Source: Chlorella sorokiniana
Taxonomy: Eukaryota; Chlorophyta; Trebouxiophyceae; Chlorellales; Chlorellaceae
Length of the DNA: 64,000 bases
NCBI GenBank assembly: GCA_025917655.1
Contig: CP084619.1
Location: 3,019,001-3,083,000, forward strand
Direction of reading: 5' to 3'
The notes beneath the pieces are model-generated. The model worked only from the letters and a program-made list of their open reading frames with translations, ran no database searches and was not told the DNA's origin. Every line of letters begins with the position of its first letter. Position 1 is the stretch's first letter. The position numbers were made by a program, and so were the translations under genes. Shown one piece after another: positions 1 to 64,000 of the stretch.

Positions 1-120
1 GGGGGCTTGAGGGCGGGCTGCCGGTGTGCTGCGTGGGAGCCCAGCCCAGCCCTCCAACAGTATGCCTCATACACACGCACCACACAACGCCGCCACCACC
101 GTCACCACGGTGTGCCGCAG

Positions 121-2072
121 GGCGATGACCAGGAGATTGCCAAGCTCACTGAGCGCATGAAGTCGCTGCTGGGACCCTTTGTGTTGCGCCGCCTCAAGAC
201 CGAGGTGGCGGGGCAGCTGACAGAAAAGACGCATGCTACAGGTGTGTGAGATTGGGGGAAGGGGTTCAAATATGGGGGCACAAGGGGCGGCCATCTGAAG
301 CAGCGCTGTGTCGTTGGTCTGATACTGCTTGTTGCCTGCGGAAGCCACGCGCACACGCACTCAGACATGCACCCCTGCACCATCCCTTGCCCGGGCCCAG
401 AGTTCATTGAGATGACGGATGAGCAGTCTGGGCTGTATGCTGCGAGCGTGGCGCGCATGCGCAGCCAGATCACGGGCAAGGCGGCGGCGGCCGCTGCCGA
501 CCGCAGTAACAAGGCGGTGGAAAAGTTCCTACGCACCCTGGGCGCCAAGAAGATCTCCCACATGTTCACACACCTGCGCAAGATTGCGCAGCACCCGCTG
601 CTGGTGCGCTCCAACTTCACCGACGACCAGGTGGCGGTTGTGGCGCGCATGGCGCACGAGAGGTGGGTGGGTGGGTGGAAGGTCTGCACTGCGCGACTGC
701 GCTGTAGCAGGCGCTTCATGTGTGTGTCACGTCTGGTGAGCCCTTGCTCGCCTACTCCCCCTCCCCTGCCCCCCCCACACACACGACACACACACACCAC
801 CGCAGGTCGCTGTTTGGCGGAGCAGCCACAGAGAAGCGCGTGCGCGAGGAGCTGCTCAGCTACTCCGACTCTCGCTGCACGCCTTTTGCTACAACGCCGG
901 ACCAGAGTTTGCCCAGTTCCGCCTCAACCAGTCGCACATGATGGCCTCAGCCAAGTTCCGCTTCCTGGAGAGGCTGCTCAAGCAGGTGCAGGGGGCTCCA
1001 CAGGACTGACACGCTCAGAAGCACGCTGGCAGGTGCATCGCCGCTGCAGCCGATCCGACTGCCCGCGGTTCCCCCTCCCCGTCGCCTGTCCTGTAGCTGC
1101 GCGATGCTGGCTCGCGCCCCCTCATCTTCAGCCAGTGGACCGCGGTGCTGGACATCATGGAGTGGCTGATGGAGGTGCTGCAGTTGCCGTATGTGCGCCT
1201 CGACGGATCCACGGGTGGGTGCGGGGCGAGGGGCTGAAAGGGGGGAGGAGGGGCAACTTGAAGCGGGGGTGTATAAAGAGCAGGCTCAGATTCCCTGGCT
1301 TTTCCGGTGAGCCACTCCCCCGCCCTGCCCTTCCTTTATAGCTGTGGACGAGCGCCTGGCTACCGTGGACCGCTTCAACCACAACGATGACGTCTTTGCC
1401 TTCCTGCTCTCCACACGCGCTGGGGGCAGGGGTTGAACCTCACAGGCGCAGATACAGTCATACTGCACGGTGCGTTGCGCCGCACAGGACGAGGCCCAGA
1501 GCTTAAGGGGTGTGCTGCTGCTTTTGTGTGCTCTAATAGCAGGCTCGACCACCCTGTCCACCTGTGCCCCTCGCCCTCCCAGATGTGGACTTCAACCCCA
1601 GATTGACCGTCAGGCCGAGGATCGCTGCCACCGCCTGGGACAGACACGCCCTGTTAAGGTGATTGTGTACGCGTGAGAGAGGGGAGGGGCCGGAGCGGGC
1701 ACAAGGAATGCGTCAGGGCACCGCGGCCCCGTGTCAGCATGGCTCAGTCGCCTGCAGGCGCCTGAAACCCCAGAGGGCTGCCTTGGCACTGTTCCCAGCC
1801 CCCCGCTTCCGCCCCCTCCCCCGGGCTCCCAGGTGTACCGTCTGATCACCAAGGGCACGGTGGACCAGAACATTTACAACCTGAGCCAGCGCAAGCTGCG
1901 CATGGACTCTGCCGTGCTGGATGGCATCACCACCGGCAAGGGCGGCAAGGCGGACGAGACGCAGCAGATGGGCTTCATCCTTTACTCCCTGCTGCAGTCG
2001 CAGAGGGAGGAGGAGGAGGCCGCCGCAGACGCGCAGAACGAAGCCAACGGCGCCGTCAAAACAGAGGCCTAA
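121..2072 (+). CDS. SNF2-family chromatin remodelling ATPase, SMARCAD1/CHR19 (Fun30/ETL1)-like, C-terminal part
   Basis: The 3' part of an intron-rich SNF2 gene whose 5' end and Walker A/B exons lie left of the window. Exons read as about 121-241, 401-662, 806-985, 1097-1214, 1342-1469, 1583-1658 and 1833-2072, all with GT-AG borders. In order they encode the end of the N-lobe (FVLRRLKTEV), the linker (EFIEMTDEQ), the start of the helicase C lobe (LIFSQWTAVLDIMEWL), motif V (STRAGG) and motif VI (QAEDRCHRLGQ). The DFNPQIDRQ stretch and the ending NIYNLSQRKLRMDSAVLDG resemble plant CHR19/SMARCAD1 more than INO80 or CHD. The family slides or evicts nucleosomes in repair and silencing. Three exons need one extra base to stay in frame (near 870, 1425 and 1600). 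Positions 1-120 look like intron, ending in a CAG acceptor. No TGTAA signal was found after the stop. Confidence 0.85.
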
Positions 2073-2286
2073 CTGAAGCGGCGAATGCATTGACTGCCGC
2101 TGCCTCCTGCTGCCTGACAGCGTCCCCTGACTGCATTTTGTACTCGCCCCTTCCCTTTTACTGTTCCCTTCCCCTTTCATTTTCTGTGCCTGCCCGCCTT
2201 GATGTCCCTTGCTCCCAAAAGGGCTGCTCCCAAGCGCACAATGTGTTACGCACGAACTTGGGATGTAGGTGTGAGGCAGCTCCAGA

Positions 2287-5200
2287 TTAACAATAGCATG
2301 AGGAACGCATCTCACGCCGCGGCCTCCCCGCAAGGGGCAGCTCCTCAACGACGGCGCGGGGGGCCCGCTGCCCTCCCCCCCCTTATCTCCCGCAGCTCCC
2401 AGCCGCCCTCGCCGTCAGTCAGCCTCAGCTCGCGGTCGTGGTACTTCACTAGGGCAGTGCGCTGAGGTGAGGGGGGAGATGCGGAACACCAGCAAGGCAT
2501 GGGTAAGCAGCGGCCCTGCCAGCAGGGGTGGCAAGCTTACGCCTGAGCGTGCGGCCCATCACCCACACACCCACACACCTGCGTGATGGTGACCAGGGTG
2601 ATGCCCAGGGACGCCGCGTGCCTGTACAGCGCCTCTTCAATGTCCAGCGAGGTGGCGTTGGTGCACTCGTCCAGCACGCCGTACAGCGGGCGGTGGAAAA
2701 ACAGGCGCGCCATGCCCAGCCGCTGCTGCTCCCCCAGAGACAGCACCTCGCCCCACTCCTTGCAGGCAGCCCAGCCGCCCTCGCGTTCAACCAGGTACCT
2801 GCAGCGTGGCGAACAGGAGGGCGCGTTTGCAAGCGTGGAAGAGCGCAGCGGGCTGTGGGTGTGGCAGCAGCGCCAAGTCCACACCTCTTGTTGCATGCAG
2901 CTGGTGTGGTACCTCGCCCACAGCCTCCGACCCCCAGGCCCCGCACCTGAGGCGCACTACTCCCATCACCTCTGCCAGCTCGGCGTCCAGCTCGTCGCGC
3001 CCAGCACCCGCAGCATAGCGTGGAGCCATCACCTGGGCCAGACTGAGCGGGTAGAGCACCTGATCGCGCAGCGTGCCTGGCGTGGTGTAAGGCTTCTGAG
3101 GCACGTAGTACAGCGCTGGCCGTTGGCCGCTGGCCAGGGCCGCCGCCAGATCTGAGGCGGGGCAGCGCAGCGAGCCGCTAGGGAGCGGCCACAGGCCAGC
3201 CAGCAGCCTGCAAGCCAGGATTAATAGGGGACAGGGGAGGAGCGGGTTGTTCACGCTGGTTGCTGATGTGTGTGTGTTCCTGCGGGAGCAGCAGGCTGGC
3301 AAACCAGGCGAGGCCCAGCCTGCTGCGCCCCACCTGAACACGCTCGTCTTGCCGGCTCCATTGGGGCCGGTCACCAGCAGGGAGTGGCCGGGCGCACCAC
3401 CAGGCTCAGCTGGCGGGCCAACAGCTTGCCCGCTGGTGTGGACACGTCCACTTGGCTGCGAAATGGGTGGCAGATTGGAGGAGAGTAGATGCCCAAAGGG
3501 TGAGGGTGTGGGCGTTCAGGGCTCTCCAATGGCCAAGCAAGGCACTGCGGGCACCGCGGCAAAGGGCCTTCCGCCCCAGCCCCACCTGAACTCAATTTCT
3601 TCCTTGCCCGACTCCGCCTGGGAGGGGCCTCCGCTGCTGGCCAGGGCTGCCATGGTGGCTGCATCCAGCGCCGCTGCCTTGTCAATAACCTCAAGCGCCT
3701 CGCTCACACGAGTGATGCCGCCTGTGGATGGGTGTGTTATGGACGAATCACGCAGCAGCCACCACAGCCCCAGTCTTCCAGCCGCCCAGCTGCCAGTCCC
3801 ATGCCCCACTCCTACGCCCCACAAGACGCTTAACACCCCCCACCCCCACACGCCCACCCACCCACCCCCACCCACCACTGATCTCCGCAAACCGCTTGGG
3901 CAGCGCCAGCAGCTCCCCAAAGGCTGAGAAGTTTTGGGTCACCACAGACGCCAGGTAGCGCAGGCGGTGCACCAACGCCCCCTGCACCGCGGTGTCCCCA
4001 AAGTCACCCCGCTGGTCCAGCGCGTACAGCAGGGTAAGCAGCCAGGTCACGTTGTGGGGCAGCTGCTTGGCAAAGAAGTCGTCGGCTGGGGTGCAGGGGG
4101 GCAGGGGGAGGGCTGAATCAGCATGCGCCCAGACAGGGGGCTACCCGCGCCAATGCAGGCCTTGTTGCGCCATGCTTGCCCTGCAGAACAAGCTGCGCAA
4201 GCAGGCAGCAGCAGCGGCACACCTGCGCCATAGGCCCAGCGGTGCGCAATGAGCGCGCGCAGGTGCTGGGTCAGCTGGCCAAAGGTGGCGGCAACCTGGC
4301 TGCCCTCACGTGCGCCGCCGCCGAAGAAAGCCACTGCAGAGGTTTCGCCACCGTCCGCCAGTGGGTGGCTGGGCCTTATGGAGTGCTGCAAGCATGCTGT
4401 CGCAGAACAGGCGCCCACGCCATGGCTGCACACATGCAGATGACAGCTGCGGCCAGCCCCTCACACTCACCCGACTCGGCATGCGTGCGCAGGCGGGCGT
4501 GCGCGTTGCGGAAGGCCCCCTCCAGGAACATCTCCTGCTTGAGCAGGCCGCCAAAGTCTGGGGTGACCAGGCTGCAGGACGAGAGCCGGGGGGTTTCTTG
4601 GTGAGCAGCAGTGGAGCGTCATGGGCACACCTCAGCTTGCGCGGCCGTGACAGCGCTCTCACCGCAGGCTGCCCCAGCCGAACAGCGTGTAGAGGTACAG
4701 GATGGCCATGCCCCTGCGGCCCGTTAAGCGCCACAGCTGCCAGGAGAACCAGCCAATGTCGACCAGCGGCTTGACCAAGGTGGGGATCAGGGCCGCCAAG
4801 TCGTCGCACAGGCGCTCTGCAGCAGGGCGAATGCAGGGCCCCCGAGTGGGACGGTTGTGTAGCCTCGCCTCTGCAGCTGTGCGCGGCAGTGTTGAAGACA
4901 CATCTGAGTGGCAGCAGCAGGAGCGGTGCGCACCGATGTCCCGCGTAAGGCGCTGGTCCACATCGGTCATGCCCGCCAGCTGGGAGGTGGTGTAGAAGGT
5001 GTTGCCTAGAGGAGCAGGGGTGGGTGGGGTGGGTGGGGGATGGGGGTACCAAGCCTTCCTTTGTGCAACTCGTGCAACTCAGGACTGCAACCACATCATA
5101 CATCCGTGTCCTAGCACACCTCACACCACACCCTGTCCACTTACCAACAAGGTACTTGGCAAAGGCGGAGCGTGTGAGTCCTGCCCGCCAGCTCAGCGCC

Positions 5201-8200
5201 AGCATGTCAGCCACATGGCGCAGAGAGGGAGCCAACACCGCGCTTGCCACGCTTTGCACCACGCTCACGCCAATCAAACTGCGAGAAAGAGGCCAAGACA
5301 AACGGTGCAGCCATGTGAGCCAGTGAGTGCTGGTCACAGGCCATGTCGCCAACAACCTGCAGCTGCCTGTCTGCAGCGCATGTTGCCTGCCCTCCACACG
5401 CCCTCCCCCACCACGCCACCACCACCAAGCTCCTACCGTATGAACCCAGGCAGGTCCTGGCGCAACACTAGGTCCACGCTTTTGCCGTTCAGGTTGGCAA
5501 TGCGGTCCTGAGAGTAGGAGGGTGTGTGTGTGTGTGTGTGTGGGGTGGGGGTGGGGGCAAAAGGGGGGGCCTGGGGGTCGTGCCTCTTCGGTGAGGGAGG
5601 TGCAGGATTGCAGCAAGGATGACCTCCATCTTGACCAGGCACTTCGCCCATATCATCTCTGGCTGCCAAGCACACCTGCAGCAGCGTGCGCAGCACCACC
5701 ACTCCCGCCACCGTTGACACACGGAACAGCCACTGCCGGTCGCCCGCCAGCAGCACGCCCAGCACGTTCTGCAACGGGGTGGGCAGAGGGAACAGCGCGG
5801 CATGCTTGTGGGCGGGTGTGCATAAGAGCCCAGCCAGGCCGGCTAGCGAGTGCGGCCAGTGTCCAGCGCACCTTCCAGCGCGCCATGGCTGACAGCTTGG
5901 CGGGCTCCAGGCCCAGGCGCGGCGCCCATGTTTGGGCGTGGCAGCTGGCGGCAGCGGCTGGTGGCGCCCGCGCCACCACCAGCTCTGCAAGGGGGAGGGG
6001 GCGCATGGTGGCAGCTTGGGTGCAGGAGGTCATCGCTTTGCAGTGATTGCGACCCGCTGACAAGTGCCGCGGCACCCGCTCATTGACCCCCACCCCCGCC
6101 CCCACCCCCCACTCACCGGAGAAGCCCTCGTTCCCGTCGCCCAGCTGCTCCTCCTGCCCCTCCTTGCCTCCTGTCATGCCCTGGAGCACGGCGTCCGCCT
6201 CGCCGCGCCCGCGCCTTGCCTCTGCCCTTCCTGCCCCTCCTGCCCTGGCCACCATTGGCAGAGGGGGCGAGGCGGTGGCGGTGCCGTAGCGCCCGCTTCC
6301 ACCGTCGCCGCCGCATCGGCCTTTGCCTCCAGGGAGCGGTGGCCTGGGTGCAGGCTCCAGCCCCCTCCCCGTCCAGGGAGAGCACGAGGTCGTGGAAGGC
6401 CATGAGGGCGGGGCGGTGGCTGATGGTGATGCAGGTGCACCCCATCTCCTTCACCAGCTCGCAGAAACGCTCCTCCATGTCCACGGTCACGCCTGGCGGG
6501 GCAGGTGGCCAGGAAGGAGCCAGAACAGTGAGCAACTAGCACGGGGTGGAACCGGGGTGGGGCGCGCTGCTGCACTGCCCTGCTGGTACAGCGATGCTCT
6601 ATGCCCTGCCCCCCCAAGCCAGGGCGCCCCACCGCTGGTGCACTCGTCCAGGATGGCAAAGCGCGGCCGGTGGAAGAACAGGCGCGCCATGCCCAGCCGC
6701 TGCTGCTCTCCCAGAGACAGCACCTCGCCCCAGTTGACTACGCCATCACAGCCAGCGTCCCTGCAGCGACGCTGGCCGGGAGTGCAGTGAGCGCCACATT
6801 CAAGGCTGGCACTGCTGGGCAATGCTGCCAAGCCAGGTATGCGCCGCTTCCTTTGCCCACCGCCATCACGTCGCAGCATCACGCTGGTGCGTGCATGGCT
6901 GCCCCTCCCCCATTTCACCCCCAAAAAACCACACACACACACACACACACACCCATCATCACCAGCGCCACCACTGCGCCCCACCTGTCAAGCAGGTGCT
7001 CCAGGTCCACCTTGGCCAGCAGGGCCCGCAGCTGATGGGGCGGGATGAGGCGGTCGGGCGTGGCCTCCAGCGGATAGATCAACTGCTCCTGCAGGCTGCC
7101 CTGGGTCACGTACGGACGCTGAGGCACGTAGAAAATGGTCTCGCTGAGCCCCCCATGTCGCCTGCACCTGCGCCTGGCTTGTAGATGCGACCCGCGCCAG
7201 GGGCCACAACCCGCCCAGCACGCTGCACAGAGGCCAGAGAAAGGCGGGTGGGTGGGTAGGGGGAGGCGGTTAGGGGTGGGTGCAGTGCTGGTGCTGGGCT
7301 CCAAACTCAGTGTGGGAAATGGGGGAGGGGCGCCGTGCCCATCACCCACCACCCTCCACCCGCCGCACCGGAACAGGCTGCTCTTGCCCGCCCCGTTGGG
7401 TCCCGTGACCAGCAGATTGGTGCCTGCAGGGACGCGCAGGTTGAGGTCCTGCACCAGTGTGGTGCTGCCAGGGGTCACCACCACCGCCCCCTCGAACACA
7501 ATCTCGTCTTCGCTGGGCAGCAGCTGACCCTCAGCGGTGCCCAGGCTGCCTGCAACAGGCAGCACGGGGGGGGCGCGGCACGCGAGGGCTGAGCTGGAGC
7601 AAGCAGGGGTTGGGCTGTGACGCTGCAGAAATATGGACAGGTGCCAGAAGACTGTGCTGCACTGCTGAGACCCCGCCCACCTGTGGCGCCACCATGCGCG
7701 CGTATATCGGCCATGACACGCTCCATGTCGCGAATGCGGTCGGCGTACGCCCCCAGCTTCATAAGCTTGCGTGACGACGAGCCGAGGGTGCCCATGGCGC
7801 CAAACAGCGAGATGATGACGCTGGTGTGGTAGCGCATGTTGGAGAGCATCTGGGGGTGGGGGGTGGGGGCATGCACACGTATGAGCATGTGACAGGGCAC
7901 CGGGATGTGTGTGCGACGTTGTGTTGGCCACACAGGGCAGACCACTGGTGGCTGCACCTTGGACCGCTTACCACTGCATGCACACCACTCCTCACCCTCC
8001 TATCCCCACCTGCGCTCGCCCGTGCACGGTGTTTTCCGGGCGCATATGCCCCTGAAGAACGGGCCGATGATGAGGTACACCGCCACGGTGGCGCCAAGGT
8101 ACTTGAGCAAAAAGTCTTGCACCATGCCAAACCGCCACTGCTTGCCCAGCACGCGCGCCTGATGTTGCAGCGCGTCCTTGAAGGACCCCGCAGTAGCTCG

Positions 8201-9669
8201 CCCTCGCGAGGGACGCCGCGATAAAAACGCAACACTCTCGGCATTGGAGCGCAGGCGTGTCTGCCAGGGTTTGCATGCATTATAGTGATATGTTTGTGTG
8301 TGTGGAGGGTGGGGTGGGGGGTGGGGGGTGGGGGTGGGGGGAGGGGGAGCAATGGAGGTTCAATGCACAGGGCCGCACGCAGTGCCTAGGGCCCAGCTGA
8401 AGGAGAGCATTTCTGATGTCGGCCCTCTTCCCCCCCTTTCCTGCATCCACCCACCTGCAGTGTGCGGTACTTGCCCTCCAACGCCTGCTGCCGCTTGAAC
8501 AAGCCCCCAAAGTTGGGGGAGGCCACCGCCATGAAGGATCCCACACCAAACACATAGGCCAGGATGGCGGCGGTGTAGCGGTGGGTGCCGCTGTAGCGCC
8601 TGCGTCCAGGATGGGAAGGGTTGAGAGGGCTAAGGGCAGGCGCAGGTGGGGATGCGCATGAGGGTTGGTAGCAGGCATCAACATGCAAACGCGCTCCTGC
8701 AGCGCAGCTGCGCATGGAACTTCTTTCTGTCCATCCACCCGCGCACTTGAGCTGCCAGGCGTAGAAGGCTGCGTCCACCCCCGCCGCAACCAGCTCTCGC
8801 GTGAGGTCGCTCAGCCCAGCTGCCAGCTTGGGAACGTCCTCACACATGCGCTGCTCGGGGAGTCCACACGCCGGTCCACATAGCTGAGCTTGTAGTAAGT
8901 CATCTCAGAGAAGTAAGCAGAGTGTAGGCGGTTGGTTAGCAGGCGGCGCCACTGCAGCTCCATGTGCGACACCCAGCTGCGGCTGGTGGCCTCCAGCGCA
9001 GCCGCCACGCCGCAAAGTGCCACATTCTCTGCGCAGTGTTGTGGCAGCCGGGGTCAGAGCTTCAGCGCTTGCAATGCCAGCACAGAAGAAGACAGGTGCG
9101 GTGCAAGCAGACAAATGCCCCGCCTCATGAGGTCAGCACGGCCTGGGCCCACCCGCAAGGTTCCTCATGAAGAGCGGCACGCGTCGCAGGAAGGCGGCGC
9201 GGAAGAGGTAGCCTTGGAGGCGGGCCAGCCGGTTGGAGAGCGCGGTGCGAGCTATGGCCAGCAGCGCAATCACCAGCACTTTGCGCCCGCAACGCGAAGC
9301 AGCAGCGGCAGCAGCTCCTTGAGTGCCTTGCTGCCTCCGTTGCCACCACGCCGCCCCTTGGCGGATGCCCCGCCCCGGGCGTGCTTTGCCTGGGAGGGCA
9401 ATGAGCGACGTGGCCGGCACAAGCTGGCTAAGAACTCGGCAATCTTAACAGCAACCTTGCAGTGTTCAGTCTGCAATTGCAGTTTACTTGTTGCAACAAG
9501 CGCCGCATGTGAACTGCCCGCACCTCTTCCCTTGGGCCAGACGCCGCCGCTGTGCAGCTGCATAGTGGCTGGCGCCGAATGCTGCCGCCGCTGCCAATGC
9601 GATTAAAGCGGCCTTTTGCTTGTTCTGAGGCTTCAACAGGGCCACCAAGGCCCTAGCTCCATCCACCAT
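2287..9669 (-). CDS. Full-length peroxisomal ABC transporter, subfamily D (PXA1/COMATOSE/ABCD1-like)
   Basis: Minus-strand gene of about 20 exons; ATG at 9669-9667, stop at 2289-2287. It encodes two fused half-transporters, as in plant PXA1, which imports fatty acyl-CoAs into peroxisomes for beta-oxidation. The N-terminus has one short hydrophobic segment. The first membrane domain carries [13 protein letters not shown] (about 8850-8910), the ABCD EAA-like motif. NBD1 has the P-loop GPNGAGKSS (about 7390), [11 protein letters not shown] (about 7115) and [16 protein letters not shown] (about 6700) followed by ILDECTS. The second membrane domain carries [10 protein letters not shown] (about 4945). 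NBD2 has GPNGAGKTS (about 3350), [11 protein letters not shown] (about 3100), [16 protein letters not shown] (about 2725) and VLDECTNA. The last exon (2287-2461) ends with the family's KYH..L...DGEGGW motif. Single missing bases break frame near 3385, 7150, 7200 and 8855. Introns hold GT/CA microsatellites (5521-5542, 6928-6950, 8290-8345). It faces the SNF2 gene tail to tail, with 214 bp between stops. Confidence 0.9.
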
Positions 9670-10085
9670 TCCTGCTGGTCAAGCGCCGTAAGCGGTCTTC
9701 ACTAGTTGAGGAGCAATATTAGAAATTCCGTCGCTTTTGGAACCTTGTAGCCCTGTAAAAACGGTGCATGAGAGCGAAGGCTGAACTTCCTGGCTAGTCC
9801 TGTCTTCGCCTTAGGAGGCAGGAACCCAACAACACGCAGCAGAAACACTAGTAGTGAATGTGCAACTCACTTTGCGCCTCGTCCGAATGCTGAGCGGCCA
9901 GCAGCACAGCAGGCCAACCACGTCACCCACATCCCACCTACGCAAATTCAGCTGGGGGGGCATGTGTATCCTAGGCAAGGGGTTACAATAGAAGACTTCA
10001 AGCATTCTGATTATCGGGCGTGACACAGCCGCCAAAATGCAACGGAGCAGCATGCCAAAGCCATGTGGCGCTCAATTGCTGCCGC
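9670..10085. other. Intergenic gap between ABCD transporter start and RECQL4 stop
   Basis: This 416-bp gap must hold the promoter and 5' leader of the ABC transporter and the 3' UTR of the helicase gene, both on the minus strand. No open frame with recognisable protein and no TATA-like element stand out. Confidence 0.6.
9983..9987 (-). terminator. TGTAA polyadenylation signal for the RECQL4-like gene
   Basis: TTACA on the plus strand is TGTAA on the minus strand, about 100 nt past the helicase stop codon. TGTAA is the usual chlorophyte poly(A) signal. Position and strand fit, but five bases can occur by chance. Confidence 0.5.
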
Positions 10086-13000
10086 TCAACCGCTCGCTGC
10101 TGCCTCAGTGCGCACCACGCACTCTGCCGCCTTCAACACGGCTGCAAACTCGACATGTGCCTGACTGCCCCAGAAGGCACCCATGCGCTTGTTCCAGGCG
10201 TCCGGCGGAAAGGCCGGGCTGCCAACGCCATGCAGGATGCGGGCAATGGCGCGTGCCGACAGCAGCGGCCCTGCCTGCTCGCGGTTGCGGCGCAGCACCG
10301 CTCGGGCCGCCTGCAGCAGTGCTGGTTCGGCACGTTTCAGCGGCAGCCCTCTGGTGTCCAGCATCAGGGCGGAGCCAGTGGAGCCAAGGTCGCCAGCTGC
10401 CTGTGCTTGCCGGCTGCTGCACTCGTCTGCCGCCTCCCGCTCAAAGTAGCTTTCCGCGGATGCCCGCAACGCCGCCTCTGCCGCCCCTTCCCCATCCATT
10501 GCTGCAGCTTGTTGGGCCTGCAGTGCCGCCTTCAGTGCCCTGTATGACACATCCAGCCGTGATACCTGGCACGCCAGAACGGCCGCCAGCCGCTGGTGGA
10601 CCCGTTGCGCCAGCCGTTCCAGATCAGATGGGGTGTGCAGAATCTGTCGGGCGAGAATAGCAGGGCGGCTGTTATGGTGAATGTAGCACGATTGGCGTGG
10701 CGTGGCCAGGGCTGGCCCAGATCAAGGGGGCTGCATAGAAGATTGACCGTCATGCCCACAAACCACTCATGCATCCAACACACCTCATAGGCTGGCCCAT
10801 CCTCCAGAGACAGCTCAAAGCCTATCAGGCGGCCCGCCGCCATGGCACGCAGCTCCTGCAGCACCATTCCAGGCGTTTTCTGCGCCACGGCCGCCAACTT
10901 GGCGGCTGGGGCGCTGTACAGGCCGTTGCGCGGCTTGGGGCACGCCTCCAGCACAGCCTGCGGGTTGTTGTGCTAGCATGTGGTGTAAGCACAGCTAAGC
11001 CTGCCAGTGCCAAAGGAACAAACGCCGGCGAACACACATGGACAATTCCTTCCAATGATGCCTGCACCGGCAGGAGGCAGGCACCCCTCCCCGGGCGCTT
11101 CCCCCTCCCACACCTGGACTACAGGATGCTGTGGAGCCAGCTGCTCTGACGAAGCGGCGTAAAACGACACCTTGACCGACAGCGGTGCTGAGGGCAGCAT
11201 GCGCAGGCAAGGGTGCACCTCCGCTTCCAGGTACGACAGAACGCTTTCCATGCTCTCCTCTCGCATGTCCAGCTCAGCGGCCAGCTTCTTCAAAGCCAGC
11301 ACGCCAAAGCGGCGCCGCAGCACCGCCACACCGTCCTCTCCCTCAGCGCTGGCCTCATCTGTCTTTTGTGCAGCTTCATTCTGCGCGTCGCACACGTCCG
11401 AGCTGGCGGCCCCCGCTTCCTTGGTCGCCCTGGTAAGCTTCTGCACCCTGCCCTTCCCGCCAGCTGCCTTGGCGCCGCGCCTGCGCTCGCCCTCAGCCAC
11501 TGGCGAGAAGACTGCCAGCAGGAAAGCGCGCACTGCCTGTAGGTCCAGCACTCCGCTGCAGGCCAACGAGCGCAGGCGAAGAAAGTCGGCGTCATCCAAC
11601 AGCGCCATGCACGATGCCTCGCCACCGTCACGGCCCGCGCGTCCGATCTAGACACAGGGTTTAAGGGAAGTCCTTGGTGAGAACTGTTTCCTTTGTTTGA
11701 CGAGGAGCTGCAACAGAAATATGCGCATTGGGGGTGACAGCATCTGCAGCTGAAGCATGGCAACCATGAGCCGTCAGCTGCAGGCTTCTCCATCCTTTCA
11801 CAACATCCCACCGGCTTGAACACAGCCACCACCCCACATCCACCCACACGCAAATACCTGCTGCACGTACTCCTCCAGGCTGCGGGGCAGCATGGCATGC
11901 ACCACCGCGCCCACGCGTGCCAGGTTGATGCCCATGCCAAACGCCACAGTGGCCACCACCACACGCACCCGCCCGCCTGCGAAGTCGGCTTCCACTGCCG
12001 AGCGCTCCTGCGGGCAGGGCATAGGCAGCGGGGTGGCTGACCAGGCCACATAGGCAGGACATGGCTGACCAGCATCCTAGGCGGCCTTGCCACGGGCTGC
12101 CAATGGCACTGGCACATGGGTCCAGTGGCCAGCCTGCCGCAGCATGCCTGGCAAGGTCGGGGCACAGGGTGCGGATTCAGACAAGTTTGCGCGCACCCGG
12201 TGGTCCTTGCCGGCGTGGTATGCGCGGGTGTTGATGCCGCGGGCACACATCAGGCGTGCAAGCTGATTGGCATCATCCTTGAAGGCACAGTACACAATCG
12301 CAGAGCGCACTGCCGCAAGCGGCCCGCTGCCGCAGAAGAGGCCGCAGATGCGGTCGCGGGTGGCCTGACTGGAGCCGCCTGCGCCGTGCACATGCGACCA
12401 GTGGGACAACGATGGCAGCCAAGCATAAAATGTAGAACTGAATACATGGCACCACCATGGCGAGTCCCGCCATGCGCTTACCTCCTGTGCTGTGAAGCAC
12501 TCGCAGGCGCAAGTTCTGCCGCACAGCAGCGCCACGCAGCACGCCAGTGGCCGGAATGCGCAGCACCTGCACATTTTCAAAAGCAGGCAGGCGGACCAGC
12601 TGTTGGCACAATCATGTTTCCAAGGGCTGGTCGTTGGCTGTGCAAAGCCCAAGAGTACACACCTGGCAGATGGCGGCCTCCGTGGCACGTGTGGCTGTAG
12701 CAGTCAGGGCTAGAATGCGCTGAACCCTGATGCTGCTCGTCAGCGTGGTGCCCAGACGGAAGTAGGCGGGGCGGAATGAGTGGCCCCATTCTGCACAGCG
12801 CCATTTGACGTTGGAGGGGTCAAGTCTCGCAAGTGACGACTGACCCCTGCCGTGGGCCGTGTCCCATCGTCGGCCCACCTGCCACACAGTGCGCCTCGTC
12901 CACAACCAGAAGGGGCAGGGGCATGAGGGGGCGCAGCGCCTCCAGCAAGTGCAAGTTATTCAGGCGTTCAGGGCTCACAAACAGCACCTTGATGCGCCCC

Positions 13001-15141
13001 GCAGCTACGTCACTCAGCACCTGCAGCCGCAAAGACAATTTACAGCGAGTACTGCTGCATGGCGTACTAAAATCGCACAAGCAGGGCCGTCAGCCCACCT
13101 GCAGCGCTTCATCGCGGCGCTGTCCCGACCACAGCACAGCAGTTGGTAGCTGCGGAGCAAGGGGGAGAGGTTGGTGGGAAGGAGCATATGCTGCAGGGCC
13201 AGGCGTGGAATGCAAAGCATATGGGGGCATAAACATAAACCAGTGCTGCAGGGTGTCGGCAGCGCTGGCCTGCTCACCAAGGGCGGTATGGAAGCTGCCT
13301 GGTCATGCATGAGCGCAATGAGCGGTGACACCACCAGGGTCAAGCCAGGCAGCACAACCGCAGGCAGCTGGTAGCAGAGGCTCTTGCCCATGCCTGTGGG
13401 CATGATGCTCAGCAAGCTCTCCCCACCCAACAGACGCTGCACTGTGGCCAGCTGCAGTCCGCGGAAGGCTGAGTGGCCAAACACGCTGCGCAGCACGTCA
13501 GTCAGCGCCCCCTCGCTGGGGTCAGCCAGCACCGCGGCGTGCCGCTCGGCGGGGTCTGGCAGCAGCGGCTGCTCGGTGATTGGTGGTTGACGCATCCCAC
13601 AACTGCCTGGGCGTGCTGCTGCAGAAGAGCCTGCTGTTTGCGCCTGTGCGACGGACAGGCCAGGTTTCTGGCACGTGCCCGCCGGCTTGGCGCCGTGGGG
13701 GCTCTGGCCGCAGTCCTCGTCGCTGCTGATGTTGCAATCCACCGCCAAGCCTGCTTGCGTTTTGTGGTCTACAGTACACTCCCTGGCAAAGTGGCCTGTC
13801 CCGCCGCACTGAAAGCACCGGAGGCGGCTGCCCTGCCAGCCTTCCAAAAAGTCGCCGCCGTCGCCAACTTGTCTCATACGAGGCGCTGCACGAATAGTGT
13901 ATGCACGTGGTGACCGGAAAGGAGGTGGTAATAGGTTTCCTGCTAAATTGCTGGAAAGCAGCACCAGGGCTCACCCACAACACTGCACCACTTGCCCAGC
14001 ACTCACTCACCCTGCCACCTGCTGCCGCCCCTGCCGCCTCCATGCTTGCGCCTCTTACTGCCATGCTTGCTGCTATACTTTGTGCTGCCACGGCCCTTCT
14101 GCAGGCCCAGCCAAGTTGGCCGATCACAGAGGTGCAGCATGCCGCAGGAGGGATCGCCCGCAATGCGTGTGCTCGCCCCCAGAGGCACCCACCTTGAGGT
14201 CAATGCGCACAAAGTTGTTGCCCCACCCGCTGTTGATGCCATGTCCACGTCCTGGGACCTGCCGCTGCCTGCGCCGCTGGTGACCTCGCCCCCTGGCTGC
14301 GTGGCTTGCCTATGCAGCCGCACCACGTTCACACCGTCAGCTGTGCGATGGAAACGGCCCTCAGCTGTTCCGCCAATCGCAACGGCTGTGGTGGGCATGT
14401 GCCGAGCATGCGTCTGGGCTGCTGAGGTGGGGCCACGGGGCTGCAGTGCAGGACGCTGGGTAGCGGCATCTTCCTCATGAGGGTCAGCTGGCAACAGCTG
14501 CCCCACCGCCTCTTGCCTCGAGCCCCCAAGGTCTGTGGCTGCATGTGGCACTGTAGCATGTTGATTCTGTAGGCGCTGCCCTGGCTGGTCAACATTGCCT
14601 GAGGCCGAGCCGGCTGGTAACTTCCAATCAAGGAAAGAGCTGGTTGCCCATTCGTTTGGTGCCGAGCTGGTGCGTGCTCGCTGGGAGGCCGACTACTCGG
14701 CTCATCTTGCTGCCATGCTGTTGTTAGATCGTCGCTGCCGTCCCCCTTCTCAACTAGACAGGTTGACTTTCCAGCCTCTGCTGCGCTGCGCTTGGCTGCA
14801 GCGCGGTCAGCGTCTGCTGCGGCCGCCGTTTTCATGGGCCGCCAAAAGCTGGGTGCTCTGCTGCTGGGTGCGCAAACTCCTGTCGCAAGCAAGGATCTAG
14901 AGAACTTTCTGCACTGCTGCTGCTGATTGTGATGCAGTAGCACATCACCCTTCAGGCCCATCAAGTTGCACGGGCGCAGGGGCAGAGCTGCCGCCGAGCA
15001 TGGCGGCAGGTGCAGCCATGGCTGTCCATCGTCCTCGCTAACCACCTCCTCCTCAAGTAAATCTGGACATTGAAGCGCTGCAGCGCCTGCTGAGCGCGTT
15101 TCATCGTCGCTGTCCACCACGCCCTCCGTCGATGTTAGCAT
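10086..15141 (-). CDS. RecQ-family DNA helicase, RECQL4-like, with zinc knuckle
   Basis: Minus-strand, multi-exon gene; ATG at 15141-15139, stop at 10088-10086. The N-terminus is acidic and low in complexity. It is followed by a basic stretch with [12 protein letters not shown] (about 14230), a CCHC zinc knuckle [14 protein letters not shown] (about 13810) and the helicase core: motif [15 protein letters not shown] (about 13390), [18 protein letters not shown] (about 12895), [38 protein letters not shown] (about 12280), [13 protein letters not shown] (about 11940) and IGRAGRDGG (about 11640). After the core come [19 protein letters not shown] (about 11230) and [17 protein letters not shown] (about 10230). 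The zinc knuckle, the YLE-HP block and the ILHGVGSP block are RECQL4 features and are absent from BLM/WRN. The clearest exons are 10086-10643, 10784-10957, 11114-11647, 11858-12007 and 12197 to about 12381. RECQL4 acts in replication initiation and repair. I do not see a clear Sld2-type N-terminal domain; it may be missing or in an unrecognised upstream exon. Confidence 0.85.
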
Positions 15142-15183
15142 TCTGAGGCCCGCCGGCGAAATTTCAAGGTGCTCGATGCGTGG

Positions 15184-16111
15184 CTATAAGTGCTGGACGT
15201 TCCGAAATACAGCTGTTGCCCGTTGTCTCACGTTTTTGAACGCCTTCTTATTCAGCAGGGCCTGCCACCTGGGCATCCAACAACGCCGGGACTCGTCAGC
15301 CTCGACAGCCTCCTTGCCGACAATATCCGTTTTGATCGCGCTGCGCTTTGTCAGGCACCTGACTGCACCCTCGCCTGTCTCTGCTGTCTCTGTGTCGCAC
15401 CGTGCGGCTCACAAGATCCGGCACGCGCTATCACCCGCAGATATCTCCGTGAGCGAGTGTTTTTCTCGACTTGTGCTGCTCCTTGCTGCGCTGGACTGCG
15501 CTCTGGTCTGCAGATAAAACAGGGTCACTTGTTTTTGGCTGCTTAGCTGAGATGGTGATTGCTGCACCGGCCGTGATGGAACGTGCCGCAAGTGCCTTTG
15601 GGTCTGTGCCCACCACCGCCGCCGCTGCCTGTGCCGCCGCGCTGTGCACAGCAACACTCTGCTGCACTTGTGGATATGATGGTTCTAGTAAAAGGTCTGA
15701 GCCTGTTGATGCAACACCCTTTTTGCTTGGGTCCAATCAGCGGGCATCCCTATGCGCACCTTCCTGGCCGCTGTCCTGCGCTGTGCGGAACCCTGGCTGT
15801 GTCCCGAGTCCTTGGGCAATAGCTGTCGCAAACGCACAAACACACCGCTGCGGAAGTCGGGGCCTGGCTTTTCAGGGGCTTGCTCCTGGGCACGGTGCTC
15901 AAGTTGCACACTGTCGTAAGAAAGGCGGGCCGAGAGCAACCTTGCAGGCGGTGGCAGCAGGGCTGCGCTGGGCCCGCATCCCTAGCACTGGTGGCGTTGC
16001 TCCTTGCTGGCACATGACGTTAATGCATCTCCTGATCCACCGACTCGTTCCATTTGCACACAGCTCAATAGCTTGTTGCTTGACTTGTATGGGCTTACCA
16101 CCTAACGTCAT
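15184..16111 (-). CDS. Unrecognised minus-strand gene, broken frames
   Basis: Three stretches on the minus strand read like real protein: one from an ATG at 16111-16109 starting MTLGGKPIQVKQQAIEL; one at about 15915-15700 containing FRSGVFVRLRQLLPKD; and one ending at a TAG at 15186-15184 after MPRWQALLNKKAFKNVRQR. An Ala-rich stretch lies between (about 15560-15680). They need one or more introns or missing bases to join. I recognise no family. The end lies only 43 nt before the RECQL4-like ATG, so part or all could instead be an unspliced 5' extension of that gene. The start is 57 bp from the divergent GPDH start, so the two would share a promoter. Confidence 0.4.
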
Positions 16112-16168
16112 GGTTTGCTGCCAAGCTGCAGGACGCTTGGTTGTGGTGCATCTGTGAGCCGCCAAGCC

Positions 16169-18092
16169 ATGTCATCGAACAACATTGCAAACAGTGGCTT
16201 AAGCGCGGAACGCACGAAGATAGGCGTCTTGGGAGCTGGCGCATGGGGCACTGCCCTTGCTCTTCACTGCGCGCGCATGGGTCATGATGTCATGATTTGG
16301 GCCCTGGAAGCAGAGGTTGCCACTCAGATCAACGAGGAGCATGAGAACAAGACCTTCCTGCCGGTGAGATGGTGGTTGCATCGCCAACGAGCTAGTCCAG
16401 CCTTGCATGGCACATCAGGTTCACGATTTTCGCCGCCCCCGCCGGCCCTTGCAGGGCTTCCCACTCCCGAGTCTCTGCTTGCCTCCAACAACATAAAGGA
16501 GGTGGCAAAGCATGGAAACGTCTTGCTCATGGTGATTCCTACACCCTTTGTGGGACGCACGGTGAGGTTAATGAAAGGACGATGAGGTGCCGCCAATCTG
16601 GCTTGCCCAGAATCAATACAGTTTACGGTGTATACTGAAGCACCTTTCCTTCTTCATGATCCGCAGGTGTCGCAAATCACTGACGCTTGTGCTGATGATG
16701 CCATCTTGGTCAGCTGCACCAAGGGTGGGTGCTCTAATCTTCCTTATGTGCCTTTGTACTGTATGCGTGATTAGCATTCTACTTTTCGCTGCCCATCAGG
16801 TATTTTGAACGACACATTGGAGACTCCTAACCACATTTTGAAGCGTGTCCTGCCGGAGCAGTTGCATGGAAGGTGATATACAGTTTGCAAGTCTATTTCC
16901 AGCGTGATGTTCTGACGCGTTTCACCCGCTCAAGAAGTGATGCACGGCTCCCAACTGCTGCATCCGCACCTACAGGCTTGCTTACCTCAGTGGACCTTCT
17001 TTTGCAGCTGAGGTTGCCAGAGAAATTCCCACTGCTGTCACCATTGCCAGCGAGGACGATGCAGTTGCGCAACGTGTCCAGGTACTGATGCTGAAAGCTT
17101 GCCTTGTTTGTATGCCGTGCTGCTGCCACAAATGTCAAACAATTGCCAACCACAGGGGAGCTGCTTCTTCAGCTCACGCTGTCCACGACTTGTTTGCTTT
17201 CTTTATAGGAGATGTTATCAACTCCTCGCTTCCGTTGCTACCGCACGCATGATGTGATTGGTGTGGAGTTGGGCGGCGCGCTGAAAAATGTGCTTGCAAT
17301 TGCATGTGGCATCAGTGATGGGCTTGGCTTTGGGTCCAATGGGCGCGCTGCGCTGGTCACAAGAGGGTTGGATGAGATTACTCGGCTCGCCGGTGAGTTT
17401 GTATAAGCTTCTGTCTTTGCCTGGTTGATCAGTCTGCCCGTTTGCTCCTTTCCAAGTGCATTTCCCAAGTGCAACTCCGCATGTGATTACACTAAGAGAC
17501 CCCCTCCACACCCCCACCCCACCACACTGGTGCAGTTGCATCGGGCGCCAGCCCTCTCACCCTTGCGGGCCTGGCAGGCATTGGCGACATTGTGCTCACC
17601 TGCACAGGCGACTTGTCTCGCAACCGCACCGTGGGCATCCGGCTGGGCAAGGGCGAGAAGCTGGAGGACATCACCGCCACTATGAAAGGCGCAGTGGCGG
17701 AGGGTGTACTGACATCGCGCAGCGCACACCATCTGGCCCAGAAAATGGGCATTGAGTGCCCTGTCATTGAGGGGATCTACAGGGTGAGGTTGCAGATCAT
17801 GTGCCGCTCAACAACAGCAGCAGCAGTATGACGGAAGGGTGGCGTGAACACGGCCTGTATGGGTGGCCTTGAGAACATGAACCAACCAGCATTGGCGTGA
17901 GTGAAAGCTGCAAGATGTTGGTCTATGCAGGTCATCCACGAGGGTGCTGACCCTGTGGAGGTAGTAACGCAGAATATGAGCAGGCCCTTGAAGCCTGAAG
18001 TCAACCCCATGGTGGCAGAAGCAGCACACCATGCCGAAGTCCCGGCAAGGGAGCAGCCAATCAGCAAGCCTGGTTGTTCAATTGGCTGCTGA
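16169..18092 (+). CDS. NAD(P)-dependent glycerol-3-phosphate dehydrogenase (GpsA/GPDH type)
   Basis: Eight exons: 16169-16363, 16455-16561, 16667-16724, 16800-16872, 16976-17081, 17209-17392, 17536-17783 and 17931-18092. The product of about 377 residues reduces dihydroxyacetone phosphate to glycerol 3-phosphate for glycerolipid and glycerol synthesis. The Rossmann motif is [16 protein letters not shown] near residue 20. [11 protein letters not shown] and the GpsA signature [17 protein letters not shown] with [10 protein letters not shown] follow, with the substrate-site lysine in [24 protein letters not shown] lies in the C-terminal domain. Exon lengths total 1133 nt, one short of a whole number of codons. 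The mismatch falls at the exon 1/2 border, so one base is probably missing there. No clear transit peptide or PTS1 was seen, so location is unsettled. The next upstream in-frame start would be a non-ATG codon, so the ATG at 16169 was chosen. Confidence 0.93.
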
Positions 18093-18296
18093 GGCCTTCT
18101 ACACTTTCAGCTCGAACCAAGCTCGAACAAGAGAGATTTCACTTATACAATACAAGGATCCATGGCCAATAAGCGTGCGGCATGTTCACAAGCGAGCAAG
18201 TTTCTTTCGAGGGAAAATAAAGACCATTGCAATCTGTTAGCAACAAGAAACCCTCTTGCTTGTTCACGATTGGATTAGTATGGTATTGGGAAGCCA

Positions 18297-18301
18297 TGTA
18301 A
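18297..18301 (+). terminator. TGTAA polyadenylation signal for GPDH
   Basis: TGTAA lies 205 nt past the GPDH stop, just before the first retrotransposon debris. Confidence 0.55.
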
Positions 18302-18357
18302 TTTTGAAGTATTACCGCCACTCATTGTCCAGGCAACGTTGGCGAGGTGTGCACCCT

Positions 18358-18671
18358 TGCGTTCGCGTGTGAGTTGCATGGGCCCTATGCCCCATCCGCG
18401 AGGGACAGTGACTGTCCCGAAGGCTGACATTGAACATCTGTACCATGACCCTCGAAGACGCGGCCTAGGTCAGGGGCATACTGCAGGAAGCGCCATCCAA
18501 GCCCAACGTGCACCAGTCTGAGAGGGGGACTCACACTTGAGACGTACGGATGCAAAATGCAGCAAGCACAAGGCATGGCAAGCAACCGTGAACACAAGCA
18601 TGATGAGAAGGAAACCCTTGCATCGATGCAAGCAGAAAAAAAGAACAAAGAGTCAGAAAAGGCAAGGAAGA
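18358..18671. mobile_element. Degraded LINE1 3'-UTR debris
   Basis: Positions 18358-18440 match the plus-sense LINE1 end (GTTGCATGGGCCCTATGCCC, then GGGACAGTGACTGTCCC) with mismatches and no tail. Positions 18548-18671 match the opposite strand of the LINE1 3' UTR seen at 18860-18985. This is an old, diverged pair into which the next LINE1 copy is inserted. Confidence 0.55.
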
Positions 18672-19638
18672 ATGTTATGTTATGTTATGTTCCCTCGCAG
18701 ACGGGGCATAGGGCCCATGCAACTCAGACGCAAACGGGCCCATCCCTGTTGCAGCCAAAGCCAACAGACAGGAACGGGCTGGCCCTCGAAACCGGGAACT
18801 CATCAGGCCAGCAGCGCACGGGAGTCAAAGCCCGGGCCCGCGCACCCCATCGCGCCGAGGTGAAGATGCAGGATGCAGCAAGCACACGGGATGGCAAGCA
18901 AGCATGCACGCAAAGCATGATGACAAGGATGCAGAGCAAGGAAAAATTGTGAAAGAGTCAGAAAAGGCAAGGAAGAATCCAACGCAAGCCGGGCACGGGC
19001 TGGTAGGGGCCGCGAGAACGGCGACGTGGGCCCACTCAAGCCGGGGTCGCCTCGCGCTGGGGCCGGGGCTCAGACTCGCTGCTGTGGGCGTCGTCTCCAG
19101 CCAACGACAGACGGTAGCAATGGTGCACAAAGCTAGCCACCGCCACGGATCCTGCGCAAGGAACTGTGCCAAGGTTTTCGCCTCGCCAACGGACCGCTGG
19201 GCGGACCCTGACCGACCCCAAAAACGGACTCACTATAATCGGCTCGCAGGCGGGCATCTTTGGGCAGTCAAACACCATGTGATGCTCGTCCTCCACGGCA
19301 CCCAACGAGCAGTGGGGGCAAACCCGGCTGGGCCTGTCCACCCCCTCATGCCGCCCAGTCTCCACCCGCAACCAATGATTGCCTGTGCGGAACCTGGCCA
19401 GGCTGGCCATGCGCGCCCGGCTGTCAACCTCGGTCAGGTACGGTTGCGGGCGACGGCAGTACGTATCACGCGTGAGCCCCCCTCACACTAGCGCAGTAAA
19501 ACAGCACTTTGGGCTGGGATGGTGCCCCTGCAGGACGCCCTTGACGTACGCCTCGTCAGCGAGGCTGCACGCCTCGCCAACATCGACCTGGCAGGGCTCC
19601 CCACCATCAAGGGGACCCAACCCCAGGCTGCAAAGGTA
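18672..19638 (-). mobile_element. LINE1 non-LTR retrotransposon, 5'-truncated 3' end
   Basis: Read on the minus strand: the end of ORF2 with SLARFRTGNHWLRVETG and the zinc finger CPHCSLGAVEDEHHMVFDC (about 19300-19360), ORF2 stop near 19036, a 3' UTR of about 360 bp and a (CATAA)n tail that appears on the plus strand as GTTATG repeats at 18674-18690. The finger pattern CX2C...HX4C is typical of LINE ORF2 C-termini. It forms the left arm of an inverted pair with 20160-21043. Confidence 0.8.
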
Positions 19639-21043
19639 CCCAACAATCTGCATACCACCCCCTTTAGGTACCTTGGGGTGGAGGTACATCAGCTACACGC
19701 GTTTGGGCCCTTTGCCTGCGCAGAGTTGGGCAGGGCGGGCCTCCGGGCCTTGCACGCCATGCGGCGCAAGCTCTCACACATTGGCACGTCTGACTTTGGG
19801 TTGCAAAGGCGGCTTTTCCAGGCTTTGGTGCTGCCTGTGGTGTCGTACGGCTGCGAGGTGTGGGCGCCGCAGTTCTTGCGAGGGGGTGGGGAGAATGCTT
19901 CCGAGCGGCTCTTGCGCTCATTTTGCGGCACGCGATGGGGCGCCTGCCGCAAAGCACTCCCGCTCCTGTGGTGCTGGCCGAGGCAGGGTTTTACCCCTTG
20001 CCACTCACTGGAGCAAGCTGGTGACCCGTTTCTGGAACAGGCTGGTGGGCCTCCCAGATACGCGCGTCACCAAGTGGGCGCTCATTGAGCAGTTAGACCT
20101 TTTGCGGGCGCACGGTGGGGCGGGTGGGGTGGCTCGCCAGCCGTGGGGGCCCAGGTTGTAGGATACCTTCGCAGCCTGGGGTTGGGTCCCTTTGATGGTG
20201 GGGAGCCCTGCCAGGTCGATGTTGGCGAGGCGTGCAGCCTCGCTGACGAGGCGTACGTCGAGGGCGTCCCTGCAGGGGGCACCATCCCAGCCCAAAGTGC
20301 TGTTTTACTGCGCTAGTGTGAGGGGGGCTCACGCGTGATACGTACTGCCGTCGCCCGCAACCGTACCTGACCGAGGTTGACAGCCGTGCGCGCATGGCCA
20401 GCCTGGCCAGGTTCCGCACAGGCAATCATTGGTTGCGGGTGGAGACTGGGCGGCATGAGGGGGTGGACAGGCCCAGCCGGGTTTGCCCCCACTGCTCGTT
20501 GGGTGCCGTGGAGGACGAGCATCACATGGTGTTTGACTGCCCAAAGTATGCCCGCTTGCGAGCCGATTATAGTGAGTCCCTTTTTGGGGTCGGTCAGGGT
20601 CCGCCCAGCGGTCCGTTGGCGGGGCAGGGAACCTTGGCACAGTTCCTTGCGCAGGATCCGTGGCGGTGGCTAGCTTTGTGCACCATTGCTACCGTCTGTC
20701 GTTGGCTGGAGACGACGCCCACAGCAGCGATTCTGAGCCCCAGCCCCACCGCGAGGCGACCCCGGCTTGAGTGGGCCTACGTCGCCGTTCTCGCGGCCCC
20801 TGCCAGCCCGTGCCCGGCTTGCGTTGGATTCTTCCTTGCCTTTTCTGACTCTTTCACAGTTTGCCTTGCTTTGCATCCTTGTCATCGTGCTTTGCTTGCG
20901 TGCTTGCTTTTTTTTTTTTTTTTTTTTTTTTTGAGTGCTTGCTTGCCATCGCGTGTGCTTGCTGCATCAAGATCTGCATCTTCACCTCGGCGCGATGGGG
21001 GCGCGCGGGCCCGGGCTTTGACTCCCGTGCGCTGCTGGCCTGA
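19639..21043 (+). mobile_element. LINE1 copy: RT thumb, C-terminal zinc finger and part of 3' UTR
   Basis: Plus-strand frames carry RYLGVEVHQL, then LVLPVVSYGCEVWAPQF (about 19820-19880), the RT thumb block of LINEs. The inverted partner of the left arm starts near 20160 and carries the zinc finger CPHCSLGAVEDEHHMVFDC (about 20490-20540). Frames are broken. The copy stops abruptly at 21043 without the hairpin or tail that normally end LINE1. A pure poly(T) insertion lies at 20908-20932. Confidence 0.75.
20908..20932 (-). repeat. Poly(A)-only retro-insertion (T25 on plus strand) with 9-bp target duplication
   Basis: T25 plus GA interrupts the LINE1 3' UTR. GTGCTTGCT occurs on both sides (20900-20908 and 20935-20943). 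LINE2 tails here read T-run then GAGGGGGTGC on the plus strand, so this looks like a LINE2 event truncated to almost nothing but its tail. Confidence 0.6.
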
Positions 21044-21571
21044 TGATACGCTTTAGCACGCTTCTCGCACACTGACGCACCTGCTCGGCTTTTGTCGGGT
21101 GACTGTCGAGCGACTTTCGGCGCCTCGCGCGGTTGGAAATCTTCAGCATAATTAGATAAGTGTTTCGCACACGCCCGCACTTGCTTACAGCGCGCGTGTT
21201 TTGATTCTGGCAGTTAGTCGCACTTGCGCCTTTTGCCAGCGCTTTCCGCGCCGCTGTTCGTTGCATTCAATTTAGATACATGGTGGCTACTCGCAGAAGC
21301 CGCCTGGAGCATGGCGTTGGAGATCAGGTCTGGGAGGCCGAGGCGGCGGCCGTTGGCGCTGCCCAGGACGCTGACCTGCCTGTCCTCCGGCGCAAGGCTC
21401 ATCTGTGGGCGTCTCCCTCCCTCCCAAGGTGACCACTGTTGCCCTCCGCGATCGGCTTTTAGTCTTTTTGCGTTCGAGGGTGGCTGGAGGTGTCTCTCGG
21501 GATGGGATCGATGACGCAGTGGTGGCGGTTGGTGTCGTTGCGCCGCTTGTCGGCATGCAAACTGCCGATGC

Positions 21572-21645
21572 TTACGTTACGTTACGTTGCACGTGTTTAA
21601 CGTCCGCCTTCGGGACAATCACTGTCTCTGGCTTGCTTCAGCCGA
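21572..21645 (-). mobile_element. LINE1 3'-end fragment (tail insertion)
   Basis: A TTACG-repeat tail, then CACGTGTTTAACGTCCGCC and the hairpin segment of the LINE1 3' end, minus sense. Very short and diverged; only about 70 bp. Confidence 0.6.
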
Positions 21646-21816
21646 GGCTGACCCTGGCACCAGCAACACGGCATCTGTCGATGTTTCTGGTGCCAGGGGC
21701 AGTGGGGAGGTTGGGGTGGAGGCGACCAGCCCTCGCCGGCGTGTTATGCTGCCTGCTTTGCAGCGGGCGAGCGACGCGTCAAGCCCTCGCCAGGCGCGCG
21801 TCGCCGCTGTTGGGGG

Positions 21817-22120
21817 CAGGCCAGGGTGATACCCTCCCTGCCCATCCGCAGCGGCGTCGCCGCGTGGCGCGCACAAATGCTGGGCTCCGTGTTGCTGCTG
21901 TTCATGCCGTTGGTGTGGGTGATGCCGCACCTACGCAGCATGGGCAGCAGCGCGGGGGCGGTGGTGGGCAGGCCAGGGGTGATACCCTCCCTGCCCATCA
22001 GCAGCGGCGTCGCCGCGTGGCGCGCACGGCTGCTGGTCCCCGTGCTGCTGCTGTCGGTGCCGTTGGTGCGGGTGATGCCGCACCTACGCAACGTGGGCAG
22101 CAGCATGGGGGCGCCGGTGG
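21817..22120 (+). repeat. Two-copy tandem repeat, period about 152 bp, inside LINE1 ORF1
   Basis: The block starting AGGCCAGGGTGATACCC at about 21818 recurs at about 21970 and runs to GATGCCGCACCTACGCA in both units. Each unit encodes the pattern GDTLPAH..RRRRVAR in one frame, so the protein gains a duplicated basic segment. Confidence 0.7.
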
Positions 22121-22183
22121 GGAGTTGGCTGCCCATGGGCTGCAGGGTGGTGTGGGTGATGCCACTGCCCGTCCTGACGCCCA

Positions 22184-22275
22184 TGTTATGTTATGTTACA
22201 CGTGTTTAACGTCTGCCTTCGGGACAATCACTGTCCCTCGCAGACGGGGCATAGGGCCCATGCAACTCAGACGCC
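22184..22275 (-). mobile_element. LINE1 3'-end fragment (tail insertion)
   Basis: GTTATGTTATGTTACACGTG at the left edge, then the conserved LINE1 terminal hairpin and GGGCCCATGCAACTCAGACG, minus sense. Less than 100 bp of element retained. Confidence 0.75.
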
Positions 22276-22680
22276 CATCCTCGGCATGTAGCACTGGCGT
22301 CGCCCGGCCACATGCCGTTGGAGCAGGCAGCTTTGCTGTTGCAGTTGGTTGCCAGGCAGCACTCCCACCAAGCCGCCAGTACCAGTGGCAGGGGGGCCAG
22401 CAACCGCAGCATTCCAATGCGAGCCAAAAGCTGGTTTTCATGGGATTGCCTGTGGCAGCTGGCAGCCCTCCTGCGGCTGTGGAGCAGATGTTGCAACACT
22501 TCTGCTCCACAGTCATGGGCCTGCAGGTCACGCCGCAGGTCCATTTTGTGCGTGGTGCACATGCGCCGTGGGTGGGACGGCCTCAAAGCACGGTGGTGGC
22601 GACCTTCAGTATCTGTAAAGGACGCGCCATCCTCGCTGCTAAGAGGCACTTGCCCAGGGGGTGTTGGGTTAGCATCGACG

Positions 22681-22985
22681 TTATGTTATGTTATGTTACA
22701 CTGGTTTAACGTCTGCCTTCGGGACAATCACTGTCCCTCGCAGACGGGGCATAGGGCCCATGCGACTCAGACGCAAACGGGCCCATCCCCGTTGGAGCCG
22801 AAGCCAACAGACAGGAACGGGCTGGCCCTCGAAACCGGGAACTCATCAGGCCAGCAGCGCACGGGAGTCAAAGCCCGGGCCCGCGCACCCCCATCGCGAC
22901 GAGGTGAAGATGCAAGATGCAGCAAGCACACGGGATGGCAAGCAAGCACGCAAGCAAAGCATGATGACAAGGATGCAAAGAAAGT
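22681..22985 (-). mobile_element. LINE1 3'-UTR fragment
   Basis: A GTTATG-repeat tail at 22681 followed by about 300 bp of LINE1 3' UTR in minus sense, ending near the ATGATGACAAGGATGCAAAG segment. It abuts RT-side LINE1 sequence at about 22986. Confidence 0.75.
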
Positions 22986-23152
22986 TTGGAGGCCATTGGG
23001 CCGCATGGGTCACCCGACCACACCTGCCATTACGCCTCGCCGGTGGTACGACTACTTCAAGGGGTTGTTGGCACAACCCCTTGCCCCTTTGCCTTCCCAT
23101 GAGAGCTCTGGCCACACTCAACCCTTACCCGCAAACAACCCACCCATCCATT

Positions 23153-23207
23153 TTTTTTTTTTTTTCTCACCAAGACGGCATATAGCTTTTTGAGCAGCAG
23201 CTCCACA
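23153..23207 (-). mobile_element. 55-bp polyadenylated micro-retrocopy with 33-bp target duplication
   Basis: A perfect 33-bp direct repeat (23120-23152 and 23208-23240) brackets a T-run and about 41 bp. Its complement contains AAGCTATATGCCGTCTTGGT, also present in the LINE1 RT at about 25918-25937. A tiny 5'-truncated RNA piece was reverse transcribed with a poly(A) tail. Confidence 0.75.
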
Positions 23208-23269
23208 AACCCTTACCCGCAAACAACCCACCCATCCATTCGCAACCGAATGAGGTCGGCCTTGCGCCC

Positions 23270-23755
23270 TGTTGGAATCGGCGCATCCCGCGCACGGTTC
23301 AGTCTGCCGTCCCCGCATCCAGATGAGCTTGTACGGCCCGCTACTTGCCTACTGCGTTCGGCGACCCGTCTAGATCCATCTAGAAGCTTCCCTGTGCATT
23401 CTTCTACAAGCTTCCGAAACTTCTAGATCCTTCCGAAGCTTCTACACAGTTCTGTGCATCCGCTTCTAGAAGCTTCTCCGACTTTCTCGAAGCTTCTACG
23501 GCCTTCCTTCCAGAAGCTTCCAAAGCTCACCTAATCCCGGTGTAGGGGCTCACCAGAGGCTTACCTAATCCCGGTGTGGGGGCTCACCAGGGGCTCACCA
23601 AATAGTGTTGTGCATGCTTTGACTTTCTACCTGGCGGCCTACTTAACAGGCCTCTCGCCCCCATTCGCAACCATTCCATCCTTTTCTTTCAGCCTTTCTC
23701 AACAGCAGCCTCCATGTAACTTTCAGCCCTTGCTTGAGCCGGCGACAACTCAACA
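23270..23755 (+). repeat. 5' LTR of TR-GAG
   Basis: 486 bp, TG...CA, nearly identical to the 3' LTR, so a recent insertion. It contains partly decayed TTCnnGAA units around 23385-23510. Confidence 0.85.
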
Positions 23756-23883
23756 ATGGTTATGGGCCCCAAGACTTACCCTCGCGCAGCTTAAAGTGAT
23801 AATTACAGCTTGGAGCGCTCGGAGAAATCACAAAGACGGCCGACATCGCAGTTTAGAGCCGGCGAGCACACGTGGAGCTTACA

Positions 23884-24430
23884 ATGGCGACCATGGCGGC
23901 ATTGGGCGGCGGCGGCGTGTCCCCGGAGCGCCCGGACGTGGACAACTATGCGACCTGGCGCGGCCGCATGAGATACCTGCTCATCGCTCGAGGCTGTGGG
24001 ACGCCGTGGTTGGCGAGAGCATCGACGCCGACAAGGACCGCAAAGCATTGGCGCGCTGATTGCACTTCACGTCAAAGATCACCATCTGGCGACTTTGGAG
24101 CGGTGTGAGAGTGCCAAGATTGCGTGGGAGCGACCGCAGCAGATCTTCCAAGCAAGGAGCGACGCACGGATGCCGCAAGCTGCGAAAGGAGCTGGCTCGG
24201 GCCTGAAGATGGGCGTTCGGGAACCGGTGACCAAGTACACATCACGCGCCATCGAGATTCAAGACCAGCTGCGAGCAATTGGCTACGATGTGACAGATCA
24301 AGAAGTCGCATGGGCGTATTGGCCGGACTACCCCCGAGCTACGACATGGTAGTGACTGACTTGGAGAACACGAGCACCGGCAAAGCATGAAGATCGGCGA
24401 CATCCTGCCCAAGCTGCGGCAAGCGAGCGG
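23884..24430 (+). pseudogene. Copia-type gag (UBN2-like) of TR-GAG, frameshifted
   Basis: Starts MATMAALGGGGVSPERPDVD, then NYATWRGRMRYLLIARG, LIALHVKDHHLATLERCESA, the RELARLKMG-like segment, TSRAIEIQDQLRAIGYDV and a LPPSYDMVVTDLENT block, the usual layout of a Copia capsid domain. At least three frame changes occur. It lacks the CCHC knuckle and pol that follow gag in Copia1. It is the closest relative of the Copia1 gag at 28380 in this window. Confidence 0.7.
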
Positions 24431-24654
24431 CGGATGGAGCGGCCGACACGCCCACGAGAGGCGACGGCACTTGTTGCGGAGAACCGCGAGTGCTTCTACC
24501 GTGGCAAGCGAGGCCACCGAGGCGCAACTGTCCCAAGAGGAGGCACAACAACCCAAGGCCCTCCGGAGCACACGGCTATGGCGCCATCACCCCGTGAAGG
24601 CGGACAACGATTCAAGTGAACAGCTGGCGGTCGCAGACCCGGCACGAGAATGAG

Positions 24655-24945
24655 TGACGTCCGCGGCGCATGCGGATGACGATCTGGCCGCGCATGCGAG
24701 ACGGGAACCGGTCCGGCGGCGCATGCGGATGACGATCCGCCGCGCATGCAGACGGTAAGAAGAAGTCTGGCGGCGGCATGCGGGTGACGACTGGGCAGCG
24801 GCATGCGGACTTGTGCGATCCGGGCAGCGGCATGCGGGCGACGGCCTGGCGGCGGCATGCAGATCAGCGAGACAGAGAGATCGGGCGGCGGCGGCATGCG
24901 GCAAAGCAAAGAGCGGCCCGGGCGGCGGCATGCAGATGAACCCGA
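24655..24945 (+). repeat. Degenerate tandem repeat centred on GCGGCATGCGG
   Basis: About ten GCATGC-containing units (core GGCGGCATGCGGATGACG) spaced 25-50 bp, alternating in wording but keeping the core. It occupies the place where pol should start in the TR-GAG element. No coding sense was recognised. Confidence 0.7.
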
Positions 24946-25152
24946 GTTCTCGGCAGCCTGGAACAGGCATGCGGGACGACTTCAAGCTACCCGACAGAGA
25001 AACCGTGGGAGGCGGCACTCCGACTAAGCAAACGTGTACGAATCAAGATCAAGCATGGAGCAGACCAAGACACATCAAGCCCAAGAGCATAGTTCTACCG
25101 ATGAGCGACCACAGATTGGAGAGGATGCAGTCCGACAGCCTGCGTGGGAGAT

Positions 25153-25638
25153 TGTTGGAATCAGCGCATCCCGCGCACGGTTCAGTCTGCCGTCCCGCAT
25201 CCAGATGAGCTTGTACAGCCCGCTACTTGCCTACTCTGCGTTCGGCGACCCGTCTAGATCCATCTAGAAGCTTCCCGTGCATTCTTCTACAAGCTTCCAG
25301 AAACTTCTAGATCCTTCCGAAGCTTCTACACAGTTCTGTGCATCCGCTTCTAGAAGCTTCTCCGACTTTCTCGAAGCTTCTACGGCCTTCCTTCCAGAAG
25401 CTTCCAAAGCTCACCTAATCCCGGTGTAGGGGCTCACCAGAGGCTTACCTAATCCCGGTGTGGGGGCTCACCAGGGGCTCACCAAATAGTGTGTGCATGC
25501 TTTGACTTTCTACCTGGCGGCCTACTTAACAGGCCTCTCGCCCCCATTCGCAACCATTCCATCCTTTTCTTTCAGCCTTTCTCAACAGCAGCCTCCATGT
25601 AACTTTCAGCCCTTGCTTGAGCCGGCGACAACTCAACA
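25153..25638 (+). repeat. 3' LTR of TR-GAG
   Basis: 486 bp, same length and ends as the 5' LTR, preceded by a purine tract and followed by target duplication CGCCC. Confidence 0.85.
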
Positions 25639-26446
25639 CGCCCCAGTCCTTTGATGGGCCCTTCACCGCAAACGAGGTGCGAGCTGCCGTCCCCCGCCTC
25701 AAACGGCGAGCCGCCGTGACGGGCTTTGAGCAGGTTGACATCCTGAAGGGGGATGTGACGCATTGGCTCCCGCCATAGCAGCTGTCTTCAATGCCCGCCG
25801 TCGCCTTGGCATGATGTCGGTCCTTGCTTTGAGTGCAATCACTCCCATACTCAAGGCCGGTGATCCGTTGGAGCCTGGCAACTACTGGGGGCATTGCGGT
25901 TGGCACGTTGTCTGGCAAAGCTATATGCCGTCTTGGTGAACAAGAGGGTCACGGATTGGGCGGGGGCGGGCCTTAGGGCCGCAGCAGCCAAGCAGGGTTC
26001 CGGAAGGACCGGCGGACCGCTGACCAAATTTTTGTGTTGCGCACGCTGATTGAATCCGCTCGGGCACGGGGTGCGCCTCTGTTCACTTGCTTTGTGGACT
26101 TCAAGAAAGCGTACGATTTGGTGGATAGGAGGTTGCTCTGGGACAAGCTTGCACGCCGTGGGATGCCCACGGGGTTGCTTGATGCAATCATTGTACGGGG
26201 ATGTGCCCATGTGTGTCCGCACGCACGAGGGCCTCACTCCTTTGTTCCAATCCTCCATTGGCGTCAAGCAAGGGTGCCCGCTGAGCCCCACTTTGTTTGG
26301 CTTGTTTGGATGACCTTGAGCAAGTGGGTGATGAGTGCGGAGGGGGTTGAGCTGCCCGCCCCTGCGTGGTCACGGGGTCCCACCGTTGTTGTATGCGACG
26401 ACTTGCCGCTCGTGTCCGTGACGGCGCGGGGCTCCAAGCACAGCGG
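25639..26446 (+). pseudogene. LINE1 reverse transcriptase fragment
   Basis: Plus-strand frames with many breaks give an NEVRAAVPRLKR block, ITPILKAGDP, FVLRTLIESARARGAPLFTC, VDFKKAYDLVDRRLLWDKL (about 26090-26150, with the first catalytic Asp) and SIGVKQGCPLSPTLFGLF (about 26255-26310). These are the fingers-palm motifs of a non-LTR RT. The YADD segment is lost or scrambled (near 26390). It continues the LINE1 copy left of the TR-GAG insertion and is cut on the right by a LINE2 3' end. Confidence 0.8.
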
Positions 26447-27543
26447 GGCGGCCGCTGAGTATGGAGCGTGAAGGCGGGGCAGCCCCTTCAAGCGGCGGGC
26501 GGCAATGGCACGGGCCGCACCACGCGCGGGCGTCGGTTGACTCTCCGCCCTGCCCTTTTCTGGCTGGGGCCCTCCTCTTCTTTGCGGGCGCTTTCCCACG
26601 GCCTCAGCGGCCTTCTTGTTATTTTTATACTCGACCGTGCTGCTTCCACTCCCTTTTGGGCCATGCGATACAGCCTGACTTCTGTTCATCTTTACATGCG
26701 CGCTGCTGGGGCTCCTTCCATTCTTGCGGGCGGCGGCGGTTGGCGGCGGCCGGCGGCGGCGGCGATGGCGGCAAGTGCGTGTGTAGTGGCGCGGCGGGTG
26801 ATGGGCGTTCGCCACCGTGTGTGGCAACGTGCCGGCGGGGGTCCGCCGCCCCCGCCCGGCTTGCCTTGCGGCACCCGCGCCGCCGGTCCTAGCGGGCCGG
26901 CAGGCACACCTGCGGAGCGCGTACATGCCCTTTTTGTCGGTAGTCGTGTGCCCGCCAGCCCTCGGCTTGCCCCGTCCTTGCTCTTTGCATCCATTGGCTG
27001 ACGGTTCCCGGCGCTCGGCTCCTGCGTTGACTTGTCCCTGTTCCCATGGCTCCCTCCAGCACGCTTCCACACTCGATTTCCTCGCCCCTTTCTGAGTGGC
27101 TTGCACCTTCCCTTTCCATGGCTCCCCTCCTTTTCTTAGCCTGCCCCCTCCGGACGCCCCCTTCTCCCTGTCCCAAGACGCCCCCTTTTTTTTGTCTTGG
27201 CCTGGTTGCCTTTGCGTCTCTTCCGTGGTGGGTTGCTCCATCCTCGCCTCGCGTCTTTCAGTTCTTTGCCTTGCCCTGTTGTGCCGCCGCTCGCCCCAGT
27301 CTCGGCGGTTGCCGGGATCTCGCGTTTCATCTGCTTTCACAGCGACATACCGAACACACATACACACACAAAACAAAAAGAAAAAAAAGATCTGCGTACC
27401 ACCCCGTGAATGCATGCCCCATCTTCTTTGTCACATGCGCGTTCGCGCTGCTGTTTGGCTGCCTCATCGGTCATGATGCTTCGTGGCTTCGGCCTACCTA
27501 CGCTTCTTGAGATCCCCCACGTCTCAAGTGTAAGAGCACCCCC

Positions 27544-27571
<28 letters not shown>
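26447..27571 (+). mobile_element. LINE2 3' end (ORF2 tail, 3' UTR, poly(A))
   Basis: Starts at GAGTATGGAGCGTGAAGG, the last codons of LINE2 ORF2, runs through a 1-kb 3' UTR with a CA-rich stretch (27356-27372), and ends with the hairpin CTTGAGA...TCTCAAG, TGTAAGAGCACCCCC and about 29 A (27543-27571). The right flank is Copia1 gag and the left is LINE1, so the flanks do not match as a simple insertion. Confidence 0.8.
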
Positions 27572-27574
<3 letters not shown>

Positions 27575-27836
27575 GAGCTGGGCGGGCGGTGAGCGATCCC
27601 GCCAAACTGGTTTGGCTGCTGTGCTCCGGGCCGGAAGCCGTTGTGTTGCCGCCCTACCTGCTCGTCGTGCTGTCGCTTGCGGCATTCTCGCTTGTAATGC
27701 CCTTTCTTGCCGCAGTAGAAGCATGTCCGCTCCTCTGACTGCCGCGGTCTGCCGTGATTGGCGTTGCGGTCCCTGTTGCCGCTGCTGAAGCTGTGCTTCC
27801 TGTTGAACCTGCCGTTCTTGTTAAATAAGCTTGTCC
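27572..27836 (-). pseudogene. Copia1 gag fragment with intact zinc knuckle
   Basis: Minus-sense gag segment with CFYCGKKGHYKREC (about 27685-27725), GFRPGAQQPNQFGGIA and an NKNGRFNRKH stretch. It abuts a plus-sense Copia1 LTR at 27837, an inverted join. The knuckle is intact here but mutated to CFYR in the larger copy at about 29060. Confidence 0.75.
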
Positions 27837-28261
27837 AGTCCGCTACTTTGCCGCCTTTCATCTAGCGACCTCTTTGGAACGTTCTAGAAGCTTCCCCGTG
27901 CGTTCTTCTACAAGCTTCCAGAAACTTCCAGAACATTCCGGAAGCTTCTACACACTTCTGTGCGTCCGCTTCTAGAAGCTTCTCGAACCTTCTCGAAGCT
28001 TCTACGGACTTCCTTCCAGAAGCTTCCATTGCTCACCTAATCCTAGTGTATGGGCTCACCAGAGGCTTACCTAATCCTGGTGTAGGGGCTCACTAGGGGC
28101 TCACCAAATAGTGCTGTGCATGCTTTGACTTTCTACCTGGCGGCCTACTTAATAGGCCTCTCGCCCCCATTCGCAACCATTCCATCCTTTCCTTCCAGCT
28201 TTTCTCATGGGCAGCCTCCTCTTGTAACCTCCAGCCCTACTTGAGCGCCTTCATCTCAACA
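27837..28261 (+). repeat. Copia1 5' LTR, 5'-truncated
   Basis: Matches 32770-33194 of the 3' LTR nearly base for base, ending CTTCATCTCAACA. The TGTTAAGTG start is missing. Confidence 0.85.
27877..28002 (+). promoter_or_regulatory. Heat-shock-element arrays in Copia1 5' LTR
   Basis: Alternating GAA and TTC units with exact 2-nt spacers, the HSF binding pattern: 4 units at 27877-27894, 7 at 27916-27948 and 7 at 27970-28002. Three contiguous inverted units suffice for an HSF trimer. Confidence 0.7.
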
Positions 28262-28263
28262 TT

Positions 28264-28275
28264 GGTTATGGGCCC
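28264..28275 (+). other. Primer-binding site, half-tRNA initiator Met type
   Basis: GGTTATGGGCCC starts 3 nt after the LTR. Its complement GGGCCCATAACC is the anticodon arm of eukaryotic initiator tRNA-Met, the primer used as a half molecule by Drosophila copia. Identical sites follow the LTRs at 23758, 31059, 44225 and, on the minus strand, 49758. Confidence 0.8.
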
Positions 28276-28379
28276 CAACTACGCTTGAATTAAGGCGCTC
28301 ACATCCTTCACCTCTCGCTTGGCGCACCTACACACACGCTTTGGACATCTCGTCATCCCTCTGAAGCGGGCGGTACATC

Positions 28380-29232
28380 ATGGCGACGGCGGCGGAGGAC
28401 AAGCTCACCGTCGAACGCCCGGACGTGGACAACTACGCCACATGGAGCATTCGCATGCGTGCGCTGCTCATCTCCAAGGGACTTTGGAGTGCGATCTCGG
28501 AGGACACCGTCTCCTCAGATCGGGACCAGAGGGCACTGGCGCAGATCATCTTGCACGTGAAGGATCATCACCTGACAACGGTGGGACAAGTGCGCAACAG
28601 CCAAGAGTGCGTGGGAGACACTCAAGACCACGTATGAGGCCAAGACCAACGCTCGCAAGCTCATCTTGCGACGGGGAGCTCACTCAGCTCAAGCTCAGCC
28701 CGACAGAGCCGCTAACAGTCTATGCAAAGACGGGCCAAGGAGATCCAGACCCAGCTACGAGCAGCTGGCGATGAAGTAAAGGACTTGGAAGTCGCTTTAC
28801 AGTTTTTGGCGGGCCTTCCACCGGCTTACGGCATGATCAGCACGGTGCTCACAAGCGGCGACCGGGATCTCAAAGATTGACGACATGCCGCCTAAGCTTC
28901 GACAGTGGAGCGGCAGACCGCACAGCCGGAGCGCAAAGCGCAGCGAGCGCTATTTGCCAAGAAGAACGGCAGGTTCAACAGAAGCACAGCTTCGGCAGCG
29001 GCAACAGGGACCGCAACGCCAATCACGGCGGACCGCAGCAAAGAAGAAGAGCGGACATGCTTCTACCGCCGCAAGAAAGGGCATTACAAGCGAGAATGCC
29101 GCAAGCGACAGCACGACGAGCAGGTAGGGCGGCAACACAACGGCTTCCGGCCCGGAGCACAGCAGCCAAACCAGTTTGGCGGGATCGCTCTGACCGCCCG
29201 CTCAGCTGTCTACGACAAGGAGCCCATGCGAT
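28380..29232 (+). pseudogene. Copia1 gag, frameshifted
   Basis: An ATG at 28380 opens a gag frame with KLTVERPDVDNYATWSIRM and LAQIILHVKDHHL. Frame breaks near 28590, 28640 and 28760 interrupt the capsid. The nucleocapsid basic region and zinc knuckle region follow at 28940-29105, where CFYRRKKGHYKREC has lost the second Cys of the knuckle. The knuckle binds the RNA genome, so this copy should be impaired even where frames are open. Confidence 0.75.
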
Positions 29233-30978
29233 GGGTCCTGGACACCGGCGCATCCCGGCACATGACCTACGACCCGGACATTCTGGTCAACCAGCGACCA
29301 CCGCACGAAGAAATCGTCATCACCTTCGGAAACGGCAGCACCGGCAAGGCTACAGCCGAAGGAGAGGTCTTAATGCAGACCGGCGACTCTACGGTCCATC
29401 TCAGCGACGTACTTCTGATTCCCGAGGCGTCGGAGCACCTCATCTCTGTGCGACACGCTACCAAGCGAGGAGTGGACTTCACGTTCAGCAACGACCGATG
29501 CGAGATCAGCCACAACGGCAACACACCGGCGGTCGCTCCATCAACCGGAGACGCCATCTACTACCTGAACGGGCACAGCATGCACGAGAGCCACACAACA
29601 CAGCCGGCGATGATTGCTCGACAACGGGAGACAGCTCAGCTCTGGCATGAGCGCTTCGGACACCTGGGCTATGACAACTGGCGCAGCTACCAAGTCTGGT
29701 CAGGGGCATGAACATCAGCCCGGATGAGTTCAAAGCGGCAGGGGCGGACATCTGTGAGCCCCGCGTGCCGGGAAAGCACACGGACATCCTTCAAGAGATC
29801 AACTGGCGCAGCAACGCGACCACTGGCTCTTCTACACACGGACCTGTGTGGACCACTACCGATCACCTCCATCGGCGGCAACAACTACTTCCTCACCATT
29901 CTGGACGACTACTCCAAGTTCTCGGTGGTGCAGCCCATCCCACACAAGAAGGATACGACTAGGGCAGTCAAGGACGTCATCAACCTCCTTGAGAATCAGA
30001 CCGGACAGACAGTCCAGCGTCTACGCAGCCGACAACGGGTCGAGTTCATCAATCAAGACCTGCGGGACTTCTGCGGCAGCCGACAGAGGTATCAAGATGG
30101 AGACCACCGTGCGATACACACCGGAGCGAACGGCGCAGCAGAACGGCTAAATCGCACCCTGATGGACAAAGTGCGACCCATGCGGGGCGACAGCAATGCC
30201 CAAGTACCTGTGGGCGAGAGGCTTTGGCGACGGCCAACTACGTGCGGAACAGATCACCAGTCAGCGCAAAGCAAGACACCTTACGAGCTTCTCTTTGGCA
30301 CGAAACCAAACGTCGCTCATTTACGCACCTTTGGAGCACGGGCCTATGCCGTCACTCCAAAGCAGCTTCGGAACAAGCTGGACCGCACAAGCGAGCCGAG
30401 CAGATTCATCGGCTATCCACCTGGCACCAAAGGCTACAAGATTCTCCTGGACGACGGGCGCATCATCATCAGTCGTGATGTGACGTTCATGGAGAACAAC
30501 AGGACCATCAATCGCGAGCCCGAAGCAGATGCTGTCACTTCAGATGATGAAGAAAACCAAGATTCCGTGGGAGAAGATCAGTCTGACGATCAGCCCATGG
30601 AGACCGAGCCAACACAGACAGATGACAGCAACCGGCGTACACCACCAGCACCTGGGAAGCGGCCGAAACGGTCAGCAACAGACGTCCCAGCAGCAGTATG
30701 GAGGGAAGAAGGCTACCAAATCACCGGACGAAAGCGAAACCTAGCTGCAGCACACGCAGCCATCATCAAGGAGCCGGCCGACCTAGAAGAAGCACTGGAC
30801 TCAGAGCAAGCAGAGCTCTGGCAGCAAGCAGCTGATGAAGAGATGGAATCTCTGCTGGCAAACAACACCTGGACTCTGGAGAAGATACCAACCGGTATCA
30901 CACCCATTCCGGTCAAGTGGGTGTTCAAGCTCAAGAGAGATGCATCGGGCAACATCGAGCGCTACAAGGCACGCCTAG

Positions 30979-31330
30979 TGTTGGAATACGATCAACGTCC
31001 CTATATGGCACCACAAATGGGCACATACTAATTAACCTCCGGGTTGGCGCTTTTAACAGGTTATGGGCCCCAATGCGCTAGATGGGCGCACTGTCACATA
31101 CACCCACAGATCGTGGGTTCGATTCCCATCACGGGACATCCAGGTTTCCGGCCTGTAAGACGATTCTCCACTCGGAAGCGGGGGAGCAGCCCCCGCCTTC
31201 ACGATCGTGGTTAGGTACGAAGCGAGCATACGGAACGTTGCTCGGGGGAGTGTTGGAATACGATCAACGTCCCTATATGGCACCACAAATGGGCACATAC
31301 TAATTAACCTCCGGGTTGGCGCTTTTAACA
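30979..31330 (+). mobile_element. TRIM: complete 352-bp miniature LTR element with tRNA-like core
   Basis: Two identical 80-bp LTRs (30979-31058, 31251-31330), TGTTGGAATACG...GCTTTTAACA, enclose 192 bp. The 5-bp target duplication CCTAG is exact (30974-30978, 31331-31335) and splits the Copia1 RT codons. The interior has the primer-binding site GGTTATGGGCCCC right after the LTR, a tRNA-like domain (31063-31140) and the purine tract GGGGGAG before the second LTR. It has no coding capacity. Identical LTRs mean a young insertion. Confidence 0.92.
31063..31140 (+). other. tRNA-Met-like cloverleaf inside TRIM
   Basis: D-arm GCGC-TAGATGG-GCGC (31075-31089), an anticodon-arm-like CTGT...ACAG (31091-31109) with CAT at 31097-31099, and T-arm GTGGG-TTCGATT-CCCAT (31113-31129). 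GGTTCGATTCC is a near-perfect Pol III B box. The 3' half resembles elongator tRNA-Met. The acceptor stem does not pair, so this is tRNA-derived rather than a working tRNA gene. Confidence 0.6.
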
Positions 31331-32681
31331 CCTAGTGGCCAAGGGATTTCGCCAGAAGGAGGGCATTGACTACGACGAAGTCTTTGCACCTGTCGGCAAG
31401 TACACCTCCCCGCGCACACTACGGGCGCTAGCAGCATCCGAAGACCTGGAGATTCACCAGCTCGACATCAAGACCGCATTCTTGAATGGAGAGCTTGATG
31501 AGGATGTATGGATCGAGCAGCCACCCGGCTACAGCAACGGCGATTCCAGTACCGCATGCCACCTACACAAGTCACTTTATGGACTGAAGCAAGCTCCAAG
31601 AGCCTGGCATACCAAGCTAAAGGAAGAACTGGAGGCCCAAAACTACATCTCATCAGCGGCCGATCCAGCTCTCTTCATCAAGAAGGCAGAAGACCCTGTC
31701 TATCTGCTCACCTACGTGGATGACATCCTGATCATCGCACGAGACCTCAGCTCAGTAAACGAAGCAAAAGCCAAGATACTCTCGGCGTTTGAAGCACGAG
31801 ACATGGGAGGGGCAACCTGTTTTCTTGGAATGGACATCCGCAGAGACAGAGACAATCGCACCATCAGTCTGGCGCAGAGCAGACTCATCAGTGATCTGCT
31901 GGAGAAGCACAACATGAAGGAATGCAAGACCCAGACTGTGCCGCAAAGACACAGCGACCAAGCTGACCAAGACCGGCGAAGCATTGGACACCCAGCACAT
32001 ACGGCTACAGTCAGCTGATTGGGAGCCTCATGTATCTATCGGTATGCACCAGACCAGACATTTCTCAAGCCGTGGGAGCACTGGCTAGACACATGGCGAA
32101 TCCGACAACAGCGCATTGGAAAGCAGCCAAAGGAGTTTTGCGCTACATCTCGGGAACAGCAAACTATGCGCTCAGCTTTGGACAGTCGGACTTCAGACTG
32201 GAAGCATCTTTGCGATGCGGACTACGCGGGCGACTTGGACACACGTCGCTCAACCACCGGCTATGTTTTCACCCTCAGCGGTGGAGCTATCAGCTGGTCA
32301 AGCCGACTCCAGCCAACAGTTGCAGCCTCGACAACTGAAGCCGAGTACATGGCAGCCGCCTCCGCCGTCAAGGAAGCACTGTGGCTACGCAAGCTCTTCT
32401 ATCGGACCTGCACATCACCTGCATCGACATCAAGTCGACAGCCAATCGGCCATCCACATGCTGAAGAATCCAGTCGTCTCGCTCCGCTCCAAGCACATCG
32501 ACGTCATTCACCACTTTGCCCGCGAGCGCGCCATCCGTGGTGAAGTCAATTTCAGCTACGTTCCCACAGACGCCATGATTGCCGACATCCCGACCAAGCC
32601 CGTGCCCAGCACCAAGTTCAAGGATTGCCGCACGGCTATGGGCATCACCTGAGTGCGGCGGCTGTACAGCCTGCGTGGGAG

Positions 32682-33194
32682 TGTTAAGTGTGGCGGTGCC
32701 ACGTGTCCATCTGCACACCCGCCGCACATCTGCCAAAGCCGCCAGCTGGCAGGCGTTACTAGAGATTTTTAGTCCGCTACTTGCCTGCCTTTCATCTAGC
32801 GACCTCTTTGGAACGTTCTAGAAGCTTCCCCGTGCGTTCTTCTACAAGCTTCCAGAAACTTCTAGAACATTCCGGAAGCTTCTACACATTCTGTGCATCC
32901 GCTTCTAGAAGCTTCTCGAACCTTCTCGAAGCTTCTACAGCCTTCCTTCCAGAAGCTTCCAAAGCTCACCTAATCCTGGTGTAGGGGCTCACCAGAGGCT
33001 TACCTAATCCTGGTGTAGGGGCTCACTAGGGGCTCACCAAATAGTGCTGTGCATGCTTTGACTTTCTACCTGGCGGCCTACTTAATAGGCCTCTCGCCCC
33101 CATTCGCAACCATTCCATCCTTTCCTTCCAGCTTTTCTCATGGGCAGCCTCCTCTTGTAACCTCCAGCCCTACTTGAGCGCCTTCATCTCAACA
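32682..33194 (+). repeat. Copia1 3' LTR, complete
   Basis: 513 bp from TGTTAAGTGTGG to CTTCATCTCAACA, directly after the purine tract that follows the pol stop. Confidence 0.9.
32811..32959 (+). promoter_or_regulatory. Heat-shock-element arrays in Copia1 3' LTR
   Basis: Arrays with strict GAAnnTTC alternation: 32811-32828 (4 units), 32850-32882 (7), 32903-32935 (7) and 32947-32959 (3), 21 units in 149 bp. The 5' LTR carries the same arrays. Confidence 0.75.
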
Positions 33195-34075
33195 GTACCT
33201 GACCGAGGTTGACAGCCGTGTGCGCATGGCCAGCCTTGCCAGGCTCCGCACGGGCTGTCATTGGTTGCGGGTGGAGACGGGCGGCGTGAGGGGTTGGACA
33301 GGCCCAGCCGGATTTGCCCCCACTGCTCGTTGGGTGCTGTGGAGGACGAGCATCACATGGTGTTTGACTGCCCAAAGTATGCCCGCTTGCGAGCCGATTA
33401 CAGTGAGTCCTTTTTGGGGTCGGTCGAGTCCGCCCCCGGTCGGTTGGCGGGGCAGGGAACCTTGGCACAGTTCCTTGCGCGGGATCCGGTGGCGGTGGCT
33501 AGCTTTGTGCACCGCTGCTACCGTCTGTCGTTGGCTGGAGACGACACCCACAGCAGCGATTCTGAGCCCCAGCCCCACCGCGAGGCGACCCCGGCTTGAG
33601 TGGGCCTACGTCGCCGTTCTCGCGGCCCCCGCCAGCCCGTGCCCGGCTTGCGTTGGATTCTTCCTTGCCTTTTCTAACTCTTTCACAGTTTTTCCTTGCT
33701 CTGCATCCTTGTCATCATGCTTTGCGTGCATGCTTGCTTGCCATCCCGTGTGCTTGCTGCATCTTGCATCTTCACCTCGGCGCGATGGGGGCGCGCGGGC
33801 CCGGGCTTTGACTCCCGAGCGCCGCTGGCCTGATGAGTTCCCGGTTTCGAGGGCCAGCCCGTTCCTGTCCGCTGCCTCCGGCCGCGAGGATGGGCCCATT
33901 TGCGTCTGAGTTGCATGGGCCCTATGTTACACTGGTTTAACGTCTGCCTTCGGGACAATCACTTTCCCTCGCAGACGGGGCATAGGGCCCATGCAACTCA
34001 GACGCAAAATGCCCCATCTGCGAGGGACAGTGATTGTCCCGAAGGCAGACGTTAAACACGTGTAACATAACATAC
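33195..34075 (+). mobile_element. LINE1 3' end with zinc finger, terminal hairpin and tail; contains an inverted tail fragment
   Basis: Begins in ORF2 just before MASLARLRTGCHWLRVETG (33226). The zinc finger frame CPHCSLGAVEDEHHMVFDC is at 33318-33374, the stop near 33599, then the 3' UTR and the terminal GGGACAGTGATTGTCCC hairpin with an ACATAACATA tail at 34062-34075. At 33926-34010 a minus-sense copy of the last 85 bp is inserted, making a near-perfect palindrome. Confidence 0.8.
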
Positions 34076-34231
34076 TTTGCACCCAAACGGTACGGGGCGG
34101 TGTACGAGGCAGACGAGGGGATGTGGGGGACGTTGGGGGAGGACATTGTTGCGGCACAAGGGCGCGGACTTGTTGCTGCTTGCCGGCGATGTCAATGCCA
34201 GACCCGGGGAGCGTCCTGATTGGGTGGCTGG

Positions 34232-34277
<46 letters not shown>

Positions 34278-35023
34278 GGTGCTCTTACACTTGAGACGTG
34301 GGGGATCTCAAGAAGCGTAGGTAGGCCGAAGCCACGAAGCATCATGACCGATGAGGCAGCCAAACAGCAGCGCGAACGCGAATGTGACAGCAAGATGGGG
34401 CATGCAGTCACGGGGTGGTACGCAGATTTTTGTTTCTTTTTGTTTTGTGTGTGTGTGTGTGTTCGGTATGTCGCTGTGAAGGCAGATGAAACGCGGGATC
34501 CCGGCAACCGCCAGACTGAGGCAGGCAGCGGCACAACAGGGCAAGGCAAAGAACTGAAAGACCCGAGGCGGGTGGCTCGGATGAGCACAACGTCGCCCTC
34601 CAGCACGCGTTGGCCGTGGGCGAGGAAGGGGCCTCCCCCACGAGCATGCCGCGGCAGTCCCAAGATCGTGGCACCAACATTGGCTATGCCAATGAGTTGC
34701 TACACTTGTGTCAGACGACGGGCATGCGCATTGCCAATGGCGAGTGGCGGGCGATGAGACAGGCGCCTGCACTTGCTACCCTGTGGGTGGGGGCAAAGCA
34801 GCCAGGTTGACTTCGTCCAAGGTGTCTCTGTTGTTCATGAGCGAGCAGGTGTGGCTGCCGTTGGGCCTGGGCAGGAGGCCCATTTGCCTGTTCTGGATAT
34901 GATTGAGGCAGTGGTCCGGGGCCTTATCCCCACGCGGGACTGCCTCGCCTGCCGCGGGTGGTACAGGGGCTGGGGTGGTCTGCTCAGGTCGTCTTGCGTC
35001 CCCTGTGTCTTTGAGGGGGGGCG
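34076..35023 (+). pseudogene. LINE1 APE-type endonuclease fragment, split by a LINE2 tail
   Basis: LLLLAGDVNARPGERPDW (about 34165-34220) is the GDxN motif of AP-like LINE endonucleases. After the LINE2 insertion come NIGYANELLHLCQTTGMRIA (about 34680), a CTCYPVGGGKA segment, VDFVQGVSVVHE and EAHLPVLDMIE, the last matching the family's terminal His block. Frames shift several times. It nicks target DNA to prime reverse transcription. The assignment to LINE1 rather than LINE2 rests on its difference from the LINE2 endonuclease at 36031. Confidence 0.7.
34238..34570 (-). mobile_element. LINE2 3'-end insertion with 8-bp target duplication
   Basis: T35 (34238-34272), then the LINE2 terminal hairpin and about 300 bp of 3' UTR in minus sense. 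GGTGGCTC flanks both sides (34230-34237, 34571-34578). Confidence 0.85.
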
Positions 35024-35109
35024 TTATGTTATGTTACACGTGTTTAACGTCTGCCTTCGGGACAATCACTGTCCCTCGCGGACGGGGCATAGGGCCCATG
35101 CAACTCAGG
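35024..35109 (-). mobile_element. LINE1 3'-end fragment (tail insertion)
   Basis: GTTATGTTATGTTACACGTG followed by the terminal hairpin and GGGCCCATGCAACTCA in minus sense, ending where LINE2 sequence starts. Confidence 0.75.
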
Positions 35110-35449
35110 GCGTGTTGTCTTGCGCCGCGTGCGGCCTGCATCTGGGCAGCAGCCAGACGCGGGGCTGCACCCAGGCGTGCGGCCCGGTATGCTCCGCGTT
35201 TTTGGGACCGGCGGCATCACGCCGGCTGCTGCTGCCGCAGCCTTGGCGGCGCCTTTGGGCGGCGGCGCCCGGCCGCTGCCCAGGGGGCACCGGCCAGGTC
35301 TGGGCCTGGCGGATGTACCTGCTGCCCCCTTGGCCGCTGGGCGTCTTGCCGCCCGGGTGGTCCCGTTGCCCCGCGGGCCCCTCCTCCCTCCTCCCCTTCC
35401 TGCAGAAGAACCCATGCCGCAGGCCGCGCCCCGCAGTGCAACGTCCCGA

Positions 35450-36044
35450 GGGAGAGCCTGGGTTTGATGTGGCTTGTGATTTTGTGGCGGAGGAGTTGGA
35501 TTGTTCTGCGGCCGAGGCAGAGCAGATTGTTCTTGCGGCTCGTGAGGCGCAGCCTGCGGTCTACAGAGATGCGGCCCACGCCTCTCGCCCGGGTGACTTG
35601 CCTCGTGCTTTCAGATTGGCTCTGCATGCCCAGGCTGTTGTTTTGTTGGGCGAGCCGCGGGCTGCGGCTTTGGAGGTGGCCCCGCTTGCGGATTCTGGGG
35701 AGGCGGTGGGGGCGCCTGGGTCGTCGCGTCTTGCGGCCGCCCCCTCCCTCCTCTGCTTCCCCCGCCCAGGCCCATACCGCCCACCAAGCTCTGCCAAGCG
35801 TGGATCTGTCACAACCTTGGCAAAGGGCCCTGCTGGCACCCAGGGCCACCTGCCATCTGCTTCTGGCCCTCGCCGCTCGGCGCGTTTGTCGGCTCCAGCC
35901 GAGGCGGGTGCCCACAGCTGGTTGACAATTGCGACGCGGGCGGCGCCTGAGCGGGGCGCACGTCTGGACACACCCACCTCCACGATTCTTCCACCGGTTG
36001 CGGCAGCAGGAGCCGCAGCCGGCCCCGCAGATGAGTCGTTTTGA
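35450..36044 (+). CDS. LINE2 ORF1 (C-terminal part clear)
   Basis: An open plus frame ending at TGA 36042-36044. The convincing part starts near 35450 with GEPGFDVACDFVAEELDCSA and AEQIVLAAREAQPAVYRDAA, a charged helical region, then a Pro/Ala/Ser-rich tail. The frame is open back to 34773, but that stretch crosses an inserted LINE1 tail, so the true start is not visible. No CCHC knuckle was seen here; LINE ORF1 proteins usually bind RNA. It overlaps ORF2 by 14 nt in a different frame. The copy at 57656-58178 (minus) has a frameshift. Confidence 0.6.
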
Positions 36045-36855
36045 TTGGCGGGCCGCTCGCCCTGCCCAGCCTTTGCGCCTCGTGGCGGTCAATGCTAACG
36101 GCCTGCGTGATGCTGCTAAGCGGCACCAGCTGCTTGAGCGGTTCATTGCTGGTCCTTGGCATATGCTGCTTGTGTTTGAGGCGCATGCTGCCTCTGCGGA
36201 GGAGGTGGCAGGCTGGGCACGCGAGGGCACAGGGCGCGGCTCGCCTTTTGCGGGAGCAGCTTTTGCTGCCCCGCACACTAGCTCTTCTGCTGGGGTGGTT
36301 GCCTTCATAAAGGCCACCGCCCCCGTGGAGGCCGTCACGCTGGCGGCTGTCCCGGCCCAGGAGAGCAGGCTTCTCCATCTTTCCTTCTCCTATGCAGGCC
36401 TTCCCTTTTCAATCCTTGGCTGTTATGCGCCCACGGAGGCGTGCAACCGCCCTGCATTTTTCTCCAGGTCCCTTGCTGCAGCAATCCCCACCGACCGCCT
36501 TGTGCTCATGGCTGGCGATTGGAACCACGTTTCTGATCCCTTGGACGTTGCCGGCGCTACCGCCCTTTCACGGCATCGATTTGCCGGCGCGGAGGAGTTT
36601 GTTGCGGTGGCGGCTCAGCGCAACCTGGTGGATGTGTGGCGGCGGCTCCACCCGGCGGCACGTGCAGTCACGCACGTAGCCTCCGGGGCTGCAGGCGGGG
36701 CGCGCTTGGACCGTTGGTATGCGGCAGCGCCCTGCTTGCAGGGATTAGCAGCGCAGGCATCCTTCATGGCTTCCCTGGCGATCACCTCGCTGTGGATGTC
36801 CATTTGTCGCCCCCTTCCGTCGTCCCTGCTGGCCCTGGGCGCTTCCGCTCCCTGA
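36031..36855 (+). CDS. LINE2 ORF2 N-terminus: AP-like endonuclease
   Basis: ATG at 36031 inside the end of ORF1. The domain shows LRLVAVNANGLRD (catalytic Asn of the first EEP motif), MLLVFEAHA (Glu motif), VVAFIKA, LHLSFSYAGLPFSILGCYAP, RLVLMAGDWNHVSDPLDV (GDWN motif), RLDRWYA and, after a frameshift near 36770, GDHLAVDVHLS (Asp-His motif). All metal-site motifs are present, so the enzyme type is an APE nickase for target-primed reverse transcription. The next stretch (36929-37200, another frame) is a helical linker. Confidence 0.85.
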   Translation: MSRFDWRAARPAQPLRLVAVNANGLRDAAKRHQLLERFIAGPWHMLLVFEAHAASAEEVAGWAREGTGRGSPFAGAAFAAPHTSSSAGVVAFIKATAPVEAVTLAAVPAQESRLLHLSFSYAGLPFSILGCYAPTEACNRPAFFSRSLAAAIPTDRLVLMAGDWNHVSDPLDVAGATALSRHRFAGAEEFVAVAAQRNLVDVWRRLHPAARAVTHVASGAAGGARLDRWYAAAPCLQGLAAQASFMASLAITSLWMSICRPLPSSLLALGASAP

Positions 36856-37197
36856 CCACTTCCACTCCGACCCAGATTTTGTCGCTTTTGTCCGCCAGCA
36901 CATCCACACCTTTGCAGAGGAGCACCCCGTGCAGCCTGGCGCCCGCCGCGCTTACTGGGTTGCACTCAAGGCCCACCTCTCCACCCACGTCGTGGCATTC
37001 ACTGCAGCCCGGCGGCGGCAAGCGGATGCCACGAGGCGCGCGTTGTTGGCTGCAGTGGAGGACGCCATGCGAGCATATCTTAGCCAGCCCAGCCACCCAG
37101 CCACGCTTGGCCTGCTCCGACGTGCGACCGCAGCCTTGAGGGAGCATGACGCGGCAGCAGAGCAGCGGCGGCGCGAACAGCTGGACGTCCTTTGGCA

Positions 37198-37295
37198 TTT
37201 TTTCGCCGGCCGCGCATCTGCCACACTGATCCCGTCAATTTCCCGCACAACAAGGCGTGAGAGGAGGGGGAAGACCCGGGGGCAGCCCAGGAAGA

Positions 37296-37332
<37 letters not shown>

Positions 37333-38428
37333 GGTGCTCTTACACTTGAGACGTGGGGGATCTCAAGAAGCGTAGGTAGGCCGAAGCCACGAAGCATCAT
37401 GACCGATGAGGCAGCCAAACAGCAGCGCGAACGCGCATGTGACAGCAAGATGGGGCATGCAGTCACGGGGGTGGTACGCGGATTTTTTTCTTTTTGTTTT
37501 GTGTGTGTGTGTGTGTTCGGTATGTCGCTGTGAAGGCAGATGAAACGCGAGATCCCGGCAACCGCCAGACTGGGGCAGGCAGCGGCACAACAGGGCAAGG
37601 CAAAGAACTGAAAGACCCGAGGCGAGGATGGAGCAACCCACCACGGAAGAGACGCAAAGGCAACCAGGCCAAGACAAAAAAAAAAGGGGGCGTACTGGGA
37701 CAGGGAGAAGGGGGCGTCCAGGAGGGGGCAGGCTAAGAAAAGGAGGGGAGCCATGGAAAGGGAAGGTGCAAGCCACTCAGAAAGGGGCGAGGAAATCGAG
37801 TGTGGAAGCGTGCTGGAGGGAGCCATGGGAACAGGGACAAGTCAACGCAGGAGCCGAGCGCTGGGGAACCGTCAACCAATGGATGCAAAGAGCAAGGACG
37901 GGGCAAGCCGAGGGCTAGCGGGCACACGACTACCGACAGCAAGGGCATGTACGCGCTCCGCAGGTGTGCCTGCCGGCCCGCTAGGACCGGCGGCGCGGGT
38001 GCCGCAAGGCAAGCCGGGCGGGGGCGGCGGACCCCGCCGGCACGTTGCCACACACGGTGGCGAACGCCCATCACCCGCCGCGCCACTACACACGCACCTG
38101 CCGCCATCGCCGCTGCCGCTGCCGGCCGCCCAACTGCCGCCGCCTGCAAGAATGGAAGGAGCCCCAGCAGCGCGCATGTAAAGATGAACAGAAGTCAGGC
38201 TGTATCGCATGGCCCAAAAGGGAGTGGAAGCAGCACGGTCGAGTATAAAAATAACAAGAAGGCCGCTGAGGCCGTGGGAAAGCGCCCGCAAAGAAGACGA
38301 GGGCCCCAGCCAGAAAAGGGCAGGGCGGAGAGTTAACCGACGCCCGCGCGTGGTGCAGCCCGTGCCATTGCTGCCCCGCCGCTTGAAGGGGCTGCCCCGC
38401 CTTCACGCTCCATACTCAGCAGCAGCAG
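37198..38428 (-). mobile_element. LINE2 3'-end insertion with 12-bp target duplication and 3' transduction
   Basis: CGTCCTTTGGCA flanks the insert (37186-37197, 38429-38440). In minus sense it reads ORF2 tail, 3' UTR, hairpin, TGTAA, poly(A) (37298-37327), then about 94 bp of unrelated sequence and a second A6 run (37198-37203). Confidence 0.85.
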
Positions 38429-38756
38429 CGTCCTTTGGCACTGCTTCGGCGAGCGCCCTACACGCTGGTTTCACATGTTGGACCGCAGCGCCTTACCAAA
38501 CCAGCCCCTGGCGGAGCTCTTACACCCATCTGACCCAGCAGCCCCAGCAGCAGACCTCAGCACACCCGCGGGCCGTGAACTTGCCTCAACCCGGGCGGTG
38601 GCCTTCTTCTCGGCGGACAGCCCTGTGGGCCTCTTCCACTCGGAGGCTACCGACTCCGCAGCAGCGGGGCGGTTGTTGGACGCGCTGGATGCCACCCTGT
38701 CCCCTGACCAGGCGGCTGCCACTCTAGGACCTGCTGGTGGGCCCATCACTGATGCT
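38429..38756 (+). pseudogene. LINE2 ORF2 fragment before RT
   Basis: Plus frame continuing across the insertion: FHMLDRSALPNQPLAELLHP and ADLSTPAGRELASTRAVAFF, ending GPAGGPITDA where the Copia2 LTR begins. Matches 55640-55950 on the minus strand. Confidence 0.8.
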
Positions 38757-39903
38757 TGTTGGATGGAGGTAGTTACAAAGAGCGCAAGAGTTTGAAAGAG
38801 GGCGCAGAATGGCGCTAAATAGGCTGGAGCAGCACAATGCTACTATTGGCATTATTCCGGCATATGCGGGGTAGTGTTTGTGGTAGTGGCATGACGGCGG
38901 GGCTCAGGTGCACAGAAATGCATGGCATGGGGGTCAATCAACTTAGAATAAAGTGGGAAAGCATAATCGAAGGGTGTCTGAGCATATTAGGCGGGTCAAG
39001 CTCATGTTATGTTACACGTGTTTAACGTCTGCCTTCGGGACAATCACTGTCCCTCGCGGACGGGGCATAGGGCCCATGCAACTCAGACGCAAATGGGCCC
39101 ACCCCTGCTGCAGCCGAAGGCAGCAGACAGGAACGGGCTGGCCCTCGAAACCGGGAACTCATCAGGCCAGCAGCGCACGGGAGTCAAAGCCCGGGCCCGC
39201 GCACCCCCATCGCGCCGAGGTGAAGATGCAAGATGCAGCAAGCACACGGGATGGCAAGCAAGCATGCACGCAAAGCATGATGACAAGGATGCAGAGCAAG
39301 GAAAAACTGTGAAAGAGTCAGAAAAGGCAAGGAAGAATCCAACGCAAGCCGGGCACGGGCTGGTAGGGGCCGCGAGAACGGCGACGTGGGCCCACTCAAG
39401 CCGGGGCCGCCTCGCGGTGGGGCTGGGGCTCAGAATCGTTGCTGTGGGTGCCGTCTCCAGCTAACGACAGACGGTAGCAGCGGTGCACAAAGCTAGCCAC
39501 CGCCACCGGATCCTGCGCAAGGAACTGTGCCAAGGTTCCCTGCCCCGCCAACGGACCGCTGGGCGGACCCTGACCGACCCCAAAAAGGGACTCGCTGTAA
39601 TCGGCTCGCAGGCGGGCATACTTCGAGCAGTCAAACACCATGTGATGCTCGTCCTCCACAACACCCATCGAGCAGTGGGGGCAAATCCGGCTGGGCCTGT
39701 CCAACCCCTCACGCCGCCCAGTCTCCACCCGCAACCAATGACAGCCCGTGCGGAGCCTGGCCAGGCTGGCCATGCGCACACGGCTGTCAAACGGCTCATG
39801 CATGACGAAAGGGTGTCCACGTCAGCAGCGTCTGCCACGTGGCAGCTAGGGAGATGTGCTGCGGGTGTGCAGGCTGGACATGTGGCTCAGCCACATCTCA
39901 ACA
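38757..39903 (-). repeat. Copia2a 3' LTR interrupted by LINE1
   Basis: 38757-39000 and 39794-39903 together match the 353-bp LTR at 49759-50111. Confidence 0.85.
39007..39793 (-). mobile_element. LINE1 3' end inserted in Copia2a LTR
   Basis: Minus sense: ORF2 tail with MASLARLRTGCHWLRVETG and CPHCSMGVVEDEHHMVFDC (about 39630-39690), stop near 39396, 3' UTR and tail at 39007. Target duplication GCTCATG at 39000-39006 and 39794-39800. This is the cleanest dated LINE1 insertion in the window. Confidence 0.88.
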
Positions 39904-39932
39904 CTCCCACGCAGGCTGCACAGCCGCTGCAC

Positions 39933-42900
39933 TCAGGCGATGCCCATAGCTGCGCGGCAGTACTTGAACTTGTTGGTGGGCACGGGCTTGGTCAGGATGT
40001 CAGCAACCATGGCATCGGTGGGGATGTAGCTGAAGTTGACTTCGCCACGGATGACGCGCTCGCGTGCAAAGTGGTGGATGATGTCGATGTGCTTGGAGCG
40101 AAGGGAGATGACTGGATTCTTCAGCATGTGAATGGCTGACTGGCTGTCTGACTTGATGTCGATGCAGGCGATGTGCAGGTCCAGGTCAGCGAAGAGCTTG
40201 CGCAGCCACAGTGCTTCCTTGACGGCGGAGGCGGCTGCCATGTACTCAGCTTCTGTAGTAGATGCGGCGACGGTGGGTTGCAGGCGTGAGCTCCAGGTGA
40301 TGGCGCCGTTCTTGAAGGTGAAGACGTAGCCGGTGGTGGAGCGGCGGGTGTCGATGTCGCCAGCATGGTTGGCGTCGCAGTAGGCGTCGAGGGTAGCGTT
40401 GGACGGGCTGAAGATGATGCCGTAGTCAGGGGTACCAGCGAGGTATCGCAGCACATGCTTGGCTGCAGTCCAGTGGGAGGTGGTGGGCTTGGACATGTAG
40501 CGGGCCAGCGCTCCCACGGCTTGGGCGATATCGGGTCTGGTGCAGGATGCCAGGTACATGAGGGAGCCGATGAGTGTGGAGTAGGGGTGCTCTGAGATGT
40601 CCAGTGGGTCTCCGTCGGCGGTGAGCTTGAAGGCGATGCTTGAGGGTGTGTCGAAAGGCTTGGACTTGTCCATGCTGAACTTGGACAGCAGGTCGGTGGT
40701 GTGACGGGTCTGGGTCAGCTTGATGGTCTTGGCGGCACGGTCTCGCATGATGTCGATGCCTAGGAAGAAGGAGGCTGGGCCCAGGTCGCGGGTGTCGAAG
40801 GCGGTGGCTATCTGGTTCTTGATGGAGCTCAGCATGGATGTGTCGGCGGTGATGACCAAGATGTCATCGACGTAGATGAGCAGGTAGACTGGTGGAGAGG
40901 AAAGCTTGATGAAGAGGCCTGGGTCAGCTGTCGACTCGGTGAAGCCCATGGACTCGATCTCGGTCTTCAGGGTGCGATGCCAGGCTCGAGAAGCTTGCTT
41001 GAGTCCATAGAGGGCTTTGTTCAGCTTGCATGCTTGGTCATGGTTGCCGTTGTGGTAGCCAGGAGGTTGCTGAATGTAGACGTCTTCGTCCAGCTTGCCG
41101 TTGAGGAAGGCGGTCTTGATGTCGAGCTGGTGAATCTCCAGGTCCAGGTCGGCAGCAATGGCCAACACGGTGCGCAGGGTGGAGTACTTGGAGACAGGTG
41201 CAAACACTTGGTCGTAGTCGATGCCTTCGCGTTGGTGGAAGCCTTTGACGACGAGGCGGGCCTTGTAGCGCTCGATGTTGCCGTTGGCGTCGCGCTTCTC
41301 CTTGTAGACCCACTTGACTGGAATGGGCTTGACGCCAGGAGGTGTAGGTTGCAGGGTCCAAGTGTTGTTGGCGGCCAGGGAAGCGATCTCCTCGTCCATG
41401 GCGGAGCGCCAAAGGTCGGCGTTGGGAGATTGCAGGGCTTCCTCCAGGGTGGTAGGCTCAGCTGTTGCGGTGGCGATGTTGATGGTGGCTTGAGAGGTGA
41501 TGCGGTATGCGTCGTCCTGCCACTGGCTGGCTGGGGCGGCGCGCAGCGGCACGCTCGGTGCGCCGCAGGGCGATGGGAGGAGAAGGTGGGTCTTCAGGCT
41601 CGGCTGGTGCTCCCACGGACTCGGTGTCGCCGGTTTCATCGTTGTCGAGGAGGGAGATGGTCTCTGGCAGGTTGGGCTTGGGCAGGTTGGTCTTGGGCAG
41701 GCTTGGCTTGGGCAGACTGGTCTTGGGCAGGTTGGAGCTGGTCTCATTGAAGGTGACATCGCGGCTGATGACGATGGAGCCGTTGTCCAGTAGGATCTTG
41801 TAGCCCTTGGTGTTGGTCGGGTAGCCAATGAAGCGGCCGGGCTCGCTGACTGCATCGAGCTTGGAGCGAAGCGCTGTTGGAATGTGGGCGTAGGCACGGG
41901 CGCCAAAGATGCGCAGGTGGGAGAGGTCAGGCTTGGTGCCGTGGAGCATCTCGTAGGGGGTGACGTCTTGGGCAGATGTTGGAGAGCGGGTGCGCAAGTA
42001 GTTGGCGGTGGCGATGGCTTCTGCCCATAAGAACTTGGGCAGGTTGTACTCGGCCAGCATGGGGCGCGCCTTGTCCAGCAGGGTGCGGTTGAGGCGCTCG
42101 GCCTTGCCGTTCTGCTGAGGCGTGTAGGCGACGGTGGTCTCTGACTGGATGCCCTTGGACTTGTAGAAGGTGTCCAGGTCGTTGTTGATGAACTCGCCGC
42201 CGTTGTCAGAGCGGATGCGCTTGACGGTGTGGCCGGTTTGACGCTCCAGCAGGTTGATGGTGGTCTTCAGGAAGTCAGCGGCGTCAGACTTGCGGCGCAA
42301 GGGAGCGATGTGTGAGTAGCCAGTGTAGTCATCCAGGATGGTCATGAAGTACAGGCTGCCACCGTGGGAGGGGACTGGCATGGGACCGCAAAGGTCGGTG
42401 TGCAGCAGCTCCAAAGGCTTGTGGGTGACGGAGGTGGAGGTGCAGAACGGTTGACGGTGTTGCTTGCCCAGGGTGCAAGCGTCGCAGGTGTCTGCGCTGG
42501 TGGCTTTGAAGTCGGAGGGGTCGATGCTGATGCCGGTGGCCATGGTGGTGAGCTTGGCCAGGTTGTCGTAGCCGAGGTGGCCGAGGCGGCGGTGCCACAG
42601 GTTGGGTGTGTCGGCGCGTGCAGCGTAGGCGATGGTGAGGGCGTAGGCGGCGGAGCCTGGCTCGAGGCAGCGGCTGGCCAGGTGGTAGGTGTTGCTGGTG
42701 GCGTCGGTGTAGCCGTAGGCAATCATGTGGTTGCCCATGGAGATCTGGCAGCCGGTGCGGTCGAAGGAGAAGCTGATGCCTTTCTGGGTAGCTCGGTTGA
42801 CGGACAGGAGGTTGTCGGCGGCGTCGGGCATGTAGAGCACATCGGTGAGCTTGATCAGGTTGTCTGGGTTGGGCTGCAGGTACGCGTCGCCGATGAGGGT

Positions 42901-44024
42901 GGCCTCTCCGACGCTGCCGTTGCCGAAAGTGATGCGGATGGGCTGCGGCGCCGGGCGCAGGTTGGTGAGGAGTTGCTGGTGTGGTGTGATGTGCCGGCTC
43001 GCTCCAGTGTCCACGATCCAGTTGTCGCTGATGGTGTTGGAGGTGGTGGCGGCGGTGAAGGCGATGGCGCTGTACTGGGCGTTGACGCTGCGGTTGGAAG
43101 GCGGCGGGCGTTGGTTGAAGCGGCGGGCTTCCATGTCGCGGCGCTTCTTGTTGCACTCGTGGGCGTAGTGGCCAGGCTTGTGGCAGTAGAGGCAGGTGCC
43201 TTCGGCGTAGGCGCGGGCATCGCGGGAGGAGCGCTCGTCGACGCGGATGCCGAAGGTGCGTGGTGGGCCAAAGTTGGGTGGTGGACCGTTGAAGTTGGGC
43301 GGCCGCATGCGGGGTTGCTGCTGCGGGGGCCACTGCCACGAGGGCCGTTGTTGCGGTTGATGCCGTTGATGTTGCGGGAAGCGCCATTGCTGTTGGAGTG
43401 CCGGTCGTCGCGGCGAGGATGGAAGGAGGCCATCAGGGCTGAGTCGGAGCTGCGGATGACGTCGGGCTTGGCGCGGCGGTGCTCGGCTTGCAGAAGGTGG
43501 GGCAGGATGTCATCCACGGTGAATGTGCCGGCGGAGGCGGTGGTGGTTTCGATGACGGTGACGACTGTGTCGAAGGTGGAGGGCAGGCCAGCCAGGACTT
43601 GGCACGCCACGTCGATGTCTTCGACCTTGTGGCCGGCGGCGTTGAGCTGGTCTTGCAGGGCCTTGGCACGGTTGGTGAAGGCGGTGACAGTCTCGGTGGA
43701 GGCCATCTTCAGGGAGTTGAGCTCACGGCGCAGTTGGAGCTTGCGTGCGAAGGACTTGGCGGCGAAGATGCCTTGCAGAGTGGTCCAGGCTTGGTTGGCG
43801 GTGGTGCAGCGCAGGATGGTTGGCTGGTGGTGGGGCTTGACGAGGAGGCCGATGTAGGAGAGGGCGAGCTCGTCTGCCTTGATGTCCTCGGGAGTGGTTG
43901 GGGCCGCGGTGCTGACGACGGTGTGCCAGCACTTCTTGGTGGTGAGGAAGAACTTCATGTTGGCTGCCCACACTGTGTAGTTGTCCCAGTCCAGCCGCTC
44001 AATAGACATGCCGTCGGTCGCCAT
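39933..44024 (-). CDS. Copia2a gag-pol polyprotein, two frameshifts
   Basis: ATG at 44024 (MATDGMSIERLDWDNYTVWA). Gag domain, then zinc knuckle CLYCHKPGHYAHEC (about 43170), protease WIVDTGASRHIT (about 43010), pre-integrase LWHRRLGHLGYDN, integrase with HTDLCGPM, LDDYTGYSHI, RSDNGGEFINND and TPQQNGKAERLNRTLLDKA (D-D-E triad present). RT has KWVYKEKRDANGNIERYKAR, IHQLDIKTAFLNGKLDEDV and YVDDILVITA; RNase H has [20 protein letters not shown] and [19 protein letters not shown]. Stop at 39935-39933. One C is missing near 43310 and one base is changed near 41535; otherwise it is continuous, about 1360 residues, the normal Copia length. A nearly intact, probably young copy. Confidence 0.9.
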
Positions 44025-44224
44025 GATGTCCACGCTTGTGTGCAGACTGCTGACTGCTGACGGCTGGCGGCCGCTAGCAGGCACCTTGTGCCTCTGCTAG
44101 TGCGTGCTCGGAGGTGCCGCGGCAAGGGGTGCCGCAGATTGTGCTGTTGAAATACGATCAACGTCCCTATATGGCACCACAAATGGGCACATACTAATTA
44201 ACCTCCGGGTTGGCGCTTTTAACA

Positions 44225-45180
44225 GGTTATGGGCCCCAGCTCCCTCCTCTGCCCTTGAGTCCGGCACACGCTCTTGCCGTCACCCCAGACGCCTTTTCTC
44301 GCTGCCAGCGCCCCTCGCACCACTCGCGAGCACTTCCGCCTCGACCTCCCGGAACGGCGCCTTCGACCGAAGCCTCTCAGACTAAGCCCGCCTTTGCTTG
44401 CGGCACATTTCGCACATAGCAGCGCCTTTTCGCTCGCACAGCGCCGCCTTTCGCTCGCACAGCCAGCGCCTTTTGCTGCCTAGCTGCCAGCCAGCAGCCG
44501 ACAGCTCAATTCTGCTTTCCGGCAACCTAAATCTGCTTTCGACAGCACCTGCTCGCAAAGAGACAGCTGCTTGAGCAGCTGTGTGGCAGCTGAGTAAGCG
44601 AGTTGGGTCACTTGTGACCAGCTCGATACCCCGCCTCCCGCCAAGTTACTAAACTTCCACTTTGCCTCAACCCACTGCCGTAGCTCTACGCTGACACAAC
44701 CACTTAAGATAAGTGCAAGCAGCGCCCTAGCGCCTCCGCGCGCCGCTGCTCCGCCCCTCTGGCCCCTCCGTTATTGGCAGTGCCCCAGCGCCTAAGTGCG
44801 CCGCTGCCTTTGCCCCCTGGGCACTCTCCTTCAGGCAGTGCCCTAGCGCCGTCGAGCGCCGCTGCCATCCACATCTGTCCTGCCCCCCTTTCCCGTCTAT
44901 TCCTCCACTTCTGTTACATTTACTCAAAGGTGGTGCCTGGGCTGTGCTGTTTACGTGTGGCACGCAGCTCCCCCGTTCGGTGCCTGGCCTCGTGTGCCAC
45001 GTACCGGCTACTTATTCTTAGGCACCGACCTTCCCCACCTTTCCGCCAGCCATCTCCGGCGGCACAATCTGCGGCACCCCTTGCCGCGGCACCTCCGAGC
45101 ACGCACTAGCAGAGGCACAAGGTGCCTGCTAGCGGCCGCCAGCCGTCAGCAGTCAGCAGTTGCACACAAGCGTGGACAGC
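44225..45180 (+). other. Copia2 leader (5' UTR) inside the hybrid
   Basis: Starts with the primer-binding site GGTTATGGGCCCC and runs to the gag ATG at 45181 with no ORF of note. Positions 44719-44872 hold three imperfect units of about 58 bp, each with a GCAGTGCCC-AGCGCC start and GCGCCGCTGC end, a candidate packaging or dimer element. Confidence 0.7.
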
Positions 45181-48100
45181 ATGGCGACAGACGGCATGTC
45201 CATTGAGCGGCTGGACTGGGACAACTACACAGTGTGGGCAGCCAACATGAAGTTCTTCCTCACCACCAAGAAGTGCTGGCACACCGTCGTCAGCACCGAG
45301 GCCCCAACAACTCCCGAGGACATCAAGGCAGACGAGCTCGCCCTCTCCTACATCGGCCTCCTCGTCAAGCCCCACCACCAGCCAACCATCCTGCGCTGCA
45401 CCACGGCCAACCAAGCCTGGACCACTCTGCAAGGCATCTTCGCCGCCAAGTCCTTCGCACGCAAGCTCCAACTGCGCCGTGAGCTCAACTCTCTGAAGAT
45501 GGCCTCCACCGAGACCGTCACCGCCTTCACCAACCGTGCCAAGGCCCTGCAAGACCAGCTCAACGCCGCCGGCCACAAGGTCGAAGACATCGACGTGGCG
45601 TGCCAAGTCCTGGCTGGCCTGCCCTCCACCTTCGACACAGTCGTCACCGTCATCGAAACCACCACCGCCTCCGCCGGCACATTCACCGTGGATGACATCC
45701 TGCCCCACCTTCGCAAGCCGAGCACCGCCGCGCCAAGCCCGACGTCATCCGCAGCTCCGACTCAGCCCTGATGGCCTCCTTCCATCCTCGCCGCGACGAC
45801 CGGCACTCCAACAGCAATGGCGCTCCCCGCAACATCAACGGCATCAACCGCAACAACGGCCCTCGCGGCAGTGGCCCCCGCAGCAGCAACCCCCGCATGC
45901 GGCCGCCCAACTTCAACGGTCCACCACCCAGCTTTGGCCCACCACGCACCTTCGGCATCCGCGTCGACGAGCGCTCCTCCCGCGATGCCCGCGCCTACGC
46001 CGAAGGCACCTGCCTCTACTGCCACAAGCCTGGCCACTACGCCCACGAGTGCAACAAGAAGCGCCGCGACATGGAAGCCCGCCGCTTCAACCAACGCCCG
46101 CCGCCTTCCAACCGCAGCGTCAACGCCCAGTACAGCGCCATCGCCTTCACCGCCGCCACCACCTCCAACACCATCAGCGACAACTGGATCGTGGACACTG
46201 GAGCGAGCCGGCACATCACACCACACCAGCAACTCCTCACCAACCTGCGCCCGGCGCCGCAGCCCATCCGCATCACTTTCGGCAACGGCAGCGTAGGAGA
46301 GGCCACCCTCATCGGCGACGCGTACCTGCAGCCCAACCTTGACAACCTGATCAAGCTCACCGACGTGCTCTACATGCCAGACGCCGCCGACAACCTCCTG
46401 TCCGTCAACCGAGCCACCCAGAAAGGCATCAGCTTCTCCTTTGACCGCACCGGCTGCCAGATCTCCATGGGCAACCACATGATTGCCTACGGCTACACCG
46501 ACGCCACCAGCAACACCTACCACCTGGCCAGCCGCTGCCTCGAGCCAGGCTCCGCCGCCTACGCCCTCACCATCGCCTACGCTGCACGCGCCCACACACC
46601 CCTGTGGCACCGCCGCCTCGGCCACCTCGGCTACGACAACCTGGCCAAGCTCACCACCATGGCCACCGGCATCAGCATCGACCCCTCCGACTTCAAAGCC
46701 ACCAGCGCAGACACCTGCGACGCCTGCACCCTGGGCAAGCAACATCGCCAACCGTTCAACGCCTCCACCTCCTTCACCCACAAGCCTCTGGAGCTGCTGC
46801 ACACCGACCTCTGCGGTCCCATGCCAGTCCCCTCCCACGGTGGCAGCCTGTACTTCATGACCATCCTGGATGACTACACTGGCTACTCTCACATCGCTCC
46901 CTTGCGCCGCAAGTCTGACGCCGCTGACTTCCTGAAGACCACCGTCAACCTGCTGGAGCGTCAGACCCGCCACACCGTCAAGCGCATCCGCTCTGACAAC
47001 GGCGGCGAGTTCATCAACAACGACCTGGACACCTTCTACAAGTCCAAGGGCATCCAGTCGAGACCACCGTCTCCTACACGCCCCAGCAAAACGGCAAGGC
47101 TGAGCGTCTCAACCGCACCCTGCTGGACAAGGCGCGCCCCATGCTGGCCGAGTACAACCTGCCCAAGCATCTTTGGGCCGAAGCCATCGTCACCGCCAAC
47201 TACTTGCGCAACCGCTCGCCAACATCTGCCCAAGACGTCACCCCCTACGAGATGCTTCACGGCACCAAGCCCGACCTCTCCCACCTGCGCATCTTTGGCG
47301 CCCGTGCCTACGCCCACATTCCAACAGCACTACGCTCCAAGCTCGATGCAGTTAGCGAGCCCGGCCGCTTCATCGGCTACCCCACCAACACCAAAGGCTA
47401 CAAGATCCCGCTGGACAACGGCTCCATCGTCATCAGCCGCGATGTCACCTTCAATGAGGCCAGCTCCAACCTGCCCAAGCCCATCCTGCCAGAGACCATT
47501 TCCCTCATCGACAACGATGACACCGGCGACACCGAGTCCGTGGGAGCACCAGCCGAGCTCGAAGACCCACCTTCTCCTCCCATCGCCCTGCGGCGCACCG
47601 AGCGTGCCGGCGCGCGCCGCCCAGCCAGCCGGTGGCGGGACGACGCATACCGCATCACCTCTCGAGCCACCATCAACATCGCCACCGCAACAGCTGAGCC
47701 TACCACCCTGGAGGAAGCCCCGCAATCTCCCAACGCCGACCTTTGGCGCTCCGCCATGGACGAGGAGATCGCTTCCTTGGCCGCCAACAACACCTGGACC
47801 CCGCAGCCTACACCTCCCGGCATCAAGCCCATTCCAGTCAAGTGGGTCTACAAGGAGAAGCGCGACGCCAACGGCAACATCGAGCGCTACAAGGCCCGCC
47901 TCGTCGTCAAAGGCTTCCACCAACGCGAAGGCATCGACTACGACCAAGTGTTTGCACTGTCTCCAAGTACTCCACCCCGCGCACCGTGTTGGCCATTGCC
48001 GCCGACCTGGACCTAGAGATTCACCAGCTGGACATCAAGACCGCCTTCCTCAACGGCAAGCCGGACGAAGACGTCTACATTCGGCAACCTCCCGGCTACC

Positions 48101-48475
48101 ACAACGGCAACCATGACCAAGCATGCAAGCTGAACAAGGCCCTCTATGGACTCAAGCAAGCTTCTCGAGCCGGGCATCGCACCCCGAAGACCGAGATCGA
48201 GTCCATGGGCTTCACCGAGTCAGCCTGCCGACCCCGGGCCTCTTCATCAAGCTGTCCTCTCCACCAGTCTACACCGCTCATCTACGTCGACGACATCCCG
48301 GTCATCACCGCCGACACATCCATGCTGAGCTCCATCAAGAAGCGAGATAGCCACCGCCTTCGACACCCGCGACCGGGCCCAGCCTCCTTCTTCTTCCGGG
48401 CATCGACATCATGCGAGACCGCGCCTCCAAGACCATCAAGGCGACCAGACCCGTCACACCACCGACCTCTTTGTC
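45181..48475 (+). pseudogene. Copia2b gag-pol inside the hybrid, degraded
   Basis: ATG at 45181 (MATDGMSIERLDWDNYTVWA). All domains to the RT are recognisable: gag, knuckle CLYCHKPGHYAHEC (46012), WIVDTGASRHIT (46186), integrase RSDNGGEFINND (46990), RT IHQLDIKTAFLNGKPDEDV (48020) and a damaged YVDD region (48280). Compared with Copia2a, single bases are missing near 45711, 47060, 47955, 48230 and elsewhere. RNase H is absent because the copy stops at 48475, where an 80-bp block from 47475-47554 is repeated. Confidence 0.85.
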
Positions 48476-48554
48476 CAAGCCCATCCCGCCAGAGACCATT
48501 TCCCTCATCGACAACGATGACACCGGCGACACCGAGTCCGTGGGAGCACCAGCC
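48475..48554 (+). repeat. Template-switch duplication of 47475-47554
   Basis: 80 bp beginning CCAAGCCCATCC and ending GAGCACCAGCC repeat the pol segment exactly 1000 bp upstream with one mismatch, then run straight into the TRIM purine tract. Confidence 0.85.
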
Positions 48555-48561
48555 GGGGGAG

Positions 48562-48914
48562 TGTTGAAATACGATCAACGTCCCTATATGGCACCACAAA
48601 TGGGCACATACTAATTAACCTCCGGGTTGGCGCTTTTAACAGGTTATGGGCCCCAATGCGCTAGATGGGCGCGTTGTCACATACACCCACAGATTGTGGG
48701 TTCGATTCCCATCACGGGACATCCAGGTTTCCGGCCTGTAAAACGTTTCTCCACTCGGAAGCGGGGGAGCAGCCCCCGCCTTCACGATCGTGGTTAGGTA
48801 CGAAGCGAGCATACGGAACGTTGCTCGGGGGGAGTGTTGAAATACGATCAACGTCCCTATATGGCACCACAAATGGGCACATACTAATTAACCTCCGGGT
48901 TGGCGCTTTTAACA
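48562..48914 (+). mobile_element. Second TRIM unit (LTR-interior-LTR) in tandem with the hybrid
   Basis: 80-bp LTRs at 48562-48641 and 48835-48914 around a 193-bp interior almost identical to the TRIM at 30979, including the T-arm GTGGG-TTCGATT-CCCAT (48697-48713). Confidence 0.9.
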
Positions 48915-48919
48915 TGTGC

Positions 48920-49758
48920 CGCCGGAGATGGCTGGCGGAAAGGTGGGGAAGGTCGGTGCCTAAGAATAAGTAGCCGGTACGTGGCACACGAGGCCAGGCA
49001 CCGAACGGGGGAGCTGCGTGCCACACGAGGACAAGACACAGCCAGTGCACCGCCTTGGAGTAAAGGTACGAGAAGGGGAGGAATAGACGGGAAAGGGGGC
49101 GGGGACAGGTGTGGGGGGCGGCGGCGCTCGACGGCGCTAGGGCACCGCCTAAAGGAGAGTGCCCGGGGGGCAAAGCGGCGGCGCACTTAGGCGCGGGGGC
49201 ACTACCCGCAACGGAGGGGCCGAGAGGGGCGGAGCGAGCGGCGCACGGAGGCGCTAGGGCGCGCTTGCACTTATCTTAAGTGGTTGTGACAGCGTAAAGC
49301 TACGGCGGTGGGTTGAGGCAAAGTGGAAGTTTAGTAACTTGGCGGGAGGCGGGGTATCGAGCTGGTCACAAGTGACCCAACTCGCTTACTCAGCTGCTAC
49401 ACAGCTGCTCAAGCAGCTGTCTCTTTGCGAGCGGGTCTTTGTCGAAAGCAGATTTAGGCTGCCGGAAAGCAGAATTGAGCTGTCGGCTGCTGGCTGGCAG
49501 CTAGGCAGCAAAAGGCGCCGGGCCGTGCGAGCGAAAGGCGGCGGCGTGCGAGCGAAAAGGCGCTGCTATGTGCGAAATGTGCCGCAAGCAAAGGCGGGCT
49601 TAGTCTGAGAGGCTTCGGTCGAAGGCGCCGTTCCGGAGGTCGAGGCGGAAGTGCTCGCGAGTGGTGCTCGGGCGCTGGCAGCGAGAAAAGGCGTCTGGGG
49701 TGACGGCAAGAGCTTGTGCCGGACTCAAGGGCAGAGGAGGGAGTTGGGGCCCATAACC
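48920..49758 (-). other. Copia2a leader, minus sense
   Basis: The complement of 44225-45065 with scattered mismatches; the primer-binding site is at 49758-49746 next to the LTR. No coding sequence seen. Confidence 0.75.
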
Positions 49759-50111
49759 TGTTGGATGGAGGTAGTTACAAAGAGCGCAAGAGTTTGAAAG
49801 AGGGCGCAGAATGGCGCTAAATAGGCTGGAGCAGCACAATGCTACTATTGGCATTATTCCGGCATATGCGGGGTAGTGTTTGTGGTAGTGGCATGACGGC
49901 GGGGCTCGGGTGCACAGAAATGCATGGCATGGGGGTCAATCAACTTAGAATAAAGTGGGAAAGCATAATCGAAGGGTGTCTGAGCGTATTAGCTAAGTTG
50001 GGCTCATGCATGACGAAAGGGTGTCCACGTCAGCAGCGTCTGCCACGTGGCAGCTGGGGAGATGTGCTGCGGGTGTGCAGGCTGGACATGTGGCTCAGCC
50101 ACATCTCAACA
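49759..50111 (-). repeat. Copia2a 5' LTR
   Basis: 353 bp; in minus sense TGTTGAGATGTGG...CTCCATCCAACA, the same length as the LTR at 52941-53293. Followed on the right by GTCTG and LINE2 sequence. Confidence 0.88.
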
Positions 50112-52911
50112 GTCTGCTGCCGCCACGGGCTTGCAAGCGTTGGAGCTACGCTGGGCCTCCTCCTACGACACGCGGCTTCACGAGCGGGTCATGTCTCGCC
50201 GGCGGGCAGCAGAGTGGGAGGTGGATCTCCTGCCGTGTCAGCGCCCGGGCCAGCGGCAGCGCCTTGCCGTCTTTGAACGGGTGGCGCAGCGGCAGCATGC
50301 TGAGGAAGAGCAGTTGCAGCAGCTTCAGCCACAGCCGGCCCCACCACCAGCTTGGCCTTTGAGGGACGACACAGTGGATGCAGCGGCAGCGCCGGCGGGC
50401 CTCAATGAGGCTGCCCAAGCGGAGCGCGCTGCGGTGCGCGGTGTATGGCGCCGCCTGCGCGAGGCAGACCTGCCCCGTGAGCAGTACACTGTGGCATACC
50501 GCGTGCTGCATGGGTGCCTGTATGTGGGCGCCTTCCTTTGCCACATTCGCCGCAAGTCTGACGCCGCTGACTTCCTGAAGACCACCGTCAACCTGCTGGA
50601 GCGTCAGACCGGCCACACCGTCAAGCGCATCCGCTCTGACAACGGCGGCGAGTTCATCAACAACGACCTGGACACCTTCTACAAGTCCAAGGGCATCCAG
50701 TCAGAGACCACCGTCGCCTACACGCCCCAGCAGAACGGCAAGGCCGAGCGCCTCAACCGCACCCTGCTGGACAAGGCGCGCCCCATGCTGGCCGAGTACA
50801 ACCTGCCCAAGTTCTTATGGGCAGAAGCCATCGCCACCGCCAACTACTTGCGCAACCGCTCTCCAACATCTGCCCAAGACGTCACCCCCTACGAGATGCT
50901 CCACGGCACCAAGCCTGACCTCTCCCACCTGCGCATCTTTGGCGCCCGTGCCTACGCCCACATTCCAACAGCGCTTCGCTCCAAGCTCGATGCAGTCAGC
51001 GAGCCCGGCCGCTTCATTGGCTACCCGACCAACACCAAGGGCTACAAGATCCTACTGGACAACGGCTCCATCGTCATCAGCCGCGATGTCACCTTCAATG
51101 AGACCAGCTCCAACCTGCCCAAGACCAGTCTGCCCAAGCCAAGCCTGCCCAAGACCAGCCTGCCCAAGCCCAACCTGCCAGAGACCATCTCCCTCCTCGA
51201 CAACGATGACACCGGCGACACCGAGTCCGTGGGAGCACCAGCCGAGCCTGAAGACCCACCTTCTCCTCCCATCGCCCTGCGGCGCACCGAGCGTGCCGCT
51301 GCGCGCCGCCCAGCCAGCCAGTGGCAGGACGACGCATACCGCATCACCTCTCGAGCCACCATCAACATCGCCACCGCAACAGCTGAGCCTACCACCCTGG
51401 AGGAAGCCCTGCAATCTCCCAACGCCGACCTTTGGCGCTCCGCCATGGACGAGGAGATCGCTTCCCTGGCCGCCAACAACACCTGGACCCTGCAACCTAC
51501 ACCTCCTGGCGTCAAGCCCATTCCAGTCAAGTGGGTCTACAAGGAGAAGCGCGACGCCAACGGCAACATCGAGCGCTACAAGGCCCGCCTCGTCGTCAAA
51601 GGCTTCCACCAACGCGAAGGCATCGACTACGACCAAGTGTTTGCACCTGTCTCCAAGTACTCCACCCTGCGCACCGTGTTGGCCATTGCTGCCGACCTGG
51701 ACCTGGAGATTCACCAGCTCGACATCAAGACCGCCTTCCTCAACGGCAAGCTGGACGAAGACGTCTACATTCAGCAACCTCCTGGCTACCACAACGGCAA
51801 CCATGACCAAGCATGCAAGCTGAACAAGGCCCTCTATGGACTCAAGCAAGCTTCTCGAGCCTGGCATCGCACCCTGAAGACCGAGATCGAGTCCATGGGC
51901 TTCACCGAGTCGACAGCTGACCCAGGCCTCTTCATCAAGCTTTCCTCTCCACCAGTCTACCTGCTCATCTACGTCGATGACATCCTGGTCATCACCGCCG
52001 ACACATCCATGCTGAGCTCCATCAAGAACCAGATAGCCACCGCCTTCGACACCCGCGACCTGGGCCCAGCCTCCTTCTTCCTAGGCATCGACATCATGCG
52101 AGACCGTGCCGCCAAGACCATCAAGCTGACCCAGACCCGTCACACCACCGACCTGCTGTCCAAGTTCAGCATGGACAAGTCCAAGCCTTTCGACACACCC
52201 TCAAGCATCGCCTTCAAGCTCACCGCCGACGGAGACCCACTGGACATCTCAGAGCACCCCTACTCCACACTCATCGGCTCCCTCATGTACCTGGCATCCT
52301 GCACTAGACCCGACATCGCCCAAGCCGTGGGAGCGCTGGCCCGCTACATGTCCAAGCCCACCACCTCCCACTTGACTGCAGCCAAGCATGTGCTGCGCTA
52401 CCTCGCTGGTACCCCTGACTACGGCATCATCTTCAGCCCGTCCAACGCTACCCTCGACGCCTACTGCGACGCCAACCATGCTGGCGACATCGACACCCGC
52501 CGCTCCACCACCGGCTACGTCTTCACCTTCAAGAACGGCGCCATCACCTGGAGCTCACGCCTGCAACCAACCGTCGCCGCATCTACTACAGAAGCTGAGT
52601 ACATGGCAGCCGCCTCCGCCGTCAAGGAAGCACTGTGGCTGCGCAAGCTCTTCGCTGACCTGGACCTGCACATCGCCTGCATCGACATCAAGTCAGACAG
52701 CCAATCAGCCATTCACATGCTGAAGAATCCAGTCATCTCGCTTCGCTCCAAGCACATCGACATCATCCACCACTTTGCACGCGAGCGCGTCATCCGTGGC
52801 GAAGTCAACTTCAGCTACATCCCCACCGATGCCATGGTTGCTGACATCCTGACCAAGCCCGTGCCCACCAACAAGTTCAAGTACTGCCGCGCAGCTATGG
52901 GCATCGCCTGA
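50062..52911 (+). CDS. Fusion ORF: LINE2 ORF2 segment + Copia2 integrase-RT-RNase H
   Basis: One frame of about 950 codons with no stop, running through the end of the Copia2 LTR, LINE2 (50112-50548) and Copia2 pol from RRKSDAADFLKTTVNLLERQ to the stop at 52911. The Copia part keeps RSDNGGEFINND, TPQQNGKAERLNRTLLDKA, the RT YVDDILVITA and the full RNase H, but lacks gag, protease and the first integrase Asp. Within the Copia part there is no frameshift, unlike copies 2a and 2b. The first in-frame ATG is about 50062. Whether it is expressed is unknown; the upstream LTR points away from it. Confidence 0.75.
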   Translation: MCCGCAGWTCGSATSQQSAAATGLQALELRWASSYDTRLHERVMSRRRAAEWEVDLLPCQRPGQRQRLAVFERVAQRQHAEEEQLQQLQPQPAPPPAWPLRDDTVDAAAAPAGLNEAAQAERAAVRGVWRRLREADLPREQYTVAYRVLHGCLYVGAFLCHIRRKSDAADFLKTTVNLLERQTGHTVKRIRSDNGGEFINNDLDTFYKSKGIQSETTVAYTPQQNGKAERLNRTLLDKARPMLAEYNLPKFLWAEAIATANYLRNRSPTSAQDVTPYEMLHGTKPDLSHLRIFGARAYAHIPTALRSKLDAVSEPGRFIGYPTNTKGYKILLDNGSIVISRDVTFNETSSNLPKTSLPKPSLPKTSLPKPNLPETISLLDNDDTGDTESVGAPAEPEDPPSPPIALRRTERAAARRPASQWQDDAYRITSRATINIATATAEPTTLEEALQSPNADLWRSAMDEEIASLAANNTWTLQPTPPGVKPIPVKWVYKEKRDANGNIERYKARLVVKGFHQREGIDYDQVFAPVSKYSTLRTVLAIAADLDLEIHQLDIKTAFLNGKLDEDVYIQQPPGYHNGNHDQACKLNKALYGLKQASRAWHRTLKTEIESMGFTESTADPGLFIKLSSPPVYLLIYVDDILVITADTSMLSSIKNQIATAFDTRDLGPASFFLGIDIMRDRAAKTIKLTQTRHTTDLLSKFSMDKSKPFDTPSSIAFKLTADGDPLDISEHPYSTLIGSLMYLASCTRPDIAQAVGALARYMSKPTTSHLTAAKHVLRYLAGTPDYGIIFSPSNATLDAYCDANHAGDIDTRRSTTGYVFTFKNGAITWSSRLQPTVAASTTEAEYMAAASAVKEALWLRKLFADLDLHIACIDIKSDSQSAIHMLKNPVISLRSKHIDIIHHFARERVIRGEVNFSYIPTDAMVADILTKPVPTNKFKYCRAAMGIA
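50112..50548 (+). mobile_element. LINE2 ORF2 fragment (post-RT region), plus strand
   Basis: Encodes ATGLQALELRWASSYDTRLH to HGCLYVGAFLCHI, matching 61600-62025 on the minus strand. Joined in frame to Copia2 integrase at 50548. Confidence 0.85.
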
Positions 52912-53293
52912 GTGCAGCGGCTGTGCAGCCTGCGTGGGAGTGTTGAGATGTGGCTGAGCCACATGTCCAGCCTGCACACCCGCAGCACATCTCCCCAGCT
53001 GCCACGTGGCAGGCGCTGCTGACGTGGACACCCTTTCGTCATGCATGAGCCCAACTTAGCTAATACGCTCAGACACCCTTCGATTATGCTTTCCCACTTT
53101 ATTCTAAGTTGATTGACCCCAATGCCATGCATTTCTGTGCACCTGAGCCCCGCCGTCATGCCACTACCACAAACACTACCCCGCATATGCCGGAATAATG
53201 CCAATAGTAGCATTGTGCTGCTCCAGCCTATTTAGCGCCATTCTGCGCCCTCTTTCATACTCTTGCGCTCTTTGTAACTACCTCCATCCAACA
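50549..53293 (+). mobile_element. Copia2c, 5'-truncated, with intact 3' LTR
   Basis: Copia2 from mid-integrase to stop, purine tract GCGTGGGAG and 353-bp LTR. The right flank is LINE2 (minus) starting CAGAC, the complement of the GTCTG after 50111. Confidence 0.88.
52941..53293 (+). repeat. Copia2c 3' LTR
   Basis: 353 bp from TGTTGAGATGTGG to CCTCCATCCAACA. No heat-shock arrays, unlike Copia1. Confidence 0.9.
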
Positions 53294-56188
53294 CAGACGG
53301 GCCTGGCTCATCTGCAGGCTGCCGCCACAGGGCTGGCCTGCAGCCCGCCGAAGGAAGGTATCGCGGGCCGCAGCGCTGCCGGGCTGCCAGGTGGATGCGC
53401 CGCTGTGTGGCTGCCTTAACGGTGAACCCCAAGAGGTCCACGCTGCCAAAGCCCCACACGGTGGGGTCCACGAAGACGGAATCCCACGCGCCGAGCAGCA
53501 TGGGGCGGCCGCCCCCACCACGCAGCAGGGCTGCCATACGGTGCCAGCCGGGAGGGCCGGCGCCGCCGAGAGGGGGCGCAGGCTGTCATCACCCCGGACA
53601 GCGTAGTGCACAGGGCCGGGCAGCCCCAGCAACTGCCGGCGCACCCACTCGGCCGCCCCGTCGCGGCAAAGCTGCCACCCCGCCGGCGGCGGCTGGTCCG
53701 CCACCGCACGCCAGGAGGCAGGCACGCAGCCCCAAGCAATATGCAAGGCCAGAGTGGGCCCCGCGAGCATCGCATCCCGCAAGCGGCCCACCGTATAGAT
53801 GCCAGCTGCGGCCAGCGGCTCCCACGCCGGGCTGACAGGGTCGAGCACGGCGCCATCAGGCCCGCGGACCTGGCGGTTGTGGAAGAGGCGCTCCGCCAGG
53901 ACTTGGTGGTGTGAGAGCCGCGGTGGGGGAGGAGGCGGCGTGGAAGCGTTTGCTGGAAGCCGCTCAAATAAGCTGCTAGACGGGGTGGGAGGAGGCGTGT
54001 AGTGACCTGCAGCCCGCTAACAGCAATGGCGGGCCCAAGGGAAGGGACGGCATCCACCAGGTGCGCTGCAACAAGGAGCTTCCAAGCATGACGGCCTGGC
54101 TGCAGAAGGCGGGCGGTGACCTTGGCACGCAAGCAATCAGCATGCACGTCGGGGGCAACCAAGTTAATGCCCCCCTCCAACCACGGCAAGCAGCAGTGTG
54201 GCGGGCTGGGTGGCTAACGGCAGCACCGCGCAGGACATCAGAGGGTGACATGCCACCCACAAAGAGAAAATGACGCTAACAATGCGGCGCCACATGGCGG
54301 GCGGCGGGCGCACAAAGGTGGCGTGATACACCACCATGGCCGCCAGCACCTGCTTGGCCACGTGGGCCCTCCCCAGCCAGGACAGCTCGTGCCGCGCCCA
54401 ACGCTCAGCAACCTCCCTCAGCCTTACCACGAGAACTTGGAAGGTTGCCTGTGTGGCCACCTGGGCGTCAAGGCCCAGGTGAATGCCGAGGTGGCGGATG
54501 GACTCTGACGGCGAAGGGAAGCGCACGCCAGTGACGCCACACAAGCGCGTTGCAGGGTCGATGGTGGACTGATCGCCAAACAAGATGCCCTTGCACTTGC
54601 GCAGGTTGAGCCTGGCCTGGGTGGCTGCGCAAAAGTCGGCCACAGGCCCCGCCAGGCGGCGTGCGCGTCACGCGGGGCCAAGACATGGATGGTGATATCA
54701 TCTGCATGTTGGTGGGAGATTGGAGCAGGGGAGCCCCCAGGCAGCAGCAGGGGCCTGCAAACGCCCTGCTGCTGCGCACGGCGCAAGGAAGCTGCGAGGG
54801 GTTGTGCAGCAATGAGATACAACAAAACGCTAAGGGGGCTGCCCTGTTGCACACTGCGTGCGAGTGGGAAGGCTGGGGTGTAATAGCCGTTCAGGGACAC
54901 CATGGCAGTGCACCCGGACAGCATCAGCTGCACCCAACGCACAGCAAGCTGCGGGAAGCGCATGCGGCGCATGACATCAAAAAGCCAAGGGCGATCAACC
55001 CTGTCGTACGCCTTTTCAAAGTTGCTGTCACATGCGCGTTCGCGCTGCTGTTTGGCTGCCTCATCGGTCATGATGCTTCGTGGCTTCGGCCTACCTACGC
55101 TTCTTGAGATCCCCCACGTCTCAAGTGTAAGAGCACCCCCAAAAAAAAAAAAAAAAAAAAAAAGTCCAGGAAGACGATGCAGCCAGGCGCATCCTGCTCT
55201 CTCAAGTACTCCACCTCCTCAAGGTGCAGCAGGACATTGTCGCCGATCCAACGGTCGGGCAGAAAGGCGGTCTGGGTGGGGTCGATGACGGAGAGAAGAG
55301 GTCCAGCGAAGCGAGCAGACAGCACCTTAGCCAGGATGCGATAGTCACAATTCAGGAGGGTGATGGGGCGGTGGGAGGCAAGCTGCCTGGGGTCAGCGGT
55401 GCCAGGCTTGGGCAGCAGGACAATGAGGCCAGCCGTAACCTCAGAGGGCAGGAATGGCTCCACCCCAGCTGCCAGGCTACCCTCATCAGCAGCGGCAGCA
55501 ACAGCCAAGGCCTCATCAGCCATGCCTAGGAAGAACGGGCGCAGCTCAGACCAGAACGTCACGTAGAAGGAATACGGCAGACCATCCAGGCCAGGGCTGG
55601 TGCCAAGTGGCAGGTCAGGAAACACAGCCTGCACCTCAGCATCAGTGATGGGCCCACCAGCAGGTCCTAGAGTGGCAGCCGCCTCGTCAGGGGACAGGGT
55701 GGCATCCAGCGCGTCCAACAACCGCGCCGCTGCTGCGGAGTCGGTAGCCTCCGAGTGGAAGAGGCCCACAGGGCTGTCCGCCGAGAAGAAGGCCACCGCC
55801 CGGGTTGAGGCAAGTTCACGGCCCGCGGGTGTGCTGAGGTCTGCTGCTGGGGCTGCTGGGTCAGATGGGTGCAAAAGCTCTGCCAACGGCTGGTTTGGTA
55901 AGGCGCTGCGGTCCAACATGTGAAACCAGCGTGTAGGGCGCTCGCCGAAGCAATGCCAAAGGACGTCCAGCTGTTCGCGCCGCCGCTGCTCTGCTGCCGC
56001 GTCATGCTCCCTCAAGGCTGCGGTCGCACGTCGGAGCAGGCCAAGCGTGGCTGGGTGGCTGGGCTGGCTAAGATATGCTCGCATGGCGTCCTCCACTGCA
56101 GCCAACAACGCGCGCCTCGTGGCATCCGCTTGCCGCCGCCGGGCTGCAGTGCATGCCACGACGTGGGTGGAGAGGTGGGCCTTGAGTG
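53294..56188 (-). pseudogene. LINE2 reverse transcriptase region
   Basis: From LKAHLSTHVVACTAARRRQA through LGTSPGLDGLPYSFYVTFW (about 55600), GLIVLLPKPGTADPRQLASH (about 55410), RPITLLNCDYRILAKVLSAR, TQTAFLPDRWIGDNVLLHL and GCIVFLD at 55164. After the inserted tail it resumes FEKAYDRVDRPWLFDVM, ARSVQQGSPLSVLLYLIAAQ (about 54830) and QHADDITIHV (about 54700) in place of the usual F/YADD, then the thumb with RHLGIHLGLDAQ (about 54490). Frames break several times toward 53294. L1-like RT architecture by motif order. Confidence 0.85.
55022..55163 (+). mobile_element. LINE2 tail inserted in LINE2 RT (opposite sense)
   Basis: About 119 bp of LINE2 3' end with hairpin and TGTAA, then A23 (55141-55163), splitting VFLD from FEKAYD. 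The same insertion at the same codon is at 63748-63889. Confidence 0.88.
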
Positions 56189-56193
56189 CAACC

Positions 56194-56273
56194 TGTTGGA
56201 ATACGATCAACGTCCCTATATGGCACCACAAATGGGCACATACTAATTAACCTCCGGGTTGGCGCTTTTAACA
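56194..56273 (+). repeat. Solo TRIM LTR with target duplication
   Basis: The 80-bp LTR alone, flanked by CAACC (56189-56193, 56274-56278). A TRIM that lost its interior by LTR-LTR recombination. Confidence 0.93.
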
Positions 56274-56319
56274 CAACCCAGTAAGCGCGGCGGGCGCCAG
56301 GCTGCACGGGGTGCTCCTC

Positions 56320-56673
56320 GCTCTCTTCCGTGGTGGGTTGCCCCATCCTCGCCTCGGGTCTTTCAGTTCTTTGCCTTGCCCTGTTGTGCCGCTGCCTGCC
56401 CCAGTCTGGCGGTTGCCGGGATCTCGCGTTTCATCTGCTTTCACAGCGACATACCGAACACACATACACACACAAAACAAAAAAAAAAAAATCTGCGTAC
56501 CACCCCGTGACTGCATGCCCCATCTTGCTGTCACATGCGCGTTCGCGCTGCTGTTTGGCTGCCTCATCGGTCATGATGCTTCGTGGCTTCGGCCTACCTA
56601 CGCTTCTTGAGATCCCCCACGTCTCAAGTGTAAGAGCACCCCCGCAAAAAAAAAAAAAAAAAAAAAAAAAAAA
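56320..56673 (+). mobile_element. LINE2 3'-end insertion with 13-bp target duplication
   Basis: About 325 bp of 3' UTR, hairpin, TGTAA and A28 (56646-56673). CGGGGTGCTCCTC flanks it at 56307-56319 and 56674-56686. Confidence 0.9.
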
Positions 56674-56686
56674 CGGGGTGCTCCTC

Positions 56687-57574
56687 TGCAAAGGTGTGGA
56701 TGTGCTGGCGGACAAAAGCGACAAAATCTGGGTCGGAGTGGAAGTGGTCAGGGAGGCGGAAGCGCCCAGGGCCAGCAGGGACGACGGAAGGGGGCGACAA
56801 ATGGACATCCACAGCGAGGTGATCGCCAGGGAAGCCATGAAGGATGCCTGCGCTGCTAATCCCTGCAAGCAGGGGCGCTGCCGCATACCAACGGTCCAAG
56901 CGCGCCCCGCCTGCAGCCCCGGAGGCTACGTGCGTGACTGCACGTGCCGCCGGGTGGAGCCGCCGCCACACATCCACCAGGTTGCGCTGAGCCGCCACCG
57001 CAACAAACTCCTCCGCGCCGGCAAATCGATGCCGTGAAAGGGCGGTAGCGCCGGCAACGTCCAAGGGATCAGAAACGTGGTTCCAATCGCCAGCCATGAG
57101 CACAAGGCGGTCGGTGGGGATTGCTGCAGCAAGGGACCTGGAGAAAAATGCAGGGCGGTTGCACGCCTCCGTGGGCGCATAACAGCCAAGGATTGAAAAG
57201 GGAAGGCCTGCATAGGAGAAGGAAAGATGGAGAAGCCTGCCCTCCTGGGCCGGGACAGCCGCCAGCGTGACGGCCTCCACGGGGGCGGTGGCCTTTATGA
57301 AGGCAACCACCCCAGCAGAAGAGCTAGTGTGCGGGGCAGCAAAAGCTGCTCCCGCAAAAGGCGAGCCGCGCCCTGTGCCCTCGCGTGCCCAGCCTGCCAC
57401 CTCCTCCGCAGAGGCAGCATGCGCCTCAAACACAAGCAGCATATGCCAAGGACCAGCAATGAACCGCTCAAGCAGCTGGTGCCGCTTAGCAGCATCACGC
57501 AGGCCGTTAGCATTGACCGCCACGAGGCGCAAAGGCTGGGCAGGGCGAGCGGCCCGCCAATCAAAACGACTCAT
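56687..57574 (-). CDS. LINE2 ORF2 endonuclease domain, minus copy
   Basis: ATG at about 57574 (MSRFDWRAARPAQ), then LRLVAVNANGLRD, MLLVFEAHA, FSILGCYAPTEA, RLVLMAGDWNHVSDPLDV, RLDRWYAAAPLL and GDHLAVDVHLS, here without the frameshift seen in the plus copy. It runs to HTFAEEHPV, where the LINE2 tail insertion breaks the frame. An intact APE-type domain. Confidence 0.85.
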
Positions 57575-58178
57575 CTGCGGGGCCGGCTGCGGCTCCTGCT
57601 GCCGCAACCGGTGGAAGAATCGTGGAGGTGGGTGTGTCCAGACGTGCGCCCCCGCTCAGGCGCCGCCCGCGTCGCAATTGTCAACCAGCTGTGGGCACCC
57701 GCCTCGGCTGGAGCCGACAAACGCGCCGAGCGGCGAGGGCCAGAAGCAGATGGCAGGTGGCCCTGGGTGCCAGCAGGGCCCTTTGCCAAGGTTGTGACAG
57801 ATCCACGCTTGGCAGAGCTTGGTGGGCGGTATGGGCCTGGGCGGGGGAAGCAGAGGAGGGAGGGGGGCGGCCGCAAGACGCGACGGCCCAGGCGCCCCCA
57901 CCGCCTCCCCAGAATCCGCAAGCGGGGCCACCTCCAAAGCCGCAGCCCGCGGCTCGCCCAACAAAACAACAGCCTGGGCATGCAGAGCCAATCTGAAAGC
58001 ACGAGGCAAGTCACCCGGGCGAGAGGCGTGGGCCGCATCTCTGTAGACCGCAGGCTGCGCCTCACGAGCCGCAAGAACAATCTGCTCTGCCTCGGCCGCA
58101 GAACAATCCAACTCCTCCGCCACAAAATCACAAGCCACATCAAACCCAGGCTCTCCCTCCGGACGTTGCGCTTCCCAC
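57575..58178 (-). pseudogene. LINE2 ORF1 fragment, minus copy
   Basis: GEPGFDVACDFVAEELDCSA onward as in 35450-36044, with a frame change in the Pro-rich part (about 57870). Its upstream end at about 58178 joins Copia1 sequence (ENQDSVG). Confidence 0.75.
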
Positions 58179-59608
58179 GGAATCTTGGTTTTCTTCATCA
58201 TCTGAAGTGACAGCATCTGCTTCGGGCTCGCGATTGATGGTCCTGTTGTTCTCCATGAACGTCACATCACGACTGATGATGATGCGCCCGTCGTCCAGGA
58301 GAATCTTGTAGCCTTTGGTGCCAGGTGGATAGCCGATGAATCTGCCAGGCTCGCTTGTGCGGTCCAGCTTGTTCCGAAGCTGCTTTGGAGTGACGGCATA
58401 GGCCCGTGCTCCAAAGGTGCGTAAATGAGCGACGTTTGGTTTCGTGCCAAAGAGAAGCTCGTAAGGTGTCTTGCTGCGATCGCTGACTGGTGATCTGTTC
58501 CGCACGTAGTTGGCCGTCGCCAAAGCCTCTGCCCACAGGTACTTGGGCATTGCTGTCGCTGCCAGCATGGGTCGCACTTTGTCCATCAGGGTGCGATTTA
58601 GCCGTTCTGCTGCGCCGTTCTGCTCCGGTGTGTATCGCACAGTGGTCTCCATCTTGATACCTCTGTCGCTGCAGAAGTCCTGCAGGTCTTGATTGATGAA
58701 CTCTGACCCGTTGTCGCTGCGTAGACGCTGGACTGTCTGTCCGGTCTGATTCTCAAGGAGGTTGATGACGTCCTTGACTGCCCTAGTCGTATCCTTCTTG
58801 TGTGGGATGGGCTGCACCACCGAGAACTTGGAGTAGTCGTCCAGAATGGTGAGGAAGTAGTTGTTGCCGCCGATGGAGGTGATCGGTAGTGGTCCACACA
58901 GGTCCGTGTGTAGAAGAGCCAGTGGTCGCGTTGCTGCGCCAGTTGATCTCTTGAAGGATGTCCGGTGCTGCTTTCCCAGCACGCAGGGCTCACAGATGTC
59001 TGCCCCTGCTGCTTTGAACTCATCCGGGCTGATGTTCATGCCCCTGACCAGACTTGGTAGCTGCGCCAGTCTGTCATAGCCCAGGTGTCCGAAGCGCTCG
59101 TGCCAGAGCTGAGCTGTCTCCCGTTGGCGCGCAATCATCGCCGGCTGTGCTGCATGGCTCTCGTGCATGCTGTGCCCGATCAAGTAGTAGATGGCATCTC
59201 CGATTGATGGAGCGACTGCCAGTGTGTTGCCGTTGTGGCTGATCTCGCATCGGTCGTTGCTAAACTTGAAGTCCACTCCTCGCTTGGTAGCGTGTCGCAC
59301 AGAGATGAGGTGCTCCGACGCCTCAGGAATCAGAAGTACGTCGCTGAGATGGACCGTAGAGTCGCTGGTCTGCATTAAGACCTCTCCTTCGGCTGTAGCC
59401 TTGCCGGTGCTGCCGTTTCCGAAGGTGATGACGATTTCTTCGTGCAGTGGTCGCCGGTTGACCAGAATGTCCGGGTCGTAAGTCATGTGCCGGGATGCAC
59501 CGGTGTCCAGGACCCATCGCATGGGCTCCTTGTCGTAGACAGCTGAGCGGGCGGTCAGAGCGATCCCGCCAAACTGGTTTGGCTGCTGTGCTCCGGGCCG
59601 GAGGCCGT
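58179..59608 (-). pseudogene. Copia1 fragment: gag end, protease, integrase
   Basis: An open minus frame from GLRPGAQQPNQFGGIALTAR (59608) through WVLDTGASRHMTYD (about 59510), LWHERFGHLGYD (about 59100), CEPCVLGKQHRTSF, HTDLCGPL, LDDYSKFSVVQPI, LRSDNGSEFINQDLQDF, TPEQNGAAERLNRTLMDKV and RFIGYPPGTKGYKILLDDG, ending SDDEENQDSVG. Integrase DDE residues are present and the frame is unbroken, so it is better preserved than the longer copy at 27837. RT, RNase H and LTRs are missing. It is bounded by LINE2 on both sides. Confidence 0.85.
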
Positions 59609-60492
59609 TGTTTTTTTTTTTTTTTTTTTTTTTTGAGGGGGTTGCTCTTACACTTGAGACGTGGGGGATCTCAAGAAGCGTAGGTAGGCCGAAGCCACGA
59701 AGCATCATGACCGATGAGGCAGCCAAACAGCAGCGCGAACGCGCATGTGACAGCAAGATGGGGCATGCAGTCACGGGGGTGGAACGCAGATTTTTTTTTT
59801 CTTTTTGTTTTGTGTGTGTATGTGTGTTCGGTATGTCGCTGTGAAAGCAGATGAAACGCGAGATCCCGGCAACCGCCAGACTGGGGCAGGCAGCGGCACA
59901 ACAGGGCAAGGCAAAGAACTGAAAGACCCGAGGCGAGGATGGAGCAACCCACCACGGAAGAGACGCAAAGGCAACCAGGCCAAGACAAAAAAAAAGGGGG
60001 CGTACTGGGACAGGGAGAAGGGGGCGTCCAGGAGGGGGCAGGCTAAGAAAAGGAGGGGAGCCATGGAAAGGGAAGGTGCAAGCCACTCAGAAAGGGGCGA
60101 GGAAATCGAGTGTGGAAGCGTGCTGGAGGGAGCCATGGGAACAGGGACAAGTCAACGCAGGAGCCGAGCGCTGGGGAACCGTCAACCAATGGATGCAAAG
60201 AGCAAGGACGGGGCAAGCCGAGGGCTGGCGGGCACACGACTACCGACAGCAAGGGCATGTACGCGCTCCGCAGGTGTGCCTGCCGGCCCGCTAGGACCGG
60301 CGGCGCGGGTGCCGCAAGGCAAGCCGGGCGGGGGGCGGCGGACCCCGCCGGCACGTTGCCACACACGGTGGCGAACGCCCATCACCCGCCGCGCCACTAC
60401 ACACGCACTTGCCGCCATCGCCGCTGCCGCTGCCGGCCGCCCAACTGCCGCCGCCTGCAAGAATGGAAGGAGCCCCAGCAGCGCGCATGTAA

Positions 60493-60631
60493 TTCCTAAT
60501 TTCCTGTCTGCTGCCTTCGGCTGCAGCAGGGTGGGCCCATTTGCGTCTGAGTTGCATGGGCCCTATGCCCCGTCCGCGAGGGACAGTGATTGTCCCGAAG
60601 GCAGACGTTAAACACGTGTAACATAACATAA
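60493..60631 (+). mobile_element. LINE1 tail insertion in LINE2 3' UTR
   Basis: The last about 125 bp of LINE1 with terminal hairpin and ACATAACATA tail. CATGTAA flanks it (60486-60492, 60632-60638). Confidence 0.88.
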
Positions 60632-60791
60632 CATGTAAAGATGAACAGAAGTCAGGCTGTATCGCATGGCCCAAAAGGGAGTGGAAGCAGCACGGTCGAG
60701 TATCAAAAGTAACAAGAAGGCCGCTGAGGCCGTGGGAAAGCGCCCCGCAAAGAAGAGGAGGGCCCCAGCCAGAAAAGGGCAGGGCGGAGAG

Positions 60792-63747
60792 TTAACCGAC
60801 GCCCGCGCGTGGTGCAGCCCGTGCCATTGCTGCCCCGCCGCTTGAAGGGGCTGCCCCGCCTTCACGCTCCATACTCAGCAGCGGCCCCGCAGGAGGGAGA
60901 GCCGCAGGTGAGGCTCCACCAGGGCGAGCGGAGGCAGGGGAGAGCTGCAGGCGTGGAGGGGGCAAGGGACCAAGGCAGGACGCAGGGGCAATTGCAGGCA
61001 CCCGAGACGCAGAAGGGCCCTCCACTGGTGCGGCCACCGGGTGGGACAGGCTGAAGCGCAACCGCATAGCACCCGCCTCCACAACACAAAGCGCGCCCCT
61101 GTGGGTCCACCACGCTTTGAACTGGCCCATACGGAGGGAGGTGTCGCGGCCACGGAACCACTCAGCATAGGTGCCATCCAGCCGGCGCATGTTGTGCGTG
61201 GCCCGCGCCCAGTCCCGCTTGATGGCAGCCAGCACCGCTGCTACCGTGGCACCGCACACGCCGGCCGGCGAGATGGGCTGGCCCGCAAGAGTTCGCCGGC
61301 CGCGCAGCTGCCACACAGCGTAGAGGTAAGCGGTGCGCAGGTGTGCCCATACGTGGCGAAGACGGGCGGGTGGGGCCCAAGTGGCATGCTCATCTGCAAG
61401 AAAGACACGGGGACAGAGGGGAGGAGGGCGCACACCCGAGACAGCCGCAAAGACACGACAGACCCACTCGGCAGCAGCGGCCACGGCGGGGCAGAGCAAG
61501 AATGCATGGGTCAGCCCATCAAGGGGCGGATCCGCTGCTGCCGCACAATCACCGTGCTGGCACAACGCATCTGCCGCTGGCACGACCCGAATGTGGCAAA
61601 GGAAGGCGCCCACATACAGGCACCCATGCAGCACGCGGTATGCCACAGTGTACTGCTCACGGGGCAGGTCTGCCTCGCGCAGGCGGCGCCATACACCGCG
61701 CACCGCAGCGCGCTCCGCTTGGGCAGCCTCATTGAGGCCCGCCGGCGCTGCCGCTGCATCCACTGTGTCGTCCCTCAAAGGCCAAGCTGGTGGTGGGGCC
61801 GGCTGTGGCTGAAGCTGCTGCAACTGCTCTTCCTCAGCATGCTGCCGCTGCGCCACCCGTTCAAAGACGGCAAGGCGCTGCCGCTGGCCCGGGCGCTGAC
61901 ACGGCAGGAGATCTACCTCCCACTCTGCTGCCCGCCGGCGAGACATGACCCGCTCGTGAAGCCGCGTGTCGTAGGAGGAGGCCCAGCGTAGCTCAACGCT
62001 TGCAAGCCCGTGGCGGCAGCAGACGGGCCTGGCTCATCTGCAGGCTGCCGCCACAGGGCTGGCCTGCAGCCCGCCGAAGGAAGGTATCGCGGGCCGCAGC
62101 GCTGCCGGGCTGCCAGGTGGATGCGCCGCTGTGTGGCTGCCTTAACGGTGAACCCCAAGAGGTCCACGCTGCCAAAGCCCCACACGGTGGGGTCCACGAA
62201 GACGGAATCCCACGCGCCGAGCAGCATGGGGCGGCCGCCCCCACCACGCAGCAGGGCTGCCATACGGTGCCAGCCGGGAGGGCGGCGCCGCCGAGAGGGG
62301 GCGCAGGCTGCCATCACCCCGGACAGCGTAGTGCACAGGGCCGGGCAGCCCCGGCAACTGCCGGCGCACCCACTCGGCCGCCCCGTCGCGGCAAAGCTGC
62401 CACCCCGCCGGCGGCGGCTGGTCCGCCTCCGCACGCCAGGAGGCAGGCACGCAGCCCCAAGCAATATGCAAGGCCAGAGTGGGCCCCGCGAGCATCGCAT
62501 CCCGCAAGCGGCCCACCGTATAGATGCCAGCTGCGGCCAGCGGCTCCCACGCCGGGCTGACGGGGTCGAGCACGGCGCCATCAGGCCCGCGGACCTGGCG
62601 GTTGTGGAAGAGGCGCTCCGCCAGGACTTGGTGGTGTGAGAGCCGCGGTGGGGGAGGAGGCGGTGTGGAAGCGTTTGCTGGAAGCCGCTCAAATAAGCTG
62701 CTAGGCGGGGTGGGAGGAGGCGTGTAGTGACCTGCAGCCCGCTAACAGCAATGGCGGGCCCAAGGGAAGGGACGGCATCCACCAGGCGCGCCGCAACAAG
62801 GAGCTTCCAAGCATGACGGCCTGGCTGCAGAAGGCGGGCGGTGACCTTGGCACGCAAGCAATCAGCATGCACGTCGGGGGCAACCAAGTTAATGCCCCCT
62901 CCAACCACGGCAAGGCAGCAGTGTGGCGGGCTGGGTGGCTAACGGCAGCACCGCGCAGGACATCAGAGGGTGACATGCCACCCACAAAAGAGAAAATGAC
63001 GCTAACAATGCGGCGCCACATGGCAGGCGGCGGGCGCACAAAGGTGGCGTGATACACCACCATGGCCGCCAGCACCTGCTTGGCCACGTGGGCCCTCCCC
63101 AGCCAGGACAGCTCGTGCCGCGCCCAACGCTCAGCAACCTCCCTCAGCCTTACCACGAGAACTTGGAAGGTTGCCTGTGTGGCCACCTGGGCGTCAAGGC
63201 CCAGGTGAATGCCGAGGTGGCGGATGGACTCTGACGGCGAAGGGAAGCGCACGCCAGTGACGCCACACAAGCGCGTTGCAGGGTCGATGGTGGACTGATC
63301 GCCAAACAAGATGCCCTTGCACTTGCGCAGGTTGAGCCTGGCCTGGGTGGCTGCGCAAAAGTCGGCCACAGGCCCCGCCAGGGCGGCGTGCGCGTCACGC
63401 GGGGCCAAGACATGGATGGTGATATCATCTGCATGTTGGTGGGAGATTGGAGCAGGGGAGCCCCCAGGCAGCAGCAGGGGCCTGCAAACGCCCTGCTGCT
63501 GCGCACGGCGCAAGGAAGCTGCGAGGGGTTGTGCAGCAATGAGATACAACAAAACGCTAAGGGGGCTGCCCTGTTGCACACTGCGTGCGAGTGGGAAGGC
63601 TGGGGTGTAATAGCCGTTCAGGGACACCATGGCAGTGCACCCGGACAGCATCAGCTGCACCCAACGCACAGCAAGCTGCGGGAAGCGCATGCGCGCATGA
63701 CATCAAAAAGCCAAGGGCGATCAACCCTGTCGTACGCCTTTTCAAAG
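60792..63747 (-). pseudogene. LINE2 ORF2: RT palm, thumb and C-terminal domain
   Basis: Starts FEKAYDRVDRPWLFDVM (63747), with a base change near 63690, then VQLMLSGCTAMVSLNGYYTP, ARSVQQGSPLSVLLYLIAAQ, QHADDITIHV (about 63430), LRKCKGILFGDQ, RHLGIHLGLDAQVATQ and LSWLGRAHVAKQVLAAMVVY in one 329-codon frame. Frame changes near 62900 and 62300 lead to MLDPVSPAWEPLAAAGIYTV and then a 384-codon frame (61946-60792) with AYRVLHGCLYVGAFLCHI, a CQHGDC...HAFLLC zinc-binding pattern (about 61560-61500) and a Pro/Ser tail ending at 60792. It supplies the intact version of the site into which Copia2 inserted (about 62019). Confidence 0.85.
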
Positions 63748-63889
63748 TTGCTGTCACATGCGCGTTCGCGCTGCTGTTTGGCTGCCTCATCGGTCATGAT
63801 GCTTCGTGGCTTCGGCCTACGCTTCTTGAGATCCCCCACGTCTCAAGTGTAAGAGCACCCCCTCAAAAAAAAAAAAAAAAAAAAAAAAA
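63748..63889 (+). mobile_element. LINE2 tail inserted in LINE2 RT, second occurrence
   Basis: Same insert, same codon and same orientation as 55022-55163, here with a CCCCCTC junction and A25 (63865-63889) and a 4-bp deletion near 63820. Confidence 0.88.
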
Positions 63890-64000
63890 GTCCAGGAAGA
63901 CGATGCAGCCAGGCGCATCCTGCTCTCTCAAGTACTCCACCTCCTCAAGGTGCAGCAGGACATTGTCGCCGATCCAACGGTCGGGCAGAAAGGCGGTCTG
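63890..64000 (-). pseudogene. LINE2 RT fingers fragment at window edge
   Basis: TAFLPDRWIGDNVLLHLEEV and YLREQDAPGCIVFLD, continuing the RT beyond the right edge. Confidence 0.85.

Follow-up and report, generated by a model that had tools for sequence, protein, structure and literature searches.

A three-LTR composite of TRIM and Copia2 sequences in Chlorella sorokiniana, with its 5' join at the shared primer-binding site

The element at 44145-48914 of the window (the whole 64,000-nucleotide stretch of DNA analysed here) is more than a simple hybrid of TRIM LTRs and a Copia2 interior, as it forms a complex with three LTRs. Its order is LTR - Copia2 interior - LTR - TRIM interior - LTR, with two interiors and a middle LTR common to both halves. 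On our best reading, to which we assign a probability of about 0.55, TRIM and Copia2 were packaged together and the composite arose when strands were transferred between them at their common primer site. It is best read as a new variant of the known template-switching complexes.

Structure of the composite and its insertion

The features of the composite and of the Copia2a copy that it interrupts are as follows.

39907..44144, minus strand: remaining interior of Copia2a
44140..44144, plus strand: left target-site duplication (TSD) TGTGC, inside the leader of Copia2a, which lies on the minus strand
44145..44224, plus strand: TRIM LTR 1, 80 bp, TGTTGAAATACG..TTTTAACA
44225..44238, plus strand: primer-binding site (PBS) GGTTATGGGCCCCA, common to TRIM and Copia2, the putative exchange point
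44225..45161, plus strand: Copia2 leader, 99.68% identity to several canonical copies with the 353-bp LTR
45181..45768, plus strand: gag frame (Retrotran_gag_2, E 2e-28)
45696..48113, plus strand: pol frame (Pol_BBD, gag_pre-integrs, integrase core rve)
46997..48013, plus strand: overlapping frame (SH3_retrovirus, beginning of RVT_2), the pol frame being broken
47472..47555, plus strand: 84-bp pol segment, first copy (repeated at 48472)
47556..48555, plus strand: dense CTG/CAG-site differences, probable uncorrected read error; right edge uncertain
47698..48564, plus strand: frame with the remainder of RVT_2 (profile 57-203 of 244)
48472..48555, plus strand: 84-bp pol segment, second copy, 1000 bp downstream of the first, its initial bases still within the collinear Copia2 match, which ends at 48479
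48556..48561, plus strand: GGGGAG, TRIM-type purine-tract end ahead of LTR 2
48562..48641, plus strand: TRIM LTR 2, common to both halves
48642..48834, plus strand: TRIM interior, 193 bp, PBS first and GGGGGGAG last
48835..48914, plus strand: TRIM LTR 3
48915..48919, plus strand: right TSD TGTGC
48915..49758, minus strand: 5' part of the Copia2a leader, beyond the insertion
49759..50111, minus strand: 5' LTR of Copia2a, 353 bp, TGTTGAGATG..CCAACA

The three LTRs (44145-44224, 48562-48641 and 48835-48914) are mutually identical over 80/80 bases. An earlier note on this DNA had described TRIM LTRs enclosing a Copia2 interior; the framing by identical 80-bp LTRs held, but the third LTR and the complete TRIM interior had been overlooked. 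The note was right that the interior begins at the shared primer site, and no 353-bp Copia2 LTR was found within 44145-48914.

The TGTGC duplication surrounds the whole composite only, at 44140-44144 and 48915-48919, and neither half alone has a TSD. When the flanks were joined through a single TGTGC, they read like the leader of L026 and like the composite's own leader, so that removal restores the Copia2a leader, as had been proposed. The claim that the hybrid transposed was likewise supported: the composite is bounded by a 5-bp TSD, as insertion in one piece would predict. A second composite with a TSD (GGCGG) was found at L022. Its outer TRIM LTRs both carry A6G and A32C, and A32C occurs in 0/19 of the other full-length LTRs listed alongside. 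A TSD around the composite was thus demonstrated in two of six TRIM-LTR/Copia2-leader hybrids, the window copy and L022. For L021 taken as a single insertion, no TSD appeared with any of three boundary choices; none was seen between the LTRs tested in L025 or at the boundary tested in L032. TSD testing covered hybrids with both ends placed, which leaves L023 and L024 outside it. Dating of the composite by LTR identity was rejected: 31/40 scored TRIM LTRs match the composite LTR exactly over its full length, and age is poorly told where most copies are identical.

TRIM itself consists of 80-bp LTRs, a 193-bp non-coding interior, a PBS and a purine tract (PPT). Nine of 12 TRIM units tested had 5-bp TSDs (L046-L051, two in L022, and L061); the exceptions were both L021 units and the TRIM part of the composite in the window. 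TRIM and Copia2 have in common the PBS, the purine-tract end GGGAG and the LTR termini TGTTGA/AACA, and, judged from sequence, TRIM is probably the non-autonomous partner of the Copia2 family. Tandem TRIM arrays, L3I2 and longer with a shared LTR, occur at L011, L013, L019 and L060. On the 11 contigs tabulated, Copia2 and TRIM copies crowd into clusters spanning 12-91 kb, and inversions and truncations are present within clusters (L021, L022, L024). Thirteen large contigs make up 38.61 of 38.80 Mb, with one Copia2 cluster per contig where found. In half-tRNA-primed copia elements the PBS is complementary to an internal fragment of the initiator tRNA. Two initiator-tRNA patterns matched no gene. 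ARAGORN found no tRNA in the window, and Rfam gave no match in the window at gathering scores, nor in 48562-48914 up to E 1.

The 3' end and coding capacity

The Copia2 interior is collinear with canonical copies up to ~48479, and its own 3' end is not reached. Beyond this point lies the remainder of the repeat (48472-48555) of pol 47472-47555, followed by GGGGAG and the TRIM LTR. The interior had been said to end at the TRIM purine tract; GGGGAG does precede LTR 2, but the Copia2 part is truncated and the join falls in doubtful sequence. Compared with the canonical copy L026, 47556-48465 has 41.8 difference events per kb, of which 35/38 are at CTG/CAG sites (background 0.233, p 3e-19), against 3.9 events per kb and 5/13 at such sites in 44225-47555. 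These dense differences are probably uncorrected read error, and the 3' join is doubtful because it adjoins or lies within them. A reading of the T>C and A>G changes as real mutation was set aside, as they affect CTG/CAG on both strands and are accompanied by small indels, though inheritance may still account for some. They are presumably nanopore miscalls at methylated sites; a literature search found no paper on nanopore miscalling at methylated CTG/CAG sites. Such a signature calls for caution when retrotransposon frames are read in assemblies of this kind.

It is possible, though we doubt it, that the whole 3' half is an assembly artefact, in which about 1 kb of uncorrected reads (~47556-48555) made the 84-bp repeat and masks the true 3' end. 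The rise in difference density at ~47556 and the concentration of the events at CTG/CAG would fit this, as would the spacing of the 84-bp copies, exactly 1000 bp. A similar signature is seen at L037 (233/273 events at CTG/CAG) and L036 (107/121), these being raw shares without a background. Against it, 20/26 substitutions listed at 47559-48442 occur in at least one other copy (17 shared with L036, L037, L040 or L044, three with L033 only); part of the differences in 47556-48465 may therefore have been inherited from such a template. The exact 1000 may also be chance, given edges set by eye to a few bases on the left and ~200 on the right. Even an artefact of this kind would not touch the TRIM, the TSD or the 5' join, all of which would still be real.

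The domain order gag, integrase, reverse transcriptase is that of Ty1/copia elements. Among ten other frames of the window, Pfam matches exceeded the curated cut-off in two, both Copia-type. The composite is without the 3' part of pol and without the Copia2 PPT, and its reading frames are broken, some of the breaks falling in the doubtful sequence. The regeneration of an autonomous element, raised in the earlier note, was not upheld: 3' pol and the element's own PPT are missing, and the hybrids form no lineage. A new autonomous family of TRIM LTRs with a Copia2 coding interior is very improbable. Gag, integrase and reverse transcriptase domains do lie between TRIM LTRs, and the longest stop-to-stop frame (806 aa) is no shorter than that of several canonical copies (512-1364 aa in ten). 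Besides the missing parts, however, none of the 40 candidates scored, out of 140, proved to be another copy with this 3' join, and the hybrids are not one clade. The window copy seems to be a defective by-product rather than a functional new element.

TRIM/Copia2 joins across the genome

The TRIM-LTR/Copia2-leader join was found at 6/30 leader 5' ends, the window included, and the reciprocal join, from Copia2 LTR to TRIM interior, at five places. All 11 joins sit at the shared primer site. No purine-tract join was found in either direction by two pattern searches allowing up to 3 mismatches, in which miscalled CTG/CAG sites could conceal some joins; the backwards-read control of the pattern searches gave 0 each. 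Of the two points at which the earlier note proposed a search for other joins, the 5' one recurs, the window join being one of six. In a census of 54 loci, picked via leader and TRIM searches, 11/28 same-strand TRIM/Copia2 contacts lay at the PBS in both polarities, with two of the 28 counted twice (L046 lies in the window) and the 11 having been looked for as such. No join lay at the purine tract in these loci, and most non-PBS same-strand contacts are ordinary TRIM insertion sites. The loci read also contain 23 inverted TRIM/Copia2 contacts, some of them ordinary insertions. Fusions away from the PBS comprise mosaic LTRs in L019, L024 and L041, the fusions at L004 and L010, and the window 3' join. 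In L041 the start of a TRIM LTR is joined to the end of a Copia2 LTR, as expected if the first strand transfer sometimes also runs between the partners. Three of the five reciprocal joins (L056, L057, L058) have CCATCTAACA in place of Copia2's CCATCCAACA, and L025 has TTTCAACA in place of TRIM's TTTTAACA; the point of switching may therefore be as much as 5 nt into the LTR, unless mutations or shared ancestry account for the variants.

Neither the leader tree nor the AU test allowed a single origin of the hybrids: the AU test rejected one clade with p 4e-63 unmasked and p 9e-75 after masking of every position up to one base from CTG/CAG. Hybrid leaders are interspersed with canonical ones, with five changes, four of them forced by supported branches, and not one of 200 bootstrap trees (0%) united all hybrids in a clade, although in the unmasked run the bootstrap was not yet settled. 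HYB_L021 is identical to the canonical C_L030 and C_L024b across 933 bases. The scatter is not above that of shuffled labels, of which 151/500 (unmasked) and 175/500 (masked) were as low. As the six hybrids are not one clade, they look like repeated one-off events; gene conversion could likewise have scattered them. The tree omits four fragments without a 5' end, the split copy in L059 and C7:780004, includes C_win2a, C_L032 and HYB_L023 as partial rows, and labels C_L041 canonical despite its mosaic LTR.

Origin of the joins and relation to known complexes

By strand transfer, TRIM and Copia2 RNAs or cDNAs would have been packaged together, and during reverse transcription the nascent strand would have paired at the shared PBS with a strand of the other partner. 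Such an exchange would make the TRIM LTR continuous with the Copia2 leader, and the reverse exchange would make the Copia2 LTR continuous with the TRIM interior; both joins are observed. The product in the window would be a three-LTR molecule, TRIM LTR - Copia2 interior - TRIM LTR - TRIM interior - TRIM LTR, integrated, probably in a single event, into the Copia2a leader with the 5-bp duplication seen there. Its truncated 3' end may reflect a further template jump or an assembly error. Products of this type would arise repeatedly and found no lineage. Template switching in a mixed particle, as the earlier note had it, is the most economical cause of PBS joins in both polarities with none at the purine tract, though DNA recombination remains its rival. 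To call the locus a "direct view" of an LTR acquiring an interior was too strong, as recombination in a centromere-like nest is possible and the 3' join is doubtful.

The main rival, DNA-level recombination in a nest of retrotransposons, appears unlikely. An ordinary TRIM would first have inserted in Copia2a with the TSD TGTGC, which would then belong to the older TRIM, and a circular or neighbouring molecule of TRIM LTR and Copia2 interior, its first PBS exchange made by short-homology repair, would later have recombined into a TRIM LTR. L022 can be read similarly, as a self-integrated circle that recombined into a TRIM LTR. The clustering of copies with its inversions, truncations and inverted contacts suits such a course, and the fusions away from the PBS, together with the inverted contacts, fit general rearrangement equally. 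The PBS is moreover the longest boundary identity between TRIM and Copia2 (AACA + 14 bp, versus ~11 bp at the PPT), and short-homology recombination would favour the same point. However, ~18 bp of identity is little for homologous recombination to act on. The joins also keep returning to a single point, in either polarity, and A32C is present in both outer LTRs of L022, though conversion could cause that. 

Returning to strand transfer, we tentatively suggest that TRIM and its coding partner repeatedly exchange strands at the PBS during reverse transcription, in either direction, that composite cDNAs are a regular product of which some integrate as units (at least one, L022, seemingly into itself), and that centromere-like clusters accumulate them.

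The PBS joins in both directions at several loci link TRIM with a single Copia family. A search for such mixed joins at primer sites may reveal TRIM partners in other genomes. LTR exchange with a coding interior may recur without founding a new family, and this is relevant to the ways in which non-autonomous elements might recover genes. A 2010 study reportedly described LTR exchange between an autonomous and a non-autonomous partner, as in the TRIM/Copia2 joins here.

The complexes of Sabot and Schulman (2007, PMC1950507), attributed to a switch between co-packaged RNAs, also have three LTRs, two interiors, a shared LTR and a 5-bp TSD around the whole. Their outer LTRs are alike, as one round of reverse transcription would make them; here they are identical, but so are 31/40 of the TRIM LTRs scored in the genome. 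Their halves belong to one or closely similar families with a proposed switch in R, whereas here the PBS joins a TRIM to a coding Copia family, in either polarity. The three-LTR structure is the same, with a Copia2 interior that is 3'-truncated. In PMC13317346, template switching is held responsible for the long form of Veju, a TRIM that gained a longer interior, and for BARE-2, in which an LTR region was exchanged between families (both are also named in PMC1950507). Both became subfamilies, unlike the hybrids here, and the Veju insert is described there as unknown DNA sequence, whereas the interior here is that of the probable coding partner. According to PMC4717578, 278/289 TRIM subfamilies are without a known coding partner, and the larger related elements, present for 11/289, share LTR sequence with their TRIM (79-98%); between TRIM and Copia2 only the PBS, PPT end and LTR termini are common. 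Tandem arrays of L3I2 form and longer, their LTRs shared, are described there as they are found here, but those are TRIM-only, unlike the composite. For Chlorella sp. SLA-04, the accessible text of PMC11005252 mentions no TRIM partner or hybrid, and reports that Copia-2_Chlorella_SLA04 makes up 37% of the ~52 kb centromeres. The 13 chromosomes given there compare with the 13 large contigs here.

Structure and insertion of the composite element

Features of the window were located as follows.

44145–48914: composite, in the order TRIM LTR, Copia2 interior, TRIM LTR, TRIM interior, TRIM LTR
47556–48465: doubtful stretch within the composite
30979–31330 (L046): complete TRIM with target-site duplication (TSD) CCTAG, within a different Copia-type element
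56194–56273: solo TRIM LTR flanked by the 5-bp repeat CAACC

In the composite, three identical 80-bp TRIM LTRs enclose the Copia2 leader, gag-pol and the full 193-bp TRIM interior. The TSD TGTGC lay on both sides of the entire composite, and no TSD was found around either half when both were tested alone. Rejoining the flanks, which belong to the minus-strand copy Copia2a, with a single TGTGC gave an unbroken leader that reads like those of the canonical copy L026 and of the composite itself. Because Copia2a is on the other strand, the composite is inserted in the orientation opposite to it. The coding part holds copia gag, then integrase, then RT domains, with broken frames. The doubtful stretch includes neither the 5′ join nor the TRIM nor the TSD.

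Copia2 has a 353-bp LTR (TGTTGAGATG..CCAACA), the purine tract GTGGGAG and the primer-binding site (PBS) GGTTATGGGCCCCA. TRIM has an 80-bp LTR (TGTTGAAATACG..TTTTAACA) and GGGGGGAG, and its PBS is identical to that of Copia2. At 48642–48720 the TRIM interior carries GGGTTCGATTCCC, which we take to resemble a tRNA T-arm or B box; this tRNA-like motif gave no match by Rfam or ARAGORN. A common PBS and common LTR termini serve elsewhere as criteria for pairing autonomous and non-autonomous elements (PMC11302176). TRIM is probably moved by Copia2 proteins.

Joins between TRIM and Copia2 in the genome

The initial 300 bases of the Copia2 leader served as query against the genome (15 contigs, 38.8 Mb). 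Among 34 matches, 30 included the 5′ end, and upstream sequence was read for 29 of these. A TRIM LTR stood immediately upstream at 6/30 leader 5′ ends, and a Copia2 LTR end at 23/30, including L059 and also L041 with its mosaic LTR. The reciprocal join, from a Copia2 LTR directly into a TRIM interior, was found in five places, against at least 69 TRIM-interior matches. A TRIM LTR followed the TRIM interior in all five; in four the Copia2 LTR was preceded by a Copia2 3′ end, and in the fifth (L022) it adjoined inverted gag. The earlier note had placed the hybrid's joins at the primer site and the purine tract: the former recurs in the genome, and pattern searches in both directions found none of the latter. 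The 54 loci read held 28 same-strand TRIM/Copia2 contacts, of which 11 were PBS joins and none lay at the purine tract; most of the remainder were sites where a TRIM had inserted, and the others comprised mosaic LTRs (L019, L024, L041) and a small number of unusual joins. Another 23 contacts were inverted.

The mosaic at L041 (6502–6661) passes from a TRIM LTR start to a Copia2 LTR end. Those at L024 (9407–9721) and L019 (1–225) run from the Copia2 LTR through base 243 into the TRIM LTR, with similar joins. At L029 (6795–6910), a Copia2 LTR and PBS are followed, by way of a palindrome of the PBS, by a TRIM LTR in inverted orientation (GGTTATGGGCCCCATAACC), as if by strand snap-back.

A second composite was found at L022 (1973–8808, contig C5), with the TSD GGCGG on both sides. 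Its outer TRIM LTRs have A6G and A32C in common, the latter occurring in 0/19 other full-length TRIM LTRs among those listed. Inside, two Copia2 LTR ends abut the same five gag bases (GAAGG) in inverted orientation, forming an inverted 5-bp duplication, and one terminal base is absent at one of these LTR/gag joins. At this one locus, the pattern fits a self-integrated molecule (Copia2 LTR, TRIM interior, TRIM LTR, leader, gag, pol, Copia2 LTR). Self-integration of LTR-retrotransposon cDNA is known (PMC9694575). Two more TRIMs are nested within this composite, each bounded by a separate TSD (GGTCG and GATGT).

Origin of the hybrids

A tree was built from 28 leaders, six of them hybrids (TRIM LTR joined to Copia2 leader). 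The hybrids required five changes, four forced by well-supported branches (bootstrap not settled), and no hybrid lineage was seen on this tree. A single hybrid clade was rejected when the hybrids were constrained together, with the same outcome after masking positions near CTG/CAG. The L021 hybrid leader is identical to two canonical leaders over 933 bases, and that of the window hybrid shows 99.68% identity to a canonical group. Such near-identity to different canonical leaders, together with the lack of one clade, would indicate either repeated origin from different Copia2 copies or scattering by gene conversion. Scoring 40 of 140 candidates turned up no further instance of the 3′ join seen in the window.

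PBS joins in both polarities, TSDs at two composites and hybrids that do not form one clade are the observed basis for a mechanism in which TRIM and Copia2 would be co-packaged, with strand transfer between them at the common PBS. In this scheme, one partner's plus-strand strong-stop DNA would anneal at the PBS to the minus strand of the other, placing a TRIM LTR directly 5′ of a Copia2 interior or, reciprocally, a Copia2 LTR directly 5′ of a TRIM interior. TRIM LTRs at both interior ends, as in the window composite, would require an extra switch near the purine tract. The main rival to this strand transfer is DNA recombination among clustered copies. By eye, the Copia2 matches listed group into a single cluster on each of 11 contigs (C2–C10, C12, C13). 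These centromere-like clusters span 12–91 kb, as computed from part of the matches; TRIMs also occur beyond them (C1 2.63 Mb, C2 0.74 Mb, C11 0.74 and 1.34 Mb).

LTR swapping between partners is reportedly known already. Template-switching three-LTR complexes with TSD have been described (PMC1950507), as have tandem TRIMs (PMC4717578) and long Veju and BARE-2 (PMC13317346). A limited literature search found no algal TRIM/Copia hybrid with a PBS join. The 13 large contigs and Copia-rich clusters are reminiscent of Chlorella (PMC11005252).

The 3′ region and error-like sites

Compared with L026, the composite showed 13 difference events at 44225–47555 (3.9 per kb, 5 near CTG/CAG) and 38 at 47556–48465 (41.8 per kb, 35 near CTG/CAG; background 0.233, p 3e-19). 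The same bias appeared, as raw counts, in L036 (107/121 events) and L037 (233/273), where 'near' was defined a little more broadly than for the window. CTG/CAG sites were also overrepresented among the differences of the L041, L044, L025 and Copia2a leaders from near-identical copies. Such differences are T>C, A>G and small indels, and probably represent uncorrected nanopore sequencing error at modified sites. Counting against sequencing error, 20/26 substitutions in the composite's doubtful stretch are also present in another copy, so a template of such kind could have supplied them too. Three features lie within or border this stretch: an 84-bp pol duplication whose copies are spaced by exactly 1000 bp, the missing 3′ end of pol, and the join of GGGGAG to the LTR. 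They may reflect a genuine template jump or a misassembly.

L036 and L037, separated by about 12.7 kb on C8, share the TSD TTCTT and have almost identical flanks, which implies a segmental duplication or a false assembly duplication. L042 and L043 (C3) have a structure in common.
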